Source of the DNA: Thermoanaerobacterium xylanolyticum LX-11
GTDB lineage: Bacteria; Bacillota; Thermoanaerobacteria; Thermoanaerobacterales; Thermoanaerobacteraceae
DNA: 64,000 nt
Direction of reading: 5' to 3'
Assembly: GCF_000189775.2 (NCBI RefSeq)
Contig: NC_015555.1
Span: forward strand, 1,375,001 to 1,439,000
Shown: piece by piece, positions 1 to 64,000 of the stretch
Position numbering within the stretch: position 1 is the stretch's first letter
Layout: each line of letters opens with the position of its first letter
Notes under the pieces: generated by a model
Databases searched by the model: none
Told to the model about the DNA's origin: nothing
Seen by the model: the letters and a program-made list of their open reading frames with translations, nothing else
Translations under genes and position numbers: made by a program

Positions 1-67
1 CCATTTCAGCTTTAATAAGTTTTAAAGCATCTTGATAATTATCTGCAATATATCGCTTAACTTTCAC
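1..67 (-). CDS. flhF: Flagellar biosynthesis GTPase FlhF, N-terminal fragment
   Basis: Only the first 22 codons lie in the window; the gene runs off the left edge. Reading begins at a GTG (67-65) and gives MKVKRYIADNYQDALKLI and following residues, the typical N-terminus of FlhF, the SRP-type GTPase that helps place and assemble flagella with FlhA. The start lies inside the last codons of flhA, an 11-base overlap that suggests coupled translation. FlhF following FlhA is the usual Firmicute order. The GTPase domain itself is not visible, so the call rests on the N-terminal match and gene order. Confidence 0.85.
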   Translation of the reverse strand, partial: MKVKRYIADNYQDALKLIKAEM

Positions 68-2078
68 TTAGTTTCACCGTCCCTACAGAAAATACCTCTA
101 CATTAGGCAAAAGTTCATTGTACGATAAAACGACTATATCTTTCGAAATTTGCTCGATTAATTTTCGCAAATAGAATCGTATAATTGGTGCTGTAAGTAT
201 AATTGGCTGTTCGCCCTTAATCGTAATCTTTTTTATGATGTTATGTACAGCCTTCAATATTTTTTGCATTGAATCAGGCGGAAGCGCTAAATACGATCCA
301 TGTTCAGTCTGATTTATAGCGTTTTGTATTGACCTCTCAACCTCCGGATCCAATGTTATCACTTGGAGTTTACCGTCTTTAGCATACTTGTTTGTTATAG
401 CTCTTTTTAATGATTGTCTTACATACTCTGTTAAAACATCGGTATCTTTCGTAGTTGGCGCATAATCAGCTAAAGTTTCCAAAATAGTTACCATATCTCT
501 AATCGAAATTTCCTCTCTTAACAAGTTACACAAAACCTTCTCAATATCGCCTAAGCTTAGTAATTTTGGCACAATTTCTTCAACCAAAGCTGGATTTGAC
601 AGCTTTATATTATCTAAAAGCTCTTTAACCTCCTGCCTTCCTAAAAGTTCGTCTGAGTGCCTCTTTATGATATTTGTAAGATGTGTAGAAATGACAGATG
701 GAACATCGACTACTGTACATCCCAACATTTCAGCTTTTTGTTTTTCGCTATCGTCAATCCATAAAGCAGGCAATCCAAAAGCCGGTTCTCTCGTGCTTAT
801 ACCCTTTATATCGCTGCTTATTTCGCCAACTTGCATACACAAATATTTATTTACATACACATCGCCTTTCCCTACTTCGTTGCCTCTTATTTTGATTATG
901 TACTCGTTTGGTTTAAGCTGAATATTATCTCTCAACCTTACCATAGGTACGACTAAACCTAAATCCAAAGCAATTTGCCTTCTAATCATTACAATTCTGT
1001 CTAATAATTCACTGCTGGCAATTGGAATCAACTCGTATCCAAATTCCAGTTCAATCGGATCCAATTGCAATAAATCGTAAGCTCTTTTAGGATCTCTAAT
1101 TTCTTCCAATTCTTTTAAGTCATCTTTTTTAACTTCATCATTTGTTAAATTTTTCTTCCTGTTTGAAAATCCCAAATATGTAAACAATGAACCTATTATA
1201 AGCAATGGAATGGCAGGAAGCATAGGAACAAATGCCATCAGAATAAGCAAAATACCTGTCATTTGTAAAACCCTTGGCTCTTTTATAAGCTGCATTATCA
1301 CATCGTTGCCCATATTGGACTCTGATGCGGTCCTTGTGACTATGATACCAGTGGCTGTCGATATTAAAAGAGCTGGAATCTGACTTACCAATCCATCACC
1401 AACAGTCAAAATCGTATAAGTATTTATGGCTTGATTTATATCCATGCCTTTAATAGTCATTCCAATGATTAATCCCGCAATTATATTTATTATCATGATT
1501 ATGATTCCAACGATGGCATCTCCCTTTACAAATTTACTTGCGCCATCCATTGAACCAAAAAACTTTGCTTCTTCCTGAATTTTCTTTCTTCTTTCTTTTG
1601 CTTCTTTGTCGTTTATTATTCCAGCATTTAAATCTGCATCAATTGACATTTGTTTGCCTGGCATTGCGTCAAGAGTAAATCTTGCGGAAACTTCGGACAC
1701 TCTTTCAGCACCTTTTGTTATTACAATGAATTGTACAATTGCAATTATAATAAACACTATAAATCCTACTATGGGGTTATTGCCAATGACAAAACTTCCA
1801 AATGCATGAATCACATTGCCTGCAAATCCAGACGTCAAAATCAAACGAGTAGAAGAAATATTAAGAGATAATCTCATCAAAGTCGTTATAAGCAATATTG
1901 ATGGAAAAACAGAAAAATCCATAGCATCCTTAACATACATTGTCGTAAGCAGTATTATGATGGATAGCGATATATTTAAAATAAGCAAAAAATCCAATAA
2001 TATAGATGGAACAGGAATGATTATTATTAAAACAATTCCTACGACAAATATTGCTGCAATTAAATCTGAAAATTTCAA
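57..2078 (-). CDS. flhA: Flagellar type III export apparatus protein FlhA
   Basis: A 673-residue protein of normal FlhA length. The first 310 or so residues carry about eight hydrophobic membrane segments, including the conserved cytoplasmic loop with SARFTLDAMPGKQMSIDADL around residues 131-150. The rest is the soluble cytoplasmic domain that docks chaperone-substrate complexes. FlhA forms the nonameric ring of the flagellar export gate in the inner membrane. Translation starts at TTG, preceded by a GGAGGG ribosome site 10 bases after the flhB stop. It is the penultimate visible gene of the flagellar operon. Identification is secure from the loop motif and its flhB/flhF neighbours. Confidence 0.98.
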   Translation of the reverse strand: MKFSDLIAAIFVVGIVLIIIIPVPSILLDFLLILNISLSIIILLTTMYVKDAMDFSVFPSILLITTLMRLSLNISSTRLILTSGFAGNVIHAFGSFVIGNNPIVGFIVFIIIAIVQFIVITKGAERVSEVSARFTLDAMPGKQMSIDADLNAGIINDKEAKERRKKIQEEAKFFGSMDGASKFVKGDAIVGIIIMIINIIAGLIIGMTIKGMDINQAINTYTILTVGDGLVSQIPALLISTATGIIVTRTASESNMGNDVIMQLIKEPRVLQMTGILLILMAFVPMLPAIPLLIIGSLFTYLGFSNRKKNLTNDEVKKDDLKELEEIRDPKRAYDLLQLDPIELEFGYELIPIASSELLDRIVMIRRQIALDLGLVVPMVRLRDNIQLKPNEYIIKIRGNEVGKGDVYVNKYLCMQVGEISSDIKGISTREPAFGLPALWIDDSEKQKAEMLGCTVVDVPSVISTHLTNIIKRHSDELLGRQEVKELLDNIKLSNPALVEEIVPKLLSLGDIEKVLCNLLREEISIRDMVTILETLADYAPTTKDTDVLTEYVRQSLKRAITNKYAKDGKLQVITLDPEVERSIQNAINQTEHGSYLALPPDSMQKILKAVHNIIKKITIKGEQPIILTAPIIRFYLRKLIEQISKDIVVLSYNELLPNVEVFSVGTVKLSES

Positions 2079-2088
2079 TATATCCCTC

Positions 2089-3162
2089 CTATTCTCCCCT
2101 CAAACTATATACATAAGCCAAAACCTCTGCAACTGCTTTATACAATTCAGGCGGTATGCTATCACCGATTTCCGTTGTTTTATACAAAGATTGAGCCAAT
2201 GGTTTATTCTCAACAATCGCAATCGAATACTTAATTGCTTCTTCTTTTATTTTCTGAGCTATATAATCTTGTCCTTTTGCTACGACAACAGGTGCATCAT
2301 TAATTTCGTTATCATACATTAAAGCTACTGCAATGTGTGTAGGGTTCGTTATGACAACATCGGCTTTTTTTATGTTTTGCATCATCCTTCTCATGGAAAT
2401 CTGCCTTTGTTTCTTTCTAATTTCTGATTTTATTTGAGGATTGCCTTCAGTTTCCTTAAATTCCTCTTTGATGTCTTCTTTACTCATTCTAAGATTTGAT
2501 TCATATTCTCTCCACTGATATACGTAATCTATTGCTCCTAAAACCACCAATACTAAAGAGATCCTCAACAATATGCCAGCAAATATGTTCATGTTATATT
2601 TAATAAGATCTTGCACAGACATATCTAAAAGTTGTGGAATACCCTTATACTGACCTATCAAAAATGAATACATTACGTACGCCAATATGCTAATTTTAAT
2701 GATTGACTTTACAAGTTCTAATAAACTCCTTTTAGAAAACATCCTTTTTAAACCATCAAGAGGATTTAATCTTTCTAATTTAAAATTCAAAGTCTCTAAA
2801 GTAAACACAAATCCAACTTGCGCATAAGTTGATATAAGAGCTATTATAAATACCGTTGCAATGGTTGGCAAAATCAGTTTTATAAAAACAGAAAACACCA
2901 TCTCAAACAACTTGTATATGCCATTAATCGTAAATACATTATCGCTGGCACCACCATAATTTAAAAAAAGGAATTTGATTAAATTCATGATTTCAGCAAT
3001 GCTATTTTGCACTGTAAAATATATGACGAGAAAACCTGCTATTGTTACAAGTGCTGAAGTAACTTCTCTACTTTGAAATACTTGTCCTTTTTTCCTTGCG
3101 TCTTGCCTTCTCTTGGGTGTTGCCGGTTCTGTTTTTTCACCTGCAAAAATTTGTAGCTTCAA
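2089..3162 (-). CDS. flhB: Flagellar export switch protein FlhB
   Basis: A 357-residue membrane protein with an amphipathic N-terminus (GEKTEPATPKRRQDARKKGQ), four hydrophobic segments between about residues 35 and 215, and a cytoplasmic tail. The tail holds the NPTH autocleavage motif at residues 273-276; cleavage between Asn and Pro is what switches export from hook-type to filament-type substrates in this family. Start is TTG at 3162, two codons from the end of fliR. It is a separate gene rather than a fliR-flhB fusion of the kind seen in some clostridia. It works with FliK, encoded at 10255-11562. Confidence 0.98.
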   Translation of the reverse strand: MKLQIFAGEKTEPATPKRRQDARKKGQVFQSREVTSALVTIAGFLVIYFTVQNSIAEIMNLIKFLFLNYGGASDNVFTINGIYKLFEMVFSVFIKLILPTIATVFIIALISTYAQVGFVFTLETLNFKLERLNPLDGLKRMFSKRSLLELVKSIIKISILAYVMYSFLIGQYKGIPQLLDMSVQDLIKYNMNIFAGILLRISLVLVVLGAIDYVYQWREYESNLRMSKEDIKEEFKETEGNPQIKSEIRKKQRQISMRRMMQNIKKADVVITNPTHIAVALMYDNEINDAPVVVAKGQDYIAQKIKEEAIKYSIAIVENKPLAQSLYKTTEIGDSIPPELYKAVAEVLAYVYSLRGE

Positions 3163-3168
3163 TTCCTG

Positions 3169-3951
3169 TCATCCTTTGACAATTGATTTAAAAAGCGCAA
3201 ATATATCTGAGTACATTCCATTAAACAAGACGTCAATAACCGCTAAATACATTGGCAGCATAATAAACAATGTAAAAATGCCAACGAATATTTTTATAGG
3301 CATACCTATCATAAATACATTTAATTGTGGTATTGTCCTTGATATTATGCTTAAAGTTATATCTGTAAGCAAAGTTGACACAACAATCGGTGCGCTTATT
3401 CTAAATCCTAAAACAAACATATCCGATACAATCTTTGTAATGACTGTATTAATGCTTTCTAAATGTAAAAATGGCGTGCCTACAGGTATCATACTATAAC
3501 TTTGAAAAAGCAACTGAAAAAGCTTGTGATGACCGTCTATAAGTAAAAACAATAATAATGTAAGTATATATACAAAATTTCCAATTAAAGGCACCTGTGT
3601 TTCTTCACCAGCCGCCAAGACATTGACAATGCTAAAGCCCAATTGGTAATCTATTATTTGTCCAGCCAAATATATAGCGCTAAATGAAATCATAGAAGAC
3701 AAACCAATCAATAAGCCAATCAAAAACTCATTAAAAACAATTTCAACGTATTGATATAAATTATTTGCATCAATTTTCACATTTACTAATTCAAAAATCA
3801 TTATTGATGTAAAAAAAGCAAGTCCTATTTTAAACGTGGAAGGCAATGTCTTAGTCCCAAAAAGCGGTGTCAATATAAAGATTCCCAGCATTCTAACAAA
3901 TACTATTAAAAAGTACTGTACATTGTTTAAAATATAATAACTTAACTCCAT
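3169..3951 (-). CDS. fliR: Flagellar export gate protein FliR
   Basis: A 260-residue, strongly hydrophobic protein with about six membrane segments across its whole length, including the family-typical stretches FVRMLGIFILTPLFG near the N-terminus and QLGFSIVNVLAAGEETQVPLIG in the middle. FliR is part of the FliP5-FliQ4-FliR1 export gate at the centre of the MS ring. It sits between fliQ and flhB with gaps of 5 and 6 bases, so it is cotranscribed and probably translationally coupled. Length and context are standard. Confidence 0.97.
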   Translation of the reverse strand: MELSYYILNNVQYFLIVFVRMLGIFILTPLFGTKTLPSTFKIGLAFFTSIMIFELVNVKIDANNLYQYVEIVFNEFLIGLLIGLSSMISFSAIYLAGQIIDYQLGFSIVNVLAAGEETQVPLIGNFVYILTLLLFLLIDGHHKLFQLLFQSYSMIPVGTPFLHLESINTVITKIVSDMFVLGFRISAPIVVSTLLTDITLSIISRTIPQLNVFMIGMPIKIFVGIFTLFIMLPMYLAVIDVLFNGMYSDIFALFKSIVKG

Positions 3952-3956
3952 ATTAT

Positions 3957-4226
3957 CTACCTGATAAAACTGTTAATATTTAATATTAATTTTTGAGTAT
4001 AATTAATAAGTACCGTAAGCATCCATGGACCAAACAATATAATAGATGCAAATATTGCTAAAATTTTCGGCACAAATGTCAACGTCTGCTCTTGAATTTG
4101 TGTTGTGGCCTGAAAAATACTTATTATTAATCCTACAAGCAATGATATAATTAGAAGTGGCGCAGAAACCATCATGGTCACCATTAATGCTTCTCTGCCT
4201 ATATCAAGAACTAATCCCGGATCCAT
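3957..4226 (-). CDS. fliQ: Flagellar export gate protein FliQ
   Basis: An 89-residue protein with two membrane helices (about residues 17-38 and 50-75) joined by a short polar loop with FQATTQIQEQTLTFVPKI, the FliQ signature. FliQ packs around FliP/FliR to form the flagellar export pore. A GGGAGGG ribosome site precedes the ATG. Size, topology and position between fliP and fliR are those expected. Confidence 0.97.
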   Translation of the reverse strand: MDPGLVLDIGREALMVTMMVSAPLLIISLLVGLIISIFQATTQIQEQTLTFVPKILAIFASIILFGPWMLTVLINYTQKLILNINSFIR

Positions 4227-4241
4227 ATATTAATCCCTCCC

Positions 4242-4991
4242 TTATCTAAAACCAATTACTAAAGACTTAGCCAAAATATTCCATCCATCCACCAGTATGA
4301 AAAGCAAAAGTTTAAATGGCAAGGATATAAGTACAGGTGGCAACATGAACATCCCCATTGACATCAATACACTGGCAACAACCATGTCTATGATTAAGAA
4401 CGGTATGTATATGATAAATCCAATTTCAAACGCCGTTTTTAGTTCACTTATTATGAATGACGGTATGACTACTCGCAAAGGAACATCATTTACACTTTTT
4501 ACTTTTAACTTTGACAAATTGATAAACAAATTTAAGTCATTTTTCCTGGTCTGCTTAAGCATAAAGTTCTTTAGTGGATCTCTTGCCTTAACATAAGCTT
4601 CTTGTGGCGTTATTTTTCCTTGCATATATGGCTGAATAGAATCTTTATTTATTTGTGAACCAACTGGTGCCATTATAAAAAACGTCAAAAACAAAGCCAG
4701 ACCAATCAAAACTTGATTTGGAGGCATTTGCTGTAGACCTAAGGCATTTCTTAAAAACGACAAAACAACAATTATCCTCGTAAAAGAAGTCATCATTATA
4801 AGTATTGATGGCGCTAATGTCAATACAGTTAAAAGAAGAACTATTTGGATGCTTGATGCGACTTCATTAGAAGTCGATGGAGCATTGACCGTTATTAAAG
4901 ATGAAGCATTATTTGGAGCTGCATATGCATTTTGTGTCAATAAAATTGGCAATACAAGCACCAGCCAGCTAAATTTTTTTATCTTTATCAT
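4242..4991 (-). CDS. fliP: Flagellar export gate protein FliP
   Basis: About 249 residues. From the chosen ATG (4991) the protein begins with a signal-peptide-like stretch ending NAYA, then the conserved FliP core with SPSILIMMTSFTRIIVVLSF and LRNALGLQQMPPNQVLIGLA, followed by C-terminal membrane helices. FliP forms the pentameric core of the export gate. The frame is open to a GTG at 5003 and another ATG at 4997, but GGGTGG is best spaced (about 8 bases) for 4991. The start lies inside the last codons of the preceding fliO gene. Confidence 0.95.
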   Translation of the reverse strand: MIKIKKFSWLVLVLPILLTQNAYAAPNNASSLITVNAPSTSNEVASSIQIVLLLTVLTLAPSILIMMTSFTRIIVVLSFLRNALGLQQMPPNQVLIGLALFLTFFIMAPVGSQINKDSIQPYMQGKITPQEAYVKARDPLKNFMLKQTRKNDLNLFINLSKLKVKSVNDVPLRVVIPSFIISELKTAFEIGFIIYIPFLIIDMVVASVLMSMGMFMLPPVLISLPFKLLLFILVDGWNILAKSLVIGFR

Positions 4992-5352
4992 GTTCATTAC
5001 CACCCAGATTTTTAATTGACAATCTCTTTAAATTGTTTAATGAAATATTTAAACTTTGCCCAAAGTTAAAACTTTTATCTTTTATTTTTAAGTCTTTTTC
5101 GTCTAAAGTTTTTATGTAAATAATAGAATCACTTGTAGCACTAAAAAGCATGTATTCATTGCAAACTTTAATTATATACAAGTTTTTATCCTTGCCTAAA
5201 GCTAGATGATCTATAATTTCAAAATTTTCTCCTTTGTATATATTGAACGCTTTTTTATTTAAAAACAAAGTTACATAATAAGCTAAAAACACGACTAAAA
5301 TAAATATCAAAAGAAATGCTACAGCTTCAATAAACAGGTTATCGCTGGACAT
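4969..5352 (-). CDS. fliO: Flagellar biosynthesis protein FliO/FliZ
   Basis: A 127-residue protein with one N-terminal membrane helix (about residues 9-30) followed by a small charged cytoplasmic domain. Sequence identity in this family is low, so the call rests on topology, size and the invariant position between cheY/fliY and fliP. FliO assists assembly of the FliP pore. The segment NFEIIDHLALGKDKNLYIIKV resembles the beta-rich FliO core. Its 3' end overlaps the fliP start, which suggests coupled translation. Confidence 0.9.
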   Translation of the reverse strand: MSSDNLFIEAVAFLLIFILVVFLAYYVTLFLNKKAFNIYKGENFEIIDHLALGKDKNLYIIKVCNEYMLFSATSDSIIYIKTLDEKDLKIKDKSFNFGQSLNISLNNLKRLSIKNLGGNEHDKDKKI

Positions 5353-5361
5353 CCAAATTCC

Positions 5362-5721
5362 TCATTTCAACATTTTCTTGACGGCTTCTATAACTCTATC
5401 TGGTTGAAACGGCTTTACTATAAAATCTTTTGCACCTGCCTGTATTGCTTCTATAACCATTGCTTGCTGTCCCATAGCTGAACACATGACTACTTTTGCA
5501 TTCGGATCCTTTTTAACTATTTGTTTTACAGCTTGGATGCCATCCATTTCTGGCATTGTAATATCCATAAGCACTAAATCAGGTTTCTCTTGATTGTACT
5601 TTTCTACGGCTACAGATCCATCTTCTGCTTCAATCACAGTACCAAGATTGTTTTTAGTTATTATATCTTTTATCATCATCCTCATAAAAGCTGCATCATC
5701 TACAATCATTATTTTGCTCAT
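5362..5721 (-). CDS. cheY: Chemotaxis response regulator CheY
   Basis: A 119-residue single receiver domain. Visible active-site residues are the acidic pair D8-D9, phospho-acceptor D53 in LVLMDITMPEMD, S81 in VVMCSAM (the Ser/Thr switch) and K103 in IVKPF. CheY phosphorylated by CheA binds the motor switch. The adjacent FliY is a known CheY-P phosphatase type, so regulator and its eraser are encoded side by side. Start ATG 5721 is chosen because GGAGG lies 8 bases upstream; the frame also opens at a TTG two codons earlier. This placement of cheY inside the flagellar operon matches Bacillus. Confidence 0.97.
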   Translation of the reverse strand: MSKIMIVDDAAFMRMMIKDIITKNNLGTVIEAEDGSVAVEKYNQEKPDLVLMDITMPEMDGIQAVKQIVKKDPNAKVVMCSAMGQQAMVIEAIQAGAKDFIVKPFQPDRVIEAVKKMLK

Positions 5722-5739
5722 GACCAAATCCTCCTCGTA

Positions 5740-6858
5740 TTATAATGAATTTATTCTTTTGCTTTGTTTTACTATATCAAGTATTCTGACGCCGAAATTC
5801 TCATCTATTACTACTACTTCGCCTTTCGCAATAAATTTCCCATTGACCAATATATCTACAGGCTCGCCAGCTAATTTGTCAAGCTCAATTATAGAGCCTT
5901 CATTAAGTTCTAATATATCTTTTATTAATTTTCTTGTACGTCCCAACTCAACAGTGACAGTTAGTGGAATATCCATAATAAGATTTATATTTTCTTTTTC
6001 TGAAACTGTCTGTTCATCAGCGTCAAGCTCTTTAAAGACGACCGGCTTCACATCGACCTTTCTACTTTTTGGCTGGCTTATTTGCTCTTCATGTCTAATT
6101 TCTTCATTGAAATCATTCTTTATTCCTGCAGTACCAGTATTTATTATATCATCATCATTAACATCTTGAAAAGAACCTTTTGGAGAATTTTCTACATTTT
6201 TTGACATCACCTGTTCAACAAGCTTTTTAGCAAATGAAATAGGAATCAATTGCATGATTTCACTGTCAATTATATCTCCAACTACCATCTTAAATGCAAC
6301 CTTGACTATATCTCCTTCAGGAAACGAGATGTCTCCTGGCAATCCTTTGTTAAAATCCACGATAAAAGCTTTTGGCGGCGAAATATTTATGCTTTCGCCA
6401 ATGAGTGTAGACAGCGAAGTCGATGCAGAACCAATCATCTGATTCATTGCTTCTCCAATAGCACTCAAATGAAGTTCTGTTATCTCTCCTTCAGTGACAT
6501 TCCCATCACCACCCATCATTAAATCAGTGATGCGAAGTACATCTTGCTCCTTTAAAATTAAAAGATTGTTACCTTTAATGCCTTCTGTATACTCTACTTC
6601 AACAGCAACGTATGGTATATTGAATTCTTTCTTTAAGCTTTCCCAGTTAACAATGCTGACTTTAGGCGTTGTTATAGTTACTTTGTTTCTGAGAAGCGTA
6701 AACAAAGTTGTTGCAGAAGTTCCAAAGCTAATATTTCCTATCTCACCTAAAACATCTTGTTCTTCTTCAGTTAGAATTACATCGCTTTTGCTATTTTCTA
6801 TGCCAGACATACCGCTTAATAATGCATTAATTTCATCTTGTGATAAAATATCACTCAT
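5740..6858 (-). CDS. fliY: Flagellar motor switch phosphatase FliY
   Basis: A 372-residue protein with three parts. The N-terminus MSDILSQDEINALLSGM is a CheY-P-binding peptide of the FliM type. The middle (about residues 25-210) is a CheC-type phosphatase domain with LSAIGEAMNQMIGSA and EIGNISFGTSATTL. The C-terminus (about residues 290-370) is a FliN/SpoA domain with VTVELGRTRKLIKDILEL and GEVVVIDENFGVRI. It is both a C-ring component and a CheY-P phosphatase. ATG 6858 has GGAG 9 bases upstream; it overlaps the fliM stop region. Confidence 0.96.
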   Translation of the reverse strand: MSDILSQDEINALLSGMSGIENSKSDVILTEEEQDVLGEIGNISFGTSATTLFTLLRNKVTITTPKVSIVNWESLKKEFNIPYVAVEVEYTEGIKGNNLLILKEQDVLRITDLMMGGDGNVTEGEITELHLSAIGEAMNQMIGSASTSLSTLIGESINISPPKAFIVDFNKGLPGDISFPEGDIVKVAFKMVVGDIIDSEIMQLIPISFAKKLVEQVMSKNVENSPKGSFQDVNDDDIINTGTAGIKNDFNEEIRHEEQISQPKSRKVDVKPVVFKELDADEQTVSEKENINLIMDIPLTVTVELGRTRKLIKDILELNEGSIIELDKLAGEPVDILVNGKFIAKGEVVVIDENFGVRILDIVKQSKRINSL

Positions 6859-7840
6859 CCGCATCATCTCCTTCGCTGCAAATCTCAGTTATTTGAACGC
6901 AGTATTTCTTGTTTCTAATCCCTGGAACACCTAAAAACTTTGTTTCATCATTTATCTTTACTTCAATAGGATCTTTATACCGTTTATTTATCTCAATTAC
7001 ATCGCCTTTATCAAAGCTTAACAAATCTCTAACCGTTATCTTTGATGTGCCTATGACAACTTTTAAAGGAACATATGTATTAGATATTTTATCTTTAATT
7101 ATTCCTATGTCATACGTCTGCTTTTCTGCGTTAGAGAACCATGTCTTTGTAGTAAGCAACGGCAGTATAGGAACAATCGTTATATGTGGCAGGCAAAAAT
7201 TTATCAACCCTTCATTATCATTTATCTTCAAAGACATTGTACACAATGCTACAGTTTCATTAGGAGAAATTACTTGCGTAAATTGAGAATTGGTCTCTAT
7301 TCTCGTTATCTCTGGGTTGAGCTCTATGACATTGCTCCATGCATCTTTTATCAGTGGCAACAATTGCGTTGTTATTCTCGTTAAAAGCCCCATCTCAATT
7401 TCAGTATAATCTCTTTGCACAGTTTCAGATGCACCAATACCACCCAATATTTTATCTATTATTGTAAATGTTGTATTATTGTTGCACTCAAGTATAATAG
7501 GTCCTTCCAGCGGCTTTGCATCAATAACGGCTATGAATACTGGATTTGTCAATGAATTGCTAAACTCATAATATGTTATCTGTTCCACAGACACTATTGA
7601 TACTTGAACTAATGTCCTTAAATAACCAGATAAAAACGTCGTAAAACTTCTCGACATATTTTCAAATATCATTTGGAGAGTTCTTAATTGTTCCTTTGAA
7701 AATTTATTAGGTCTACGAAAGTCATAAGGTTTAACTTTTGCTTCCTGCTGATTTTCTTCTATCTCTTTTACATCAAATTCTCCTGAATTCATTGCTTTTA
7801 ATAATTCATCGATTTCGCTTTGTGACAGTATGTCAGCCAT
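6851..7840 (-). CDS. fliM: Flagellar motor switch protein FliM
   Basis: A 329-residue C-ring protein. The N-terminal CheY-P-binding peptide is MADILSQSEIDELLKAM, followed by the FliM middle domain (YDFRRPNKFSKEQLRTLQMI) and a C-terminal SpoA domain ending GVPGIRNKKYCVQITEI. FliM receives CheY-P and transmits the signal to FliG and FliY. The first residues are nearly the same as those of FliY, so the switch carries two docking peptides. A GGGAGGAG ribosome site precedes the ATG. Confidence 0.98.
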   Translation of the reverse strand: MADILSQSEIDELLKAMNSGEFDVKEIEENQQEAKVKPYDFRRPNKFSKEQLRTLQMIFENMSRSFTTFLSGYLRTLVQVSIVSVEQITYYEFSNSLTNPVFIAVIDAKPLEGPIILECNNNTTFTIIDKILGGIGASETVQRDYTEIEMGLLTRITTQLLPLIKDAWSNVIELNPEITRIETNSQFTQVISPNETVALCTMSLKINDNEGLINFCLPHITIVPILPLLTTKTWFSNAEKQTYDIGIIKDKISNTYVPLKVVIGTSKITVRDLLSFDKGDVIEINKRYKDPIEVKINDETKFLGVPGIRNKKYCVQITEICSEGDDADE

Positions 7841-7854
7841 AGAACTCTCCTCCC

Positions 7855-8253
7855 TTATTGAACTATGAAATCATCAAAATAAACATTCGTTATCTTATCG
7901 GCTCCTAATATTTTATTGATTTGACTCTTTATCTGATTCTGCAGCTTAGCTTGTCCTTCAGAACCTTCTAAATCTTGAGCAGTTTCATTTCTTAAAATTT
8001 GAATTATTGCATCTCTTATTTTCGGATTTTGATCGCTTAATTCTTTTAATACATTTTTATCGGTAACCTCTAACTCAATGCCAGCCTTGATAAACTTATC
8101 GTCTCCTTTTAAGTTTGTAATAAACTCGCTGCCAGGAGAATAATTATAATAAACAATTTTAGCTGGTTTTGAGTTGTAATTAAAAAAGAAAAATGCACTT
8201 CCAAAAGCTATGATAACTACTAATAAAATTATTATTATGATGTTATTTTTCAT
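7855..8253 (-). CDS. fliL: Flagellar basal-body protein FliL
   Basis: A 132-residue protein with one N-terminal membrane helix (about residues 4-26) and an extracytoplasmic domain whose end (LQNQIKSQINKILGADKITNVYFDDFIVQ region) is typical of FliL. FliL associates with the stator and supports torque. The call rests on topology, the C-terminal motif and its place just before fliM. Confidence 0.93.
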   Translation of the reverse strand: MKNNIIIIILLVVIIAFGSAFFFFNYNSKPAKIVYYNYSPGSEFITNLKGDDKFIKAGIELEVTDKNVLKELSDQNPKIRDAIIQILRNETAQDLEGSEGQAKLQNQIKSQINKILGADKITNVYFDDFIVQ

Positions 8254-8311
8254 GACAACACCTCTGCTATATTTAAAAAAATGATTTTAAGCCTCTTCTA
8301 AATGCAAAAAT

Positions 8312-8497
8312 TTAACTTGACATAATTTTGCGTTTATACTCTATGACTTTTCTTATAATATCACCTTTTTTTTCTTTCACCACAACTTTTTTTCCGCTAA
8401 TCAAGCTTATAACAGTGTCCGGCGTCTCCTCAATAAATTCTATCATATCGGCATTGACGATGAATTCATCTCCATTTAGCTTTGTAACGCTTATCAC
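8312..8497 (-). CDS. flbD: FlbD/SwrD-family flagellar protein
   Basis: A 61-residue protein beginning MISVTKLNGDEFIVNADMIE, which fits the small FlbD family found between flgE and fliL in many Firmicutes. The Bacillus member (SwrD) raises stator power and swarming. Translation starts at GTG with an AGAGGGA-type ribosome site. No membrane helix is seen. Its biochemical role here is inferred from family and place. Confidence 0.92.
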   Translation of the reverse strand: MISVTKLNGDEFIVNADMIEFIEETPDTVISLISGKKVVVKEKKGDIIRKVIEYKRKIMSS

Positions 8498-8534
8498 TTA
8501 TTAATCCCTCTTAACATACTAAAAATAAATTAAA

Positions 8535-9809
8535 CTATCTTATTAAGTTTACTAAATCTTGCAATATTTCATCAGATGTAGTTATTACCTTTGCATTTGC
8601 TTCAAAACCTCTTTGAGTTGTAATCATGTTAGCAAATTCATTTGCAAGATCCACGTTTGACATTTCAAGTGTTCCTGGATCTATGGTACCTCTTGTCCCA
8701 GTGTTTGCAGCGCCTATCATTGGATCTCCAGAATTGACTGTATTTATAAACATTGTATTTCCTACTTTCTCTAACCCCTGGGTGTTTTGGAAATCAGCCA
8801 ATGCTATTTGCCCGATCACTTGGGTTCTGCCATTTGAGTATATGCCACTTACAACACCGTACTGATCAATATTTATGCTTTCAATCGAGCCTGCAGAATT
8901 ACCATCTTTGCTTAATTCTCTTATATCTGTGGGATTTGAATACATGGTAAGCTTAGAAAGATCTACAGTAATATTTGTTCCATCTCCCAATGTAGCATTT
9001 GTATTAGTTATTGGAAGTGATGATACGCCTACTGTAAATATCCCTACAGGAGAAGCTGGTGGAGCCGGCTGCTGTATTACACCACTTGAATCGAATGTAA
9101 TTGTCCCTATTGTGACAGGTGTGGACAAGTTAGTGCCATCAAAATTTGTTATTGTAGCATTCCAATTTCCAGCATTGTCTTGCTTAGTAAATTGAATTGT
9201 GGCAACATGGCTTCCACCTTGTGAATCATAGATGGTAACATTATAGCTAACTGAGCTTCCGACACTTGTACCTGCATCGAGATTGCCACCTAACTGGATC
9301 GTTTTAGTAGAAGCTGGTGATGTACTTGACCAATTCTTGATGCTTATCGGCGATAAATTACCAGTATCTGTGTTTACTGTTTTCCCATCTTGGGATATCC
9401 ACCCCATCACCTTGTAACCATCAGGTGTTACAAGATCGCCATTTGAGTCAAAGGAAAAATTCCCAGCTCTTGTATATAAATTTGCACCACCATTGTTCAC
9501 TATAAAAAAGCCGTTGCCATCTATAGACAAATCTGTTGGATTGTCAGTTCTCTGAGAACCACCATTTGAAAACAGTGTATCAATAGATGCTATAGCGACA
9601 CCTAATCCAATTTGTTGAGGGTTTGTACCACCGCCATTGTCTTGCGGTGCTGATGCTCCTTTTATTGTTTGGTTAAATATTTCTTTAAATGTCATTCTAC
9701 TTGCTTTAAATCCTACAGTATTTACATTAGCAATGTTGTTGCCTATTACATCCATCTCGGCTTGATTTGCTTTAAGTCCTGAAACCGCTGAATACATCGA
9801 CCTTAACAT
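8535..9809 (-). CDS. flgE: Flagellar hook protein FlgE
   Basis: A 424-residue hook protein. The N-terminus MLRSMYSAVSGLKANQAEMD with IGNNIANVNTVGFKASR and the C-terminus VDLANEFANMITTQRGFEAN are the paired coiled-coil signatures of the rod/hook family. The central part, rich in Gly, Ser, Thr and Asn, is the variable surface domain. LSIDGNGFFIVNNGG is the conserved hook D1 motif. The gene follows flgD (hook cap) and fliK (hook length), consistent with hook rather than distal rod (FlgG). An AGGAGG ribosome site precedes the ATG. Confidence 0.94.
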   Translation of the reverse strand: MLRSMYSAVSGLKANQAEMDVIGNNIANVNTVGFKASRMTFKEIFNQTIKGASAPQDNGGGTNPQQIGLGVAIASIDTLFSNGGSQRTDNPTDLSIDGNGFFIVNNGGANLYTRAGNFSFDSNGDLVTPDGYKVMGWISQDGKTVNTDTGNLSPISIKNWSSTSPASTKTIQLGGNLDAGTSVGSSVSYNVTIYDSQGGSHVATIQFTKQDNAGNWNATITNFDGTNLSTPVTIGTITFDSSGVIQQPAPPASPVGIFTVGVSSLPITNTNATLGDGTNITVDLSKLTMYSNPTDIRELSKDGNSAGSIESINIDQYGVVSGIYSNGRTQVIGQIALADFQNTQGLEKVGNTMFINTVNSGDPMIGAANTGTRGTIDPGTLEMSNVDLANEFANMITTQRGFEANAKVITTSDEILQDLVNLIR

Positions 9810-9836
9810 GATCTTTCCTCCTTAAAACCATTTTAA

Positions 9837-10241
9837 TTAATCGGATACAGAAGTTACAGAATCCAATGACACATCACTTCCATTGATTTCTAAATACAAG
9901 TTGCTACCATCAAATTTCACTGAATCAACTTTCCCCGTGACAGTGGAACTGGAACCATTTGAATCTACACTTGCCGTAACCGTCTTTCCTAATAAACTAT
10001 AAGCTTTAACAGCACTAAAGCTTTCATTTAAATTTTGCATTTGCTCTAATGCTGAAAATTGTGCCATTTGAGCTATAAACTCTTTGTCATCCATCGGATT
10101 TAAAGGATCTTGGTTCTCCAATTGAGTAACAAGCAATTGCAAAAATTGATCTTTGCCTAATTCAGAATTTGGATTGGTAACTTTAGTGCCATCAGTATAT
10201 GTATTCATATAGCTATTATCATAATTCGTATTTATTGCCAT
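9837..10241 (-). CDS. flgD: Flagellar hook-capping protein FlgD
   Basis: About 134 residues, short as in Bacillus FlgD, with the family motif LGKDQFLQLLVTQLENQDPLNPMDDKEFIAQ (residues about 30-60) and FSALEQMQNLNESF. FlgD caps the growing hook and guides FlgE subunits. Two adjacent ATGs (10244, 10241) follow a near-perfect AAGGAGGTGAT; 10241 has the better spacing. Starting further upstream (10268) would overlap fliK and is unlikely. Confidence 0.95.
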   Translation of the reverse strand: MAINTNYDNSYMNTYTDGTKVTNPNSELGKDQFLQLLVTQLENQDPLNPMDDKEFIAQMAQFSALEQMQNLNESFSAVKAYSLLGKTVTASVDSNGSSSTVTGKVDSVKFDGSNLYLEINGSDVSLDSVTSVSD

Positions 10242-10254
10242 CATATCACCTCCT

Positions 10255-11562
10255 TCAAACAACCACATCTACATGATCGTTGGATATGCTATTTAATCTT
10301 GAATAAGTTTGCGTTTGAAAATCCGCGTCATCATAATCTTCATAATTAATATGCACTTTGCTATTGTTAGGACTTTTATATCTTTGGCTGCTATCCTCTT
10401 GTCCACTGTACTGAGATGCAAATTGCATATTTCTATCTATTGAAACATTGAAACTATCTATTTTTATTCCCTTTGATTCAAGCTGATTATTTAATATGTT
10501 TAAATTCGCCTCAATCTGATGTTTCACTTTTTCATTATCAGTTAAAATGTTAGCAGTCAAACTTCCATCTACAGATTTTATGTTGATTTCTAAATTTCCT
10601 AAAAAATCCGGCTTAAGCTGAATTTTTATATTTGACTCTGTATCTGTTTTAGTTATATTGACGTTTTTAACAATTTGATCGATTATATCATTTATCTGTA
10701 CGTTGTTTTTAGAATCTATATTACCTTCTAAAGCCGCTACTTGTTTGCTTTGAACAGCATTAAAAGCAATCAAATTGTCACTCTTTGTCTCCACTAATGT
10801 ACCGTCATTTATTTGCTGAGATGTATTATCTGATTTTTTAGACAATATTTTATTACTTATTTCAAAGTTAGCATCCTTTTGAGTTCCATTTAAATTATCA
10901 TTTTGACTTTGACTTTCATTTTGTGATAAATTGCCATTTTTAACTTCTACTTTTGTATCGACGACCATTTTAGAATCATATGCATTTGTACTGGATCTTG
11001 CATTTCCATTGTCATTAATGGTTGTCAACTGTTTTTGTACATCAACATCACTTGAACTCTGATTTGACTCATTCATTACATCATCTTTAGTTATGCTATT
11101 AGCATCCAACATAATAACGTCAGATTTAAGTTTAGTTAAATCAACATTTTTTAATGCATTCAAAACATCATTAGCGTCAATCTTTAAGTTGTACTTATCA
11201 TTCAAAGTTTTTATAATAATTTCTACCAATTTGCTTAAATTTATTTTAGTCCCATTTTGACTTGCAATTATATTATCTAACTGATTTAATATGCTTTCTT
11301 TAAGAGATTCCAAATTATCTTGGCTTGCTGATAGATTTAAATGAAAGCTGTTATTTATTAAATTTAAAATCATTGCTATCATATCTGATATTTGTTTGTC
11401 GTCTAAAGGTGTACTTCCATCGATGCTTTTTCCATCTCTTTTGCTTGCACTATTTTTGATATTTTTGATAATGTCTTTGAAATCTGAAACTTTTTTGTTC
11501 AGCGTTTTATCATCATTTTTTACCTGCACAAAACTACTTAATATGTTCATTACCTGCACCAC
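10255..11562 (-). CDS. fliK: Flagellar hook-length control protein FliK
   Basis: A 435-residue protein with a long low-complexity N-terminal part rich in Asn, Ser, Asp and Lys and a conserved C-terminal domain (about residues 290-385) containing IQLKPDFLGNLEINIKSVDG, the FliK ruler/switch domain. FliK measures hook length and triggers FlhB to change export specificity. The divergent N-terminus is normal for this family. Start is GTG at 11562 with GGAG 8 bases upstream. Confidence 0.93.
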   Translation of the reverse strand: MVQVMNILSSFVQVKNDDKTLNKKVSDFKDIIKNIKNSASKRDGKSIDGSTPLDDKQISDMIAMILNLINNSFHLNLSASQDNLESLKESILNQLDNIIASQNGTKINLSKLVEIIIKTLNDKYNLKIDANDVLNALKNVDLTKLKSDVIMLDANSITKDDVMNESNQSSSDVDVQKQLTTINDNGNARSSTNAYDSKMVVDTKVEVKNGNLSQNESQSQNDNLNGTQKDANFEISNKILSKKSDNTSQQINDGTLVETKSDNLIAFNAVQSKQVAALEGNIDSKNNVQINDIIDQIVKNVNITKTDTESNIKIQLKPDFLGNLEINIKSVDGSLTANILTDNEKVKHQIEANLNILNNQLESKGIKIDSFNVSIDRNMQFASQYSGQEDSSQRYKSPNNSKVHINYEDYDDADFQTQTYSRLNSISNDHVDVVV

Positions 11563-11577
11563 TCTATCATCTCCTCT

Positions 11578-12159
11578 CTATGGTGAACTGGAAGCATTTG
11601 CGTAAAGTATCTTGGTTATATCTGCTGCTTTCTTAGGATCCAACTGTTCAAGTATCTTAGATGCATTATCTTTATTCATGTTACTTAAAATGCCTATTAA
11701 AACATTGTTGTCCGTTATTTGATTCAATATATTAGCGGCATTTTGAGGATCCATGCTTTCATAATACGTAGCTAATGTCTTTAAATCAGTTTTTTTTGTG
11801 TTTGACTGCGCTTTTAAACTATTTATCTCATCTTGCTGTTTTTGAAGCTGTGACTGCAAATCTTCAATAGTTTTTTCTTTATCACTCAAGGCAGATTGAA
11901 CGCTTTGCAATTCTTTTTGCTTTATGCTAAGCTCTTCATTTAATTTTTTTATTTCATCTGCGTGATTAGTCGTGGGTTTGACTTGAATTAAACCTTTTAA
12001 CACAGGTACATTGCTTAAAATCTTCAAGGTATGATTGCTAATTCCACCGATATTAAAATAAAACAGCAAGCTAACTAATAAAACTACAAATAATGCAATG
12101 AATATACCTATAAACAATCGCAATGGCCTTCTTCCGTTTATGGACTCTTCTTTTTCCAT
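11578..12159 (-). CDS. MotE/YlxF-family flagellar protein
   Basis: A 193-residue protein with one membrane helix (about residues 15-38), a long coiled coil (about residues 65-118, many Lys, Glu and Gln) and a C-terminal MgtE-N-like segment with YYESMDPQNAANILNQI and ILEQLDPKKAADITKIL. This is the layout of YlxF/MotE proteins encoded between fliJ and fliK. In alphaproteobacteria MotE is a chaperone for a periplasmic motility protein; the role in Firmicutes is less clear. ATG 12159 follows GGAGG by about 7 bases; the fliJ stop codon lies in this ribosome site. Confidence 0.88.
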   Translation of the reverse strand: MEKEESINGRRPLRLFIGIFIALFVVLLVSLLFYFNIGGISNHTLKILSNVPVLKGLIQVKPTTNHADEIKKLNEELSIKQKELQSVQSALSDKEKTIEDLQSQLQKQQDEINSLKAQSNTKKTDLKTLATYYESMDPQNAANILNQITDNNVLIGILSNMNKDNASKILEQLDPKKAADITKILYANASSSP

Positions 12160-12162
12160 CAA

Positions 12163-12615
12163 TTAACCTCCTAAAGTAGACCTGGCTGTTTTGTACGATA
12201 TCTGTTCATCGATCATCAAATTTTGTTCTATCAACGTTTGATACTTATACTCTTCATATTTCTTTTCTTTCAAACTTTCCAGTGCTTCCTTTTCTTTGCT
12301 AACTTCCATCAGATTTTGCCTCTCTTTTTCGATTTCTTCTTCTATCTCTTTTAGAGTGGCTTTTTGCTGGTTGTATTTCTCGTAAAGGGATTCTATGTAC
12401 AAATTAAATTGTCTTAAATTCATTGCTGAAATGCCTAAAACCTTATTTTCTTCATTTTCCTTCGTCATTTTTTCTATTTTATTTAAAATTTCTATTAATT
12501 TATTTTTTTGAACTTCGTATTTTGAAATCAAAATTGCCATTTTTTCCTTTTCTATCTTTTGCTTTTGTTCCTTTATATTTAAAACTGTCTCCAAAGTGTA
12601 CCTGAATTTTTTCAC
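12163..12615 (-). CDS. fliJ: Flagellar export protein FliJ
   Basis: A 150-residue, almost wholly alpha-helical coiled-coil protein (heptad-like Lys/Glu/Leu pattern throughout), beginning MKKFRYTLETVLNIKEQKQK, the usual FliJ opening. FliJ is the stalk of the FliI ATPase ring and a chaperone escort. GTG start follows AGGTGATAAT. Sequence alone is weakly diagnostic, but position between fliI and ylxF makes the call firm. Confidence 0.94.
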   Translation of the reverse strand: MKKFRYTLETVLNIKEQKQKIEKEKMAILISKYEVQKNKLIEILNKIEKMTKENEENKVLGISAMNLRQFNLYIESLYEKYNQQKATLKEIEEEIEKERQNLMEVSKEKEALESLKEKKYEEYKYQTLIEQNLMIDEQISYKTARSTLGG

Positions 12616-12619
12616 ATTA

Positions 12620-13936
12620 TCACCTGTTCAATATATTTTTTAGCATATTTATTTCATCGTCAAAGTCATATTTTTCATTTGTCGATTGCTTTATGTAATT
12701 TATCATGTCATCATGAAGTAGTATAGCCTCATCTATTTTAGGATTGCTGCCCTTTGCATAAGCGCCAATATTTATTAAATCTTCAGATTCTTCATAAACA
12801 GACAATATGTTTTTAAACCGCAACGATAAATTTTTATGTTCATCAGTGACAATGTCATTCATAACCCTGCTGATGCTTGATAAAACATCTATGGCAGGAT
12901 ATTGACCTTTATTTGCCAGCTTTCGCGATAAAACGATGTGCCCATCCAATATACCTCTTACTGCGTCTGTTATTGGCTCATTTAAATCGTCGCCATCTAC
13001 TAAAACTGTATACAAAGCCGTTATTGAGCCATGTTTTGAAGAGCCGGCTCTTTCTAATAGCTTTGGAAGAACCGAAAAAACTGACGGAGTATAACCTCTT
13101 GAAACAGGTGCTTCGCCTATTGATAATCCAATCTCTCTCTGAGCCATAGCAAACCTAGTTACAGAATCCATCATAAGCAATACATCTAAGCCCTGATCCC
13201 TGAAATATTCTGCAATAGACGTAGCCGCCATAGCCCCTTTTACTCTCATCAATGCAGGAGTATCAGACGTAGACACCACCAATATAGATCTTTTTAATCC
13301 GTCTTCTCCTAAGTCCTTCTCAATAAATTCATTAACCTCCCTTCCTCTTTCACCTATTAGTGCGATAACGTTAATATCAGATTTAGCATTTCTGGCTATC
13401 ATTCCAAGTAAAGTACTTTTCCCAACACCACTGCCTGCAAAGATTCCTATTCTCTGACCTTTACCACAAGTAAGCAAACCATCTATGGCTTTTATACCTA
13501 AAGTCATCACTTCACTTATTCTCTTTCTTTCAATCGGATTCGGAGGTGTATTGTTAGTACTGACTAATTTTTTGCATTTTATTGCACCTTTTCCATCAAT
13601 CGGATTGCCTAAGGCATCAATAACTCTTCCCAACAATTCTTTTCCTACGCCAATTTTTAATTTTTGCCCTGTAGATACAACGCTATTACCTGGACCTATG
13701 CCATCCATATCTCCTAAAGGCATCAAATAGACTTTATCATCTTTGAATCCCATTACTTCTGCATATACAGTAGTGCCATTTATTGATCTTATTTCACAGA
13801 CATCGCCAATATTAGATATTGGGCCTACGCTTTCAATTGTTAAGCCAACAACTTGGCTTACCTTGCCGTAATACTTGATAAAATTTTTGTCTTGCAATAT
13901 AGCTTTGCACCTATCAACAAAATTACTATTGCTCAT
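12620..13936 (-). CDS. fliI: Flagellum-specific ATPase FliI
   Basis: A 438-residue F1-beta-like ATPase. The P-loop is GIFAGSGVGKSTLLGMIA, followed by IALIGERGREVNEFIE, the Walker B region LLMMDSVTRFAMAQREIGLS and GEAPVSRGYTPSVFSVLPKLLERAG. FliI forms the hexamer that energises and primes flagellar export with FliH and FliJ. The start ATG overlaps the end of fliH by 11 bases. Length and motifs are standard. Confidence 0.98.
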   Translation of the reverse strand: MSNSNFVDRCKAILQDKNFIKYYGKVSQVVGLTIESVGPISNIGDVCEIRSINGTTVYAEVMGFKDDKVYLMPLGDMDGIGPGNSVVSTGQKLKIGVGKELLGRVIDALGNPIDGKGAIKCKKLVSTNNTPPNPIERKRISEVMTLGIKAIDGLLTCGKGQRIGIFAGSGVGKSTLLGMIARNAKSDINVIALIGERGREVNEFIEKDLGEDGLKRSILVVSTSDTPALMRVKGAMAATSIAEYFRDQGLDVLLMMDSVTRFAMAQREIGLSIGEAPVSRGYTPSVFSVLPKLLERAGSSKHGSITALYTVLVDGDDLNEPITDAVRGILDGHIVLSRKLANKGQYPAIDVLSSISRVMNDIVTDEHKNLSLRFKNILSVYEESEDLINIGAYAKGSNPKIDEAILLHDDMINYIKQSTNEKYDFDDEINMLKNILNR

Positions 13937-14693
13937 TTAAAACACCTTTTAATGCTTCTCTAATACTTTCTATTTGGGTTTTCAATCCACAATCAATCAT
14001 CCCTGATGGCGTCTGTACAATGCAATCGTACTTATCGAGGGAAATATCCCTTACAATATTTACGTCATCAATAAAATTCAAACTTTTCAATAACTTGTCC
14101 TTGTTTTTAGTTAAAAACTCATAATCTTCGTCACTAACTCTAACAGTCACGACATTAGATGCTTCATAATTTTCTAAACCTTTCTTGACGAGATTAATCA
14201 CTAAATCTTTATTTTCTTCGATATTAAGATCAATTATTTTCTTTACGCAGTAAATTACAGTTGAAACAATATCACTTTCAATCTCCTTATGAAGATTTCG
14301 CTTTTCGTCTGCAATCATTTCTTTAATCTCTCTTGCCTCAGCTAATAATCCGTAAGTTTCGCCTTTACCATCTTCAAGCCCTTTATTCAAGCCATCAACA
14401 TAGCCTCTTTCATATCCTTCTTTGTACCCATCTCTCTTAGCATTTTCCTTTATCTCTTCAGCTATTTCTTTTGCCTTCTTTATAAGATTTTCTGCCTCAT
14501 CTTTAGCAGTTTTAATAATTTCATTTTGGATAATGCTTATCTTCTCAAGTCTCTTTTTAAATTCCAAATATTTGAAAGAATCATCCATATCAAGTTTATT
14601 ATTAGTAAGCTCATTCACTTTTTCTAAACGAGGTTTTTCAATAGTCACAGGAGCTGAATTTACACAATCCTCATTTTTAAGTATTCTATACAA
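13926..14693 (-). CDS. fliH: Flagellar assembly protein FliH
   Basis: A 255-residue protein with a charged coiled-coil N-terminal half (Lys/Glu-rich to about residue 120), a glycine-spaced stretch GYKEGYERGYVDGLNKGLEDGK of the GxxxG type typical of FliH, and a C-terminal domain with VTVRVSDEDYEFL like V-ATPase subunit E. FliH dimers regulate FliI. Start is TTG at 14693, 11 bases after a GGAGG that lies in the end of fliG, with an 8-base overlap. Confidence 0.95.
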   Translation of the reverse strand: MYRILKNEDCVNSAPVTIEKPRLEKVNELTNNKLDMDDSFKYLEFKKRLEKISIIQNEIIKTAKDEAENLIKKAKEIAEEIKENAKRDGYKEGYERGYVDGLNKGLEDGKGETYGLLAEAREIKEMIADEKRNLHKEIESDIVSTVIYCVKKIIDLNIEENKDLVINLVKKGLENYEASNVVTVRVSDEDYEFLTKNKDKLLKSLNFIDDVNIVRDISLDKYDCIVQTPSGMIDCGLKTQIESIREALKGVLNEQ

Positions 14694-15708
14694 TTATTTC
14701 ATCACCTCCACCTCTGGATATGACTATCTCGCCTGCTTCCTCTAACCTTCTTATAATATTGACAACTTTTTGTTGTGCTTCTTCAACATCTTTTAACCTT
14801 ACAGGACCCATGTATTGAATATCTTCTTTAATCATATCCGCCAACCTCTTGGACATGTTGCTGTAAATAACTCTTTGTACTTCTTCATTAGAGCCTTTAA
14901 GCGCAAGGGCAATATCGTGATTGTCTACTTCTCTTAAAACCCTTTGTATAGAGCGGTTATCCAATGTTATAATATCTTCAAATACAAACATGCGTTTCTT
15001 TATTTCTTCTACAAGCTCTATATCTTTTGTCTCCAGTGTATCAATGATATTCTTCTCTGTAGATCTATCGACTGCATTTAAAATATCTACAATCGTCTGT
15101 ATACCTCCTGTAGACGTGTAATCTTGAGTCACCAAAGAAGATAGTTTCTTTTCCAGTATGCGTTCAACCTCTTTCACAATCTCTGGCGATGTGGCTTCCA
15201 TTTTTGCAATTCTCATTGCAACATCCGACTGTATCTCTTCAGGTAACGATGACAATATAACTCCTGCTTGTTGTGGCTTTAAATACGATAATATCATCGC
15301 TATTGTTTGAGGATGTTCATTTTGAATAAAGCTCAATATTTGAGATGGATCTGCCCGCCTTACAAAGTCAAAAGGTCTTACTTTGAGTGTGGACGTAAGC
15401 TTATTTATTATCTCTAAAGCTTGCTGAGAGCCGAGAGCTTTCTCCAAAATTTCTTTTGCATAATCGATGCCACCTTCAATTATGTACTCTTGTGCAATAC
15501 ACATATTATAAAAATCGTCCAGTATTTTTTCTTTCTCCTCAGGAGATATATTTCTTATATTAGCTATTTCCAATGTCAATTGCTCTATTTCTTCTTCCTT
15601 TAAATGTTTGTAAATTTGTGCTGCTGTCGAAGGTCCTAAAGCTATTAAAAGCATTGCACTCTTTTGTTTGCCTGATAATGTACTTTTCGCCAATGTAGAC
15701 ATCACCAT
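14686..15708 (-). CDS. fliG: Flagellar motor switch protein FliG
   Basis: A 340-residue C-ring protein. Key features are LSGKQKSAMLLIALGPSTAA near the N-terminus, the armadillo motif EHPQTIAMILSYLKPQQAGV in the middle, and the C-terminal torque domain with the charged helix around IQRVLREVDNHDIALALKG. FliG contacts the stators and the FliF ring. ATGs at 15708 and 15702 are both possible; the ribosome site (GGATGGTG) is weak for either. Confidence 0.97.
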   Translation of the reverse strand: MVMSTLAKSTLSGKQKSAMLLIALGPSTAAQIYKHLKEEEIEQLTLEIANIRNISPEEKEKILDDFYNMCIAQEYIIEGGIDYAKEILEKALGSQQALEIINKLTSTLKVRPFDFVRRADPSQILSFIQNEHPQTIAMILSYLKPQQAGVILSSLPEEIQSDVAMRIAKMEATSPEIVKEVERILEKKLSSLVTQDYTSTGGIQTIVDILNAVDRSTEKNIIDTLETKDIELVEEIKKRMFVFEDIITLDNRSIQRVLREVDNHDIALALKGSNEEVQRVIYSNMSKRLADMIKEDIQYMGPVRLKDVEEAQQKVVNIIRRLEEAGEIVISRGGGDEIIV

Positions 15709-15713
15709 CCATT

Positions 15714-17222
15714 CTATTCTTCATTTAGCCATGTTCTAATCAGTTGAGCTACTATGTCTGGTTTTTGCTTAATAAATTTCTCAATTTGCTTTTTCTTTTC
15801 GTCTCTCTCATCATGTACTTCTATATCCTCTAAAGGCTCAACCATAGATATGGCTTCTTCTGATTTTGCAGAAGGCACAGCAAGTTTGCTTCTCTTTTTC
15901 ATAGCATAGAAGACACCTCCAGCTAAAACCAATGCACCTAATATGATGAGCCATACGTATGGGAATGACTGTTTCCCATTATTTTTCATTTGATTCAATA
16001 AATCGTTGTTAAATTTTATTCCCATAACCGAGACAGATACGTTCTTACCTCCAGCGGCATTTGAAACAAGATCTGTAAGCTGCTGTTTCATAGCTGGAGT
16101 CAAGTTACTGTTGTTTACAACTACGCTTAAAGATATATTTTGTATTTTACCTTGTGCTGAAGTTAACGTAGTCTTTATCTGATTTATCTCATAATTTATA
16201 GTAGTATCAGTCTTGCTATAACTTGAATTTCCATTATTTTGAGTGGTGTATGTAGTGCTGCCTGGTGGATTGTTTGTCGCAGTACCGGCTGGTGCTCCAT
16301 TGCTAGAACCATTAGCTATCTCTTTTATTGTCTGTGTGCTTCTTATAATCCCATTGTTGTCAATAACTGGCTGCCATTCTACTTTGTCCTGCACCTGCTT
16401 ATCAAAATTCAAGTTTACACTGGCCCTCACTATGACATTTCCTGGCCCAAAAACTTGTTCTAAAAGGGACTGAATATTATTTTGCAAATCATTTTGTACT
16501 TTCATTTGAAGGGCGTACTGAGAACTTGCTCCATCAAGTGAACTGTCATTTTGAGCTACCAACACTTTGCCATTTCCATCAATAATCGTAACTTTGTCAG
16601 GACTTAATCCTTGAACGCTTTTAGATACGAAATTTGTTATTCCGTTTATCTGTTGATTTGTCAATGTAACGCCAGGTTTTAATTGCAGCATAACTGCTGC
16701 TGTCGAAGAATTGTCGCTATTAGACAGCACAAAATTGCTCTGATCTGGTACGACTATATTCACTTTCGCGTCTTGTACCCCATCTATTGTCTTCAACGTA
16801 TTCTGTATTTCATTTTGAACAAAATATATGTACTTCTCTCTTCTCTCTTGATCCGTAGTAGCTAATGAATTATTCATTGCATCGCTAAAGCTAAAACCAT
16901 CTTGTGGTATTCCTTCTGTTGCAAGTTGCATTCTCGCCTCATCTTTGTACTGAGCAGGCACTAATATTGTGCTGCCATCTCCTTCAATTTTATATGGTAT
17001 TTTCAATTCGTTTTTCAATTTGTCGACTACAGTACCTGCATCTTTTGTGCTTAAACCAGAATACAAAACCTCGTAATTAGGCCTATTTAAGATGTACAGA
17101 AGCAGTGCAATGCTTCCTATTAATAATAATGCGATAATACCTATTTGAATTTTTTGCTTTTTATCAAACTTATTCCAAAAATTGTCTATCTGCTCACGTA
17201 TGTTATTTATAAAAACGGGCAT
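15714..17222 (-). CDS. fliF: Flagellar MS-ring protein FliF
   Basis: A 502-residue protein with two membrane helices (about residues 26-46 and 425-443) bounding the large periplasmic-side ring-building domain. Motifs include NRPNYEVLYSGLSTKDAG and the region KVNIVVPDQSNFVL. The C-terminal tail (DIVAQLIRTWLNEE) is the FliG-binding end. FliF forms the MS ring, the base on which rod and export gate are built. GAGGTGAATTA precedes the ATG. Confidence 0.98.
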   Translation of the reverse strand: MPVFINNIREQIDNFWNKFDKKQKIQIGIIALLLIGSIALLLYILNRPNYEVLYSGLSTKDAGTVVDKLKNELKIPYKIEGDGSTILVPAQYKDEARMQLATEGIPQDGFSFSDAMNNSLATTDQERREKYIYFVQNEIQNTLKTIDGVQDAKVNIVVPDQSNFVLSNSDNSSTAAVMLQLKPGVTLTNQQINGITNFVSKSVQGLSPDKVTIIDGNGKVLVAQNDSSLDGASSQYALQMKVQNDLQNNIQSLLEQVFGPGNVIVRASVNLNFDKQVQDKVEWQPVIDNNGIIRSTQTIKEIANGSSNGAPAGTATNNPPGSTTYTTQNNGNSSYSKTDTTINYEINQIKTTLTSAQGKIQNISLSVVVNNSNLTPAMKQQLTDLVSNAAGGKNVSVSVMGIKFNNDLLNQMKNNGKQSFPYVWLIILGALVLAGGVFYAMKKRSKLAVPSAKSEEAISMVEPLEDIEVHDERDEKKKQIEKFIKQKPDIVAQLIRTWLNEE

Positions 17223-17246
17223 TAATTCACCTCATCTCAAAGCATT

Positions 17247-17534
17247 TTAAACTGGCATTCTCATTATCTCCTGGTAGGCATCAAGTATCTTATTTTTAAT
17301 CTGAATAGTAAGCTCCAACGCTATATCGGCTTTGGTAGCATCAATCATCACATTGTGTATATCATTGATGTCACCTGTTACTAACATTTGATCATCCTGC
17401 TGCGCTTTAAGTTGCAAATTATTCACATCTGAAATAGCTGTTTTTAAAATATCTCCAAAAGAAGAAGTGTTACTTGTTGCATTTGAAGTACCAACACTAC
17501 CAACAGCACTTATCTGGGAAATAGGATTTATCAT
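17247..17534 (-). CDS. fliE: Flagellar hook-basal body complex protein FliE
   Basis: About 95 residues with the FliE C-terminal motif DINDIHNVMIDATKADIALE and ILDAYQEIMRMPV. FliE joins the MS ring to the rod. The start ATG 17534 follows AGGTGA by 6 bases; an in-frame TTG two codons upstream is less likely. Position between flgC and fliF is standard. Confidence 0.96.
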   Translation of the reverse strand: MINPISQISAVGSVGTSNATSNTSSFGDILKTAISDVNNLQLKAQQDDQMLVTGDINDIHNVMIDATKADIALELTIQIKNKILDAYQEIMRMPV

Positions 17535-17544
17535 AATCAATCAC

Positions 17545-17994
17545 CTAAGCCTTTCCAATTTCTAATGCTTTTTCTATCATGGATTTGGTTGAATTAACTG
17601 CAGTCACATTCGCTTCATATGCCCTTGTAGCAGAGATCATATCAACCATTTCAGAAACGATGTTTACATTAGGATAATTAACGTATCCAGTGCTATCTGC
17701 ATCAGGATTGCCAGGATCATACACACGGTTAAAAGGCGTCTTGTTGTCTTCCTCGATAGATACGACTTCAACACCATTTCCGACTGTTGATGAACCTTTT
17801 GCAGCATTTAACATATCGCTAAAGCTACTTTGATTGTCAATTTCTTTTAAAACCACAAGCTTTCTTCTGTAAGGACCACCATTAGACGTCCTCGTTGTAT
17901 CAACATTTGCGATATTTTGAGAGATGACATCCATTCTAAGCCTCTCAGCCGTAAGGCCTGTAGCGCTTATATCAATAGAATTTAAAAATCCCAC
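17545..17994 (-). CDS. flgC: Flagellar basal-body rod protein FlgC
   Basis: About 149 residues with the rod-family N-terminus [20 protein letters not shown] and [10 protein letters not shown], the proline/glycine segment [19 protein letters not shown], and the C-terminus [20 protein letters not shown]. FlgC is a proximal rod subunit. GTG 17994 has GGAGG 9 bases upstream; a TTG two codons earlier would leave only 3 bases. The flgB stop codon lies between the ribosome site and this start. Confidence 0.96.
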
Positions 17995-17996
17995 GG

Positions 17997-18407
17997 TCAA
18001 TTACCTCCATCTTTTATCGCTGTAAGCAGAGAATTCAATTCACCACTGACTCTTTGAGCTAATGCATCATAATAAAGTTGATTTTTAGCAAGATTCGACA
18101 TTTCTACATCAATATCAACATTATTGCCATCTAATCTCATAGATGTACTATTATCCTGAACAATTTGCGGTTCAATATTGTCTATGGATGTCGAATTAAT
18201 TGGTATATGATTTTTATCAGTAACAAAACCAGTTAATTTATTAGAGTTTATAGCATCATTTAAAATGCTTTCAAAATTTACATCAGATCTTTTAAAACCT
18301 GGAGTATCCACATTGGCTATATTATTCGATATGACTTCATTTCTAAGCTCTGAAGCATCTAAGGCTTTACTCATAAGATCTACTGTATTAAAATTAATTC
18401 CCAGCAT
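17997..18407 (-). CDS. flgB: Flagellar basal-body rod protein FlgB
   Basis: A 136-residue rod subunit: [20 protein letters not shown] and [15 protein letters not shown] at the N-terminal half, [19 protein letters not shown] and [16 protein letters not shown] at the end. It is the first gene of the large flagellar operon that continues to the left edge of the window. GGAGGAATATAG precedes the ATG. The upstream gap to codY holds a terminator and a possible promoter, so the operon start is here. Confidence 0.97.
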
Positions 18408-18504
18408 CTATATTCCTCCATTTCAATAATAGTTTTATTCGACACAAAATTGCATTTTCCTTCAAAAAATATTCAAAAAATAGATTATTTAGCATAAAAG
18501 TCGT

Positions 18505-18534
18505 GTTATAAATAAGCAAAGAAATATATGTCAG
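18505..18534 (-). promoter_or_regulatory. Possible sigma-A-type promoter for the flgB flagellar operon
   Basis: On the minus strand CTGACA (18534-18529) is followed after 18 bases by TATAAC (18510-18505), about 100 bases before the flgB start. No sigma-D (TAAA-N15-GCCGATAA) match was seen. A TGTCGAA heptamer lies further down the leader (18444-18438). Moderate-to-weak match; other AT-rich hexamers in the gap could serve instead. Confidence 0.35.
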
Positions 18535-18592
18535 TATTTATCAAATTTTGTCAAAATATATTATATCACTGGATGATTTTAAAGACCATAAG

Positions 18593-18624
18593 AAAAAAGT
18601 CCTAAATTTACTTAGGACTTTTTT
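18593..18624. terminator. Bidirectional-looking terminator after codY
   Basis: A perfect 13-base inverted repeat (18593-18605 and 18612-18624) with core AAGTCCTAA / TTAGGACTT, a 6-base loop, and A- and T-runs forming the outer stem. It lies 5 bases beyond the codY stop on the minus strand and separates the topA-hslVU-codY unit from the flagellar operon. Confidence 0.9.
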
Positions 18625-18628
18625 CGCA

Positions 18629-19387
18629 TTATCTTTTTAATTTTTTAAGCTCATCTATAAGTTTATCATTCAGAATTTTTATGTGGGTTCCTTTCATCCC
18701 TAACGATCTGGACTCAATAACACCAGCACTTTCGAACTTTCTCAAAGCATTAACAATTACAGACCTTGTTATCCCGACTTTATCAGCTATCTTGCTGGCT
18801 ACAAGCAAACCTTCATTTCCATCCAACTCTTCAAATATATGAATCACAGCTTCTAATTCTGAATAAGATAATGTGGCCAAAGCCATCTGTACTACTGTGC
18901 GTTTCCTTTCATCTTCCTCCATTTCGTAGTTCTTAGATCTTAGTATTTCTAATCCTATGACTGTAGCACCGTATTCAGCTAAAATAATATCATCATCAGT
19001 AAATTTATCTCCTACTCTTAAAAGCATTAAAGTGCCCAGCCTATTTCCTCCGCCAAAAACAGGGACTATAGTTTCAAAAGCATCGTCTTTTTTTATAAGC
19101 ATGGCTTTGCTTTCTTTAGTCAAGTTTATAGACGTTTCTGTTATCTTTAAAAGTTCATCATTAAAATCTTCTGAAAACTGCATCCCTTTGACTACCGATT
19201 CATCTATATCTCCCACAAATTTTTCTATATTTTTCCCTAAGAGCTTGCCTCTTCTGCTTACTATAAAGACATCGCAGTTGATAACATCCTTCAGTATCTC
19301 AGACAATTCATTAAAATCAACTGGTTGAACACCTGTTTTTTGAAGTACCTTATTTACTTTTCTAATTTTCTCTAATAGTATCCCCAT
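18629..19387 (-). CDS. codY: GTP/branched-chain amino-acid-sensing repressor CodY
   Basis: A 252-residue global regulator. The N-terminus [20 protein letters not shown] leads into a GAF ligand-binding domain, with [16 protein letters not shown] and [17 protein letters not shown] visible. The C-terminal winged helix has [20 protein letters not shown] and [17 protein letters not shown], which is nearly invariant in CodY. CodY represses stationary-phase genes when GTP and branched-chain amino acids are plentiful. ATG 19387 follows AGGAGG; the frame's earlier start is unlikely. The hslVU-codY-flgB order is that of Bacillus, where CodY also controls the flagellar operon. Confidence 0.98.
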
Positions 19388-19400
19388 TATTATCCTCCTC

Positions 19401-20783
19401 TTAAAGTATGTATTTGTTAACATCAAATCTGTTTAAATTATCTTTTAGCTGTTCATCGATATAATTCTTATCGATAATCACTTTGCTACCAGTTATGTCA
19501 GGAGCTTCAAACGATAACTTTTCAAAAAGCTTCTCCATTACTGTGTGTAATCGCCTTGCACCTATGTCTTCAGATTGTTGATTTATTATATAAGCAATTT
19601 CTGCAATCCTATCTATTCCATCATCTGTGTACTCAATTTCTACACCTTCAGTGCTCAGTAATGCCGCATACTGTTTTGTTAGTGCATTTTTAGGCTCCTT
19701 CAAAATCCTTATGAAATCTTCTTTAGTTAGAGGTTTAAGCTCCACTCTTACAGGAAATCTTCCTTGTAGCTCAGGAATTAAGTCACTTACCTTAGATACA
19801 TTAAATGCACCTGCAGCTATAAAAAGAATATAATCCGTTTTAACAGGACCGTATTTTGTCATAACCGTGCTGCCTTCCACTATAGGCAATATATCCCTTT
19901 GAACTCCTTCTCTAGATACATCTGGACCATTAGTGTATCCGCTTCCAGCAATTTTGTCAATTTCATCTATAAAGATTATTCCATCTTGTTCCGTTCTCCT
20001 GATGGCCTCATCGATAACTTCATCCATATCAATCAAATTTTGGGCTTCTTCAGATTCTAAAATTTTCTTCGCTTCACCTATAGGAACTTTTTTATACTTC
20101 TTTTTTTTAGGCAAAATATCGGCAAACATATCCTGCAAATTGATGTTCATTTCTTCTGCACCTAAGTTTGAATACATTTCTAAGATAGGTGAGGAAGAAT
20201 CTGTTATCTCAATCTCAATTATCCTATCGTTTAATTCTCCGCTTCTTATTTTTTCTCTTAATTGCTCTTTTTGCATTTTTATTTCTTGCCCATCATCATC
20301 ATGAGTATCCTCATCGCCTTGTGCATTAAATAAAAACTCAAACGGATTTTTCTGCCTTTTGCTTTTTCTGCCATTTATCAAGTAATCTAATATTCTCTCT
20401 TCTGCAAGCTCTTTTGCCCTTAACATGACATTTTGCATCTTCTCCTGCTTAACCATTCGAATGGCCGACTCAAGCAGATCTCGTATCATCGACTCTACAT
20501 CTCGTCCAACATAACCGACTTCTGTAAACTTAGTAGCCTCAACTTTAACAAAAGGAGCTTCGATAAGTTTTGCAATTCTTCGTGCTATTTCCGTTTTTCC
20601 TACGCCTGTAGGTCCAATCATCAAAATATTTTTAGGCGTTATTTCATCCTTTATTTCATCTGGTAGCAAATTTCTGCGGTATCTATTCCTAAGTGCCACA
20701 GCTACAGATCTTTTTGCCAAATCTTGACCAACTATATATTTATCAAGTGCGTCGACAATTTCCTTTGGAGTATAATTCTTCAT
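19401..20783 (-). CDS. hslU: ATP-dependent protease ATPase subunit HslU (ClpY)
   Basis: A 460-residue AAA+ unfoldase. Walker A is GPTGVGKT at residues 57-64; Walker B is [15 protein letters not shown]; sensor and C-terminal regions ([27 protein letters not shown]) are clear. The central I-domain (about residues 110-245) is polar and glutamate/lysine-rich. HslU feeds proteins into HslV. A GGAGGGA site precedes the ATG; hslV ends 13 bases upstream. Confidence 0.98.
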
Positions 20784-20796
20784 GCTAAGTCCCTCC

Positions 20797-21327
20797 TTAC
20801 AAGCTTTCTACTGTTATATGATCGTTTGTATATACGCAAATTTGAGATGCAATCTCAAGGGACTTTCTCGCGATTTCATCTACTGGTAAATCTGTATTGT
20901 ACCTTAGCGCAAGTGCTGCCGACATTGCGAAATTTCCACCGGAACCAATCGCAATTACATCGTTATCTGGCTCAATCACTTCGCCATTGCCAGAAATGAC
21001 TAACGTGACATTTTTATCTGCTGCAATTAAAAGTGCCTCTAACTTTTTTAGAATTTTGTCTTTTCTCCATTCCTGTGCAAGTTCAACCGCAGCTCTTTTT
21101 AAATTTCCACTGTATTGCTCTAATTTTTCTTCAAACATTTCAGATAAAGTAAATGCATCAGCTACTGATCCAGCGAAACCAACTAACACCTCATCATTGT
21201 ACAACCTTCTGATCTTCTTAGCTCCGTGTTTTAAAATTGTATTTTCACCAAATGTTACTTGCCCATCACCAGCTATTGAAACTTTATTGCCGCGTCTTAC
21301 GGCAACTATAGTAGTACCTTTAAACAA
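20797..21327 (-). CDS. hslV: ATP-dependent protease peptidase subunit HslV (ClpQ)
   Basis: About 176 residues, 20S-proteasome-like. From TTG 21327, preceded by GGGGGGTGA, the product begins [16 protein letters not shown]; removal of the first four residues would expose Thr5 as the catalytic N-terminal nucleophile. AGDGQVTFG and [14 protein letters not shown] are conserved. Bacillus ClpQ uses an N-terminal Ser instead, so this is the threonine type. The frame is open to 21363, but that extension has no ribosome site. Confidence 0.95.
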
Positions 21328-21412
21328 AATTTCACCCCCCAAAAAACAATATAATATTAACACAAAATTTATAACATTTCAATAATATTTCAAAATTTTT
21401 TATATATTTAAA

Positions 21413-23470
21413 TTACTTTACGTAATCACAATTACTGCATTTAATAATCTTTCGCCCTTTTGAATGCTTCTCAACAAGCAAGGCCCCACATTTAGGACAT
21501 GTTTCTGATATAGGCCTATCCCAAAACATAGTGCCACAATTGGAAGAATTTTCACACGCATAATAAACTTTTCCTTTTTTGCTTTTTTTAATAATGATTT
21601 TACCTCCACATTTAGGACATGTAACACCAATTTCTTCGTATAATGGTTTAGTATTTTTACACTCCGGAAATCCAGGACAAGCTAAAAATTTACCATAACG
21701 GCCGTACTTTATAACCATATTTCTGCCGCAGAATTCGCATTTAATATCAGTTTCTTCATCTTTTATTTCAATATCTTTCATTTGTTCTTCTGCTATCTTT
21801 AGTGAAGCATTAAAACCATTGTAAAATTCATCGATGACATCACACCACTTTTCAATTCCTTCTTCTATTCTGTCAAGCTGCTCTTCCATTTGCGCCGTAA
21901 ATTTTACATCTACTATGTCTGGAAAGAATTCTTTCATTACATCTGTTACAATAAACCCCAATTCCGTAGGTTTAAGATTTTTCTTTTCTTTTATCACATA
22001 TCCTCGTTCTAATAATGTAGATATTATAGGAGCGTAAGTGCTTGGCCTTCCTATACCTTTTTCCTCAAGCTCTTTTATCAGTGTAGCTTCAGTATATCTT
22101 GCAGGTGGCTGCGTAAAATGCTGCTCTGGCTTTAATTCTTTTAATTTCAAAAAATCTCCGCTATTAAGCATTGGAAGCATCTTATCTTCATTTTCATTTT
22201 CATCATCATCTGTGTAAACCGCCATAAAACCAGAAAACTTAATTTTAGAGCCACTTGCCTTAAACACGTAATTTTTATTAATAATATCAACATTCATCGT
22301 GTCATATAAGGCCGGTGACATTTGACTTGCCAAAAATCTACTCCAAATCAATTTATACAATTTATATTGATCTGGCTTTAAAGAATCCTTAATTTTCTCA
22401 GGGTCTAAATCTATGTATGTAGGTCTTATAGCTTCATGAGCGTCTTGAATATTCCCTCCCTTTTTTGCATATGTAGCATTTGGATTTGCATATTCCTTTC
22501 CGTATTTCTGCAATATATACTCATAGGCTGCTTTTTTAGCTTCATCTGAAACTCTTGTTGAGTCTGTTCTCATATAAGTTATTAATCCAAGGCTGCCTTC
22601 ACCCTTTATTTCTACACCTTCATAAAGTTGCTGTGCAATCATCATCGTCTTTTTCGCAGTAAAACCCAATGTTTTTGAGGCTTCTTGTTGCATTGTACTT
22701 GTTATGAAAGGAGGTGAAGGATTTCTCTTTTTTGTACCTATTTTGACATTTTCTACTACATAATCATCTGTCAAATCTTTTACTATTTCATTTACATCAT
22801 TCTCATTTTTTAACTCTACTTTTCCATCTTTTGTACCATAAAATTTTGCTTCAAAAGATTGTGTCTTTTTTTCTTTATACAAATATGCCGATATGCTCCA
22901 GTATTCCTCCGGTTTAAAATCCTCAATTTCCTTTTCTCTATCACAAATCAATCTTGTTGCTACCGATTGAACTCTACCTGCACTCAAGCCTCTCTTTATT
23001 TTTTTCCAGAGCAGTGGACTTATATTATAACCTACAAGTCTATCTAAAATTCGCCTAGCCTGCTGTGCATCAACTAAATTCATATTTATTTCTCTCGGAT
23101 TTTTAATGGCATTCTGTATGGCATTTTTTGTTATCTCATGAAACTCTATCCTACATTTTTCATTAATATCAATATTTAATAAACTTGCCAAATGCCATGA
23201 TATAGCTTCCCCTTCCCTATCCGGGTCCGTTGCAAGGTAAATTTTCGATGCATTTTTTGCCTCTTTTTTTAACTTCTCGATTATAGGTCCTTTTCCGCGA
23301 ATCGTTATGTATTTTGGTTCAAAATTTTTTTCAATATCTATCCCAAGCTGACTTTTAGGCAAATCCCTTATATGCCCCATAGATGCTTCGACCTTATAAT
23401 TTTTGCCTAAATATTTATGTATTGTTTTAGCCTTAGATGGCGATTCTACTATTACCAAAGATTTTTCCAT
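21413..23470 (-). CDS. topA: DNA topoisomerase I
   Basis: A 685-residue type IA topoisomerase that relaxes negative supercoils. The Toprim domain begins LVIVESPSKAKTI and holds TDPDREGEAISWHL; the active-site tyrosine is in GLITYMRTDSTRVSDEA (about residue 298). The C-terminal end has three zinc-ribbon units, each with paired CxxC-type cysteines (CEFCG, CPKCGGK, CPKCGALL). It leads the topA-hslV-hslU-codY cluster, 44 bases after dprA. Length is usual for clostridia. Confidence 0.98.
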   Translation of the reverse strand: MEKSLVIVESPSKAKTIHKYLGKNYKVEASMGHIRDLPKSQLGIDIEKNFEPKYITIRGKGPIIEKLKKEAKNASKIYLATDPDREGEAISWHLASLLNIDINEKCRIEFHEITKNAIQNAIKNPREINMNLVDAQQARRILDRLVGYNISPLLWKKIKRGLSAGRVQSVATRLICDREKEIEDFKPEEYWSISAYLYKEKKTQSFEAKFYGTKDGKVELKNENDVNEIVKDLTDDYVVENVKIGTKKRNPSPPFITSTMQQEASKTLGFTAKKTMMIAQQLYEGVEIKGEGSLGLITYMRTDSTRVSDEAKKAAYEYILQKYGKEYANPNATYAKKGGNIQDAHEAIRPTYIDLDPEKIKDSLKPDQYKLYKLIWSRFLASQMSPALYDTMNVDIINKNYVFKASGSKIKFSGFMAVYTDDDENENEDKMLPMLNSGDFLKLKELKPEQHFTQPPARYTEATLIKELEEKGIGRPSTYAPIISTLLERGYVIKEKKNLKPTELGFIVTDVMKEFFPDIVDVKFTAQMEEQLDRIEEGIEKWCDVIDEFYNGFNASLKIAEEQMKDIEIKDEETDIKCEFCGRNMVIKYGRYGKFLACPGFPECKNTKPLYEEIGVTCPKCGGKIIIKKSKKGKVYYACENSSNCGTMFWDRPISETCPKCGALLVEKHSKGRKIIKCSNCDYVK

Positions 23471-23514
23471 TTTGATACCTCCAAAACAATTATTAATTAT
23501 ATCAAATTGTCTTA

Positions 23515-24603
23515 TTAATTAAAACTTTTTTCATATTTATTTCCAGGTAATCTGACAATAAGCCCTTTAATCGTCAGTGATGATAAAAGATAATTGACTT
23601 TAGATATAGGAAATTTAGTTATCTCCACAATTTCTTCTATATCTCTTGGGCATTCTGATATTATAGCGTACAGTTTTCTTTCTTCACTGCTTAGTGTATT
23701 TACGAATCGCTCATTTATTCTTGTTTTTATATCTTCTCTAAAATTATACTCATCAAGTATATCGCTGACACTTGCGACTAACTTTGCACCTTGCTTTATT
23801 AGTCCGTTTGTGCCTTGGCTGTAAGCACTTGTAATAATACCTGGAACAGCAAAAACATCTCTTCCCTGTTCCAATGCAAATTTAGCAGTAATCAAAGAAC
23901 CACTTTTAACACCCGCCTCGACAACTAATACGCCTAATGACAAGCCACTTATTATCCTGTTTCTGGCAGGAAAATTGCCTGCTACAGGAAGATAATCAAG
24001 CGGATATTCAGATACAACAGCACCTTTAGAAATTATTTCTTCCATCAATTTTTTATTTTCTTCAGGATATGCTATATTTACTCCGCATCCAAGTACAGCA
24101 ATTGTCCTTCCTCCAGCTTTTATAGCGCCTTTGTGAGCTTGACTGTCGATTCCTCTGGCCATTCCACTTATTATAGTAAACCCATGCTTGGATAATTCAT
24201 ATGAAAATTTTTCAGACATCAATTTGCCGTATGATGTAGCATTTCTTGAACCGACTATGGCAATCGACATATCATCAGATTCAGTAATATTACCTTTTAC
24301 ATATAAAACTGGAGGCGCATCGTATATTTCTCGAAGTAGTTTTGGGTATTCATCATCATCTATCAATAGAACTTTTACTTCTTCTTTATGTAACCTTTCT
24401 GCGTATTTGTACGGTTCAATCTTTTTTGCCTCTATTATACTGTTTAAAACCCTTCCATTATTAACCACTTGTTTTATGTCTTCCAAACTTGACTTATATA
24501 CATTTTCTGCGTTTCCAAAATAATCCACAAGTTTTTTAAAAGTCTTTGCACCTACGCCATTAATTGAGCTGAGCCAAACATAAAATACTTTATTCCTATC
24601 CAT
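23515..24603 (-). CDS. dprA: DNA-processing protein DprA
   Basis: A 362-residue protein with an N-terminal helix-hairpin-helix-like SAM region (INGVGAKTFKKLVDYFGNAE), the Rossmann DprA core with VGSRNATSYGK, ISGMARGIDSQAHKGAI and VVEAGVKSGSLITAKFALEQ, and a C-terminal winged helix. DprA loads RecA on incoming single strands during transformation. The comM-like gene at 26804-28336 is another competence-linked gene nearby, but no uptake machinery is in this window. Confidence 0.97.
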   Translation of the reverse strand: MDRNKVFYVWLSSINGVGAKTFKKLVDYFGNAENVYKSSLEDIKQVVNNGRVLNSIIEAKKIEPYKYAERLHKEEVKVLLIDDDEYPKLLREIYDAPPVLYVKGNITESDDMSIAIVGSRNATSYGKLMSEKFSYELSKHGFTIISGMARGIDSQAHKGAIKAGGRTIAVLGCGVNIAYPEENKKLMEEIISKGAVVSEYPLDYLPVAGNFPARNRIISGLSLGVLVVEAGVKSGSLITAKFALEQGRDVFAVPGIITSAYSQGTNGLIKQGAKLVASVSDILDEYNFREDIKTRINERFVNTLSSEERKLYAIISECPRDIEEIVEITKFPISKVNYLLSSLTIKGLIVRLPGNKYEKSFN

Positions 24604-24714
24604 TATTGCACCTCAAATATATATTTAAACATTATCATTATAATAATAAAAAATAAAAAATAAAAGCAGGTATTTTATATATTTTTGTCGAATAAGTATA
24701 AGTTGGGTGATAAA

Positions 24715-25443
24715 ATGGTAAAACAGTTTTTAACGATAAAAAGTTTAAAAGAACACATATACAAATATGGATTTGAAATAGAAGGATTCAAGATAAGCAG
24801 CAATGCTTTAAGATGGCTTGAGAAAGAAAAAAATAGATTAAATGATTTGATGAAATACGAAAATGAACTTTACAATTTAGATTATAAGTTGATTGGAGGA
24901 ATTGACGAAGTAGGACGAGGACCTTTAGCAGGTCCTGTCGTTGCAGGATGTGTCATACTTCCAAAACAATCATTTATTCCAGATATTGATGATTCAAAAA
25001 AATTAAGTGAGTCAAAAAGAGAACTATTGTCTGAAATAATTAAAAAAAAAGCTATTGCATATGGTATTGGCATAATAGATAATGAACAAATTGATAGAAT
25101 AAACATACTAAACTCCACTTATGAAGCCATGAAGGTGGCGATTTCTAATCTTAATATTAAAGCTGATTTTTTGCTGGTAGACGCAATAACAATACCAGAC
25201 ATTGATATTGCACAAATACCCATAATAAAAGGTGACGCAAAAAGCATTTCTATTGCGGCTGCATCTATAGTGGCTAAAGTTACAAGGGATAACATAATGA
25301 GAAAATACGATGAAATGTATCCACAGTATGGGTTTTGCAAAAACAAAGGTTACGGCACAAAAGAACACATAGAAGCTATAAAAAAATACGGGCCATGCCC
25401 AATACATAGAAAAACCTTTTTAAAAAGTATATTAGGTGATTGA
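24715..25443 (+). CDS. rnhB: Ribonuclease HII
   Basis: A 242-residue RNase HII that removes RNA primers and single ribonucleotides from DNA. The catalytic motif IGGIDEVGRGPLAGPVVAG (Asp64, Glu65), DDSKKLSESKRE and LVDAITIPD are visible. The N-terminal 50 residues are the usual Firmicute extension. ATG 24715 follows GGGTGAT; a TTG at 24685 would add ten residues and overlaps a TTTGTCGAA sequence. It is a plus-strand gene among minus-strand neighbours, paired with yraN. Confidence 0.97.
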   Translation: MVKQFLTIKSLKEHIYKYGFEIEGFKISSNALRWLEKEKNRLNDLMKYENELYNLDYKLIGGIDEVGRGPLAGPVVAGCVILPKQSFIPDIDDSKKLSESKRELLSEIIKKKAIAYGIGIIDNEQIDRINILNSTYEAMKVAISNLNIKADFLLVDAITIPDIDIAQIPIIKGDAKSISIAAASIVAKVTRDNIMRKYDEMYPQYGFCKNKGYGTKEHIEAIKKYGPCPIHRKTFLKSILGD

Positions 25444-25447
25444 TTAC

Positions 25448-25816
25448 ATGAATAATAAAATATTAGGTAATTTAGGAGAAACAATTGCAGAAAATTATTT
25501 AAAAAAATCCGGTTATAATATTGTCTGCAAAAATTTTAGATGCTCTATCGGAGAAATAGATATAATAGCATTAAATAAAGATAGCCTGATTTTTGTTGAA
25601 GTTAAAACAAGGACTTCAACAAAATTCGGCTATCCAAAGGAAGCGGTAACATACCATAAAAAAAACAAAATCATTAAAGTCGCGGAAACTTTTTTGGCAT
25701 TTAATGAAAAATATACAAATCATATTTTTAGATTTGATGTGATTGAAATATTAGTCGATCCAAAAACATTTAAGCTTAACAATATAAATCACATAAAAGA
25801 CGCTTTTACGCGTTAG
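25448..25816 (+). CDS. YraN-family (UPF0102) nuclease-like protein
   Basis: A 122-residue protein with a restriction-endonuclease-like fold signature: GEIDIIAL (Glu36, Asp38) followed by LIFVEVKTRTS (Glu51, Lys53), the PD-(D/E)xK pattern. LGNLGETIAENYLKKSGY is the family N-terminus. The biochemical role is not established, though a role in DNA repair or recombination is often supposed. ATG 25448 has AGGTGA 8 bases upstream and lies 4 bases after the rnhB stop. Its 3' end overlaps the converging trpS by 11 bases. Confidence 0.92.
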   Translation: MNNKILGNLGETIAENYLKKSGYNIVCKNFRCSIGEIDIIALNKDSLIFVEVKTRTSTKFGYPKEAVTYHKKNKIIKVAETFLAFNEKYTNHIFRFDVIEILVDPKTFKLNNINHIKDAFTR

Positions 25817-25823
25817 GTAAAAG
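25803..25823. terminator. Hairpin in the overlapping 3' ends of yraN and trpS
   Basis: CTTTTAC (25803-25809) and GTAAAAG (25817-25823) form a 7-base stem with a 7-base loop across the converging ends. It contains both stop codons. No long U-run follows on either strand, so termination efficiency is uncertain. Confidence 0.5.
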
Positions 25824-26789
25824 TCCCATCTTATCCTTAACTTTATTTACAGTTGCCTTTGCAATTTCACTGGCTTTTTCAGCACCGTCTTTTAATACTT
25901 CATTTATAAAATTTGAATCTAAGTTTCTGTAATTAGATTGTATTTCTTGAAGTCTTTCTACTATGACATCAACTAGTTCTTTTTTTAAGGTTCCATACCC
26001 TTGCCCCTTAAATCTTGCTTCCACGTCTTCTATGCTTATGTCGGTAAATGCGCTATATAGCGTAAGCAAATTGCTTAAACCTGGTTTATTCTCAGGATCA
26101 TATCTTATCACGTTTTCTGAATCTGTGACTGCCTTCATGATTTTTTTCTTTACCAAAGAAGGTTCATCTAATAAATTTATTTTGCTGTATTGATTTTCGC
26201 TGCTTTTGCTCATTTTTTTATCAGGTTCAGTCAAGCTCATTATTCTCGAACCAGTCTTCAAAATCATCGGTTCAGGTATCACAAAAGTATCGCCAAATCT
26301 ATTGTTAAATCTTATAGCTATATCTCTTGTAAGTTCTAAATGTTGTTTTTGATCATTGCCTACAGGAACAAAGTTTGTATCGTATAGCAAGATATCTGCC
26401 GCCATCAGGTCAGGATACGTGAACAAACCTACAGACACAGACTCTTTGCCTTTGCTTTTTTCTTTAAATTGAGTCATTCTATTTAACTCGCCAAAATATG
26501 TCATGCACTGTAGCAACCAAGCAAGTTCTGAATGCTCTTTAACATGTGATTGAACAAAAATAATCACTTTTTTAGGATCAAGGCCTATGGCAAGATAAAG
26601 TCCAGCCAATTCAATGGATTTTTTGCGCAAAGTTTCTGGATCTTGTGGAACTGTCAATGCGTGCAAATCTACAATACAAAATAAGCAACTATAGTCATCT
26701 TGAAGTTTTACAAATTGTTTCATTGCTCCTAAGTAATTGCCAATATGAATATCCCCTGTTGGTTGCACACCTGAAAAAACTCTCTGCAT
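25806..26789 (-). CDS. trpS: Tryptophanyl-tRNA synthetase
   Basis: A 327-residue class I synthetase that charges tRNA-Trp. The HIGH-type motif is GDIHIGNYLG (residues about 12-21) and the KMSKS loop is PDKKMSKSSENQYSK. VPVGNDQKQHLELTRDIA is the tryptophan-pocket motif. Length is normal. It starts 15 bases after the comM-like gene, so no T-box leader can fit in front of it; any such control would have to lie upstream of that gene. Confidence 0.98.
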   Translation of the reverse strand: MQRVFSGVQPTGDIHIGNYLGAMKQFVKLQDDYSCLFCIVDLHALTVPQDPETLRKKSIELAGLYLAIGLDPKKVIIFVQSHVKEHSELAWLLQCMTYFGELNRMTQFKEKSKGKESVSVGLFTYPDLMAADILLYDTNFVPVGNDQKQHLELTRDIAIRFNNRFGDTFVIPEPMILKTGSRIMSLTEPDKKMSKSSENQYSKINLLDEPSLVKKKIMKAVTDSENVIRYDPENKPGLSNLLTLYSAFTDISIEDVEARFKGQGYGTLKKELVDVIVERLQEIQSNYRNLDSNFINEVLKDGAEKASEIAKATVNKVKDKMGLLPNA

Positions 26790-26803
26790 CTTTCACACCT
26801 CTT

Positions 26804-28336
26804 TTAATTGCTTATGTATTTATTGTTAAAATTTCTATATTGAAATGCTTCTACAACATGTTCATATTTAACATCATGGCTTCCTTCTAGATCAGCAATC
26901 GTCCTTGCTAATTTCACTATTTTATTATAAGCTCTGGCACTAAGTCCTAATGTGTCAAAGTATTCTTTTATCATATCTGTAGTTTTTTTATCAAGTTTTA
27001 TGTATTTTTTTATCATATTATTATTTAGCTGAGAATTAAAAAATATACCACTGCCTTTATACCTTTTTAATTGAATCTCTCTTGCCTTTTTTACTCTATT
27101 GCGTATCATCTCTGATGTTTCGACATTTGCATCATCATCAAAATACTTTTGCTTGTCGACGCGATTTACCTCAACATGCAAATCAATCCTATCCAATAAA
27201 GGACCGGAAATTTTGTTTTGATAACGCCTTATTTCATTAGGAGTGCATCTGCATTCATGAGTATCGTCGCCTAAATAGCCGCAAGGACATGGATTTAATG
27301 CAACAATGAGAATTACTTTAGCTGGATACGTAAAAGTAGCATTGACTCGTGATATTGTCACACATTCATCTTCTAACGGTTGCCTAAGCGCTTCAATAGC
27401 ATCTCTCCGAAATTCGGGAAACTCATCGAGAAATAAGACACCGTAATGTGCTAAAGAAACTTCTCCTGGTTTCGGAATCCTGCCACCACCAACCAAAGAA
27501 ACTGTTGAAATAGTGTGGTGAGGCGCTCGAAAAACCCTGTTTGTCAATAGTGAAACATCTTCAGACAAAGTCCCTGCTATACTATGTATTTTGGTAACTT
27601 CTAATGCCTCTTCCAAAGTCATCTCTGGAAGTATGGTAGGAAACCTTCTTGCTAACATAGTTTTGCCTGAACCAGGAGGACCTACAAGCATGACATTGTG
27701 GCCACCGGCAGCAGCAATTTCAAATGCTCTTTTTGCATTTTCCTGTCCTTTTACATCAGAAAAATCTACATCATAATTTTTTCTTTTGAAAAGCTCATCA
27801 ATATCGATTTTAATACTGTCAATTACTTTTATACCGTTTATGTAATCAACAACGTCTTTTAATGATTTGACAGGTATAACTTCTACATCTTTTGTTATAG
27901 CAGCTTCTTTTGCATTTGCATATGGCAGTATTATCCTTTTAATTCCGTAGAGTCTTGCATCCATAGCCATAGGCAGCGCACCTTTAATTGGCCGTAGAGA
28001 ACCATCAAGTGATAGCTCGCCCAGCAAAACGGTATCATTATCAACAGGTTTAACTTGTCCAGTGCATATAAGTATTCCTACAGCTATCGGCAGATCAAAC
28101 GATGTACCTTCTTTTTTAGTATTAGCAGGCGCTAAATTTACTGTTATTTTTTTTACCGGAAATTCGTACCCACTATTTTTTATAGCAGCTCTTACTCTAT
28201 CTCTTGATTCTTTTATTTCTGTATCGCCTAGTCCAACTATATCAAAAGCAGGAAGTCCATTTGATATATCAATTTCTACATCTACTACATATCCGTCTAT
28301 ACCTAAGATTGCCATGCTTTTTGTTATAGAAAGCAT
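26804..28336 (-). CDS. YifB/ComM-family Mg-chelatase-like AAA ATPase
   Basis: A 510-residue protein with an N-terminal Lon-like S5 domain (about residues 1-170; TVNLAPANTKKEGTSFDLPI), then an Mg-chelatase AAA domain with P-loop GPPGSGKTMLARR and LFLDEFPEFRRDAIEALRQP, and a C-terminal helical domain. In Haemophilus, ComM is a helicase that promotes branch migration in transformation. ATG 28336 has GGGGGA upstream. The gene is cotranscribed with trpS and follows rbgA by 12 bases. Confidence 0.95.
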   Translation of the reverse strand: MLSITKSMAILGIDGYVVDVEIDISNGLPAFDIVGLGDTEIKESRDRVRAAIKNSGYEFPVKKITVNLAPANTKKEGTSFDLPIAVGILICTGQVKPVDNDTVLLGELSLDGSLRPIKGALPMAMDARLYGIKRIILPYANAKEAAITKDVEVIPVKSLKDVVDYINGIKVIDSIKIDIDELFKRKNYDVDFSDVKGQENAKRAFEIAAAGGHNVMLVGPPGSGKTMLARRFPTILPEMTLEEALEVTKIHSIAGTLSEDVSLLTNRVFRAPHHTISTVSLVGGGRIPKPGEVSLAHYGVLFLDEFPEFRRDAIEALRQPLEDECVTISRVNATFTYPAKVILIVALNPCPCGYLGDDTHECRCTPNEIRRYQNKISGPLLDRIDLHVEVNRVDKQKYFDDDANVETSEMIRNRVKKAREIQLKRYKGSGIFFNSQLNNNMIKKYIKLDKKTTDMIKEYFDTLGLSARAYNKIVKLARTIADLEGSHDVKYEHVVEAFQYRNFNNKYISN

Positions 28337-28347
28337 CAAAAATCCCC

Positions 28348-29184
28348 CTAATCAGGTCTTTCAAGAGATATTTTGCCAATTTTCCCTGTGCGAAAATCAT
28401 CAATAATGATTTTCGCAGCACGCTCTGTATCAACAATTCCTCCAAAAGACAAACAACCTCTTGCTTTACCTATATCTGTAAGTAATTTATACACATCTTT
28501 GCTTATGTCTTCTAACTTGTATCTTTTAATTAAAAGCTCAGGATAATTTATTTTCAATATATCAAGTAATAAATATGCCAACTCTTCATGATTTAACAGC
28601 TCATCTTTAATCGCAGATGTTAAAGCCAGCATCATTCCAACATGTTCATCTTCAAATTTAGGCCACAGAATACCTGGGGTATCTAACAAATCAAAATAAG
28701 GTGTTTTAATCCACTGCTTTGATTTTGTCACTCCTGGTTTATTGCCAGTCTTGGCATTTTTTGTTTTGGTCAAAGAATTTATCAATGTTGATTTTCCAAC
28801 GTTAGGTATGCCAACTATCATTGCCCTTAATTTAGCTTTTATACCCTTTTGTCTTTTTTTATCGATTATATCGCTACACTCTTTTAAAGTCAATTCGTAA
28901 ATACTTTGAATGCATTTGCTATCTAAAGAATTTATATTAATGCTTACGTGACCTTTAAGATTGAAATAATCGTTCCACATTTTATTGACTTCTAAATCAG
29001 CCAAATCAGATTTATTAAGCAAAATAATCCGTTTTTTATTTTTTACTAAGTCATCTATCAATGGATTTCTACTGCTTCTTGGAATCCGAGCATCTAATAA
29101 TTCATAGACAATATCTACTATTTTTAAATTTTCTTCAATCAGGCGTTTAGTTTTTGCCATGTGTCCAGGATACCATTGATACAT
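28348..29184 (-). CDS. rbgA: Ribosome biogenesis GTPase RbgA (YlqF)
   Basis: A 278-residue circularly permuted GTPase: the G4 motif LLNKSDLAD comes before G1 IVGIPNVGKSTLINS and G3 DLLDTPGILWP. The opening YQWYPGHMAKTKR and the C-terminal ANTAR-like helices are typical. RbgA is needed late in 50S assembly. It directly follows rplS, as in Bacillus. ATG 29184 has GGAGG 5 bases upstream. Confidence 0.97.
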   Translation of the reverse strand: MYQWYPGHMAKTKRLIEENLKIVDIVYELLDARIPRSSRNPLIDDLVKNKKRIILLNKSDLADLEVNKMWNDYFNLKGHVSININSLDSKCIQSIYELTLKECSDIIDKKRQKGIKAKLRAMIVGIPNVGKSTLINSLTKTKNAKTGNKPGVTKSKQWIKTPYFDLLDTPGILWPKFEDEHVGMMLALTSAIKDELLNHEELAYLLLDILKINYPELLIKRYKLEDISKDVYKLLTDIGKARGCLSFGGIVDTERAAKIIIDDFRTGKIGKISLERPD

Positions 29185-29202
29185 AATTTCCTCCAAATAT
29201 TG

Positions 29203-29230
29203 AAAAAGGGACTAATCAAGTCCCCTTTAT
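29203..29230 (-). terminator. Terminator after rplS
   Basis: On the minus strand a GGGACT/AGTCCC stem with an extra bulged G and AAA/TTT extension, loop TGATT, then TTTTT. The stem begins at the rplS stop codon (29229-29227). It lies directly in front of the rbgA ribosome site, so rbgA depends on read-through. Confidence 0.75.
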
Positions 29231-29565
29231 TTCTTCTCTTGAATTTTAGCAGCTTTGCCAACTCTTTTTCTAACATAATAGAGTTTGGCTCTTCTAACTC
29301 TACCTTTTCTTACTACTTCTATCTTTTCAATCCTAGGTGAGTGAAGCGGGAAAGTCCTTTCTACTCCAACACCATAAGAAACACGTCTTACAGTAAAGTT
29401 TTCTCTTAATGAACCACCACTTCTTTTTATAACAACACCTTCAAAAACCTGAATTCTTTCTTTGTCACCTTCGATAACTTTATAATGTACTCTTACAGTA
29501 TCACCAACATTAAATTCAGGTACTTCTCTCAATTGTTCTCTTTCTACAATATCAACTAGATTCAT
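29227..29565 (-). CDS. rplS: 50S ribosomal protein L19
   Basis: A 112-residue ribosomal protein with [40 protein letters not shown] and [20 protein letters not shown], all characteristic of L19, found at the 30S-50S interface. ATG 29565 follows AAAGGAGGG. It closes the rpsP-rimM-trmD-rplS cluster. Confidence 0.98.
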
Positions 29566-29579
29566 TTTTTTCCCTCCTT

Positions 29580-30308
29580 TCAAATATCTGAATAACCTAA
29601 CTTTTTAAGATATTCAATATCTTGTTCTGATAGATATTTTCTATCCAAAAGATCTGGGCGTAATTTAAGCGTAGTCTCTAATGATTTCTGCCTTCTCCAC
29701 TTAGTGATTTCCGCATGGTTTCCAGACAGTAACACTTTCGGGACTTCCATCCCATTAAATATTTCAGGCCTTGTATATTGAGGATATTCTAATAAACCAC
29801 AATAAAAAGATTCATCAATAAAACTTTCATCTTGCGGCAAAACACCATGTATCAACCTTGACACAGAATCTATAACTGCCATCGCAGCGATTTCGCCACC
29901 TGTCAAAATGAAATCTCCCATTGATATTTCCTCATCTATTAGTGAATACACTCTTTCATCGATTCCCTCGTAATGTCCACATAAGATGATTATTTCATCA
30001 TATTTTGACAGCTCTATAGCTTTCTTTTGATCAAATTTTTTCCCTTTAGGACCCATATAAAAAACTGGCGTATTTTTAAATGACTTGACTGCATTAATTG
30101 CATCATATATTGGCTGAACCATCATTACCATACCATACCCGCCACCATATGGATAATCATCGGTCTTCTTATGTTTATCTTTCGAATAATCCCTGATATT
30201 TACCAAATTTACTTTTATCAATTCTTTCTCGATTGCTCTTTTCAGAATGCTATTTCTAAGTATACCTTCAAACATATCAGGAAAAATCGTTAAAACATTA
30301 AAAACCAC
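29580..30308 (-). CDS. trmD: tRNA (guanine-N1-)-methyltransferase TrmD
   Basis: A 242-residue SPOUT-family enzyme that makes m1G37 in tRNA from SAM. Motifs: [38 protein letters not shown] and [14 protein letters not shown], which form the trefoil-knot cofactor site. GTG start 30308 follows GGAGGGACTATA in the end of rimM; the two genes meet at one base. Confidence 0.98.
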
Positions 30309-30808
30309 TATAGTCCCTCCAAAAGATGGACTATCATTTTTTTACCATTTATATCCACATCTTTAATCACATCTTTAATGGCAGGTATCAATATGTCCCT
30401 CTCGTCTGTTTTTACTACATACACATCATTAGCACCAGTTTTTAACACTTCCTTTAATACACCCAACTCTCTTTTGTCCTCAGTGTAAACTTTCATATCT
30501 ATCAAGTCTTTAATAAAATACTCGTCTTCTTCCAACTCTACAGCATCATCCATCGTTATTTTTATAAATTTGTTTTTTAGCTTCTCCGCCTCATTTCTGT
30601 CATTTACTTCATAAAATTTTATCAAAACAAGATTCTTAATAAATCTTACTGATTCAATTTGATATTGAACCCTTTTGTCATCATCAAAAATATACACATA
30701 ATCAAGATCATAAAATCTATCTAAATGATCTGTAAGCGGATATACCTTGACTTCGCCGTTTACACCGTATGCAGATGTAATTTTGCCTACGGATAAATAA
30801 TTATCCAT
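30308..30808 (-). CDS. rimM: 16S rRNA processing protein RimM
   Basis: A 166-residue ribosome maturation factor for the 30S head. The N-terminal RimM domain opens [20 protein letters not shown] and the C-terminal PRC-barrel holds [17 protein letters not shown] and [10 protein letters not shown]. It binds S19. It lies between khpA and trmD, standard for Firmicutes. Confidence 0.97.
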
Positions 30809-30816
30809 AAAATCAC

Positions 30817-31044
30817 CTAAATTATTTCTACGATGACACGTTTTTTCTCTTTGGTCGCAGCAGCCTTAACAACAGTTCTTATAGCTTTTGCTATCCTACC
30901 TTGTTTACCTATAACTTTTCCCATATCTTCTGGAGCAACCTTAAGCTCTATTATAATTGACTGCTCACCTTCAATTTCATTAATTTGAACTGCATCAGGG
31001 TTGTCAACAAGAGATTTCGCAATGAACTTAACTAATTCACCCAT
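30817..31044 (-). CDS. khpA: KH-domain RNA-binding protein KhpA (YlqC)
   Basis: A 75-residue single KH domain with the GxxG loop in VIGKQGRIAKAIRTVVKAA. KhpA pairs with KhpB (Jag) and binds many transcripts; in pneumococci the pair affects cell division. Its position between rpsP and rimM is nearly invariant in Firmicutes. Confidence 0.95.
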   Translation of the reverse strand: MGELVKFIAKSLVDNPDAVQINEIEGEQSIIIELKVAPEDMGKVIGKQGRIAKAIRTVVKAAATKEKKRVIVEII

Positions 31045-31069
31045 GTTTATCCCTTCCTAAAACAGCATT

Positions 31070-31327
31070 TTAATTGTTAATTTTATCAAATATACCTTCT
31101 TTTTTGAATAGAGCTCTAACCGTGTCAGATGGTTGTGCACCTACTTTTAGCCACTTTATGGCTTTTTCAGAATCAATTTTAATTTCCTTTGGATTAGATA
31201 CTGGATTATAATATCCAATCTCCTCTATAAACTTACCATCACGTGGTGATCTCGAATCGGCCACAACAAATCTGTAAAATGGTGACTTTTTTGCACCCAT
31301 TCTTTTTAATCTAATCCTAACTGCCAC
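31070..31327 (-). CDS. rpsP: 30S ribosomal protein S16
   Basis: An 85-residue protein opening [20 protein letters not shown], with [20 protein letters not shown], the S16 signature. GTG start follows AAAGGAGGTGATAAA. It leads the ribosome-maturation genes and follows ffh by 28 bases. Confidence 0.98.
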
Positions 31328-31355
31328 TTTATCACCTCCTTTTAAAGCTAAATGT

Positions 31356-32696
31356 TTATCTGAAAAATGGCATTTTCCTCTTGCCTATTTTCATATTTTT
31401 GCCCATATCAGTAAACTGCTTCATCATCTTCTTGGTTTGCTCAAACTGTTTAAGCAAGCTATTTACTTGTTGAATCGACGTACCACTGCCAGCAGCTATT
31501 CGTTTTTTTCTACTGCCATTTATGATAGAAGGATTCTGTCTTTCTTCTTTAGTCATTGACTGAATTATTGCCTCTATTCTCTTTATGTCCTTATCACTTA
31601 TGTTTACTCCTTTTAATTTTGACATATTTACACCTGGTATCATCGAAAACAACTGATCAATTGGCCCCATATTTTTTAATCCCTGTAATTGATCTAAAAA
31701 GTCATCAAACGAAAACTGTTGCTCTAAAATCTTTTTTTGCAACTCTAATGCTTTTTTTTCATCTATCTGTGCCTGAGCTTTTTCAATTAAGCTTAAAACA
31801 TCACCCATTCCCAATATTCTTGAAGCCATTCTATCTGGATGAAAAACTTCTATGTCAGTAAATTTTTCGCCTGATGCTATAAATTTAATTGGTTTACGCG
31901 TGACAGCTTTCACTGACAAAGCTGCTCCACCTCTCGTATCACCATCAAGTTTTGTCAATATAACTCCATCTATATCAAGTTTTTCATTAAAAGATTCAGC
32001 TACATTGACAACATCTTGACCTGTCATAGCATCGACAACTAAAAGTATCTCATCTGGATTCACGGCATCTTTTATGTTTTTCAATTCATCCATCAATTCT
32101 TCATCTACGTGAAGTCTTCCAGCCGTATCAATTATTACTACGTTGTAATTATTATTTCTTGCAAAATCTATAGAAGCCTTTGCAATATCAACAGGTGAAG
32201 TCTTATCACCCATTGAAAAAACAGGCACATTTATGGATGAACCAACTACTTGAAGCTGTTTAATTGCTGCAGGTCTGTATATATCACATGCGACAAGTAC
32301 AGGACTTTTTCCTTTAGACCTTAAATAATTAGCAAGTTTGCCACTTGTAGTCGTCTTACCGGAACCTTGCAATCCCACCATCATTATAACTGTTGGAGGT
32401 TTATCGCTAAAATTGATCTTGCTTTCTTTAGAACCCATCAGTGCCGTCAATTCGTCATTGACAATTTTTATGACATGCTGTGCAGGCGTTAGACTTTCCA
32501 TTACTTCTTGCCCTAAAGACTTTTCAGTAACAGTATTTATAAATTCTTTAACAACTTTAAAATTAACGTCAGCTTCTAAAAGTGCTATCTTGACTTCTTT
32601 CATAGCCTCTTTTACATCTTTTTCGCTTAGCTTGCCCTTACCCCTAAGTTTCTTAAAAATGTCTTGAAGCTTTCCAGTAAGACTTTCAAATGCCAT
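31356..32696 (-). CDS. ffh: Signal recognition particle protein Ffh
   Basis: A 446-residue SRP54 GTPase: N domain (residues 1-90), G domain with [35 protein letters not shown] and [15 protein letters not shown], and methionine-rich M domain (after about 300) with [20 protein letters not shown] that binds 4.5S RNA. It targets membrane proteins together with FtsY, encoded just upstream. The SRP RNA gene itself is not in the window. Confidence 0.98.
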
Positions 32697-32721
32697 TCAA
32701 AAACCTCCTAGAATTTTTTAT

Positions 32722-33075
32722 TTACAATTCTAAACCATCAATTTCTTTTTCTATATCTTCCAAAGCCTCTAAGACTTTTTTATCGGAAATATACTTTTTA
32801 ACCTCATCTATCGACTGCTTTATTTTAGAGAGTTTTTCCATGTTATCATTGTATTTTTTTACAAGTCCCAATTTATCTTCATAGTATTTTAAAATACTTT
32901 CAGCTCTTTTTAAAGAGTCGTATACACCTTGTCTTGAAATATTAAGCTCCTGTGATATTTCGCCTAATGAATAGTCATCCATATAGTACATTTTAAATAT
33001 ATCCATTTGTTTGCCTGTAAGTAGCAAACCATAAAAATCATACAACACATTCATTTCAACAAAATCAGAATTCAT
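32722..33075 (-). CDS. ylxM: YlxM-family helix-turn-helix protein
   Basis: A 117-residue protein with a sigma-70 region-4-like helix-turn-helix (DIFKMYYMDDYSLGEISQEL, NISRQGVYDSLKRAE) in residues about 22-60, then a charged helical tail. YlxM always precedes ffh and binds SRP components in streptococci. It is the first gene after a strong promoter (33115-33143). Confidence 0.94.
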   Translation of the reverse strand: MNSDFVEMNVLYDFYGLLLTGKQMDIFKMYYMDDYSLGEISQELNISRQGVYDSLKRAESILKYYEDKLGLVKKYNDNMEKLSKIKQSIDEVKKYISDKKVLEALEDIEKEIDGLEL

Positions 33076-33114
33076 ATATATACCACCTGTTAAGGTACTT
33101 GCCTTTACATTAAG

Positions 33115-33143
33115 ATTTTATACGAGAAAATCTAATTTGTCAA
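33115..33143 (-). promoter_or_regulatory. Sigma-A promoter for ylxM-ffh-rpsP
   Basis: Minus strand: TTGACA (33143-33138), 17-base spacer, TAAAAT (33120-33115), about 40 bases before the ylxM ATG. It matches the consensus at 11 of 12 positions. It sits in the only sizeable gap of the smc-to-rplS region, just after the ftsY stop. Confidence 0.8.
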
Positions 33144-33147
33144 GTTT

Positions 33148-34113
33148 TTATTCAAACAGGGCCCTAACAAATTTTTCTGAATCAAATTCTTGAAGGTCAT
33201 CAATACCTTCTCCTACACCAATAAACCTTACTGGTATATCAAGCTCGGATTTTATCGATATTACAATGCCTCCTTTTGCTGTTCCATCAAGCTTTGTCAG
33301 TATTATACCAGTTACATCTGTAGCTTCTTTAAAAATTTTAGCTTGTTGTATTGCATTTTGGCCAGTTGTAGCGTCTAAAACCAAAAACGTCTCTATATTG
33401 CCTTCATTAAATTCTCTTTGAGCGACTCTATATATCTTTTTTAATTCCTCCATAAGATTTTTTTTGTTGTGTAGCCTTCCCGCAGTATCGCACAATATCA
33501 CATCTACATTCCTGGATTTTGCAGCTTTTATACCGTCAAAAAGGACAGATGCCGGATCTGACCCCTCCTCATGCCTTATTATTTCACAATTATTTTTTCC
33601 TGCCCATACCTCTAACTGATCTATGGCTGCTGCCCTAAATGTATCTGCTGCCACTAACAGTACTCTTTTTCCATCTCTTTTAAACTTATTGGCAAGTTTG
33701 CCTATTGTCGTCGTCTTACCTACACCATTGACACCAACAATTAAAATTAAAGTTGGTTGCGTAATTTTAAACGACGTCTCTTTAGCCTCCATAATATCGT
33801 ATATTTCTTCTGCCAACAATTCCTTTATCTTTTCTGCATCTTTAAGTTTCTGCTCTTTAGCTTTCTCTTTTAAATTATCAATAATCTTTTCTGTTGTAGA
33901 AACACCAACATCTGCTAATATTAAAATTTCCTCCAATTCTTCAAACAATTCATCGTCTACTTTTCTTCCAAACGATAATATGCCATCTATTTTAGATGTA
34001 AAATTATCCCTTGTCCTTGCAAGACCATCTCTTAGTCTCTGATAAAGTCCTTTTTTATCTTCTTTTTCTACAATTTCATCATCTTTTTTATTTTTTTTGA
34101 AGAAGTTTAGCAT
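33148..34113 (-). CDS. ftsY: Signal recognition particle receptor FtsY
   Basis: A 321-residue SRP-receptor GTPase with P-loop GVNGVGKT (residues 127-134), LCDTAGRLHNKKNLMEEL and ILTKLDGTAKGGIV. The N-terminal stretch is short, lysine/glutamate-rich and without a long acidic A domain, as in other Firmicutes. It docks Ffh at the membrane. It follows smc by 15 bases. Confidence 0.98.
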   Translation of the reverse strand: MLNFFKKNKKDDEIVEKEDKKGLYQRLRDGLARTRDNFTSKIDGILSFGRKVDDELFEELEEILILADVGVSTTEKIIDNLKEKAKEQKLKDAEKIKELLAEEIYDIMEAKETSFKITQPTLILIVGVNGVGKTTTIGKLANKFKRDGKRVLLVAADTFRAAAIDQLEVWAGKNNCEIIRHEEGSDPASVLFDGIKAAKSRNVDVILCDTAGRLHNKKNLMEELKKIYRVAQREFNEGNIETFLVLDATTGQNAIQQAKIFKEATDVTGIILTKLDGTAKGGIVISIKSELDIPVRFIGVGEGIDDLQEFDSEKFVRALFE

Positions 34114-34128
34114 ACATTACATTCCTTT

Positions 34129-37100
34129 CTAAGCACTTTCTAATTTTAACGATAATAACTTTGAAACACCTTTTTCCTGCATAGTTACTCCATATAATGT
34201 GTCAGCAACTGACATAGTACCTTTTCTGTGAGTCACAACTATAAACTGTGATTCACGTGAAAGGTCTTTCAAGTAAGATGCAAATCTGTCGACATTTGCA
34301 TCGTCTAAGGCAGCATCTATTTCATCGAGTATACAGAAAGGTGTCGGTCTTATTAATATCATAGCAAATAACAATGATATTGCAACTAATGCTTTTTCAC
34401 CACCTGATAGGAGAGAAATGTTTTGAAGCTTTTTCCCAGGAGGCTGTACATTTATTTCTATCCCCGTATTAAGCAAATCATCAGGATTTGTCAAAATTAA
34501 TTCTGCTCTCCCACCGCCAAACAATTTTTTAAATGTTTCTTTAAATTGTGATTCGATTAAGTTGAAATTATCTTTAAATTTAGTCTTTATAATTTTATTT
34601 GCATCATCAATGATTGAATTAAGTGAATTCTTTGCTTCCACCAAATCATCATATTGCATCTTCAGAAAATCGTATCGTTCTTTTAAATTTTTGTATTCCT
34701 CTATCGCATTTAGATTGACTATTCCTAGCTCTTTAATGGATGCATTAATTTTTGATAACTGCTGCCTCAATGTCAAAATATTTTCCTTTATTAAATTTGC
34801 TTTTGCATTGTTGAAAGTTATCTCATAATCTTCCCAAAGTTTATTTTTGATATTTTCAATTTCCATTTCAACTTTTTGAATATTCAATTCTTTCAAACGT
34901 TTATTTTCTATTTCTTTAGAATATTCATTTTCTAATTTATCCAATATTTCTTTATCAGTATTTATGTTTTTCAATTTTGTATCAATCTTTCTTTCCATTT
35001 CATGTATTTCTTCGTTAATCTTTTTAAGCCTTTCGTTTAAAATTTCGCTTTTTTCATTAGTTCTATTTATATCTTTTTCATACATTATTTTTAAATTTTC
35101 ATACTTGTCAATGCTTTTTTCTATCTCAATAATTGATCCAGTAATGTTACTATATTCTGACTTCTTTTCATTTAATTTCGAAACATCATTCATCAACTTT
35201 TGCTCATATTTTGCTAATTCAATTTTTAAATTAGTTATTTCTACCTCTAGCTTATTGAGAACATCAGCATTAGAATCTTTGTTGTCTTTATAATCTCTGA
35301 TCAATTTGTCTAAACAAGCTTTTTTTTGATTAAGTTGCGATATGTTATCTTTGTATTTATTAATTTCCTCGTCATAGCTTTTTATAACATCTCTTATCTG
35401 TTTTTCTTCTAATTCACTTTGTTTTATAATCGTGCTTAATTTTTCTATCTCCATCTCTAAAGAAGATTTATTTTTCATTAAATCATTTAAAATGCCTGCT
35501 TTAATGTTAATGTTATTTATTATATTATCCAACTTTTCTCTTGTCTTTTCCATTTCTTTGGTTAAAGTATCTTTATACTTTTCTAATTCTTTCAATTCTC
35601 TTGCCAATTTATTGCATTTTATATCTTCGAGTTTAATATCTTCTTTCCGCTTCAATATATTTTGAGACTTTAAGACGCTTCCTCCAGTAATCGAACCGCC
35701 AGGATTAATGACTTCACCTTTTAATGTCACTATTTTAAATTGATTTTTAAATTTTCTACTTAGCGAAATAGCAGTATCTAAATCCTTTGTTACTATTACC
35801 CTTCCCAAAATGAATTTTATCGCTTTTTCAATTTTTTTATCGTAATCAATAATATCAGAAGCCAATCCTATTACTCCATCGTCTCTATTAAAAGATTTAT
35901 CAAATGGTTTGTACGTTATATTATCAAGTGGCAAAAATGTCGCTCTACCAAAATTATTCTTTTTAAGCACAGATATGAGATCCTTAGCACTTTCGGTAGT
36001 TTCCGTTATAATGTCTTGAATTGCTGAACCTAATGCTATCTCAATAGCCAAAGAATATTCACTTCTTACATCAATTAATTCTCCAACTACACCTAATACA
36101 TTCTTCTTTAATGACTCATTCTTCTCAATGTATTTCATCAAATTTTTAATGCTGTGATTATATCCCTCATATTCTTTATCCATATCCCTTAGAAGCCTTA
36201 ACTTAGCTATCGCGCTGTTGTATTCATTTAATGTTTTTTCATATTTCCCATTTTGAATCTTTATATTATTTTCTAATGACTTCAATTTTTCTTCAGTTAA
36301 ATTTTTATCATCATTAAATGTAACTAATTCACTACTAAGGCTTTCAATGTTATTTTGTATTTTGCTTACTTCATAATTTTTAAGTTCAATATCATTTAGC
36401 AGATTATTTTGCGTTTTAACTAAATCATTTAATTTTTCAGATAAATTATTTTTCATTACTTCCGTCTTTGAAAGAATGTTATTGTTCTCTGCAATCTCAT
36501 TTAAAATATCAACCATGTCTTCTTTTGCAGATTCAACTTCCATTTGTTTTAAATTAGACTCTTCTTTTATAGATTCATACCTTGAAATAAGATTACTTAA
36601 TTCTGATTCAAAATATTGTTTCTTTGACTCAATCTCTTTTATGCTGTCATTAATTTCACCTATTTCTTTTGATGTAAGAGATGATTTATTCTTACTATCT
36701 TCAAGAGATTTTTTAAATCTATCTATATTTTCTTCACTATTTTTTACTTTCTCATTTAAAAGTTCTATCTTTCCATTTAATGTCTCTATCTCATTTTTAG
36801 AATTATAATAATCTTGTTTTATTTCGTCTAATTGTTTTTTAAAACTTTCAAGCTCTAATTCCGCTTCATTTAAAGTATTTTTTTTGCTTTCGATTTCTGT
36901 TTTTAATTTCAACACATTCTTTTCAATCACAGTATAATCTGATTTAAAGTTGCTTAACTTTTTAAAAAGCTCCTCTATATCATGGCAATGAATTGTTATA
37001 TCAATGCGTTTTTTTTCTTCCTGTAATTTCAGAAAAGTTTCTGCTTTTGCTTTTTGTTCATGCAGAGGTTCCAATTGATTTTGAAGCTCCAGCAATATAT

Positions 37101-37677
37101 CATTTATCCTGTTTATATTTTCATTCGTAACAACTAATTTTTTTTGTGCCTCTTCCTTTTTGTATTTGTATTTTGAAATTCCAGAAGCTTCCTCAAAAAT
37201 TTGCCTTCTATCTTCTGGTCGTGATAGTAAAATCTCATCGATTTTACCTTGACCAATGATAGAGTACCCATCTCGCCCCATTCCTGTATCCATAAACAGC
37301 TCAAATACATCTTTTAATCTGCATTGAGTCTTGTTTATATAAAATTCGCTTTCACCAGATCTAAATATTTTTCTGGTTATTACCACCTCAGTAAAATCCA
37401 GTGGAAGCATGTGATCACTGTTATCAAGTGTCAACGTAACTTCCGCAAAACTCAACGGCTTTCTATTTTCTGTGCCTACAAAAATGACATCTTCTAATTT
37501 ATTTCCTCTTAAACTTTTGATACTTTGTTCTCCCAAAACAAGCCTTACAGCATCTGAAATATTGCTTTTCCCACTTCCGTTTGGACCAACAATTGCTGTA
37601 ATTCCCTTTTCAAAATTCAATACAACTCTATCTGCAAAGGACTTAAATCCTATTATATCTAATTTCTTTAAAAACAT
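34129..37677 (-). CDS. smc: Chromosome partition protein SMC
   Basis: A 1182-residue SMC ATPase. Walker A is VGPNGSGKSN (about residues 30-39), two long coiled coils flank a hinge (about residues 510-670, with VINPGGSITGGSVLK after it), and the C-terminal head has SLLSGGEKALVAISLLFAMI and PFCILDEIDAALDDANV. With ScpA and ScpB it loads at parS and zips the chromosome arms. ATG 37677 follows GGAGGG by 5 bases. The rnc-smc-ftsY order is conserved in Bacillus, although here a radical-SAM gene and spoVS separate rnc and smc. Confidence 0.98.
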   Translation of the reverse strand: MFLKKLDIIGFKSFADRVVLNFEKGITAIVGPNGSGKSNISDAVRLVLGEQSIKSLRGNKLEDVIFVGTENRKPLSFAEVTLTLDNSDHMLPLDFTEVVITRKIFRSGESEFYINKTQCRLKDVFELFMDTGMGRDGYSIIGQGKIDEILLSRPEDRRQIFEEASGISKYKYKKEEAQKKLVVTNENINRINDILLELQNQLEPLHEQKAKAETFLKLQEEKKRIDITIHCHDIEELFKKLSNFKSDYTVIEKNVLKLKTEIESKKNTLNEAELELESFKKQLDEIKQDYYNSKNEIETLNGKIELLNEKVKNSEENIDRFKKSLEDSKNKSSLTSKEIGEINDSIKEIESKKQYFESELSNLISRYESIKEESNLKQMEVESAKEDMVDILNEIAENNNILSKTEVMKNNLSEKLNDLVKTQNNLLNDIELKNYEVSKIQNNIESLSSELVTFNDDKNLTEEKLKSLENNIKIQNGKYEKTLNEYNSAIAKLRLLRDMDKEYEGYNHSIKNLMKYIEKNESLKKNVLGVVGELIDVRSEYSLAIEIALGSAIQDIITETTESAKDLISVLKKNNFGRATFLPLDNITYKPFDKSFNRDDGVIGLASDIIDYDKKIEKAIKFILGRVIVTKDLDTAISLSRKFKNQFKIVTLKGEVINPGGSITGGSVLKSQNILKRKEDIKLEDIKCNKLARELKELEKYKDTLTKEMEKTREKLDNIINNINIKAGILNDLMKNKSSLEMEIEKLSTIIKQSELEEKQIRDVIKSYDEEINKYKDNISQLNQKKACLDKLIRDYKDNKDSNADVLNKLEVEITNLKIELAKYEQKLMNDVSKLNEKKSEYSNITGSIIEIEKSIDKYENLKIMYEKDINRTNEKSEILNERLKKINEEIHEMERKIDTKLKNINTDKEILDKLENEYSKEIENKRLKELNIQKVEMEIENIKNKLWEDYEITFNNAKANLIKENILTLRQQLSKINASIKELGIVNLNAIEEYKNLKERYDFLKMQYDDLVEAKNSLNSIIDDANKIIKTKFKDNFNLIESQFKETFKKLFGGGRAELILTNPDDLLNTGIEINVQPPGKKLQNISLLSGGEKALVAISLLFAMILIRPTPFCILDEIDAALDDANVDRFASYLKDLSRESQFIVVTHRKGTMSVADTLYGVTMQEKGVSKLLSLKLESA

Positions 37678-37715
37678 AAGACCCTCCAAAAATTAGAATT
37701 AAAAGGCACTCCACA

Positions 37716-37754
37716 AGATAATTAAAACCTGCTTTAGCAGGTTTTAATTATCTT
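37716..37754 (-). terminator. Terminator-like hairpin overlapping the spoVS stop
   Basis: A long inverted repeat (AAGATAATTAAAAC... with its complement near 37742-37754), broken by at most one bulge, closes on a GC-rich CTGC/GCAG tip. The spoVS stop codon (37750-37748) lies in its 5' arm. On the minus strand the 3' arm has AATTATCTT but no long U-run. It separates spoVS from smc. Confidence 0.7.
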
Positions 37755-38008
37755 GGTTCTACTATGAACTTTATTGCTGTTCGGGTCTCCCCTTCTATTT
37801 CTATTTCTGAAAAAGCTGGTATAGCAATTAAATCTATACCGTTAGGCGCCACAAATCCTCTTGCTATTGCTATTGCCTTAACAGCCTGATTTACGGCTCC
37901 CGCTCCGACAGCCTGTATCTCAGCTACAGACTTGTCTCTCAATACAGCCGCCAATGCACCTGCTACAGATTTAGGTTGAGATTTAGCTGATACTTTTAGA
38001 ACCTCCAC
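37748..38008 (-). CDS. spoVS: Stage V sporulation protein S
   Basis: An 86-residue Alba-like protein: MEVLKVSAKSQPKSVAGALA, VAEIQAVGAGAVNQAVKAIA, IDLIAIPAFSEIEIEGE. SpoVS is almost invariant across spore formers and affects septation and coat assembly in Bacillus. GTG start follows GGAGGTTATTATA. A sigma-H-like promoter is seen upstream, and a terminator follows, so it is probably monocistronic. Confidence 0.97.
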   Translation of the reverse strand: MEVLKVSAKSQPKSVAGALAAVLRDKSVAEIQAVGAGAVNQAVKAIAIARGFVAPNGIDLIAIPAFSEIEIEGETRTAIKFIVEPR

Positions 38009-38053
38009 TATAATAACCTCCTTAGTAGAATTGAAAATGAATACAAAATATAT

Positions 38054-38080
38054 ATTCTATAAATAATGACTAAATCCTTC
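38054..38080 (-). promoter_or_regulatory. Sigma-H-like promoter for spoVS
   Basis: Minus strand GAAGGATTT (38080-38072), 11-base spacer, ATAGAAT (38060-38054), fitting the Bacillus sigma-H pattern RnAGGAwWW-N11/12-RnnGAAT. It ends 46 bases before the spoVS start. In Bacillus, spoVS is known to be sigma-H dependent. Confidence 0.65.
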
Positions 38081-38103
38081 TTTTTATAAAAAATTTTTTA
38101 AGA

Positions 38104-39168
38104 TCATATAGTGGACTCATTTAAGTAATCTTCTATTGATTTTTTAAATACATGTCCATTATATTCTAAAAGCACACTATCTTCTTCAACATCTTCAAGC
38201 TGAACTATATTAATTTTTACACCAAATTCCGATTCCAAGTAAATCTTATTTCTTTTTTTATTTCCAACTAAAGCTGAAACCGAGCGAGGATTAATGTAAA
38301 TAAAAACCGTACATTCTTTAATATCGTTATTTTGAAATAGATGTTTAACAATATCTTTATAAATAGACGACTTTACTAACTCTCCAAACGCTGGATGAAA
38401 TGGACCAGCTACTACATCTTTATTTATGTTTATATCATCTGTAGTTTGTAGTCCTATTCTAATTACATCTATATGATTTTTCTTAAATTTGATGTACAAT
38501 TCTTTTGAAATCTCTACAGCATCTTCCAAACTAATAGGCATATACATTCCATTTTTATACATCTTTTCCAAATAAGTACCTTTCAAAACAAGAGTAGGAT
38601 AAATTCTGACAAACGCAGGCCTTAAAGAGATTATCTTATCAGCCGTTTCTAATAATTTCTGTCTATTGTCACCTGGCAATCCTATCATAATCTGTAAACC
38701 TAATGTAAATCCGTATTCCTTTATCAATTCAGATGCTCTAAAAACATCAACAGCACTATGACCTCTATGACTCTTTAAAAGCACTTCATTATCCATACTT
38801 TGTACACCCAGTTCTATAATCGAAACACCATATCTTTTTAAATTGTCAAGAATAACCTCATCAATATAATCAGGTCTAGTAGACAATCTAATTGCATCAA
38901 TACTACCTAATATCAAATATTTTTGCACAATAGATAAAAATTTTTTTTGTGTTTCCAACGGTATTCCTGTAAAGCTTCCTCCATAAAATGAAACTTCAAT
39001 GTGAGCATTTTTCGGAATAGTCTTCAAATAATCTTCGATAGTTCTTTCTACGTATTCCTCATTCACTTTAGATTTTAAACCAGTTATTTCATCTTGATTA
39101 CAAAAAACACATTTATGAGGACAACCTAAATGAGGGACAAAAATCGGTATAATGTAGATATCTTTCAT
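38104..39168 (-). CDS. Radical SAM protein, Elp3-like family
   Basis: A 354-residue radical-SAM enzyme with the cluster motif CPHKCVFC (C-x3-C-x2-C, about residues 16-23) inside IIPIFVPHLGCPHKCVFCNQ. YGGSFTGIPL, STRPDYI and VELGVQSMDNEVL-like (IELGVQSMDNEVLL) stretches place it near the Elp3/YhcC group. The N-acetyltransferase domain of true Elp3 is absent. Function is unknown, though relatives modify tRNA or other substrates. It overlaps rnc by 4 bases, a common clostridial arrangement. Confidence 0.85.
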   Translation of the reverse strand: MKDIYIIPIFVPHLGCPHKCVFCNQDEITGLKSKVNEEYVERTIEDYLKTIPKNAHIEVSFYGGSFTGIPLETQKKFLSIVQKYLILGSIDAIRLSTRPDYIDEVILDNLKRYGVSIIELGVQSMDNEVLLKSHRGHSAVDVFRASELIKEYGFTLGLQIMIGLPGDNRQKLLETADKIISLRPAFVRIYPTLVLKGTYLEKMYKNGMYMPISLEDAVEISKELYIKFKKNHIDVIRIGLQTTDDININKDVVAGPFHPAFGELVKSSIYKDIVKHLFQNNDIKECTVFIYINPRSVSALVGNKKRNKIYLESEFGVKINIVQLEDVEEDSVLLEYNGHVFKKSIEDYLNESTI

Positions 39169-39863
39169 ATTAACCCCATCTTACTTAAAGCCTCCATGGC
39201 TGCATATTGCTCAGCTTCTTTTTTACTTCTTCCCTTCCCTCTGCCAAGTCTATTTTCACCGACAAAAACTTCTATTACAAACATCTTATTGTGATCAGGA
39301 CCATATTCATCTATTAATTTATAAATCACTCTTTCTGAGCCCATTTTTTGCGTTACTTCTTGTAATTTTGTCTTATAATCCCGATATATTAGTCCACTTA
39401 ACACTTCGTTTATAATTTTCTCAAAGAGCCTTAATACAACTTCACTTACCGTTTTAAGATCCGAATCCAAGTAGACTGCAGCTATTAAAGCTTCCATCGC
39501 ATCTGCAAGGATAGAATCCCTATTGCGTCCACCTGTCATCTCTTCACCTCTACCTATATTTAAATACTTGCCAATATCTATCTCTCTCGCACATCGAGCA
39601 AGTGAAGGCTCACAGACTATTTCAGCTCTGTACTTTGACAAATAGCCTTCTTCCAGATCAGTCCTATTTTTATATAAGTATTCACTTATTACAATGCTTA
39701 ATACAGAATCTCCTAAAAATTCCAATCTTTCATTGCTGCTTAGAAAGTTTTTGCTTTCATTTGCCCATGAACTATGTGTTAAAGCATTTTTAAGCAATTT
39801 TTTATTATTAAAAGTATAACCCATATTTTTCTCTAAATTTTCATATCTATCGCTTAACTCCAT
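39165..39863 (-). CDS. rnc: Ribonuclease III
   Basis: A 232-residue dsRNA endonuclease. The catalytic signature NERLEFLGDSVLSIV (Glu45, Asp52) and DAMEALIAAVYLDSD are in the N-terminal domain; the C-terminal dsRBD (about residues 155-230) has YKTKLQEVTQKM and GRGKGRSKKEAEQYAAMEAL. It processes rRNA and structured mRNAs. It follows fabF by 13 bases. Confidence 0.98.
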   Translation of the reverse strand: MELSDRYENLEKNMGYTFNNKKLLKNALTHSSWANESKNFLSSNERLEFLGDSVLSIVISEYLYKNRTDLEEGYLSKYRAEIVCEPSLARCAREIDIGKYLNIGRGEEMTGGRNRDSILADAMEALIAAVYLDSDLKTVSEVVLRLFEKIINEVLSGLIYRDYKTKLQEVTQKMGSERVIYKLIDEYGPDHNKMFVIEVFVGENRLGRGKGRSKKEAEQYAAMEALSKMGLI

Positions 39864-39876
39864 GATTGTGCCTCTT

Positions 39877-41106
39877 TCAATATTTTTTAAACACTAATGA
39901 AGCATTGTGTCCTCCAAAGCCAAAAGAATTTGACAAAGCATAATTTACATCCATTTTTAAGGCTTTATTTGGAACATAATCCAAATCGCATTCAGGATCT
40001 GGAGTTTCATAATTGATAGTAGGGGGAACAATTCCATTTTTTATAGCAAGTATTGTAGCTACAGCTTCCACAGCCCCTGATGCTCCAAGCATATGTCCTG
40101 TCATAGACTTGGTGGAACTAATCTTCAATTTATAAGCATGTTCTCCAAATATATTTTTAATAGCCATAGTTTCATATTTATCGTTGTACTCTGTAGAAGT
40201 CCCGTGTGCGTTTATATAATCAATATCATCTGGCGAAATACCAGCATCTTTTAGTGCAAGTTTCATCGCTTTTGCTGCTCCTTCACCCAAAGGTGCAGGT
40301 GCAGTTATATGATAAGCATCAGCAGTAGCACCATAACCCACAATCTCACAGTATATTTTAGCACCTCTTTTTAAGGCATGGTCCAATGACTCGAGGACAA
40401 GTGTAGCCGAACCTTCTCCCATTATAAATCCGTCTCTCTTAGCGTCAAAAGGTCTGCATGCCGTTTTAGGGTCTTCATTTGTTGACATCGCCTTCATTGA
40501 GCAAAATCCTGCAATTGCTAAAGGTGTTATTGCAGCTTCACTACCACCAGTAACAATTACATCCGCATCACCACGTTCAATTACTTTAAATGCATCACCT
40601 ATGGCATTGGAACTTGATGCGCACGCATTGACTATCGTTTCATTGTGTCCTTTAAGTCCAAAAGTAATCGATATGAGCCCCGCTGCCATGTTCGCAATCA
40701 TCATCGGAACAAAAAAAGGACTTACTCTTCCTGGGCCTTTCTCCCTTAAAATATTCTGTTGATTTTCTAATGTTTCTATTCCACCTATTCCTGAGCCATA
40801 CACAACACCTATTCTATCCAAATCTTCACTGGCAAGATCAAGTCCTGAATCTGCTAAAGCCATTTTTGCAGATGCCAAAGCAAACTGAGTGAATCTATCC
40901 ATCCTCTTGGCTTCTTTTTTATCAATATAATCTGTCGGTTCGAAATCTTTTACTTCTGCCGCCAGTTTCGTTGGATATGCTGAAACATCAAATCTGGAAA
41001 TTCTATCAATTCCAGACTTCCCATTTATAAGAGAATTCCATAAATCATCAATGTTATTGCCTATTGGAGTTATGGCTCCTATACCAGTTATTACAACCCT
41101 ATTCAT
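39877..41106 (-). CDS. fabF: Beta-ketoacyl-ACP synthase II
   Basis: A 409-residue condensing enzyme that elongates acyl-ACP with malonyl-ACP. The Cys-His-His triad is visible: Cys162 in [14 protein letters not shown], the first His in [11 protein letters not shown] and the second in [28 protein letters not shown] closes the protein. It is the last fab gene in the cluster, 57 bases after acpP, with a palindrome in that gap. In Bacillus fabF lies elsewhere, so this is a difference. Confidence 0.98.
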
Positions 41107-41134
41107 AGATAATCCTCCATCAAATAATCATCTA

Positions 41135-41162
41135 ATTAAGTCCCGCAATTGCGGGACTTAAT
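41135..41162. repeat. 28-base perfect palindrome between acpP and fabF
   Basis: ATTAAGTCCCGCAA followed by its exact complement TTGCGGGACTTAAT. As RNA it makes a GC-cored hairpin directly after the acpP stop. No U-run follows on the minus strand, so it may be a partial attenuator or an mRNA-stabilising element rather than a full terminator. Confidence 0.8.
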
Positions 41163-41163
41163 A

Positions 41164-41394
41164 TTACTTTTCAAGATTTTTTAAATATTCTACTACATCA
41201 CCAACTGTCTTAATTTTTTCTGCATCTTCATCAGGAATTTCGACATCAAATTCTTCCTCAAGCGCCATGATTAATTCAACTATATCAAGTGAATCTGCTC
41301 CAAGATCATCTATAAAAGATGACTCCATAGTGACTTCTTCTGGATCTACCCCTAATTGTTCAACAATTATGTCCCTAATCTTTTCAAACTCCAT
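41164..41394 (-). CDS. acpP: Acyl carrier protein
   Basis: A 76-residue acidic protein with the 4'-phosphopantetheine site [18 protein letters not shown] (Ser35). It carries growing acyl chains for the Fab enzymes and for PlsX. ATG 41394 has AGGAGG about 8 bases upstream; an earlier GTG in frame is adjacent to the ribosome site and unlikely. A perfect hairpin follows the stop. Confidence 0.98.
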
Positions 41395-41434
41395 AAAGTT
41401 CACCTCCTCTCAAAGCACCCATATTAGAATAATA

Positions 41435-42178
41435 TTACATTACCATTCCTCCGTCAACATTGATTACCTGTCCTGTAATATAATCAGAAGCATTGCTGGC
41501 AAGAAAAGACACTACATTTGCTATATCCTGTGGTTTTCCTGCTCTTTTTAATGGTATGGAATTCAACATTGACAATTTTACTGTTTCACTTAATACATCT
41601 GTCATATCCGTTTCTATAAAACCTGGCGCAATAGCATTAACAGTTATTCCTCTGGACGCCAATTCTTTTGCCAAAGATTTTGTCAAACCTATAATTCCAG
41701 CTTTAGATGCCGCATAATTGGATTGTCCTGCATTTCCAATCACGCCTACTACTGAAGATATGTTTATAATTTTTCCTTTTCTTCTTTTTATCATATACTT
41801 AGAAACAAATTTTATTACATTAAAAGTTCCCTTTAAATTAACATCTATAACATTATCCCAGTCGTCTTCTGACATTCTAAGTATAAGGTTATCTTTTGTT
41901 ATTCCAGCATTATTTACAACAACGTCAATATCGCCAAACATATCGATTATGTCATTGACCATCTTTTCAACTTCATTATAATTTGAAATATCACATTTCA
42001 AAGCACAAGCTTCAACGCCAAACTTTTTAGCTTCTTCAACAGTCTCTATAGCATCCTTCGAACTTTTTGAATAATTAATTACGACATTATATCCGTCTTC
42101 TGCTAACTTTAAGGCGATAGCTTTCCCTATCCCTTTTCCTCCTCCTGTCACTAATGCCGTTTTAATTTCCCTGTCCAT
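41435..42178 (-). CDS. fabG: 3-oxoacyl-ACP reductase FabG
   Basis: A 247-residue short-chain dehydrogenase using NADPH. The cofactor motif is TGGGKGIGKAIA (residues 11-22), with NNAGIT and the catalytic Ser142, Tyr155 and Lys159 (NYAASK). LASNASDYITGQVINVDGGM is the FabG C-terminus. It abuts fabD without a gap. Confidence 0.98.
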   Translation of the reverse strand: MDREIKTALVTGGGKGIGKAIALKLAEDGYNVVINYSKSSKDAIETVEEAKKFGVEACALKCDISNYNEVEKMVNDIIDMFGDIDVVVNNAGITKDNLILRMSEDDWDNVIDVNLKGTFNVIKFVSKYMIKRRKGKIINISSVVGVIGNAGQSNYAASKAGIIGLTKSLAKELASRGITVNAIAPGFIETDMTDVLSETVKLSMLNSIPLKRAGKPQDIANVVSFLASNASDYITGQVINVDGGMVM

Positions 42179-43111
42179 TCAGTTTACCTCCAAAGTGGAT
42201 AAAAGTTTATCAAGCGAACTCATATCTTCGAAATTGATGGCTTTTTTTGTCTTATCTATTCTCTTCATAAATCCAGTAAGTGTTTTTCCTGGTCCTATTT
42301 CAATGAAAACTTCAACTTGATCATCAATCATCTTTCTTACTGATTGTTCCCATAAAACAGGACTGCTTACCTGCTTCACTAAGGTCTTTTTAACTTCGTC
42401 AATTTTAAGGTAATCCGCAGTAACATTAGTAATAACAGGGACTAACATATCAAATATTGGAACCTGCTTCAAATCTTCTTCTAATTTAATGCCTGCATCC
42501 TTAAGCATACTGCAGTGAAATGGTGCACTAACAGGCAACATAACTGCTTTTTTTGCCCCTTTTTCTTTAGCAAGTTCTACAGCTTTTTCTAAAGCTTTAA
42601 TTTCACCTGCAATCGATAATTGCCCTGGGCAATTGTAGTTAGCTGGTTCAACAACACCAAATTCTCTTATATTATAGCATATATTCTCTACCACTTCGTT
42701 GTCAAGCCCTATTATTGCTGCCATTCCTCCTATACCTATTGGAACAGCATTTTGCATGTATTCTCCTCTTTTCTTCACAAGCTTCACTGCATCTTTAAAA
42801 GATAATACACCTGAATATACAAGAGAACTGTATTCACCTAAGCTTAAGCCAGCCGTCACATCTGCTTTCAACCCTCTTTTTGATAGCACCTTAGTTAATG
42901 CAATACTTACTGTCAATATGGCAGGTTGTGTATTTTCTGTCTTCATTAATTCTTCATCAGGACCTTCAAAACATAATCTAGTAATATCGTATCTTAATGC
43001 ATCATTTGCCTCTTCAAAAACTTCTCTCGCCTCAGCATAATTTTCATATATTTCTTTGCCCATTCCTGTATATTGTGCACCTTGTCCTGGATATATAAAT
43101 GCAATTTTCAT
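42179..43111 (-). CDS. fabD: Malonyl-CoA:ACP transacylase
   Basis: A 310-residue acyltransferase. The nucleophile motif is GLSLGEYSSL with Ser90, and the catalytic His is in PVSAPFHCSML. YPGQGAQYTGMGKEIYE is the family N-terminus. It loads malonate onto ACP. It overlaps fabK by 4 bases. Confidence 0.98.
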   Translation of the reverse strand: MKIAFIYPGQGAQYTGMGKEIYENYAEAREVFEEANDALRYDITRLCFEGPDEELMKTENTQPAILTVSIALTKVLSKRGLKADVTAGLSLGEYSSLVYSGVLSFKDAVKLVKKRGEYMQNAVPIGIGGMAAIIGLDNEVVENICYNIREFGVVEPANYNCPGQLSIAGEIKALEKAVELAKEKGAKKAVMLPVSAPFHCSMLKDAGIKLEEDLKQVPIFDMLVPVITNVTADYLKIDEVKKTLVKQVSSPVLWEQSVRKMIDDQVEVFIEIGPGKTLTGFMKRIDKTKKAINFEDMSSLDKLLSTLEVN

Positions 43112-44055
43112 CTTTTAAAGCCTCCATATAAACTTACAATAATTTTCTCAGCATCATTAAACAAATCCTCAATTATTGCTTTAGCAGGCTTAATATCGTT
43201 TATAAGACCAGATATTTGACCAGCCATAACAGAACCATTTAAAACATCTCCATATACTACTGCATCTCTTAACTTTCCTGCACCTAATTGTTCCAACTCT
43301 TCTTTTGAAGCTCCATTTTGTTCTGCTTTTTCAAACTCTCTTGTAAGATGATTTTTTAAAGATCTTACGGGATGTCCTGTAGTTCTGCCAGTCACAACTG
43401 CATCTCTGTCCTTAGCATTTATTATGTACTCCTTATATTTTTCATTTGCTGTACATTCCGTACAACATACAAATCGTGTGCCCAACTGAACACCTTGAGC
43501 TCCAAGGCAAAAAGCTGCAGCAACACCTCTTCCGTCGCCAATGCCACCTGCCGCTATGACAGGTATACTCACCGCATCAACAACTTGCGGCACTAAAGCC
43601 ATAGTAGTAAGCTCACCTATATGTCCACCTGATTCTGTTCCTTCTGCTACAACTGCATCTACTCCAATTGATTCCATTCTTTTAGCTAATGCAACAGATG
43701 GGACAACTGGAACAACTTTTATATTGTTTTCTTTTAACTTGTTTATATATTTGCCTGGATTCCCAGCACCTGTAGTGATAACACTTACTTTTTCTTCTAT
43801 TACAACATCCATAACTTCATCGACAAATGGCGACATTAACATTACATTAACACCAAAAGGTCTATCAGTCAATTCTCTCGCTTTTCTTATTTGTTCTTTG
43901 ACAAAACTGGCAGGTGCATTTCCTGCACCAATAATGCCAAGTCCACCAGCATTTGAAACTGCAGCAGCCAATTCTGCTGTTGCAACCCAAGCCATTCCAC
44001 CTTGAAATATAGGATATTCCAAGCCAAATAAATCAGTAATCTGTGTCTTTATCAT
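43108..44055 (-). CDS. fabK: Enoyl-ACP reductase II (FMN) FabK
   Basis: A 315-residue TIM-barrel flavoprotein of the nitronate monooxygenase/FabK family: EYPIFQGGMAWVATAELAAA, GVNVMLMSP, IPVIAAGGIGDGRGVAAAFC and GAQGVQLGTRFVCC (FMN-phosphate region). Inside an intact fab operon with no fabI present it is best read as the enoyl reductase of chain elongation, which is insensitive to triclosan in this family. Confidence 0.95.
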   Translation of the reverse strand: MIKTQITDLFGLEYPIFQGGMAWVATAELAAAVSNAGGLGIIGAGNAPASFVKEQIRKARELTDRPFGVNVMLMSPFVDEVMDVVIEEKVSVITTGAGNPGKYINKLKENNIKVVPVVPSVALAKRMESIGVDAVVAEGTESGGHIGELTTMALVPQVVDAVSIPVIAAGGIGDGRGVAAAFCLGAQGVQLGTRFVCCTECTANEKYKEYIINAKDRDAVVTGRTTGHPVRSLKNHLTREFEKAEQNGASKEELEQLGAGKLRDAVVYGDVLNGSVMAGQISGLINDIKPAKAIIEDLFNDAEKIIVSLYGGFKR

Positions 44056-44065
44056 GTTCTCACTC

Positions 44066-45067
44066 CTATCTCAACCACTTTATCACAGTAGAACCCCACG
44101 TTAAACCAGCGCCAAACGCAACCATCAAAATTATATCTCCATTTTTTATTCTCCCTGCTTTTAAAGCCTCGTCTAAAGCGACAATGACAGAAGCTGCAGA
44201 CATATTTCCGTATTTATCCAAGTTGATAAAAACTTTTTCTTTTGACAGTTTCAACTTTTTCATTGCTGCATCTATTATTCTAATATTTGCTTGATGTGGT
44301 ATAAAAAGATCTACATCTTCAGGTTTCAATCCGCATCTATTTAAAACCTCTACAGTTGCTGTATTCATAACATTGACTGCAAATTTAAAAACTTCCTGCC
44401 CATTCATATGGATTGTATGTAATTTGTTTTTTACAGTATCTTCACTTGCTGGCATTCGCGAACCACCAGCTGGCATGTATAAATGCATTCCTCCAGTTCC
44501 ATCAGCCCCAATGACATTGTCTAAAATTCCGTATCCATCTTTAACCGGACCTACTATAGCAGCCCCTGCTCCATCACCAAATAGTACACAAGTATTCCTG
44601 TCTTCCCAATTGGTTATTTTTGATAACACGTCTGCTGCAATCACAAGGACAGTCTTATATGTACCACTCTCCACAAACTGTTTTGCTATAGAAAGGCCAT
44701 ATATAAATCCAGAACATCCTACTTCTATGTCAAAAGCCGCTGCTTTTGTGGCTTTAATGTTTGCCTGTACAAGACAAGCAGTAGAAGGGAAATTCATATC
44801 CGGAACAACAGTTGCAACGATAATTAAATCTATTTCTGAAGCTTCTATTCCAGCATCTTCAATAGCTTTTTTTGCCGCTTCAGTTGCCATGTAAGACGTA
44901 GTCATTGATTGTGGTGCAATGCGTCTTTCCTTTATTCCTGTCCTTGATACAATCCATTCATTTGAAGTATCCACCATCTTTTCTAAATCTTGATTTGTCA
45001 ACTTATTTTCTGGGACAAAGCTTCCCGTTCCTAAAATTCCAGCTTTGAAATCTCTATTTTGCAGCAC
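44066..45067 (-). CDS. fabH: Beta-ketoacyl-ACP synthase III
   Basis: A 333-residue KAS III that starts fatty acid synthesis from acyl-CoA and malonyl-ACP. Catalytic Cys118 lies in [13 protein letters not shown]; His and Asn are in [11 protein letters not shown] and [14 protein letters not shown] start 45067 overlaps the end of plsX by 14 bases. Substrate choice (branched or straight primer) cannot be read from the sequence. Confidence 0.98.
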
Positions 45068-46055
45068 TTATATCATCTCCAATCAATTCTATTTCCCTCT
45101 GAATGTGTGATATAACATCCATTTCCACAATAGTTTTAGCCTGTCTTATAGCATTAAAAATTGCTTTTTCTTTAGAACTTCCATGAGCCTTAATAACAGG
45201 TTTCTTTATACCAAGAAGCGGAGCACCACCATATTCAGTGTAATCCATTTTCTTAACTATGTTCTTTAAAGCACCGTAAATTAACATTGCACCTAATTTA
45301 GTAAATATATTCCTTTGAAGCTCCTGCTTTAACAGGGATGATATTACAGACGCAGTCCCTTCCATCGACTTTAAGATGGCATTTCCGACAAATCCATCAC
45401 ATGTTACAACGTCCGCAACTCCATAAGCAATATCTCTACCCTCGACATTTCCAATGAAATTTAAATGAGAGTTTTTTATTAAATCGTAAACTTGTTTTGT
45501 AAGCTCATTTCCTTTTTCTTCTTCAGCGCCAATATTAAACAATCCAATTTTAGGATTCTCGACATTAAGCATTTTTTGCGCATATACACTTCCCATTATA
45601 GCAAACTGGAACAAATTTATCGGTTTGCAATCTGTGTTTGAACCCGCATCAAGTAATATCATAGCACCATTCAAAGTTGGCAGTATTGGTGCCAACGCTG
45701 GCCTATCTATCCCTTTGATCCTTCCAATATTAAAAAGCGAACCCGCCATTAAAGCACCCGTATTGCCTGCTGATAAAAAAGCATCCACTTCATCCCTTTT
45801 AAGCATTTCAATGCCAACAGCCATAGAAGAATCTTTCTTTTTCCTTATGGCGGCTACAGGTGGTTCATTGTTTGTAATTACATCTTTTGCATGTACAATA
45901 GTCAAGCCATCTTTTTCTTTTACATATTTATCTAATTGCTCTTTGTTTCCAACCAAAACTATTTCTATATCAAAACTATCTAATGCCTTTTCAACACCTT
46001 TTATTATTTCATATGGAGCATAATCTCCGCCCATAGCATCAACTGCTATTTTCAA
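45054..46055 (-). CDS. plsX: Phosphate acyltransferase PlsX
   Basis: A 333-residue enzyme that makes acyl-phosphate from acyl-ACP, the first step of phospholipid synthesis in Firmicutes. [37 protein letters not shown] and [18 protein letters not shown] are family motifs. The TTG start overlaps the fapR stop (TTGA), with AAGGAGGTG upstream. The acyl-phosphate is also the product of the fatty acid kinase FakA encoded at 57291. Confidence 0.98.
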
Positions 46056-46642
46056 GGTTGTTGCACCTCCTTTTCGGTGCTATCGCTTTCTAAAGATACT
46101 AATATAAATTTGCCTCTGAACACTTCTCTATCTTTCACTTTAATCATAACCCATACAAAATATTTATTTCCTCTTTTTCTGGTTACTTCTGCTTTTGCGA
46201 CAAGCCTATCACCTATCTTGACTGGATATTTATACTTTATATTTGCAACACCTATCAATGCAGCCTCAGCATCGATAACAGATATCGCCAAAGACTCTGC
46301 TTGTGAATATATGTAATGCCCTCTTATAATTTTCGTCTTTAAAAAAGCCATTTCAGGCGTAGGCTCGAAAACAGATATTCCGCTTTTTCCTAACTCTAAA
46401 TCGATAAGCTCACCTACTATTTCGCTGCCTACTATTGCTTTTACCTTGTTATAATTTTTTTCAGCAACGTTCTTTATTCTTTCTCTAAGCTCTGGAATAC
46501 CTAATTCCATTCTATCCAGCCTTATCGTCTGAACGCTAACCGAAAACAAATCAGCTAATTCGTCATCAGTATAAAATGGATATTTTTCGATTTCAATTTT
46601 TAATTTTTTTAGTCTATCTCTTTTACTAAGCTTCGTGGCCAC
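46052..46642 (-). CDS. fapR: Fatty-acid and phospholipid regulator FapR
   Basis: A 196-residue repressor. The N-terminal DeoR-like helix-turn-helix is [20 protein letters not shown], followed by [20 protein letters not shown] and a C-terminal hot-dog domain (about residues 75-185) that binds malonyl-CoA. FapR releases DNA when malonyl-CoA rises, so it matches lipid synthesis to precursor. GTG 46642 has GGAG upstream. It heads the fab operon and has its own operator-like palindrome at 46670-46686. Confidence 0.97.
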
Positions 46643-46669
46643 ATTATCAGCTCCAAATATAAGTTGTTT

Positions 46670-46686
46670 TTATGACTTACTCATAA
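46670..46686. promoter_or_regulatory. Probable FapR operator
   Basis: The 17-base palindrome TTATGAGTAAGTCATAA (minus strand), arms TTATGA/TCATAA around GTAAG. It begins in the last base of the -10 box and covers the likely transcription start of fapR-plsX-fab. Length, symmetry and place agree with FapR sites in Bacillus; the exact clostridial consensus was not checked. Confidence 0.7.
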
Positions 46687-46715
46687 TTATAAATTACGCC
46701 ATGTATAAAAGTCAA
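46686..46715 (-). promoter_or_regulatory. Sigma-A promoter for the fapR-fab operon
   Basis: Minus strand TTGACT (46715-46710), 18-base spacer, TATAAT (46691-46686). It lies between the rpmF terminator and the fapR start and is overlapped by the operator palindrome. Confidence 0.85.
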
Positions 46716-46726
46716 GAAATAAAAAA

Positions 46727-46762
46727 AAGAAAAGTAATAGAGAAAACTCCATTACTTTTCTT
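46727..46762 (-). terminator. Terminator after rpmF
   Basis: A 12-base stem (46751-46762 with 46727-46738; GAAAAGTAAT/ATTACTTTTC core), 12-base loop, followed on the minus strand by a run of eight T. The rpmF stop codon is in the 5' arm. Confidence 0.9.
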
Positions 46763-46934
46763 CCACTTTCAATACCTCTTTACCATCGTAATAACCACAG
46801 CTTAAGCAAACTCTGTGAGGCAATTTTGGTTCGTGACATTGTGGGCACAAAACATAAGCAGGTACAGCTAAACTATGGCTATGCCTTCTCTTATCTCTTC
46901 TTGCCTTAGATGTTCTACGCTTTGGAACTGGCAT
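46752..46934 (-). CDS. rpmF: 50S ribosomal protein L32
   Basis: A 60-residue protein opening [20 protein letters not shown], with a zinc ribbon [18 protein letters not shown] (two CxxC pairs). ATG 46934 follows GGAGGTG; two upstream in-frame codons are unlikely. It is downstream of the DUF177 gene, 12 bases apart, the near-universal pairing in bacteria. Confidence 0.97.
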
Positions 46935-46946
46935 ACTATACACCTC

Positions 46947-47438
46947 CTACATCTTCTGCAGTAATTTATTCAAAACTGAAAGGCGTGGATCAATTTCTTT
47001 TATTTGGCAATCGCATTTTTCATGATTAAGATTTTTACCACAAGTAGGACATAGACCCTTGCAATCATCGGAGCAAATGAATTTCATCGGAAGAGAAAGT
47101 TCTACATTTTCAATTACAATCTTCGTCAAATCAAGCTTTTCATCTTCCACTTCACCAGAAAATTCATCATCAGACTCGTTCACTACTTCATCAATCGGTA
47201 TTACAAACTCATACTCGAATTCATCAAGGCACCTATCGCATGTTACTTTAATAGCCCCACGTGCTAAAAGCTTTAAAACTATCCCTTCACTGTCGTGTGT
47301 TATGCTTCCAGTAACGGTAATTGGCTTTATAACCACGTATCTGTTGCTATTTGCCTCAAGAACACTCAGATTTTCTACGTAGTTGACTTCAATGCTGCGA
47401 CCCCTATGTCCCTTAATTTTTGATAAATCAATTTTCAT
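46947..47438 (-). CDS. DUF177 family protein (YceD/YlbN)
   Basis: A 163-residue protein with KVTCDRCLDEFEYEFV (CxxC) and a C-terminal CSDDCKGLCPTCGKNLNHEK cysteine cluster that may bind zinc. The family is linked to 23S rRNA accumulation and always precedes rpmF. Its own consensus promoter (47469-47497) uncouples it from ackA. Molecular activity is unknown. Confidence 0.93.
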   Translation of the reverse strand: MKIDLSKIKGHRGRSIEVNYVENLSVLEANSNRYVVIKPITVTGSITHDSEGIVLKLLARGAIKVTCDRCLDEFEYEFVIPIDEVVNESDDEFSGEVEDEKLDLTKIVIENVELSLPMKFICSDDCKGLCPTCGKNLNHEKCDCQIKEIDPRLSVLNKLLQKM

Positions 47439-47468
47439 TTTCTCACCCCAATATAATTGCCAAAATTA

Positions 47469-47497
47469 ATTATACTAATGGGGTAAACATTTGTCAA
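47469..47497 (-). promoter_or_regulatory. Perfect-consensus sigma-A promoter before the DUF177-rpmF pair
   Basis: Minus strand TTGACA (47497-47492), exactly 17 bases, TATAAT (47474-47469). It lies wholly between the ackA stop and the DUF177 start, and gives a leader of about 25-30 bases. Confidence 0.9.
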
Positions 47498-47502
47498 GAA
47501 TG

Positions 47503-48705
47503 CTATTTTATACTCTTTACAATCTTTTCAGTGTCTTTAGCAATCATGTATTCTTCATTAGTCGGGACAACCATCACGCTAACTTTTGAATTTGGCGTAG
47601 ATATAATAGTTTCTTTACCTCTCACCTTATTTTTTTCCTTATCCAAACTAAACCCTAAGAACTCTAATCCATCAAGTATAAATTCTCGTATCTCCGGTCC
47701 ATTTTCACCAACGCCTGCTGTAAATACAATGGCATCAACGCCTCCCATAGCTGCTGCATAAGCGCCGATCGTTTTCTTTACTCGATACGTAAATACATTT
47801 AAAGCAAGCTGAGCTCTTTCATCACCATTTTTAAACGCAGCATCTTCTAAATCTCTAAAATCGCTGCTTATTCCTGAAATGCCATAAACGCCGGATTTTT
47901 TGTTTAATATATTTACCACTTCTTCAGCGCTTATCTTTTCCTTTTCCATAAGATAAGAAATGATAGACGGATCTATGTTTCCAGATCGTGTACCCATAGC
48001 CAAACCTTCTAATGGCGTAAATCCCATGCTTGTGTCAATTGATTTACCATATTTGACGGCAGCAATGCTGGAACCATTTCCAAGATGACATGTTATAATT
48101 TTCAAATCTTCAATAGGCCTATTTAAAATCTCTGCAGCCCTATTTGAAACATATTTATGCGACGTACCATGAAATCCATATCTTCTTATTCTGTACTTTG
48201 TGTAGTATTCATAAGGTATTGGATAAAGATATGCATAATCAGGCATTGTCTGATGAAAAGCTGTATCAAATACTGCCACCATTGGAACGTCTGGCATGAT
48301 TTGCTGGCAAGCTTTAATACCCTCTATGTTAGCAGGATTATGCAGTGGAGCTAATTCTATGCAATCTGTTATTGCTTTTAACACTTCATCATTTATTAGG
48401 ACTGATGAAGTAAAAGATTCTCCTCCGTGAACAACTCTATGGCCTACAGCATCTATTTCAGACATATCCTTTATAACACCATAATCACTGTTTACCAAAG
48501 CATCTAAAACTAATTTTATTGCGTCTTTGTGATCTTTCATGTCTTTTTTTATCTTGATTTTTTCTCCATTAGCGTTATGCGTCAATAGAGAATCATTTAT
48601 GCCGATCCTTTCGGCAAGACCTTTCGCCAGCACATTTCCATCAGTAGATTCAATTAGTTGATATTTCAGTGAAGAGCTTCCGCAATTAATAACCAGTATT
48701 TTCAT
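47503..48705 (-). CDS. ackA: Acetate kinase
   Basis: A 400-residue ASKHA-fold kinase that makes ATP and acetate from acetyl phosphate. Motifs: [52 protein letters not shown] and [19 protein letters not shown] 48705 has GGAGG 9 bases upstream; an ATG three codons earlier touches the ribosome site. It follows pta and completes the acetate branch of sugar fermentation. Confidence 0.98.
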
Positions 48706-48731
48706 AGTTTTCATCCTCCATACTTTACATT

Positions 48732-49718
48732 TTATTGAGCTTGTACAGCTGTTGTTGCTATTACATCGACAATATCTCTATAACTGCATCCTCTTGATAA
48801 ATCGTTAACTGGTGCACCCATTCCTTGTGTTATCGGTCCAATTGCATTTGCCTTAGCTAACCTCTGCACAAGCTTATATCCTATGTTGCCAGCTTGTAAG
48901 TCAGGGAATATAAGCACATTTGCACATCCTGCAACTTTGCTTCCTGGAGCTTTTAACTCTGCAACTTCTTTAACAAGAGCAGCATCTAATTGCAATTCAC
49001 CGTCGATAGCAACATCTGGCATCAAATCCTTTGCTATCTCTGTCGCTTTTCTTACCTTATCTACTAATTCATGTGATGCACTGCCTTTTGTGGAAAATGA
49101 AAGCATCGCAACTTTTGGTTCAAAGCCCAACAAATTCTTCGCAGTATTAGCAGATTGTACAGCAATAGAAGCAAGTTCTTCTGCATTAGGTGATGGATTA
49201 ACTGCACAATCAGCAAACAAAAATACACCATTTTCACCATATTCGCAATTAGGTACTTCCATTATAAAAAAGCTTGATACTATCTTTGCACCTGGAGCCG
49301 TTTTAATTATCTGAAATGCGGGTCTTAATAAATCTGCAGTAGCATGAATAGCACCAGATACCAATCCATCAGCATAACCATCTTTAACCATCATACATCC
49401 AAAATAAATATTATCTTTGATTGTTTCTCTGGCTTTTTCTAAAGTAATTCCTTTACTCTTTCTTAATTCATAAAAATAATTAGCATACCTATCAAACATT
49501 TCAGACTTTACAGGGTCAATGATTTCTGCTTTGGATATGTCCAAATCTTTTGCTGCACTTTTTATCTCGTCCTCATTTCCCAGAAGCACTAAATCTGCGA
49601 TTCCCTCTTTTAGGACTATCTCAGCAGCCTTTAATGTCCTTGGTTCCGCACCTTCCGGCAGAACAATTTTCTTTTTGTCACTTTTGGCTTTTTCAATGAT
49701 ACTTTGAATAATACTCAT
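48732..49718 (-). CDS. pta: Phosphate acetyltransferase
   Basis: A 328-residue short-form Pta converting acetyl-CoA and phosphate to acetyl phosphate. [20 protein letters not shown] opens the protein and [20 protein letters not shown] with [16 protein letters not shown] closes it. No N-terminal DRTGG domain is present, as in other Firmicutes. It leads the pta-ackA operon; the 144-base upstream gap is shared with tmcAL. Confidence 0.98.
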
Positions 49719-49751
49719 AAAATCGTCCCTTCCTCCAAAATATTTATCTTT

Positions 49752-49783
49752 ATATATTTCTCCTTTAAAAAGAAGAAATATAT
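49752..49783. repeat. Inverted repeat in the pta leader region
   Basis: ATATATTTCT (49752-49761) and AGAAATATAT (49774-49783) form a 10-base stem, with a further CTTT/AAAG pair in the loop. It lies 34-65 bases upstream of the pta start, probably within its leader, and is AT-rich. Function unknown. Confidence 0.45.
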
Positions 49784-49794
49784 TGTATACACAT

Positions 49795-49823
49795 TTTACA
49801 TTTTAACATATTTTTTATAAAAT
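49795..49823 (+). promoter_or_regulatory. Sigma-A-type promoter for tmcAL
   Basis: Plus strand TTTACA (49795-49800), 17-base spacer, TAAAAT (49818-49823), about 40 bases before the tmcAL ATG. Confidence 0.7.
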
Positions 49824-49862
49824 AATAAGTACAATTAATAATTTTTTAGAAAGGCGCATATT

Positions 49863-51065
49863 ATGAGCGTATTAGGTTTAATTGTAGAATACAATCCACT
49901 TCACAATGGACATATATATCACATAAAAAAATCTATCGAAATGACAAAAGCAGACTTTGTGGTAGCAGTAATGAGCGGCAATTTTGTGCAGCGTGGCATT
50001 CCTTCTATAATAGATAAGTGGTCAAGAACGGAATCAGCACTATTATCCGGAATAGATTTAGTCATTGAGTTACCTACAATATACGCCGTTTCCACTGCAG
50101 AAAAATTTGCATACGGTGCAATAAAATTACTTGATTCATTACACATCGTTGATTACATATCGTTTGGAAGCGAACATGGCTTTATTGACGAATTATACCA
50201 AATATCAAAATTTCTGTTAGATGAACCAGAAGACTATAAATCGCTTTTGAAAAATTATTTAAAAAGCGGCATCACATATGCAAAGGCACGTGAAGTAGCA
50301 TTATCAAAATATTTTGGAAGGACCATTGACAATATTATCGGAAATCCAAATAACATACTTGGAATTGAATACATAAAAAGCTTAATCAAGTTAAACAGCA
50401 ATATTAAACCTTTGACATTAAAAAGATTTGGACCAGGCTATAATTCTCTGGAAACAGTAGAATCTTTTGCAAGTGCTACATATCTTAGAAAAGCCATAAA
50501 CGATAAAAATTATTCTATATTAGAAAAATATATGCCACAATATTCTCTTGAAATTTTAAAAAATTGCATTGCAGAAGGTCATGGTCCCGTTAATTTAGAC
50601 GATTTTGCTAAAATAGTAGTTTATCGTTTGAGAAATGATGCATCAGTAAAAGATGTTTTTGACGTTACAGAAGGCTTAGAAAATCGTATAAAAAAAGCCT
50701 CATCTCTTTACAATAATTTAAGCGACATAATCGGCTACATCAAAACTAAAAGGTATACCGAAAGCAGAATAAGGCGAATAATGATGCACGTCTTATTGGA
50801 TATTGATTCAAGCATTTATTTAAAATTTGATGGGCCAAATTATATAAGAATATTAGGCGCCACTAAGAAAGGTTTAAAATTGCTTAGAGAAATTAAAAAC
50901 AAAGCAAGCATACCAATTATTACTAAAGTTTCTGAATATAACAAAATCCTGTCTAACGTAGAAATGTTTGAAATAGATTTAAAAGCAACAGACATATATA
51001 CGCTTGCATATACAAATGAACCAGTTTCAAGTTTGGATTTTACTAAAAAGTTTATAGTAAAATAA
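49863..51065 (+). CDS. tmcAL: tRNA(Met) cytidine acetate ligase TmcAL (YlbM)
   Basis: A 400-residue protein of the YlbM nucleotidyltransferase family. VLGLIVEYNPLHNGHIYHIK carries the HxGH nucleotide-binding motif, and VVAVMSGNFVQRGIPSIIDKW is a family hallmark. In Bacillus the enzyme activates acetate with ATP and acetylates C34 of elongator tRNA-Met. AAAGG precedes the ATG. It is divergent from pta-ackA, which produce acetate. Confidence 0.94.
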   Translation: MSVLGLIVEYNPLHNGHIYHIKKSIEMTKADFVVAVMSGNFVQRGIPSIIDKWSRTESALLSGIDLVIELPTIYAVSTAEKFAYGAIKLLDSLHIVDYISFGSEHGFIDELYQISKFLLDEPEDYKSLLKNYLKSGITYAKAREVALSKYFGRTIDNIIGNPNNILGIEYIKSLIKLNSNIKPLTLKRFGPGYNSLETVESFASATYLRKAINDKNYSILEKYMPQYSLEILKNCIAEGHGPVNLDDFAKIVVYRLRNDASVKDVFDVTEGLENRIKKASSLYNNLSDIIGYIKTKRYTESRIRRIMMHVLLDIDSSIYLKFDGPNYIRILGATKKGLKLLREIKNKASIPIITKVSEYNKILSNVEMFEIDLKATDIYTLAYTNEPVSSLDFTKKFIVK

Positions 51066-51127
51066 TCATTTTATTTCCCCCTCTTTAATAAAAATATACT
51101 ATGGAAACTTCAAGGGGGGGGACAACA

Positions 51128-52291
51128 TTGAAAGGAGATAAAACAAAAGCTTTATCGATTGTGTTTGTCTTATTTCTCGTTATTTCAATTATAATATTCC
51201 CAAAAAATTCGCTTGCTGCTGCAAAGTCAGGAATCAATCTATGGCTTTTTACAGTATTCCCAGCGTTACTTCCCTTTTTCATCGGATCTGAAATGCTGGT
51301 ACAATTAGGATTTGTCAAAATGCTTGGTAAATTTTTAGAGCCTATAATGCGTCCAATATTCAATGTTTCTGGCAACGGTGGTTTTGCAATGGCTGTTGGA
51401 TACACATCTGGGTATCCTGTTGGTGCGCAAATAATAAAAAGATTGTGGGAAGAAAAACTTTTAAATACAGCCGAAGCTGAAAGGTTAATGACATTTTGCA
51501 ACAACTCTGGACCACTATTTATGTTAGGCGTAGTCGCCATGGGGATGTTTAATAGCTCTACAATTGGTTATATAATAATGTTGTCAAATTATTTAGCAGC
51601 AATTACTACTGGTATAATTTTTAGAAATTATAATATCGAAAATAAAAATTTAAAAAGTTCAGAATACCATAATATTCGTCAAAGCAATCCTGATGATTTA
51701 ATAGCTAATTTTGGAGAAATCTTAGGAAGTGCAGTTAAATACTCCATGAACACGATGATCATGATAGGTGGTTATATTATAACATTTTCAGTTTTAATAG
51801 AATTTCTAAAGGTATACGGTTTAATAGACGCTATAGAAAAGGTTATTACACCGATATTTGAAGCAATTGGTTTTAACAAAAATTTGATTGCTGGATATCT
51901 AAGCGGCTTAATGGAGATCACGATAGGTTCCAATATGATTAGCCAAGCAACAGCACCATTATACCAAAAGGTCATACTAATAAGCTCAATTTTAGCATGG
52001 GGTGGCCTATCAACGCATGGACAAGTAATAGGTGTCATTAATAACACCAAGATAAACTACTTACCGTATTTAATTGCAAAGGCTATTCATAGCCTTTTTG
52101 CTGCATTGTTTTCCTTTGTCTTTTTGAAATTTATAAACATTGACAATATAACAGCTACAGAAGCTTTCTATCAGGGTAATATGAAGAGTATGATAAGCAT
52201 ATTTGAGATATCTTCACTTATGTTTATAATTTCACTTTTATCTGTTATTTTTCTTGTCATCCTAATTTCCATGACAAACAAAGAGGCATGA
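51128..52291 (+). CDS. ylbJ: Sporulation integral membrane protein YlbJ
   Basis: About 387 residues with roughly eight membrane segments and two nucleoside-recognition (Gate) halves: FTVFPALLPFFIGSEMLVQL with AVGYTSGYPVGAQIIKRLWE, and later LSGLMEITIGSNMISQATAP. YlbJ is a sigma-E-type spore protein in Bacillus, needed for heat-resistant spores. The start is uncertain: TTG 51128 has an eight-G tract 7-14 bases upstream as ribosome site, while ATG 51101 would place that tract in the coding region. It ends exactly where the converging gene ends. Confidence 0.9.
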   Translation: MKGDKTKALSIVFVLFLVISIIIFPKNSLAAAKSGINLWLFTVFPALLPFFIGSEMLVQLGFVKMLGKFLEPIMRPIFNVSGNGGFAMAVGYTSGYPVGAQIIKRLWEEKLLNTAEAERLMTFCNNSGPLFMLGVVAMGMFNSSTIGYIIMLSNYLAAITTGIIFRNYNIENKNLKSSEYHNIRQSNPDDLIANFGEILGSAVKYSMNTMIMIGGYIITFSVLIEFLKVYGLIDAIEKVITPIFEAIGFNKNLIAGYLSGLMEITIGSNMISQATAPLYQKVILISSILAWGGLSTHGQVIGVINNTKINYLPYLIAKAIHSLFAALFSFVFLKFINIDNITATEAFYQGNMKSMISIFEISSLMFIISLLSVIFLVILISMTNKEA

Positions 52292-52307
52292 TTACTTTAT
52301 GCCTCTT
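52281..52307. terminator. Shared hairpin across convergent ylbJ and coiled-coil gene ends
   Basis: AAGAGGCAT (52281-52289) and ATGCCTCTT (52299-52307), 9-base stem, 9-base loop. It is encoded by the last codons of both genes, whose stop codons abut at 52291/52292. Weak U-runs outside; likely bidirectional. Confidence 0.65.
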
Positions 52308-52756
52308 AATTCATTCCTATTATTCTTTATCGTATTTAATAATTCTGAAACATTTTTCTCCAGTTTAGCTAACAGTTCGTCAGCATAATCTTTGCTTCCA
52401 AGTCTTATTTCTTTTGCATTAGTTTGCGCTTGAGCTATTATTTCTGCTGCTTTTTTTTCGGCTTTTTTAACAATTTCATTTTCATTTACCATTTGATTAA
52501 TTCTCTGCTCAGCTTCTTTCAAAATTGTTTCAGCATCTTGCTGGGCTTCTATCAATATTTTTTGCCTTTCTTGTTTAATCCACTCAGCTTTTTTTAATTC
52601 ATCAGGCAGCTTAATTCTGATTTGCTTTATAATTTCCAAGATTTCATCCTTATTTATCAAGGTTTTTTGCGATAGAGGTATGGTGGAACTTTTCTCGATA
52701 TAATCCTCCAATGAATCTAAAAGTTCTAATACTTCTAAATTATCAGCCACTTCCAA
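52292..52756 (-). CDS. Coiled-coil protein, ATP synthase subunit b-like
   Basis: A 154-residue hydrophilic protein, almost all helix, with a long coiled coil (about residues 55-120: AEWIKQERQKILIEAQQDAE, EKKAAEIIAQAQTNAKEIR) resembling F0 subunit b or DivIVA-type tails, but no membrane segment. TTG start follows GGGGGC. It lies 12 bases after coaD; similar unnamed genes sit here in other clostridia. Function unknown; a structural or cell-pole role would be a guess. Confidence 0.8.
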   Translation of the reverse strand: MEVADNLEVLELLDSLEDYIEKSSTIPLSQKTLINKDEILEIIKQIRIKLPDELKKAEWIKQERQKILIEAQQDAETILKEAEQRINQMVNENEIVKKAEKKAAEIIAQAQTNAKEIRLGSKDYADELLAKLEKNVSELLNTIKNNRNELRGIK

Positions 52757-52768
52757 CGAAATGCCCCC

Positions 52769-53248
52769 TTAATCTTTAATTTTTTGTAATATCTTTTCAA
52801 TTACTGAATCTGGAACGAGATCCGATAAGAACCCCCCAAACCTTGCTACTTCTTTAACTATGCTGGAACTTAGATATCCATATTTATTGCTTGTCATAAA
52901 AAATATAGTTTCAACTTCCGGATTTAACTTTTTGTTTATCAAAGCCATCTGAAATTCGTATTCAAAGTCTGAAACCATTCGCAGTCCTTTTACAATAATC
53001 TTTGAATTGACTTTTTCTAAATATTCTATAAGCAAACCAGAAAAACTATCAATTTCCACATTTTCAATGTCAGCAGTTACTTCTTTTAACATCTCTACTC
53101 GTTCTTCCAATGAAAACATAGGAGTTTTAGATGGATTAACAAGCACCGCTACAATTAATTTATCGAAAACTTTTGCTGCTCTTTTTATAACATCTAAATG
53201 CCCATTTGTAACAGGATCAAAACTACCTGGATATACTGCTATATTCAT
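52769..53248 (-). CDS. coaD: Pantetheine-phosphate adenylyltransferase
   Basis: A 159-residue nucleotidyltransferase for the penultimate step of CoA synthesis. [20 protein letters not shown] holds the TxGH motif (residues 14-17), with [20 protein letters not shown] and [17 protein letters not shown]. It overlaps rsmD by 26 bases; the rsmD-coaD pairing is widely conserved. Confidence 0.98.
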
Positions 53249-53801
53249 CTGTTGCCTCCTTAAAAAATGTTAATATCGTTTCTCCATATTTTTTCATCCT
53301 AAATTTTTGCAAGCTGCCGTACCTTTCTTCTAAAAAATCATTTTTATGATGCTCAACAATTGCGTAACCATCAGTATTCAATAACTCATATTCACTTATT
53401 TTATTTAACGGTTCAACATACAAGTTATTGTAATACGGCGGATCAATGTATATAAAATCAAACTTAATATTATTCTTATTAAAATAATCTAAAGCATGCA
53501 ATGCATCCATATGCAAAATCACTGCACTATCAATAGAGCCAAGCAATTTAACATTATCATTTATGTATTTAATATTATTATATACTTTTTCTACAAAGTA
53601 GCAAATATTAGCTCCTCTACTTAATGCTTCAATACCTATACTACCTGTTCCAGAAAATAAATCTAAAAATATAGAATCGTATATGTCAGCACTTATTATA
53701 TTGAAAAGCGATTCTTTAACCATGTCAGACGTAGGCCTAATTGCCCTTCCAGGTGGGCATTTTAATTTTCTGCCTTTAGCCATACCAGATATAACCCTCA
53801 A
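53223..53801 (-). CDS. rsmD: 16S rRNA (guanine966-N2)-methyltransferase RsmD
   Basis: About 192 residues. [20 protein letters not shown] and [14 protein letters not shown] are RsmD motifs; [20 protein letters not shown] binds SAM and [10 protein letters not shown] is the catalytic DPPY loop. TTG 53801 has GGAGGTGTGATT upstream; the longer frame to 53834 lacks a ribosome site. Confidence 0.95.
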
Positions 53802-53817
53802 AATCACACCTCCAATT

Positions 53818-53928
53818 CTAAAATATTTTAGCACATTTTATGATTAGATACAAAATTATGTATAAAACTTTTAAGATATGGCAAATAATATACTTGGGAA
53901 ACCAATTTCCCCAAAATTCTTCCTTCAA
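53818..53928 (-). CDS. Possible short ORF (36 aa) upstream of rsmD
   Basis: TTG at 53928 follows GAGAGGAG by 3-4 bases and opens MKEEFWGNWFPKYIICHILK, then a hydrophobic stretch VLYIILYLIIKCAKIF. It ends 16 bases before the rsmD start. It could be a one-helix membrane peptide or a leader peptide. Against it: the tight ribosome spacing, AT-rich DNA, and a sigma-A-like promoter (53825-53853) that overlaps its end. I recognise no family. Confidence 0.25.
   Translation of the reverse strand: MKEEFWGNWFPKYIICHILKVLYIILYLIIKCAKIF
53825..53853 (-). promoter_or_regulatory. Possible promoter for rsmD-coaD
   Basis: Minus strand TTGTAT (53853-53848), 17-base spacer, TAAAAT (53830-53825), about 24 bases before the rsmD TTG. 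It would leave a very short leader and competes with the short-ORF reading. Confidence 0.5.
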
Positions 53929-53941
53929 TTTCTCCTCTCCC

Positions 53942-53967
53942 AATCCAGGTAGATTACTACCTGGATT
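53942..53967. repeat. Perfect 11-base hairpin beyond the SASP terminator
   Basis: AATCCAGGTAG, loop ATTA, CTACCTGGATT. On the plus strand it is followed by an AT-rich run with TTTT, on the minus strand by a purine-rich tract. It may act as a terminator on the plus strand or protect an RNA end; no gene ends here on the plus strand. Confidence 0.6.
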
Positions 53968-53978
53968 AAATTTTAATT

Positions 53979-54010
53979 AAAAAGGGTAACCGCAATTGGC
54001 TACCCTTTTA
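53979..54010 (-). terminator. Terminator after the SASP gene
   Basis: AAAAGGGTA and TACCCTTTT (53980-53988, 54001-54009) form the stem, with an inner CC/GG pair; on the minus strand TTTTTAATT follows. It lies 7 bases beyond the gene's stop. Confidence 0.85.
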
Positions 54011-54016
54011 ATTTAA

Positions 54017-54244
54017 TTACTTCAATGTTCCATTATTAGCGATTTGGCTTTCAGCCATTTGGATCATTTTTTTCACCATGTGACCACCTACAGCGCCGCA
54101 ATCACGGGATGTAAGTGTGCCCCAATAACCATCGGCTGGAGGATTTATTCCAAGTTCGCTTGCTATTTCGTATTTCCATTTGCTCATAGCTTGCTTAGCT
54201 TCTCTTACTACAAGAGGATTTTTTGTCTCTGAACCTGCTGCCAT
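54017..54244 (-). CDS. Alpha/beta-type small acid-soluble spore protein
   Basis: A 75-residue SASP. The germination protease site region is KWKYEIASELGINPP (cleavage expected between Glu and Ile), and the DNA-binding block is DGYWGTLTSRDCGAVGGHMV with KKMIQMAESQIAN. It coats spore DNA and protects it from UV and heat. ATG 54244 follows GGAGGTGATAAAA. It has its own terminator; sigma-G control is expected from the family but I saw no clear -10/-35 match. Confidence 0.97.
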   Translation of the reverse strand: MAAGSETKNPLVVREAKQAMSKWKYEIASELGINPPADGYWGTLTSRDCGAVGGHMVKKMIQMAESQIANNGTLK

Positions 54245-54371
54245 TTTTATCACCTCCATTTAATGATTTCAATATTAATTTGCCCAATAAAGACATCAAT
54301 AAACTATAATTTATTTAGCAATTTTGTTTCGAGGTGACAAAAATGGCGTTAAAACTTATTTAAAATAAAAA

Positions 54372-55214
54372 TTAATTAAATTCAAAAAATATTCCAACAG
54401 CAGACGGTCCAGCATGAACTCCGACTGTGCAACCGGCCCTATTTCTTATAAAATTAGTTGCACCAAATTCGTTGCGAATTGCATTCTCAATTTCTAACAT
54501 AAACTCTTCCCTATCAGTATGTAAAAGCCCAATCTCTTTTTTAGTAAAATCGACTTTAGTCTCTCTCATATAATTTATAATCCATTTTATAGCATTTTTT
54601 CGACCTCTAACCTTGTCCTTTATTTCTAATTCGCCATCATTATTAACCAGTATTGGCTTAATATTTAAAATACTTCCTAAAATCGCCTGCGTCTTTTTTA
54701 ATCGTCCTCCTTTGTAAAGATAATCCAACGAATCAAAGATCATTGTATAGCTAATTTTTGGTATCATGTTTGTCACTCTGGCAATTATCTCATCACTGGT
54801 GTTGCCATTGCACGCCATTTTTCCAGCTTCGATGACAATAAATCCCTCGCCTAAAGAAAAATTTTTAGAATCAATCACTGTTATGTTTTGATTTTTTAAA
54901 TTGTCTTTAGCCAACAATGCTGACTGATATGTACCACTTAATTTTGATGACATTAAAATACAGATTATTTCATCATAACTTTTCAACAAATCACTAAAAA
55001 CATCCATAAATTCAATAGGTGATACTTGTGAAGTGTTAGGCATTTTCCCAGAATTTATCAAATCGTAAAATTCATCTTTTTTTATATCTACTCCGTCTTT
55101 ATAAGATATACCATCAATATCAACTGTCAGCGGCACAACATATATATCATATAGTTTTACAATATCATCTGGAATATCAGATACACTATCTGTCACTATG
55201 GCTATCTTTCCCAT
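54372..55214 (-). CDS. DegV family (FakB-like) fatty-acid-binding protein
   Basis: A 280-residue DegV protein. KIAIVTDSVSDIPDDIVKLY and GKMPNTSQVSPIEFMDVFSD are the N-terminal signatures; TVIDSKNFSLGEGFIVIEAG and LGSILNIKPIL follow. Family members bind a fatty acid carboxylate through the Thr/Ser-rich loops and present it to FakA for phosphorylation. FakA lies two genes upstream with recG between, which supports the FakB role. Start ATG follows GGAGG. Confidence 0.92.
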   Translation of the reverse strand: MGKIAIVTDSVSDIPDDIVKLYDIYVVPLTVDIDGISYKDGVDIKKDEFYDLINSGKMPNTSQVSPIEFMDVFSDLLKSYDEIICILMSSKLSGTYQSALLAKDNLKNQNITVIDSKNFSLGEGFIVIEAGKMACNGNTSDEIIARVTNMIPKISYTMIFDSLDYLYKGGRLKKTQAILGSILNIKPILVNNDGELEIKDKVRGRKNAIKWIINYMRETKVDFTKKEIGLLHTDREEFMLEIENAIRNEFGATNFIRNRAGCTVGVHAGPSAVGIFFEFN

Positions 55215-55233
55215 TATCTTTTCCTCCCAGCAA

Positions 55234-57282
55234 TTAATTTAGTATAATTCCTTCTAATTTATCCCTAAATCTCTCTATCAATTCTGCTTTCATTTTACTA
55301 TGTCTTTCAAAATTACCATCATAACTTATAAATCTTTCTACAGCTTTTTGAGCCAGTTTTAATATTTCTATATCATCAAATAAATTGGCCAATTTAAGTT
55401 CAGGCAATCCATGTTGCTTTACTCCAAAAAATTCTCCTGGTCCCCTTATCTCCAAATCTTTTTCTGCAATTTTAAAACCATCATTTGTTTCAGTCATAAC
55501 CTTCAATCTTTTTTTGACAACATCAGAATATGAGTAAGCTATCAAAATACAATACGATTGATGTGATGATCTTCCAACACGCCCCCTTAATTGATGCAAC
55601 TGAGCCAATCCAAATCTCTCTGCGTTTTCAATAACAATTACTGTTGCGTTTGGAACATTTACACCAACTTCAATAACTGTTGTAGAAACTAATATATCTA
55701 TTTCCCCATCAACAAATTCACTCATCACTTTGTCCTTATCGTTTGAATTCATTCCACCATGAACTAAGCCAACTCTAAAATCCTTAAAAACGCCCTTATA
55801 AATTTCTTCATAGACCACCTCTGCCGATTTTGCATATATAGTTTGTGAATCTTCTATAAGTGGGCAGACTATGTAAGCTTGGTGTCCTTTTTTTATTTCA
55901 TTTACGACGAATTTATACGCCCTCTCTCTTAAAGCTCCACTTATAGCATACGTTTCAACTTTCTTTCTTCCTGGAGGCAATTCGTCTATTATAGATATAT
56001 CCAAATCTCCATACAGCATTAGTGCCAAAGTTCTTGGAATAGGTGTTGCCGTCATTACAAGAACATTCGTTTGATTGCCCTTATTTTTAAACATGGCCCT
56101 TTGTCGAACTCCAAATCTATGCTGTTCATCTGTTATTGCCAAACCTAAATTTTTAAACTGAACATTATCTTCAATTAAAGAATGTGTACCAACTAATACG
56201 TCAATCTCACCATTTTTGACTTTCTCTATTATTAAATTTTTCCTTTTGTTGCTGATGCTTCCTGTCAACAATTCCGTTTTAACACCTAACTTATCATACA
56301 ACTCCTTTAATGATAAATAGTGCTGCTTCGCAAGTATTTCTGTTGGTGTCAATATGGATGCCTGATATCCATTCTTTACCGCAACGTACATTGCTGCTGC
56401 CGCTATGATTGTCTTGCCAGAGCCAACATCACCTTGTAAAAGTCTATTCATCACTTTTCCTGAATACATGTCATTTAAGATTTCGTTTAAAGCTTTATCC
56501 TGTGCTTTAGTAAATGTAAATTTTAAATTGTTTAAAAATTCGCTTAAATCTACATGTTTAAACTTTATACCTGATTTATCAATATCATACCTATTTTTAA
56601 TCAAATTTAACCCCAATTGCAAAATAAAAAATTCTTGAAATATAAGTCTATATTTAGCTCTCTCTAACATTTCTGGTGACTCTGGAAAATGGATGTTTTT
56701 TATGGCTTTTCTTATTCCCAACAAATTATATTCTGTCAAAAAATCTTCGTCAAAAATTTCTTCTATTTCATTTATATACTCTTTTAGAAGGCTATAAATT
56801 ATATTTCTTAAAATCTTTTGACTTAATCCATCTGTCAACTTATATATCGGCACAATTCGTCCTGCATTTAGATTTAAAACATCACTTTTATCCATAGTTG
56901 GGTTTTCCACGTACACTTGTCCATATTTATAGGAAATCCTGCCATTTATTATATACTCTTCACCTAATTTGAAATTATTTTTAACATACGGCTGGTTGTA
57001 CCAAACAAGTTCCAAAGCCCCACTTCCATCTTTAACAGGTATTTTCGTGATTATTAGCCCCTTAATCCTATACTCTCTCGCTTTCCCTGCGATGTAAGCC
57101 TTAAAAGTTTGCTTTTCACCAATCTTCAACATATCTATAGGAATTATTTTCTCTCTGTCTTCATATTCTCTGGGATAATACTCTAATGCATCCTTAACAG
57201 TCTCAATACCAATTCTTTTAAGCAGCAATGCCCTCTTTGGACCAACACCTTTTACATATTGTATTGGTTTTGAAAGATCCAT
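55234..57282 (-). CDS. recG: ATP-dependent DNA helicase RecG
   Basis: A 682-residue fork-remodelling helicase. The N-terminal wedge (OB-like) domain spans about residues 1-240, with IQYVKGVGPKRALLLKRIGI at its start. Helicase motifs are LLQGDVGSGKTIIAAAAM (Walker A), ITDEQHRFGVRQR (DEQH box), VLVMTATPIPRTLALM and QLHQLRGRVGRSSHQSYCIL (motif VI). It follows fakA by 8 bases. Confidence 0.98.
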   Translation of the reverse strand: MDLSKPIQYVKGVGPKRALLLKRIGIETVKDALEYYPREYEDREKIIPIDMLKIGEKQTFKAYIAGKAREYRIKGLIITKIPVKDGSGALELVWYNQPYVKNNFKLGEEYIINGRISYKYGQVYVENPTMDKSDVLNLNAGRIVPIYKLTDGLSQKILRNIIYSLLKEYINEIEEIFDEDFLTEYNLLGIRKAIKNIHFPESPEMLERAKYRLIFQEFFILQLGLNLIKNRYDIDKSGIKFKHVDLSEFLNNLKFTFTKAQDKALNEILNDMYSGKVMNRLLQGDVGSGKTIIAAAAMYVAVKNGYQASILTPTEILAKQHYLSLKELYDKLGVKTELLTGSISNKRKNLIIEKVKNGEIDVLVGTHSLIEDNVQFKNLGLAITDEQHRFGVRQRAMFKNKGNQTNVLVMTATPIPRTLALMLYGDLDISIIDELPPGRKKVETYAISGALRERAYKFVVNEIKKGHQAYIVCPLIEDSQTIYAKSAEVVYEEIYKGVFKDFRVGLVHGGMNSNDKDKVMSEFVDGEIDILVSTTVIEVGVNVPNATVIVIENAERFGLAQLHQLRGRVGRSSHQSYCILIAYSYSDVVKKRLKVMTETNDGFKIAEKDLEIRGPGEFFGVKQHGLPELKLANLFDDIEILKLAQKAVERFISYDGNFERHSKMKAELIERFRDKLEGIILN

Positions 57283-57290
57283 AAAATCAC

Positions 57291-58874
57291 CTATTCAATC
57301 GAAATTACATAATAGTATAGAGGCTGTCCACCATATTGGAGATCAACATCCCCATCAAATACTATGGTATTTAACAATTTTTTTGCATCTTCTTCTTTGA
57401 CTTCTTTCCCATAATAAATGGTTATTATTGAAGTATCATCAGAAATAGCATTTGACACTATTTGTCTTGCTACTTCATTGTAGTCAGTACCTTTATCTAC
57501 AAATTGTCCATTTACAAATCCTAAAATTTCTCCAGTCTTGATTTCCACTCCATCTAATACAGTATCTCTTATAGAATAAGTTATTTCTACCGTTGTAACC
57601 TTATCAATAGTATCATTTATATTTTTGATCGCATCATCTACGCTTGCATTGACATCAAAGTTTATCATGGCACTTATAGCCTGATTAAAGCTGTAAGTAT
57701 TTATGACGTGCACATTTTTGTCTGATAAACTTTTAGCTTGTTCACATGTCATAACTACATTTTTATTATTCGGAAAGACAATTATATTTTCTGCATTTAT
57801 TTCTTTTAAGCCATTTAATATATCCAAAGCGCTGGGATTCATAGTTTGTCCACCATCTATTACGATATCACACCCCAAATCTTTAAACAAACTGCTTATT
57901 CCTTCACCAGGAGAAACAGCCATAAAGCCATATTTTTTGGTATAAGTATTTCTGTCTTTGTTTGATTCAAAAATTACATTTTCATGCTGTAGTTTCATAT
58001 TGTCAATCTTCACTTTCACCAATTCCCCATACTCTAAGCCTTTCTGCAATACCAGTCCAGGAGAATTAGTATGTATATGGACTTTTATTAAATTTTCATC
58101 TCCAACAACGATTATACTATCACCAAAAGATTCAATTTCAGCTTTAAGCTTGGAGGGATTCTTAGATTTTGCATCAATAAGCATCTCCGTACAATAAGTA
58201 AACTTTATGTCTGCAATATTACTTTCTTTTTTATGGATGTCTTCAACAACATGCTGAACAGCTATCTCATGCCCTTTTATAGCTTGTAACATTCCTATTA
58301 GCATAAATAAAAAGCCTTGTCCACCAGAATCAACTACATTAGCTTGCTTTAACACCGGCAATAGATCAGGCGTTCTTTTCACTGATTCTGAAGCAGCTTT
58401 TACAATCTTCTCCATGAAAGTTTCAAAGTCATTAATAGAAGTTAGTTTCAAAGCCTCATTGGCACAATCTCTTACTACAGTTAGAATAGTACCTTCCATA
58501 GGTTTCATAACTGCCTTATGTGCAATCGCTGAACCTGCATTTAAAGCTTCAGCAAAATCTTTTGTCGTGATTGCGTCATGGTTCAAAAGATTTTTGGCGA
58601 ATCCCCTAATTATTTGAGATAAAATCACCCCTGAATTTCCTTTGGCACCTAAGAGAGCACCTCTGGAAAGATTATTTAGAACTTCATTCATATTATCAGA
58701 GGCTTTTTCCATTTCTTTAACAGCAAAATCTAATGTATGGGCCATGTTAGAACCCGTATCACCATCTGGAACAGGAAAGACATTTAATTTATTTACTTCA
58801 TCTGATTTATTTGTTAAGTATTGAGATCCAGCCTTAAACATGCGTTTTAAAGTATTAACATCTAAGCGATCCAA
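57291..58874 (-). CDS. fakA: Fatty acid kinase subunit FakA (YloV, DAK2 domain)
   Basis: About 527 residues. The N-terminal DAK2 kinase domain has LNVFPVPDGDTGSNMAHTLD and ARGALLGAKGNSGVILSQII-like residues (LSRGALLGAKGNSGVILSQI); a middle and C-terminal domain (after about 300) binds FakB. It phosphorylates fatty acids held by FakB to acyl phosphate, which enters at the PlsX/PlsY step. TTG 58874 has GAGGAGG 8 bases upstream; the frame extends to 58898 but that part contains the ribosome site. It follows asp23 closely, as in Bacillus. Confidence 0.95.
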   Translation of the reverse strand: MDRLDVNTLKRMFKAGSQYLTNKSDEVNKLNVFPVPDGDTGSNMAHTLDFAVKEMEKASDNMNEVLNNLSRGALLGAKGNSGVILSQIIRGFAKNLLNHDAITTKDFAEALNAGSAIAHKAVMKPMEGTILTVVRDCANEALKLTSINDFETFMEKIVKAASESVKRTPDLLPVLKQANVVDSGGQGFLFMLIGMLQAIKGHEIAVQHVVEDIHKKESNIADIKFTYCTEMLIDAKSKNPSKLKAEIESFGDSIIVVGDENLIKVHIHTNSPGLVLQKGLEYGELVKVKIDNMKLQHENVIFESNKDRNTYTKKYGFMAVSPGEGISSLFKDLGCDIVIDGGQTMNPSALDILNGLKEINAENIIVFPNNKNVVMTCEQAKSLSDKNVHVINTYSFNQAISAMINFDVNASVDDAIKNINDTIDKVTTVEITYSIRDTVLDGVEIKTGEILGFVNGQFVDKGTDYNEVARQIVSNAISDDTSIITIYYGKEVKEEDAKKLLNTIVFDGDVDLQYGGQPLYYYVISIE

Positions 58875-58887
58875 CCATTTTTCCTCC

Positions 58888-59238
58888 TCAAAAATCAACT
58901 TTTATGCTTTGTACATTTACAACAATATTTTTAACATTAACACCTGTATATGTCTCTATAGTGTATTTGACTTTTTCAATGATATTTGCAGCAACAGTTT
59001 TAATGTTGACTCCGTATTCAACAACAATGTACAAATCTATAACAATCCCATCTTCATCATATGCAATCTTTATTCCTTTACCTGACTGCTCATTTTTGAA
59101 AAGCTCTATAAGTCCGTCAGGTCCACGTTTCCCTAAACCCACTATGCCATAACATTCAGATGTGGCATAACTAGCCATAGATGCAATTACGTCTGCAGAA
59201 ATATCTATTTTTCCTAAATTATTTTTTGTTTGCTCCAT
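58888..59238 (-). CDS. Asp23/Gls24 family envelope stress protein (YloU)
   Basis: A 116-residue Asp23 domain: LGKIDISADVIASMASYATS, CYGIVGLGKRGPDGL, DLYIVVEYGVNIKTVAANII and YTGVNVKNIVVNVQSIKV. In Firmicutes these proteins lie under the membrane and respond to envelope stress. It is the first gene of the asp23-fakA-recG-degV unit. Confidence 0.95.
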   Translation of the reverse strand: MEQTKNNLGKIDISADVIASMASYATSECYGIVGLGKRGPDGLIELFKNEQSGKGIKIAYDEDGIVIDLYIVVEYGVNIKTVAANIIEKVKYTIETYTGVNVKNIVVNVQSIKVDF

Positions 59239-59263
59239 TTTTACAACCTCCTATTATAATTAT

Positions 59264-59292
59264 ATTTTACCTTATCCAAATTAAATCATCAA
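59264..59292 (-). promoter_or_regulatory. Sigma-A-type promoter for asp23-fakA-recG
   Basis: Minus strand TTGATG (59292-59287), 17-base spacer, TAAAAT (59269-59264), about 25 bases before the asp23 ATG. AT-rich surroundings offer alternative -10 boxes. Confidence 0.6.
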
Positions 59293-59346
59293 TAAAGAAA
59301 AAAAATTGTTATATTTTAAGCTAATGCAAATTTTAACTAAAAAGTA

Positions 59347-59375
59347 TTTACAGCTTTAAAATATAATGTTAAAAT
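59347..59375 (+). promoter_or_regulatory. Possible upstream promoter for rpmB
   Basis: Plus strand TTTACA (59347-59352), 17-base spacer, TAAAAT (59370-59375). About 100 bases before rpmB. Confidence 0.45.
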
Positions 59376-59420
59376 ATCATTGTTGTGTGGATACAATAAA
59401 AGAGTGGGTAGTTATTTTTC

Positions 59421-59449
59421 TTGAAGTCTATTAATTTTTTTGCTAAAAT
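59421..59449 (+). promoter_or_regulatory. Likely proximal promoter for rpmB
   Basis: Plus strand TTGAAG (59421-59426), 17-base spacer, TAAAAT (59444-59449), about 30 bases before the rpmB ATG. Confidence 0.6.
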
Positions 59450-59479
59450 GTTAGTGTTGACAAAGAGGAGGTGCACATG

Positions 59480-59668
59480 ATGAGAAAATGTGAAGTATGC
59501 GGAAAAACACCGATGGCAGGATATCAATACAGCCATTCCCACAGAAAATCAATCAAAAAATGGCAACCAAACTTAAAGCGTGTCAAAGCCATAGTGGACG
59601 GTACACCTGTAAGGTTGAATGTTTGCACAAAATGCTTAAAATCAGGAAGAGTTAAGAGAGCCATATAA
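59480..59668 (+). CDS. rpmB: 50S ribosomal protein L28
   Basis: A 62-residue protein with MRKCEVCGKTPMAGYQYSHS and VCTKCLKSGRVKRAI: two CxxC pairs mark the zinc-binding form of L28. Two adjacent ATGs follow GAGGAGGTG; 59480 has the better 8-base spacing and 59477 is possible. It is transcribed opposite to both neighbours, the same arrangement as rpmB between spoVM and yloU in Bacillus. Confidence 0.96.
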   Translation: MRKCEVCGKTPMAGYQYSHSHRKSIKKWQPNLKRVKAIVDGTPVRLNVCTKCLKSGRVKRAI

Positions 59669-59670
59669 AG

Positions 59671-59697
59671 AAAGACGTGCATATATGCACGCTTTTT
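59671..59697. terminator. Bidirectional terminator between rpmB and spoVM
   Basis: A perfect 16-base palindrome CGTGCATATATGCACG (59676-59691) flanked by AAAG and CTTTTT. The T-run serves rpmB on the plus strand. The minus-strand side begins at the spoVM stop (59698-59696). Confidence 0.85.
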
Positions 59698-59788
59698 ATT
59701 TTTTGCTCTTAGTAAATGAAGACAAAAATTTTTTTATAAAATCAGGAATTCTAATGTAGTATATTTTAGGTTCCTTTTTTTTACTCAT
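59696..59788 (-). CDS. spoVM: Stage V sporulation protein M (SpoVM), 30 aa
   Basis: A 30-codon ORF with ATG 59788 and GGGGG 6 bases upstream, reading MSKKKEPKIYYIRIPDFIKK then FLSSFTKSKK. Residues 8-15, KIYYIRIP, line up with KFYTIKLP of Bacillus SpoVM, including the key proline, and the rest keeps the amphipathic-helix pattern. Compared with the 26-residue Bacillus protein it has seven extra charged N-terminal residues. SpoVM marks the curved forespore membrane and anchors the SpoIVA coat base. Its place beside rpmB and thiN is exactly that of spoVM in Bacillus. An in-frame ATG two codons earlier touches the ribosome site. Confidence 0.85.
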   Translation of the reverse strand: MSKKKEPKIYYIRIPDFIKKFLSSFTKSKK

Positions 59789-59830
59789 ATACATCCCCCT
59801 TTATCCTTTTACTTCTAAACTATTTATCTG

Positions 59831-60016
59831 CTATTTGAAATATGCATTAATAAAATAACCAATCATTATTACAGCAAATCCTAAAAGTATCATCCACAGC
59901 CAACTTGGTATGTACAATACAATTATAAATATTCCAAGCGAAATTATAATATATCCAATTGAATAATTCAGTTTTTTATTTAATATTCTAACTTTTTTAT
60001 AAATTTTATTCCACAT
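59831..60016 (-). CDS. Small two-helix membrane protein, unknown function
   Basis: A 61-residue protein with a basic N-terminus (MWNKIYKKVRILNKKLNYSI) and two hydrophobic stretches (YIIISLGIFIIVLYIP; LWMILLGFAVIMIGYFI). I do not recognise the family. Its AAAGGAG ribosome site is well placed but lies in the 3' arm of a 16-base hairpin (60018-60065). It lies between thiN and spoVM, where Bacillus has no gene; a spore link is a guess from place. Confidence 0.7.
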   Translation of the reverse strand: MWNKIYKKVRILNKKLNYSIGYIIISLGIFIIVLYIPSWLWMILLGFAVIMIGYFINAYFK

Positions 60017-60017
60017 A

Positions 60018-60065
60018 AAAATCTGCTCCTTTCTTTCAATATTTTATTCGAAAGGAGCGGATTTT
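60018..60065 (-). promoter_or_regulatory. Hairpin covering the ribosome site of the small membrane protein
   Basis: AAAATCTGCTCCTTTC (60018-60033) pairs with GAAAGGAGCGGATTTT (60050-60065), 16 pairs with one G-T wobble and a 16-base AT-rich loop. On the minus strand the 3' arm ends in TTTTT, so it looks like a terminator after thiN, and it also sequesters the next gene's AAAGGAG. Confidence 0.75.
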
Positions 60066-60068
60066 GTG

Positions 60069-60704
60069 CTAATCTTTAGATTTTATCACAAGCAAATAAC
60101 CACTATTTATCTTTATCTTAATCTTCCTATCTGTAAATACATTGCTAATCCCATAAGGCATTTCTAAAGACATATCCTGACCAGATAAAGGATAAAATAA
60201 CCCTTCGGTGTAAATCCCTCTAACGTCTGCACTATACGGAATCAATGAAACTACATCACCTGATTTACCTTCCAATTCGATAAAGTCATCAATGAGATAG
60301 ACTTCATTTTTTTCGTTCAAAATTTTCCCCTTTATTTTTCTATTAAGAAGGTACAATAAAAGCGACAAATTTGCTAATGAATGATCAAATCTACTTCCTA
60401 TCGTCGCTAAATACACAATCTCATTAGCGCCTATCTCTATAGCCTTTATCGTTGCAAGTTGACTATCCGTCTCGTCTTTCATAGTAGGATGTTTTTCAAT
60501 GATTACACCTTGTTGCAAATAATAATCTATAATTTTATCATCTGCTGAATCCAAATCACCGACAATGTAATTTGGCATTATACCTAATTTGTAAGCTATA
60601 TTAGCACCACCATCCGCACAGATTACCACGTCACATTCATCGATTGCTTTTTTAAAATAGTTGGAATCTTTAAATTCTCCATTTGAAATAATACAAACCT
60701 TCAT
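60069..60704 (-). CDS. thiN: Thiamine pyrophosphokinase
   Basis: A 211-residue enzyme that makes thiamine diphosphate. VICADGGANIAYKLGIMPNY, IVGDLDSADDKIIDYY and LATIGSRFDHSLANLSLLLY are the catalytic and nucleotide-binding signatures. It overlaps rpe by 4 bases. No thiamine riboswitch could be fitted before it, as there is no leader. Confidence 0.97.
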   Translation of the reverse strand: MKVCIISNGEFKDSNYFKKAIDECDVVICADGGANIAYKLGIMPNYIVGDLDSADDKIIDYYLQQGVIIEKHPTMKDETDSQLATIKAIEIGANEIVYLATIGSRFDHSLANLSLLLYLLNRKIKGKILNEKNEVYLIDDFIELEGKSGDVVSLIPYSADVRGIYTEGLFYPLSGQDMSLEMPYGISNVFTDRKIKIKINSGYLLVIKSKD

Positions 60705-61354
60705 TTTAGTGCTGCCTCTCTAAGCTTTTTTAAATTTTCACCAGGATCCCCATTGGCAAATATGAACGAACCAGCCACAATCACATCAGCTCCAGCTAAA
60801 ACTACATCCTTTATATTATCAATATTAATACCTCCATCAACTTCTATCTTAAAATTCAATCCCCTTTCATTTCTAATTGATGCTAATTCGCGAATCTTTT
60901 CATACATGCCATTTATGAATACTTGCCCTCCAAAACCGGGGTTTACAGTCATAATCAACACCATATCAACTGATGACAATACATATCTTAATGTATCTAA
61001 AGATGTAGCAGGGTTTAGTGCCACACTTGCATTTATGCCCATTGACTTTATCAATTGGAGAGTTCTATCTAAATGTACACATGCTTCCTGATGTACCGTT
61101 ATATTTTTGGCTCCAGCATCGACAAATTCTTTTATGTATTTGTCAGGCTCTTCTATCATTAAATGAACGTCAAATGGAATCTCGGTTTTGCCTTTTAAGG
61201 CATTTAACACCAATGGTCCAATCGTTATATTAGGAACAAAATGCCCATCCATAATATCTATATGCAAATACTCGGGTTTCTCTGTTTCAACTTTTTGTAT
61301 ATCTGATAACAAATTTCCAAAGTCAGCTGATAAAATCGACGGAGAAATTTCCAT
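60701..61354 (-). CDS. rpe: Ribulose-phosphate 3-epimerase
   Basis: A 217-residue TIM barrel for the pentose phosphate pathway. ISPSILSADFGNLLSDIQKV, LHIDIMDGHFVPNITIGPLV (metal ligands His, Asp), VLIMTVNPGFGGQVFI and VDGGINIDNI are present. It lies 2 bases after rsgA. Confidence 0.98.
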   Translation of the reverse strand: MEISPSILSADFGNLLSDIQKVETEKPEYLHIDIMDGHFVPNITIGPLVLNALKGKTEIPFDVHLMIEEPDKYIKEFVDAGAKNITVHQEACVHLDRTLQLIKSMGINASVALNPATSLDTLRYVLSSVDMVLIMTVNPGFGGQVFINGMYEKIRELASIRNERGLNFKIEVDGGINIDNIKDVVLAGADVIVAGSFIFANGDPGENLKKLREAALK

Positions 61355-61356
61355 TA

Positions 61357-62232
61357 CTAATATCTCCTCCTTCTGTTCGCTTTTAGTTCATTATATAAAC
61401 TTATATAATTTGCGTATCGTGTTCTATCAATCAGCCCATTCGCGATAGCACTTTTAACTCCACAATCAGGTTCATTAATATGTAAGCACGAATTAAATCT
61501 ACATTCTGATTCAAAGACTTGAAAATCTTTATAAAATCTTTTGAGATTTTTTTCATCAATATCCAGATTTAGCGAAGTAAAGCCAGGTGTATCTAAAACA
61601 TATCCACCATCAATAGGTATTAGCTCTACATTTCTTGTCGTATGCTTTCCTCTATTAAGCTTTTCACTTAAATCTCCAATCTCTTGCCTTTCATGTCCAT
61701 GAATACAATTTATCAAAGAAGATTTTCCTACGCCAGATGGACCTGTAAAAAAAGAAGTTTTACCTTTTAGAATTGTTTTCAACTTATCAATTCCAATGTT
61801 ATCGTATTTGGAAGTAGTAATCACTTCATACCCTAATTTTTTATATGTATTGTATATTGGCATGTATTCATCTTCATTAACTAGATCAACCTTATTTATG
61901 CAGATGATGGGATTTATCTCGTTTACTTCAGTTAATATTATCATTTTATCAAGCTGCAATCTGTTTAAATCAGGACTAACTATCGAAAAAGTAATTATTG
62001 CTTGATCTACATTTGACACAGGTGGCCTTACTAATTGGTTTTTCCTGTCATGTATATTCACTATAAAGCCATCTTTTAAATTTTGTGATTCGACATCAAC
62101 ATAGTCTCCAACAATAGGTATAATATTGGAAATTCTAAATTTGCCACGAGCACGGCATTCTATGGTGCCATGCTCGGTGGAAACATAGTAAAAACCTCCA
62201 ATGCCTTTAATAATTCGTCCTACTAATACCAC
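61357..62232 (-). CDS. rsgA: Ribosome small-subunit GTPase RsgA
   Basis: A 291-residue circularly permuted GTPase. An OB domain (residues 1-70) precedes G4 CINKVDLV, G1 TGPSGVGKSSLINC (about residues 163-176) and G3 DTPGFTSL; the C-terminal zinc finger is CRFNSCLHINEPDCGVK. It checks late 30S assembly. In Bacillus (CpgA) it is also a substrate of PrkC, whose gene overlaps it here by one base. GTG start. Confidence 0.97.
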   Translation of the reverse strand: MVLVGRIIKGIGGFYYVSTEHGTIECRARGKFRISNIIPIVGDYVDVESQNLKDGFIVNIHDRKNQLVRPPVSNVDQAIITFSIVSPDLNRLQLDKMIILTEVNEINPIICINKVDLVNEDEYMPIYNTYKKLGYEVITTSKYDNIGIDKLKTILKGKTSFFTGPSGVGKSSLINCIHGHERQEIGDLSEKLNRGKHTTRNVELIPIDGGYVLDTPGFTSLNLDIDEKNLKRFYKDFQVFESECRFNSCLHINEPDCGVKSAIANGLIDRTRYANYISLYNELKANRRRRY

Positions 62233-64000
62233 TAAAATTTCGCCCCCATTGTTTCGTAAACATTGCCGTTTATATCAACTTCAATAATAACATTGCCTTT
62301 ACCAGCAACTGGTACTGTTATTGGACTGTCTGCATAGGTATACGTATTTGAATACTGCAATGTCTTATTGCCATCTTGTATAACATAAACATCAACTTTC
62401 ATAGGACCTTCTTGATTAGGCAAGTTAATTGTAATTTCTTTTGTCTTATATCCTTGCGGCAGTTGAGTTTGCGTCTGTTGTTGCTGCTGTGTCTGTGTTG
62501 ATTGGCTCACAATCAAATCAATAGATTTACCCTTTTGAATGCTGGTACCCTGAGGTATGCTTTGAGAGATCACAAAATTATCAGGCACGCTGTCGCTTGG
62601 TTGTGTAGTTACATTTCCAACCTTAAGTCCTACATCTTCCAAAGCTTTTGTCGCATCATCAAGCGACATGTTCTGGACATTGGGAACTGTAACCATTTGT
62701 GGTCCTTTGCTTACATAAACATCAACAACAGTATTGTATTCAACTTGCACACCTTGCCTTGGATTTTGATCATACACGTAACCATTTGGATAACTATCAT
62801 TGTAGTCCCAAATTAAATTTGCATTTAGCCCACTATTTTTTAATTTCAACTGAGCATCTCTGTACTCACTGCCTATGACATTAGGAACAACGGAATTCTG
62901 TTTCCCTTTGCTGACTACTACGTTAACAGTAGAACCTTTCTTTACAGTCTCTCCTGCCGGTGGATCTTGTGACAAAATAGTGTTGGTCGGAGCATCGCTG
63001 TATTGACTGTCTGAAATATTTAACTTCAAATTGTTATTTTCCAATACTGTAGTTGCTTTGTCCAATGTTTGGCCTTTTATATCAGGTACTTTCACTTCTG
63101 ATGCAGTAGCCATATTGTTTAAAAAATACATAGTACCGTAAGACAGTGAAGCCATAAGTGCTAAAATCAATATTGCAATCCCTATATTTCTTAAAATTTT
63201 TCTACCTTTTCTTTGGCTCGGTAATTTTGAATCCTTGATCTTCTCGTTAATTTCTTCCGCCTTCATGACCCTCGTAACATTGTTGTCAGTTAAATCGCCT
63301 ATGATCAATTTATCTGGATCGCTTATAAACGTATCAATATCTTTTAAAAGTTCGGCTGCACTTTTATATCTGTAGTTTATATCTTTCTCAGTGGCCTTTA
63401 ACACTATCTTGTCAAGTTTATAAGGTACTCGAGGATTCAACTTTGATGGTGGCACTATGTTTTCCTGTATATGCTTTAAAGCAACTGATATGGGACTTTC
63501 ACCTTCAAAAGGAACTTTACCAGTCAGCATCTCATACATGACAATTCCAAGCGAGTATATGTCAGTCTTTTCGTCTATTATAGCGCCTTTCGCCTGTTCT
63601 GGCGAAAAATAGTAAGCTGTGCCAAGGACATCTCCTCCACCATACGTTATTGTAGAACCATTAGATGCTCTTGCAATGCCAAAATCTGTCACTTTTACAA
63701 TGTTGTCATCTGTAACCAATATATTTTGCGGCTTAATATCTCTGTGAACAATATGATTTTTATGAGCGTGTTCCAACGCTCTACATACTTGCCTTGCTAT
63801 ATCCAAGGATTTCGATATGGGCAAAGGTCCATTCGTTTCCTTAATTAATTGTTTTAAAGTTTTCCCATTGACATATTCCATTACAATATAGTATATATCT
63901 CCTTCTTGTCCAACATCGTATATGCTGACGATATTAGGATGAGAAAGGCTTGCTGCCGCTTGTGATTCTCTTTTAAACCTTCTTACAAATTCTTCGTCCG
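62232..64000 (-). CDS. prkC: Ser/Thr protein kinase PrkC with PASTA domains, C-terminal part
   Basis: The N-terminus lies outside the window; 588 residues are visible. The kinase part shows [34 protein letters not shown] and [11 protein letters not shown] (catalytic loop and DFG), then [11 protein letters not shown]. One membrane helix ([20 protein letters not shown]) leads to three PASTA repeats, each with a VPNV/VPDI-type start, and a Gln-rich linker before a short C-terminal beta domain. The kinase senses muropeptides or lipid II and drives spore germination and envelope control. The phosphatase PrpC is expected just beyond the right edge. Confidence 0.97.

Follow-up and report, generated by a model that had tools for sequence, protein, structure and literature searches.

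SpoVM is the textbook peptide that senses membrane curvature and marks the developing spore for assembly of the coat. The published alignment of SpoVM sequences has a sole fully conserved residue, Pro9 (PMC5607322); curvature discrimination has been ascribed to the flexible N-terminus created by this proline (PMC12004969), and in B. subtilis K2 and I6 have been connected with cortex signalling and with the binding of SpoIVA (PMC5607322). The spoVM of C. difficile shares a transcript with the gene before it, which encodes a 50-aa protein, CD25622, described as primarily conserved among Peptostreptococcaceae (PMC5607322). The gene is often missed in annotation, as the initial annotation of the DNA considered here had remarked: Galperin et al. 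(2012, PMC3533761) amended 70 genomes, found no SpoVM in Thermoanaerobacter or in certain other genomes and raised the question of distant versions there, and the current Pfam and NCBIfam models miss the gene described below.

The window (64,000 nucleotides of the Thermoanaerobacterium xylanolyticum LX-11 genome, contig NC_015555.1, positions 1,375,001 to 1,439,000) contains a 30-codon gene that, on comparison of sequences, is very probably the only detectable spoVM of its genome and belongs to an extended, diverged subtype seen in Thermoanaerobacterium and a single sister genus only. The N-terminal arm of this subtype, the loss of spoVM in a neighbouring genus and the family of small companion proteins encoded beside spoVM are undescribed as far as the literature searched shows.

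The spoVM locus and its reading frame

The minus strand carries prkC, rsgA and rpe (named from their ORF translations), thiN, a 61-codon gene and spoVM, followed by convergent rpmB on the plus strand and then asp23 on the minus strand. The initial annotation had placed spoVM between rpmB and thiN; the locus is indeed that of spoVM, downstream of thiN and upstream of convergent rpmB, but thiN is not adjacent, since the 61-codon gene (60016..59831) intervenes. A gene intervening between thiN and spoVM is also found in many other members of the phylum, and the order thiN - 61 aa - spoVM - rpmB - asp23 agrees with spoVM loci across the phylum. The features of the locus are as follows.

59471..59668, plus strand: rpmB (ribosomal protein L28), convergent; PF00830 1.5e-21, TIGR00009 3.1e-23
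59672..59698, either strand: bidirectional terminator-like hairpin common to the spoVM and rpmB ends, overlapping the spoVM stop; from sequence
59696..59788, minus strand: spoVM, N-terminally extended subtype (MSKKKEP, KIYYIRIP and an amphipathic helix), assigned from ORF, Shine-Dalgarno sequence, conservation, dN/dS 0.11, synteny and profile matches
59744..59746, minus strand: codon of Pro15, equivalent of SpoVM Pro9 by sequence alignment and HMM alignment to 2MVH
59768..59788, minus strand: MSKKKEP extension, codons 1-7, a net 6 residues relative to canonical SpoVM; unchanged in amino acids among six distinct genus sequences, absent from the 57 SpoVMs sampled from other classes and from family f3
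59795..59802, minus strand: Shine-Dalgarno sequence AAAGGGGG, 6 nt 5′ of the spoVM ATG
59831..60016, minus strand: 61-aa hydrophobic companion with two membrane segments by inspection; motif G-x6-G-x8-P-x3-W-x4-G-x6-G
60069..60704, minus strand: thiN (thiamine pyrophosphokinase), TIGR01378 1.5e-56

The coordinates of spoVM had been given correctly at the outset, the strand unstated; the peptide, MSKKKEPKIYYIRIPDFIKKFLSSFTKSKK, is encoded on the minus strand with its ATG at 59788-59786 and its stop at 59698-59696. The ribosome site had rightly been called good: the Shine-Dalgarno sequence is the same throughout the genus except in the more distant congener G018 (TTAAGGGGG), and reads GTAAGGGGG in the sister-genus genome G001. 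A second in-frame ATG lies 5′ at 59794 (MYMSKKK...), and is not kept in sister species (ATA in T. butyriciformans, for example). Because this ATG is unconserved and would abut the Shine-Dalgarno sequence, the start was placed at MSKKKEP.

Conservation was assessed in the window's own family (f1, 20 genomes), its order (24 genomes) and its phylum (399 genomes). The window genome (2.53 Mb, one contig) has a single detected copy of spoVM. All nine genomes of Thermoanaerobacterium have the gene at the locus and eight have it intact, as does the sister-genus genome (MKNKKKPKIYFFKLPLFARKILSIFSKEKST), so that the frame is kept in related genomes. In T. saccharolyticum NTOU1 (G014, L033:2402-2488), the A-run in the Lys-Lys codons is longer by one A, through either a sequencing error or a real polymorphism, and the spoVM frame is shifted. 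G017 has the locus twice (L006, L014, L027, L040), at about 11 kb and at about 3003 kb, close to either end of one contig, which probably reflects untrimmed circular overlap in the assembly.

The small size of the ORF (30 codons) and the AT-rich region in which it lies might suggest a chance open frame within an intergenic gap, a reading that the conservation tests have already refuted. Within the genus dN/dS is about 0.11 (six sequences), indicating strong purifying selection, and frame, Shine-Dalgarno sequence and start are kept across a synonymous-saturating divergence (window species versus G013). Comparison of the window species with T. butyriciformans gives 24 nucleotide differences, 5/4/15 at first, second and third codon positions, and only 7 amino acid changes where 15.2 are expected under random mutation; none of 20,000 random-mutation trials was as conservative. 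It is scarcely more credible that the extension is an artefact of start-codon choice and that an internal start would give a canonical short SpoVM. The sample of 57 SpoVMs from other classes would favour that choice: they start with Met directly before Lys/Arg or, in 5 of the 57, one residue earlier, and none has the six-residue extension. However, codons 7-8 are CCT AAA and offer no ATG, GTG or TTG, and in every genome the Shine-Dalgarno spacing suits the extended start. Across the six distinct genus sequences, the six codons of the extension have zero amino acid change while their synonymous sites differ by 0.875 per site; on this ground the extended start is real, upholding the variant N-terminus of the initial annotation. 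In G018, MKNKKEP stands in place of MSKKKEP.

Met directly before Lys/Arg is the usual form of SpoVM and not a published defining feature, and the six-residue extension of the window peptide is accordingly treated as variation at the level of a subtype. The arm (SKKKEP or KNKKxP) has a net charge of +2, or +4 in the sister genus. In sister family f3 the locus holds a canonical short SpoVM, without the extension and preceded by its own Shine-Dalgarno sequence (MKVYVIKAPRFIKKLLSVFIKK; MRIYVIKAPNFIKKLLGVFIKK), and one of the two genomes of family f2 has a TTG-started form of SpoVM. This distribution suggests that the arm is derived in Thermoanaerobacterium and the one sister genus.

Relationship of the peptide to SpoVM

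Neither Pfam, NCBIfam nor PHROGs gave a credible match for the window peptide, PF08183 and NF033436 included, and the NF033436 cut-off is passed by none of the 24 order genomes. Matches to NF033436 occur in 73 of the 399 phylum genomes, and many SpoVM matches elsewhere fall below its curated cut-off, which is a recogniser and not a biological definition of SpoVM. Because the curated models are silent on the window peptide, SpoVMs were gathered from the whole phylum, both as NF033436 matches and as ORFs directly 3′ of the companion gene, the latter supplying further unrecognised ones.

When profile A5, built from the 57 SpoVMs outside the window's class, was run against the whole genome in six frames, the top match was the window ORF (1434699-1434767, minus strand, E=0.173), and A5 was likewise best at the spoVM locus in the congeners G012, G015 and G016. 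The locus was not among the genome-wide matches of profile A3 at E<=10; the broader A5 found it. With a smaller SpoVM profile from which family f1 was omitted, the window ORF ranked first of the window's 1343 open frames and was matched in score by only one of 5000 peptide shuffles, so that the KIYYIRIP motif on which the initial annotation had relied exceeds chance; with the sister family omitted as well, the ORF dropped to rank 4 in the window (32 of 5000 shuffles). The order's own profile, compared with 177,635 PDB sequences, had as its top match 2MVH, SpoVM of B. subtilis (E=0.024, with a 6-residue N-terminal gap); the genus-only profile A2 had no match in PDB. Since the class-free profile is best at the locus and the order's profile finds 2MVH, the gene was assigned as a spoVM ortholog of a new subtype. 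Profile searches for a second spoVM elsewhere in the genome found none. The top NF033436 match in the window genome (position 573708, E=0.51) is a fragment elsewhere and not a second spoVM.

Pro15 of the window peptide aligns with Pro9 of SpoVM. The equivalent of Lys2 is Lys8, which is kept in the genus, and the equivalent of Ile6 is Ile12 in the window's clade and Phe in the T. butyriciformans clade. The calculated helical moment of the segment after the proline is 0.59, versus 0.58 in B. subtilis (p=0.025 by shuffling); in G001 the corresponding segment has no clear amphipathicity (p=0.34). The window genome also encodes SpoIVA (TIGR02836, E=7e-255) and has PF12673/SipL-family matches. Elsewhere in the phylum, two SpoVM-like sequences (L184 of G333 and L187 of G374, MKIYAVKLHP...) have His at position 9 and Pro at position 10, despite the description of Pro9 as invariant.

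Alone, the SpoVM E-values are marginal; locus, intermediates and motif together make what we regard as a firm assignment. It leans on synteny and on the intermediates because the peptide resembles distant SpoVMs only weakly (with A5 genome-wide, E=0.17). The identity proposed at first, from placement and motif, is in this way borne out by the locus, the profile matches and the conserved proline with its Lys/aromatic motif.

The same weakness of similarity, together with the failure of the curated models, an N-terminus that is both novel and invariant, and a neighbouring genus that lost the peptide yet retains the 61-aa gene, could be read to mean that a conserved small peptide has drifted to another role, such as partner of the 61-aa membrane protein, and has ceased to function as SpoVM. 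This seems improbable, though less so than the artefact of start choice weighed above, given that the equivalents of Pro9 and Lys2, the aromatic/aliphatic pattern and the amphipathicity after the proline have been retained, that the class-free profile puts the ORF at the top of the genome, and that the C-terminus of SpoIVA is kept in the window's clade, including a run of four glycines near the published SpoVM contact.

The companion gene and the loss of spoVM

The companion of spoVM (MWNKIYKK...YIPSWLWMILLGFAVIMIGYFINAYFK), overlooked in the initial annotation, occurs at the locus in each of the 24 order genomes and has relatives in 69 of the 399 phylum genomes. Its alignment has invariant G, G, P, G and G and a near-invariant W; searches of Pfam, NCBIfam and PHROGs gave no credible match. 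Outside the order, 35 of 61 companions sit 12-168 nt upstream of a spoVM recognised by the curated model. Of the others, 20 were inspected, and a majority of these are followed immediately 3′ by an unrecognised SpoVM-like ORF. The companion family offers a starting point for locating spoVM genes overlooked by the models. AlphaFold, given a single sequence, predicted one long helix with high pLDDT (pTM 0.52), a result uninformative on a membrane hairpin. By analogy with CD25622-spoVM of C. difficile, spoVM is probably co-transcribed with the 61-aa gene upstream, and CD25622 may itself belong to the companion family.

Between thiN and the companion gene are two further features.

60018..60065, minus strand: hairpin, the 3′ arm of which holds the companion Shine-Dalgarno sequence; terminator-like for thiN; folds in 13 of 13 distinct family sequences
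60038..60049, minus strand: element with invariant GAATA in the hairpin loop, resembling a promoter -10 element; invariant columns in alignment A6, the promoter role being conjectural

The hairpin has z of -2.4 to -6.7 in the 13 distinct family sequences, and several pairs have changed on both sides. By appearance, the region 60014-60071 (minus strand) combines a terminator with an element that sequesters the Shine-Dalgarno sequence, and perhaps a promoter. A transcript begun just 3′ of the GAATA element would be without the 5′ arm of the hairpin and would leave the companion Shine-Dalgarno sequence free; read-through RNA from thiN might be terminated or left untranslated through the hairpin. 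A similar AT element is present in families f2 and f3, where the hairpin is missing. A scan for the sigma-E consensus picked out promoter-like elements, but their scores (10-13 of 15) were not significant, the best scores in shuffled sequence averaging about 11 and reaching 12-14, and an ATAT-rich element common to spoIVA upstream regions was not seen before the 61-aa gene.

In all ten genomes of a third genus (L016-L024, L026), probably Thermoanaerobacter, the end of rpmB lies no more than about 40 nt after a 60-aa companion and spoVM is gone from the locus. Profile searches, of limited sensitivity for such short diverged peptides, found no credible spoVM elsewhere in these genomes. Weak matches (G004, E=0.015; G011; G006) were to frames without a SpoVM-like ORF and were not common to the genomes. 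All ten genomes give strong matches to SpoIVA and to PF12673 (SipL) domains, and in their SpoIVA the G just before the three C-terminal glycines is replaced by S (R in one). The substituted position lies near the equivalent of G486, the published SpoVM contact in SpoIVA. A tie between this substitution and the loss of spoVM is suggestive only. G021 of family f2 (L039, L223) is a second, separate case of spoVM absent from the locus with the companion gene kept.

On the question raised by Galperin et al. (PMC3533761), one genus has a diverged spoVM and the other, probably Thermoanaerobacter, a clean absence at the locus. The latter genomes are candidates for natural SpoVM-less spore-formers.

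The extended subtype and described SpoVM systems

Following published work on B. subtilis and C. difficile, the mother cell would make a 30-residue amphipathic peptide that binds the outer forespore membrane with a preference for curvature and assists in bringing in and retaining SpoIVA, on which the coat is built. The arm directly precedes the K2 and I6 equivalents and the flexible segment before the proline; with its net charge of +2 to +4, it would stay in the mother-cell cytosol or on lipid head groups, ahead of the flexible segment. There it might add electrostatic membrane binding, a contact with SpoIVA, or both, perhaps offsetting the less hydrophobic helix. The initial annotation had held that the extension would change how the peptide enters the membrane; an effect on membrane sensing or SpoIVA binding is here only inferred. 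A natural, conserved, lysine-rich arm before the flexible segment offers a direct test of curvature models.

It is possible, although we put it forward tentatively and think it rather doubtful, that companion and SpoVM form an unrecognised two-gene unit in many non-Bacillus spore-formers and cooperate at the forespore membrane, that the arm in Thermoanaerobacterium contacts lipid, SpoIVA or the companion, and that companion and SpoIVA have outlasted the loss of SpoVM next door.

With SpoVM of B. subtilis (PF08183 SpoV; NF033436/NF011327; PDB 2MVH, 2MVJ), the window gene shares its locus between thiN and convergent rpmB, the short length of its peptide, the proline after a Lys-x-aromatic motif, the amphipathic segment after the proline and the presence of spoIVA in the genome. 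The window peptide differs in having six additional lysine-rich residues at the N-terminus, in escaping the curated models and in its less hydrophobic helix (mean 0.31 versus 0.68); the locus differs in the 61-aa gene after thiN, and the genome in its SipL-family genes. The short SpoVM of family f3 (L036, L038: MKVYVIKAPRFIKKLLSVFIKK) shares the locus and a similar helix after the proline (RFIKKLLSVF versus DFIKKFLSSF); unlike the window peptide, it is matched by A3, a profile that includes both f3 sequences (E about 2e-8), and that of G022 is also matched by the class-free A5 (E=1.8e-5). The CD25622-spoVM pair of C. difficile (PMC5607322) likewise has a gene of about 50-60 codons directly 5′ of spoVM, adjoining rpmB, in a clostridial SpoIVA-SipL context; the spoVM of C. 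difficile itself is largely dispensable.
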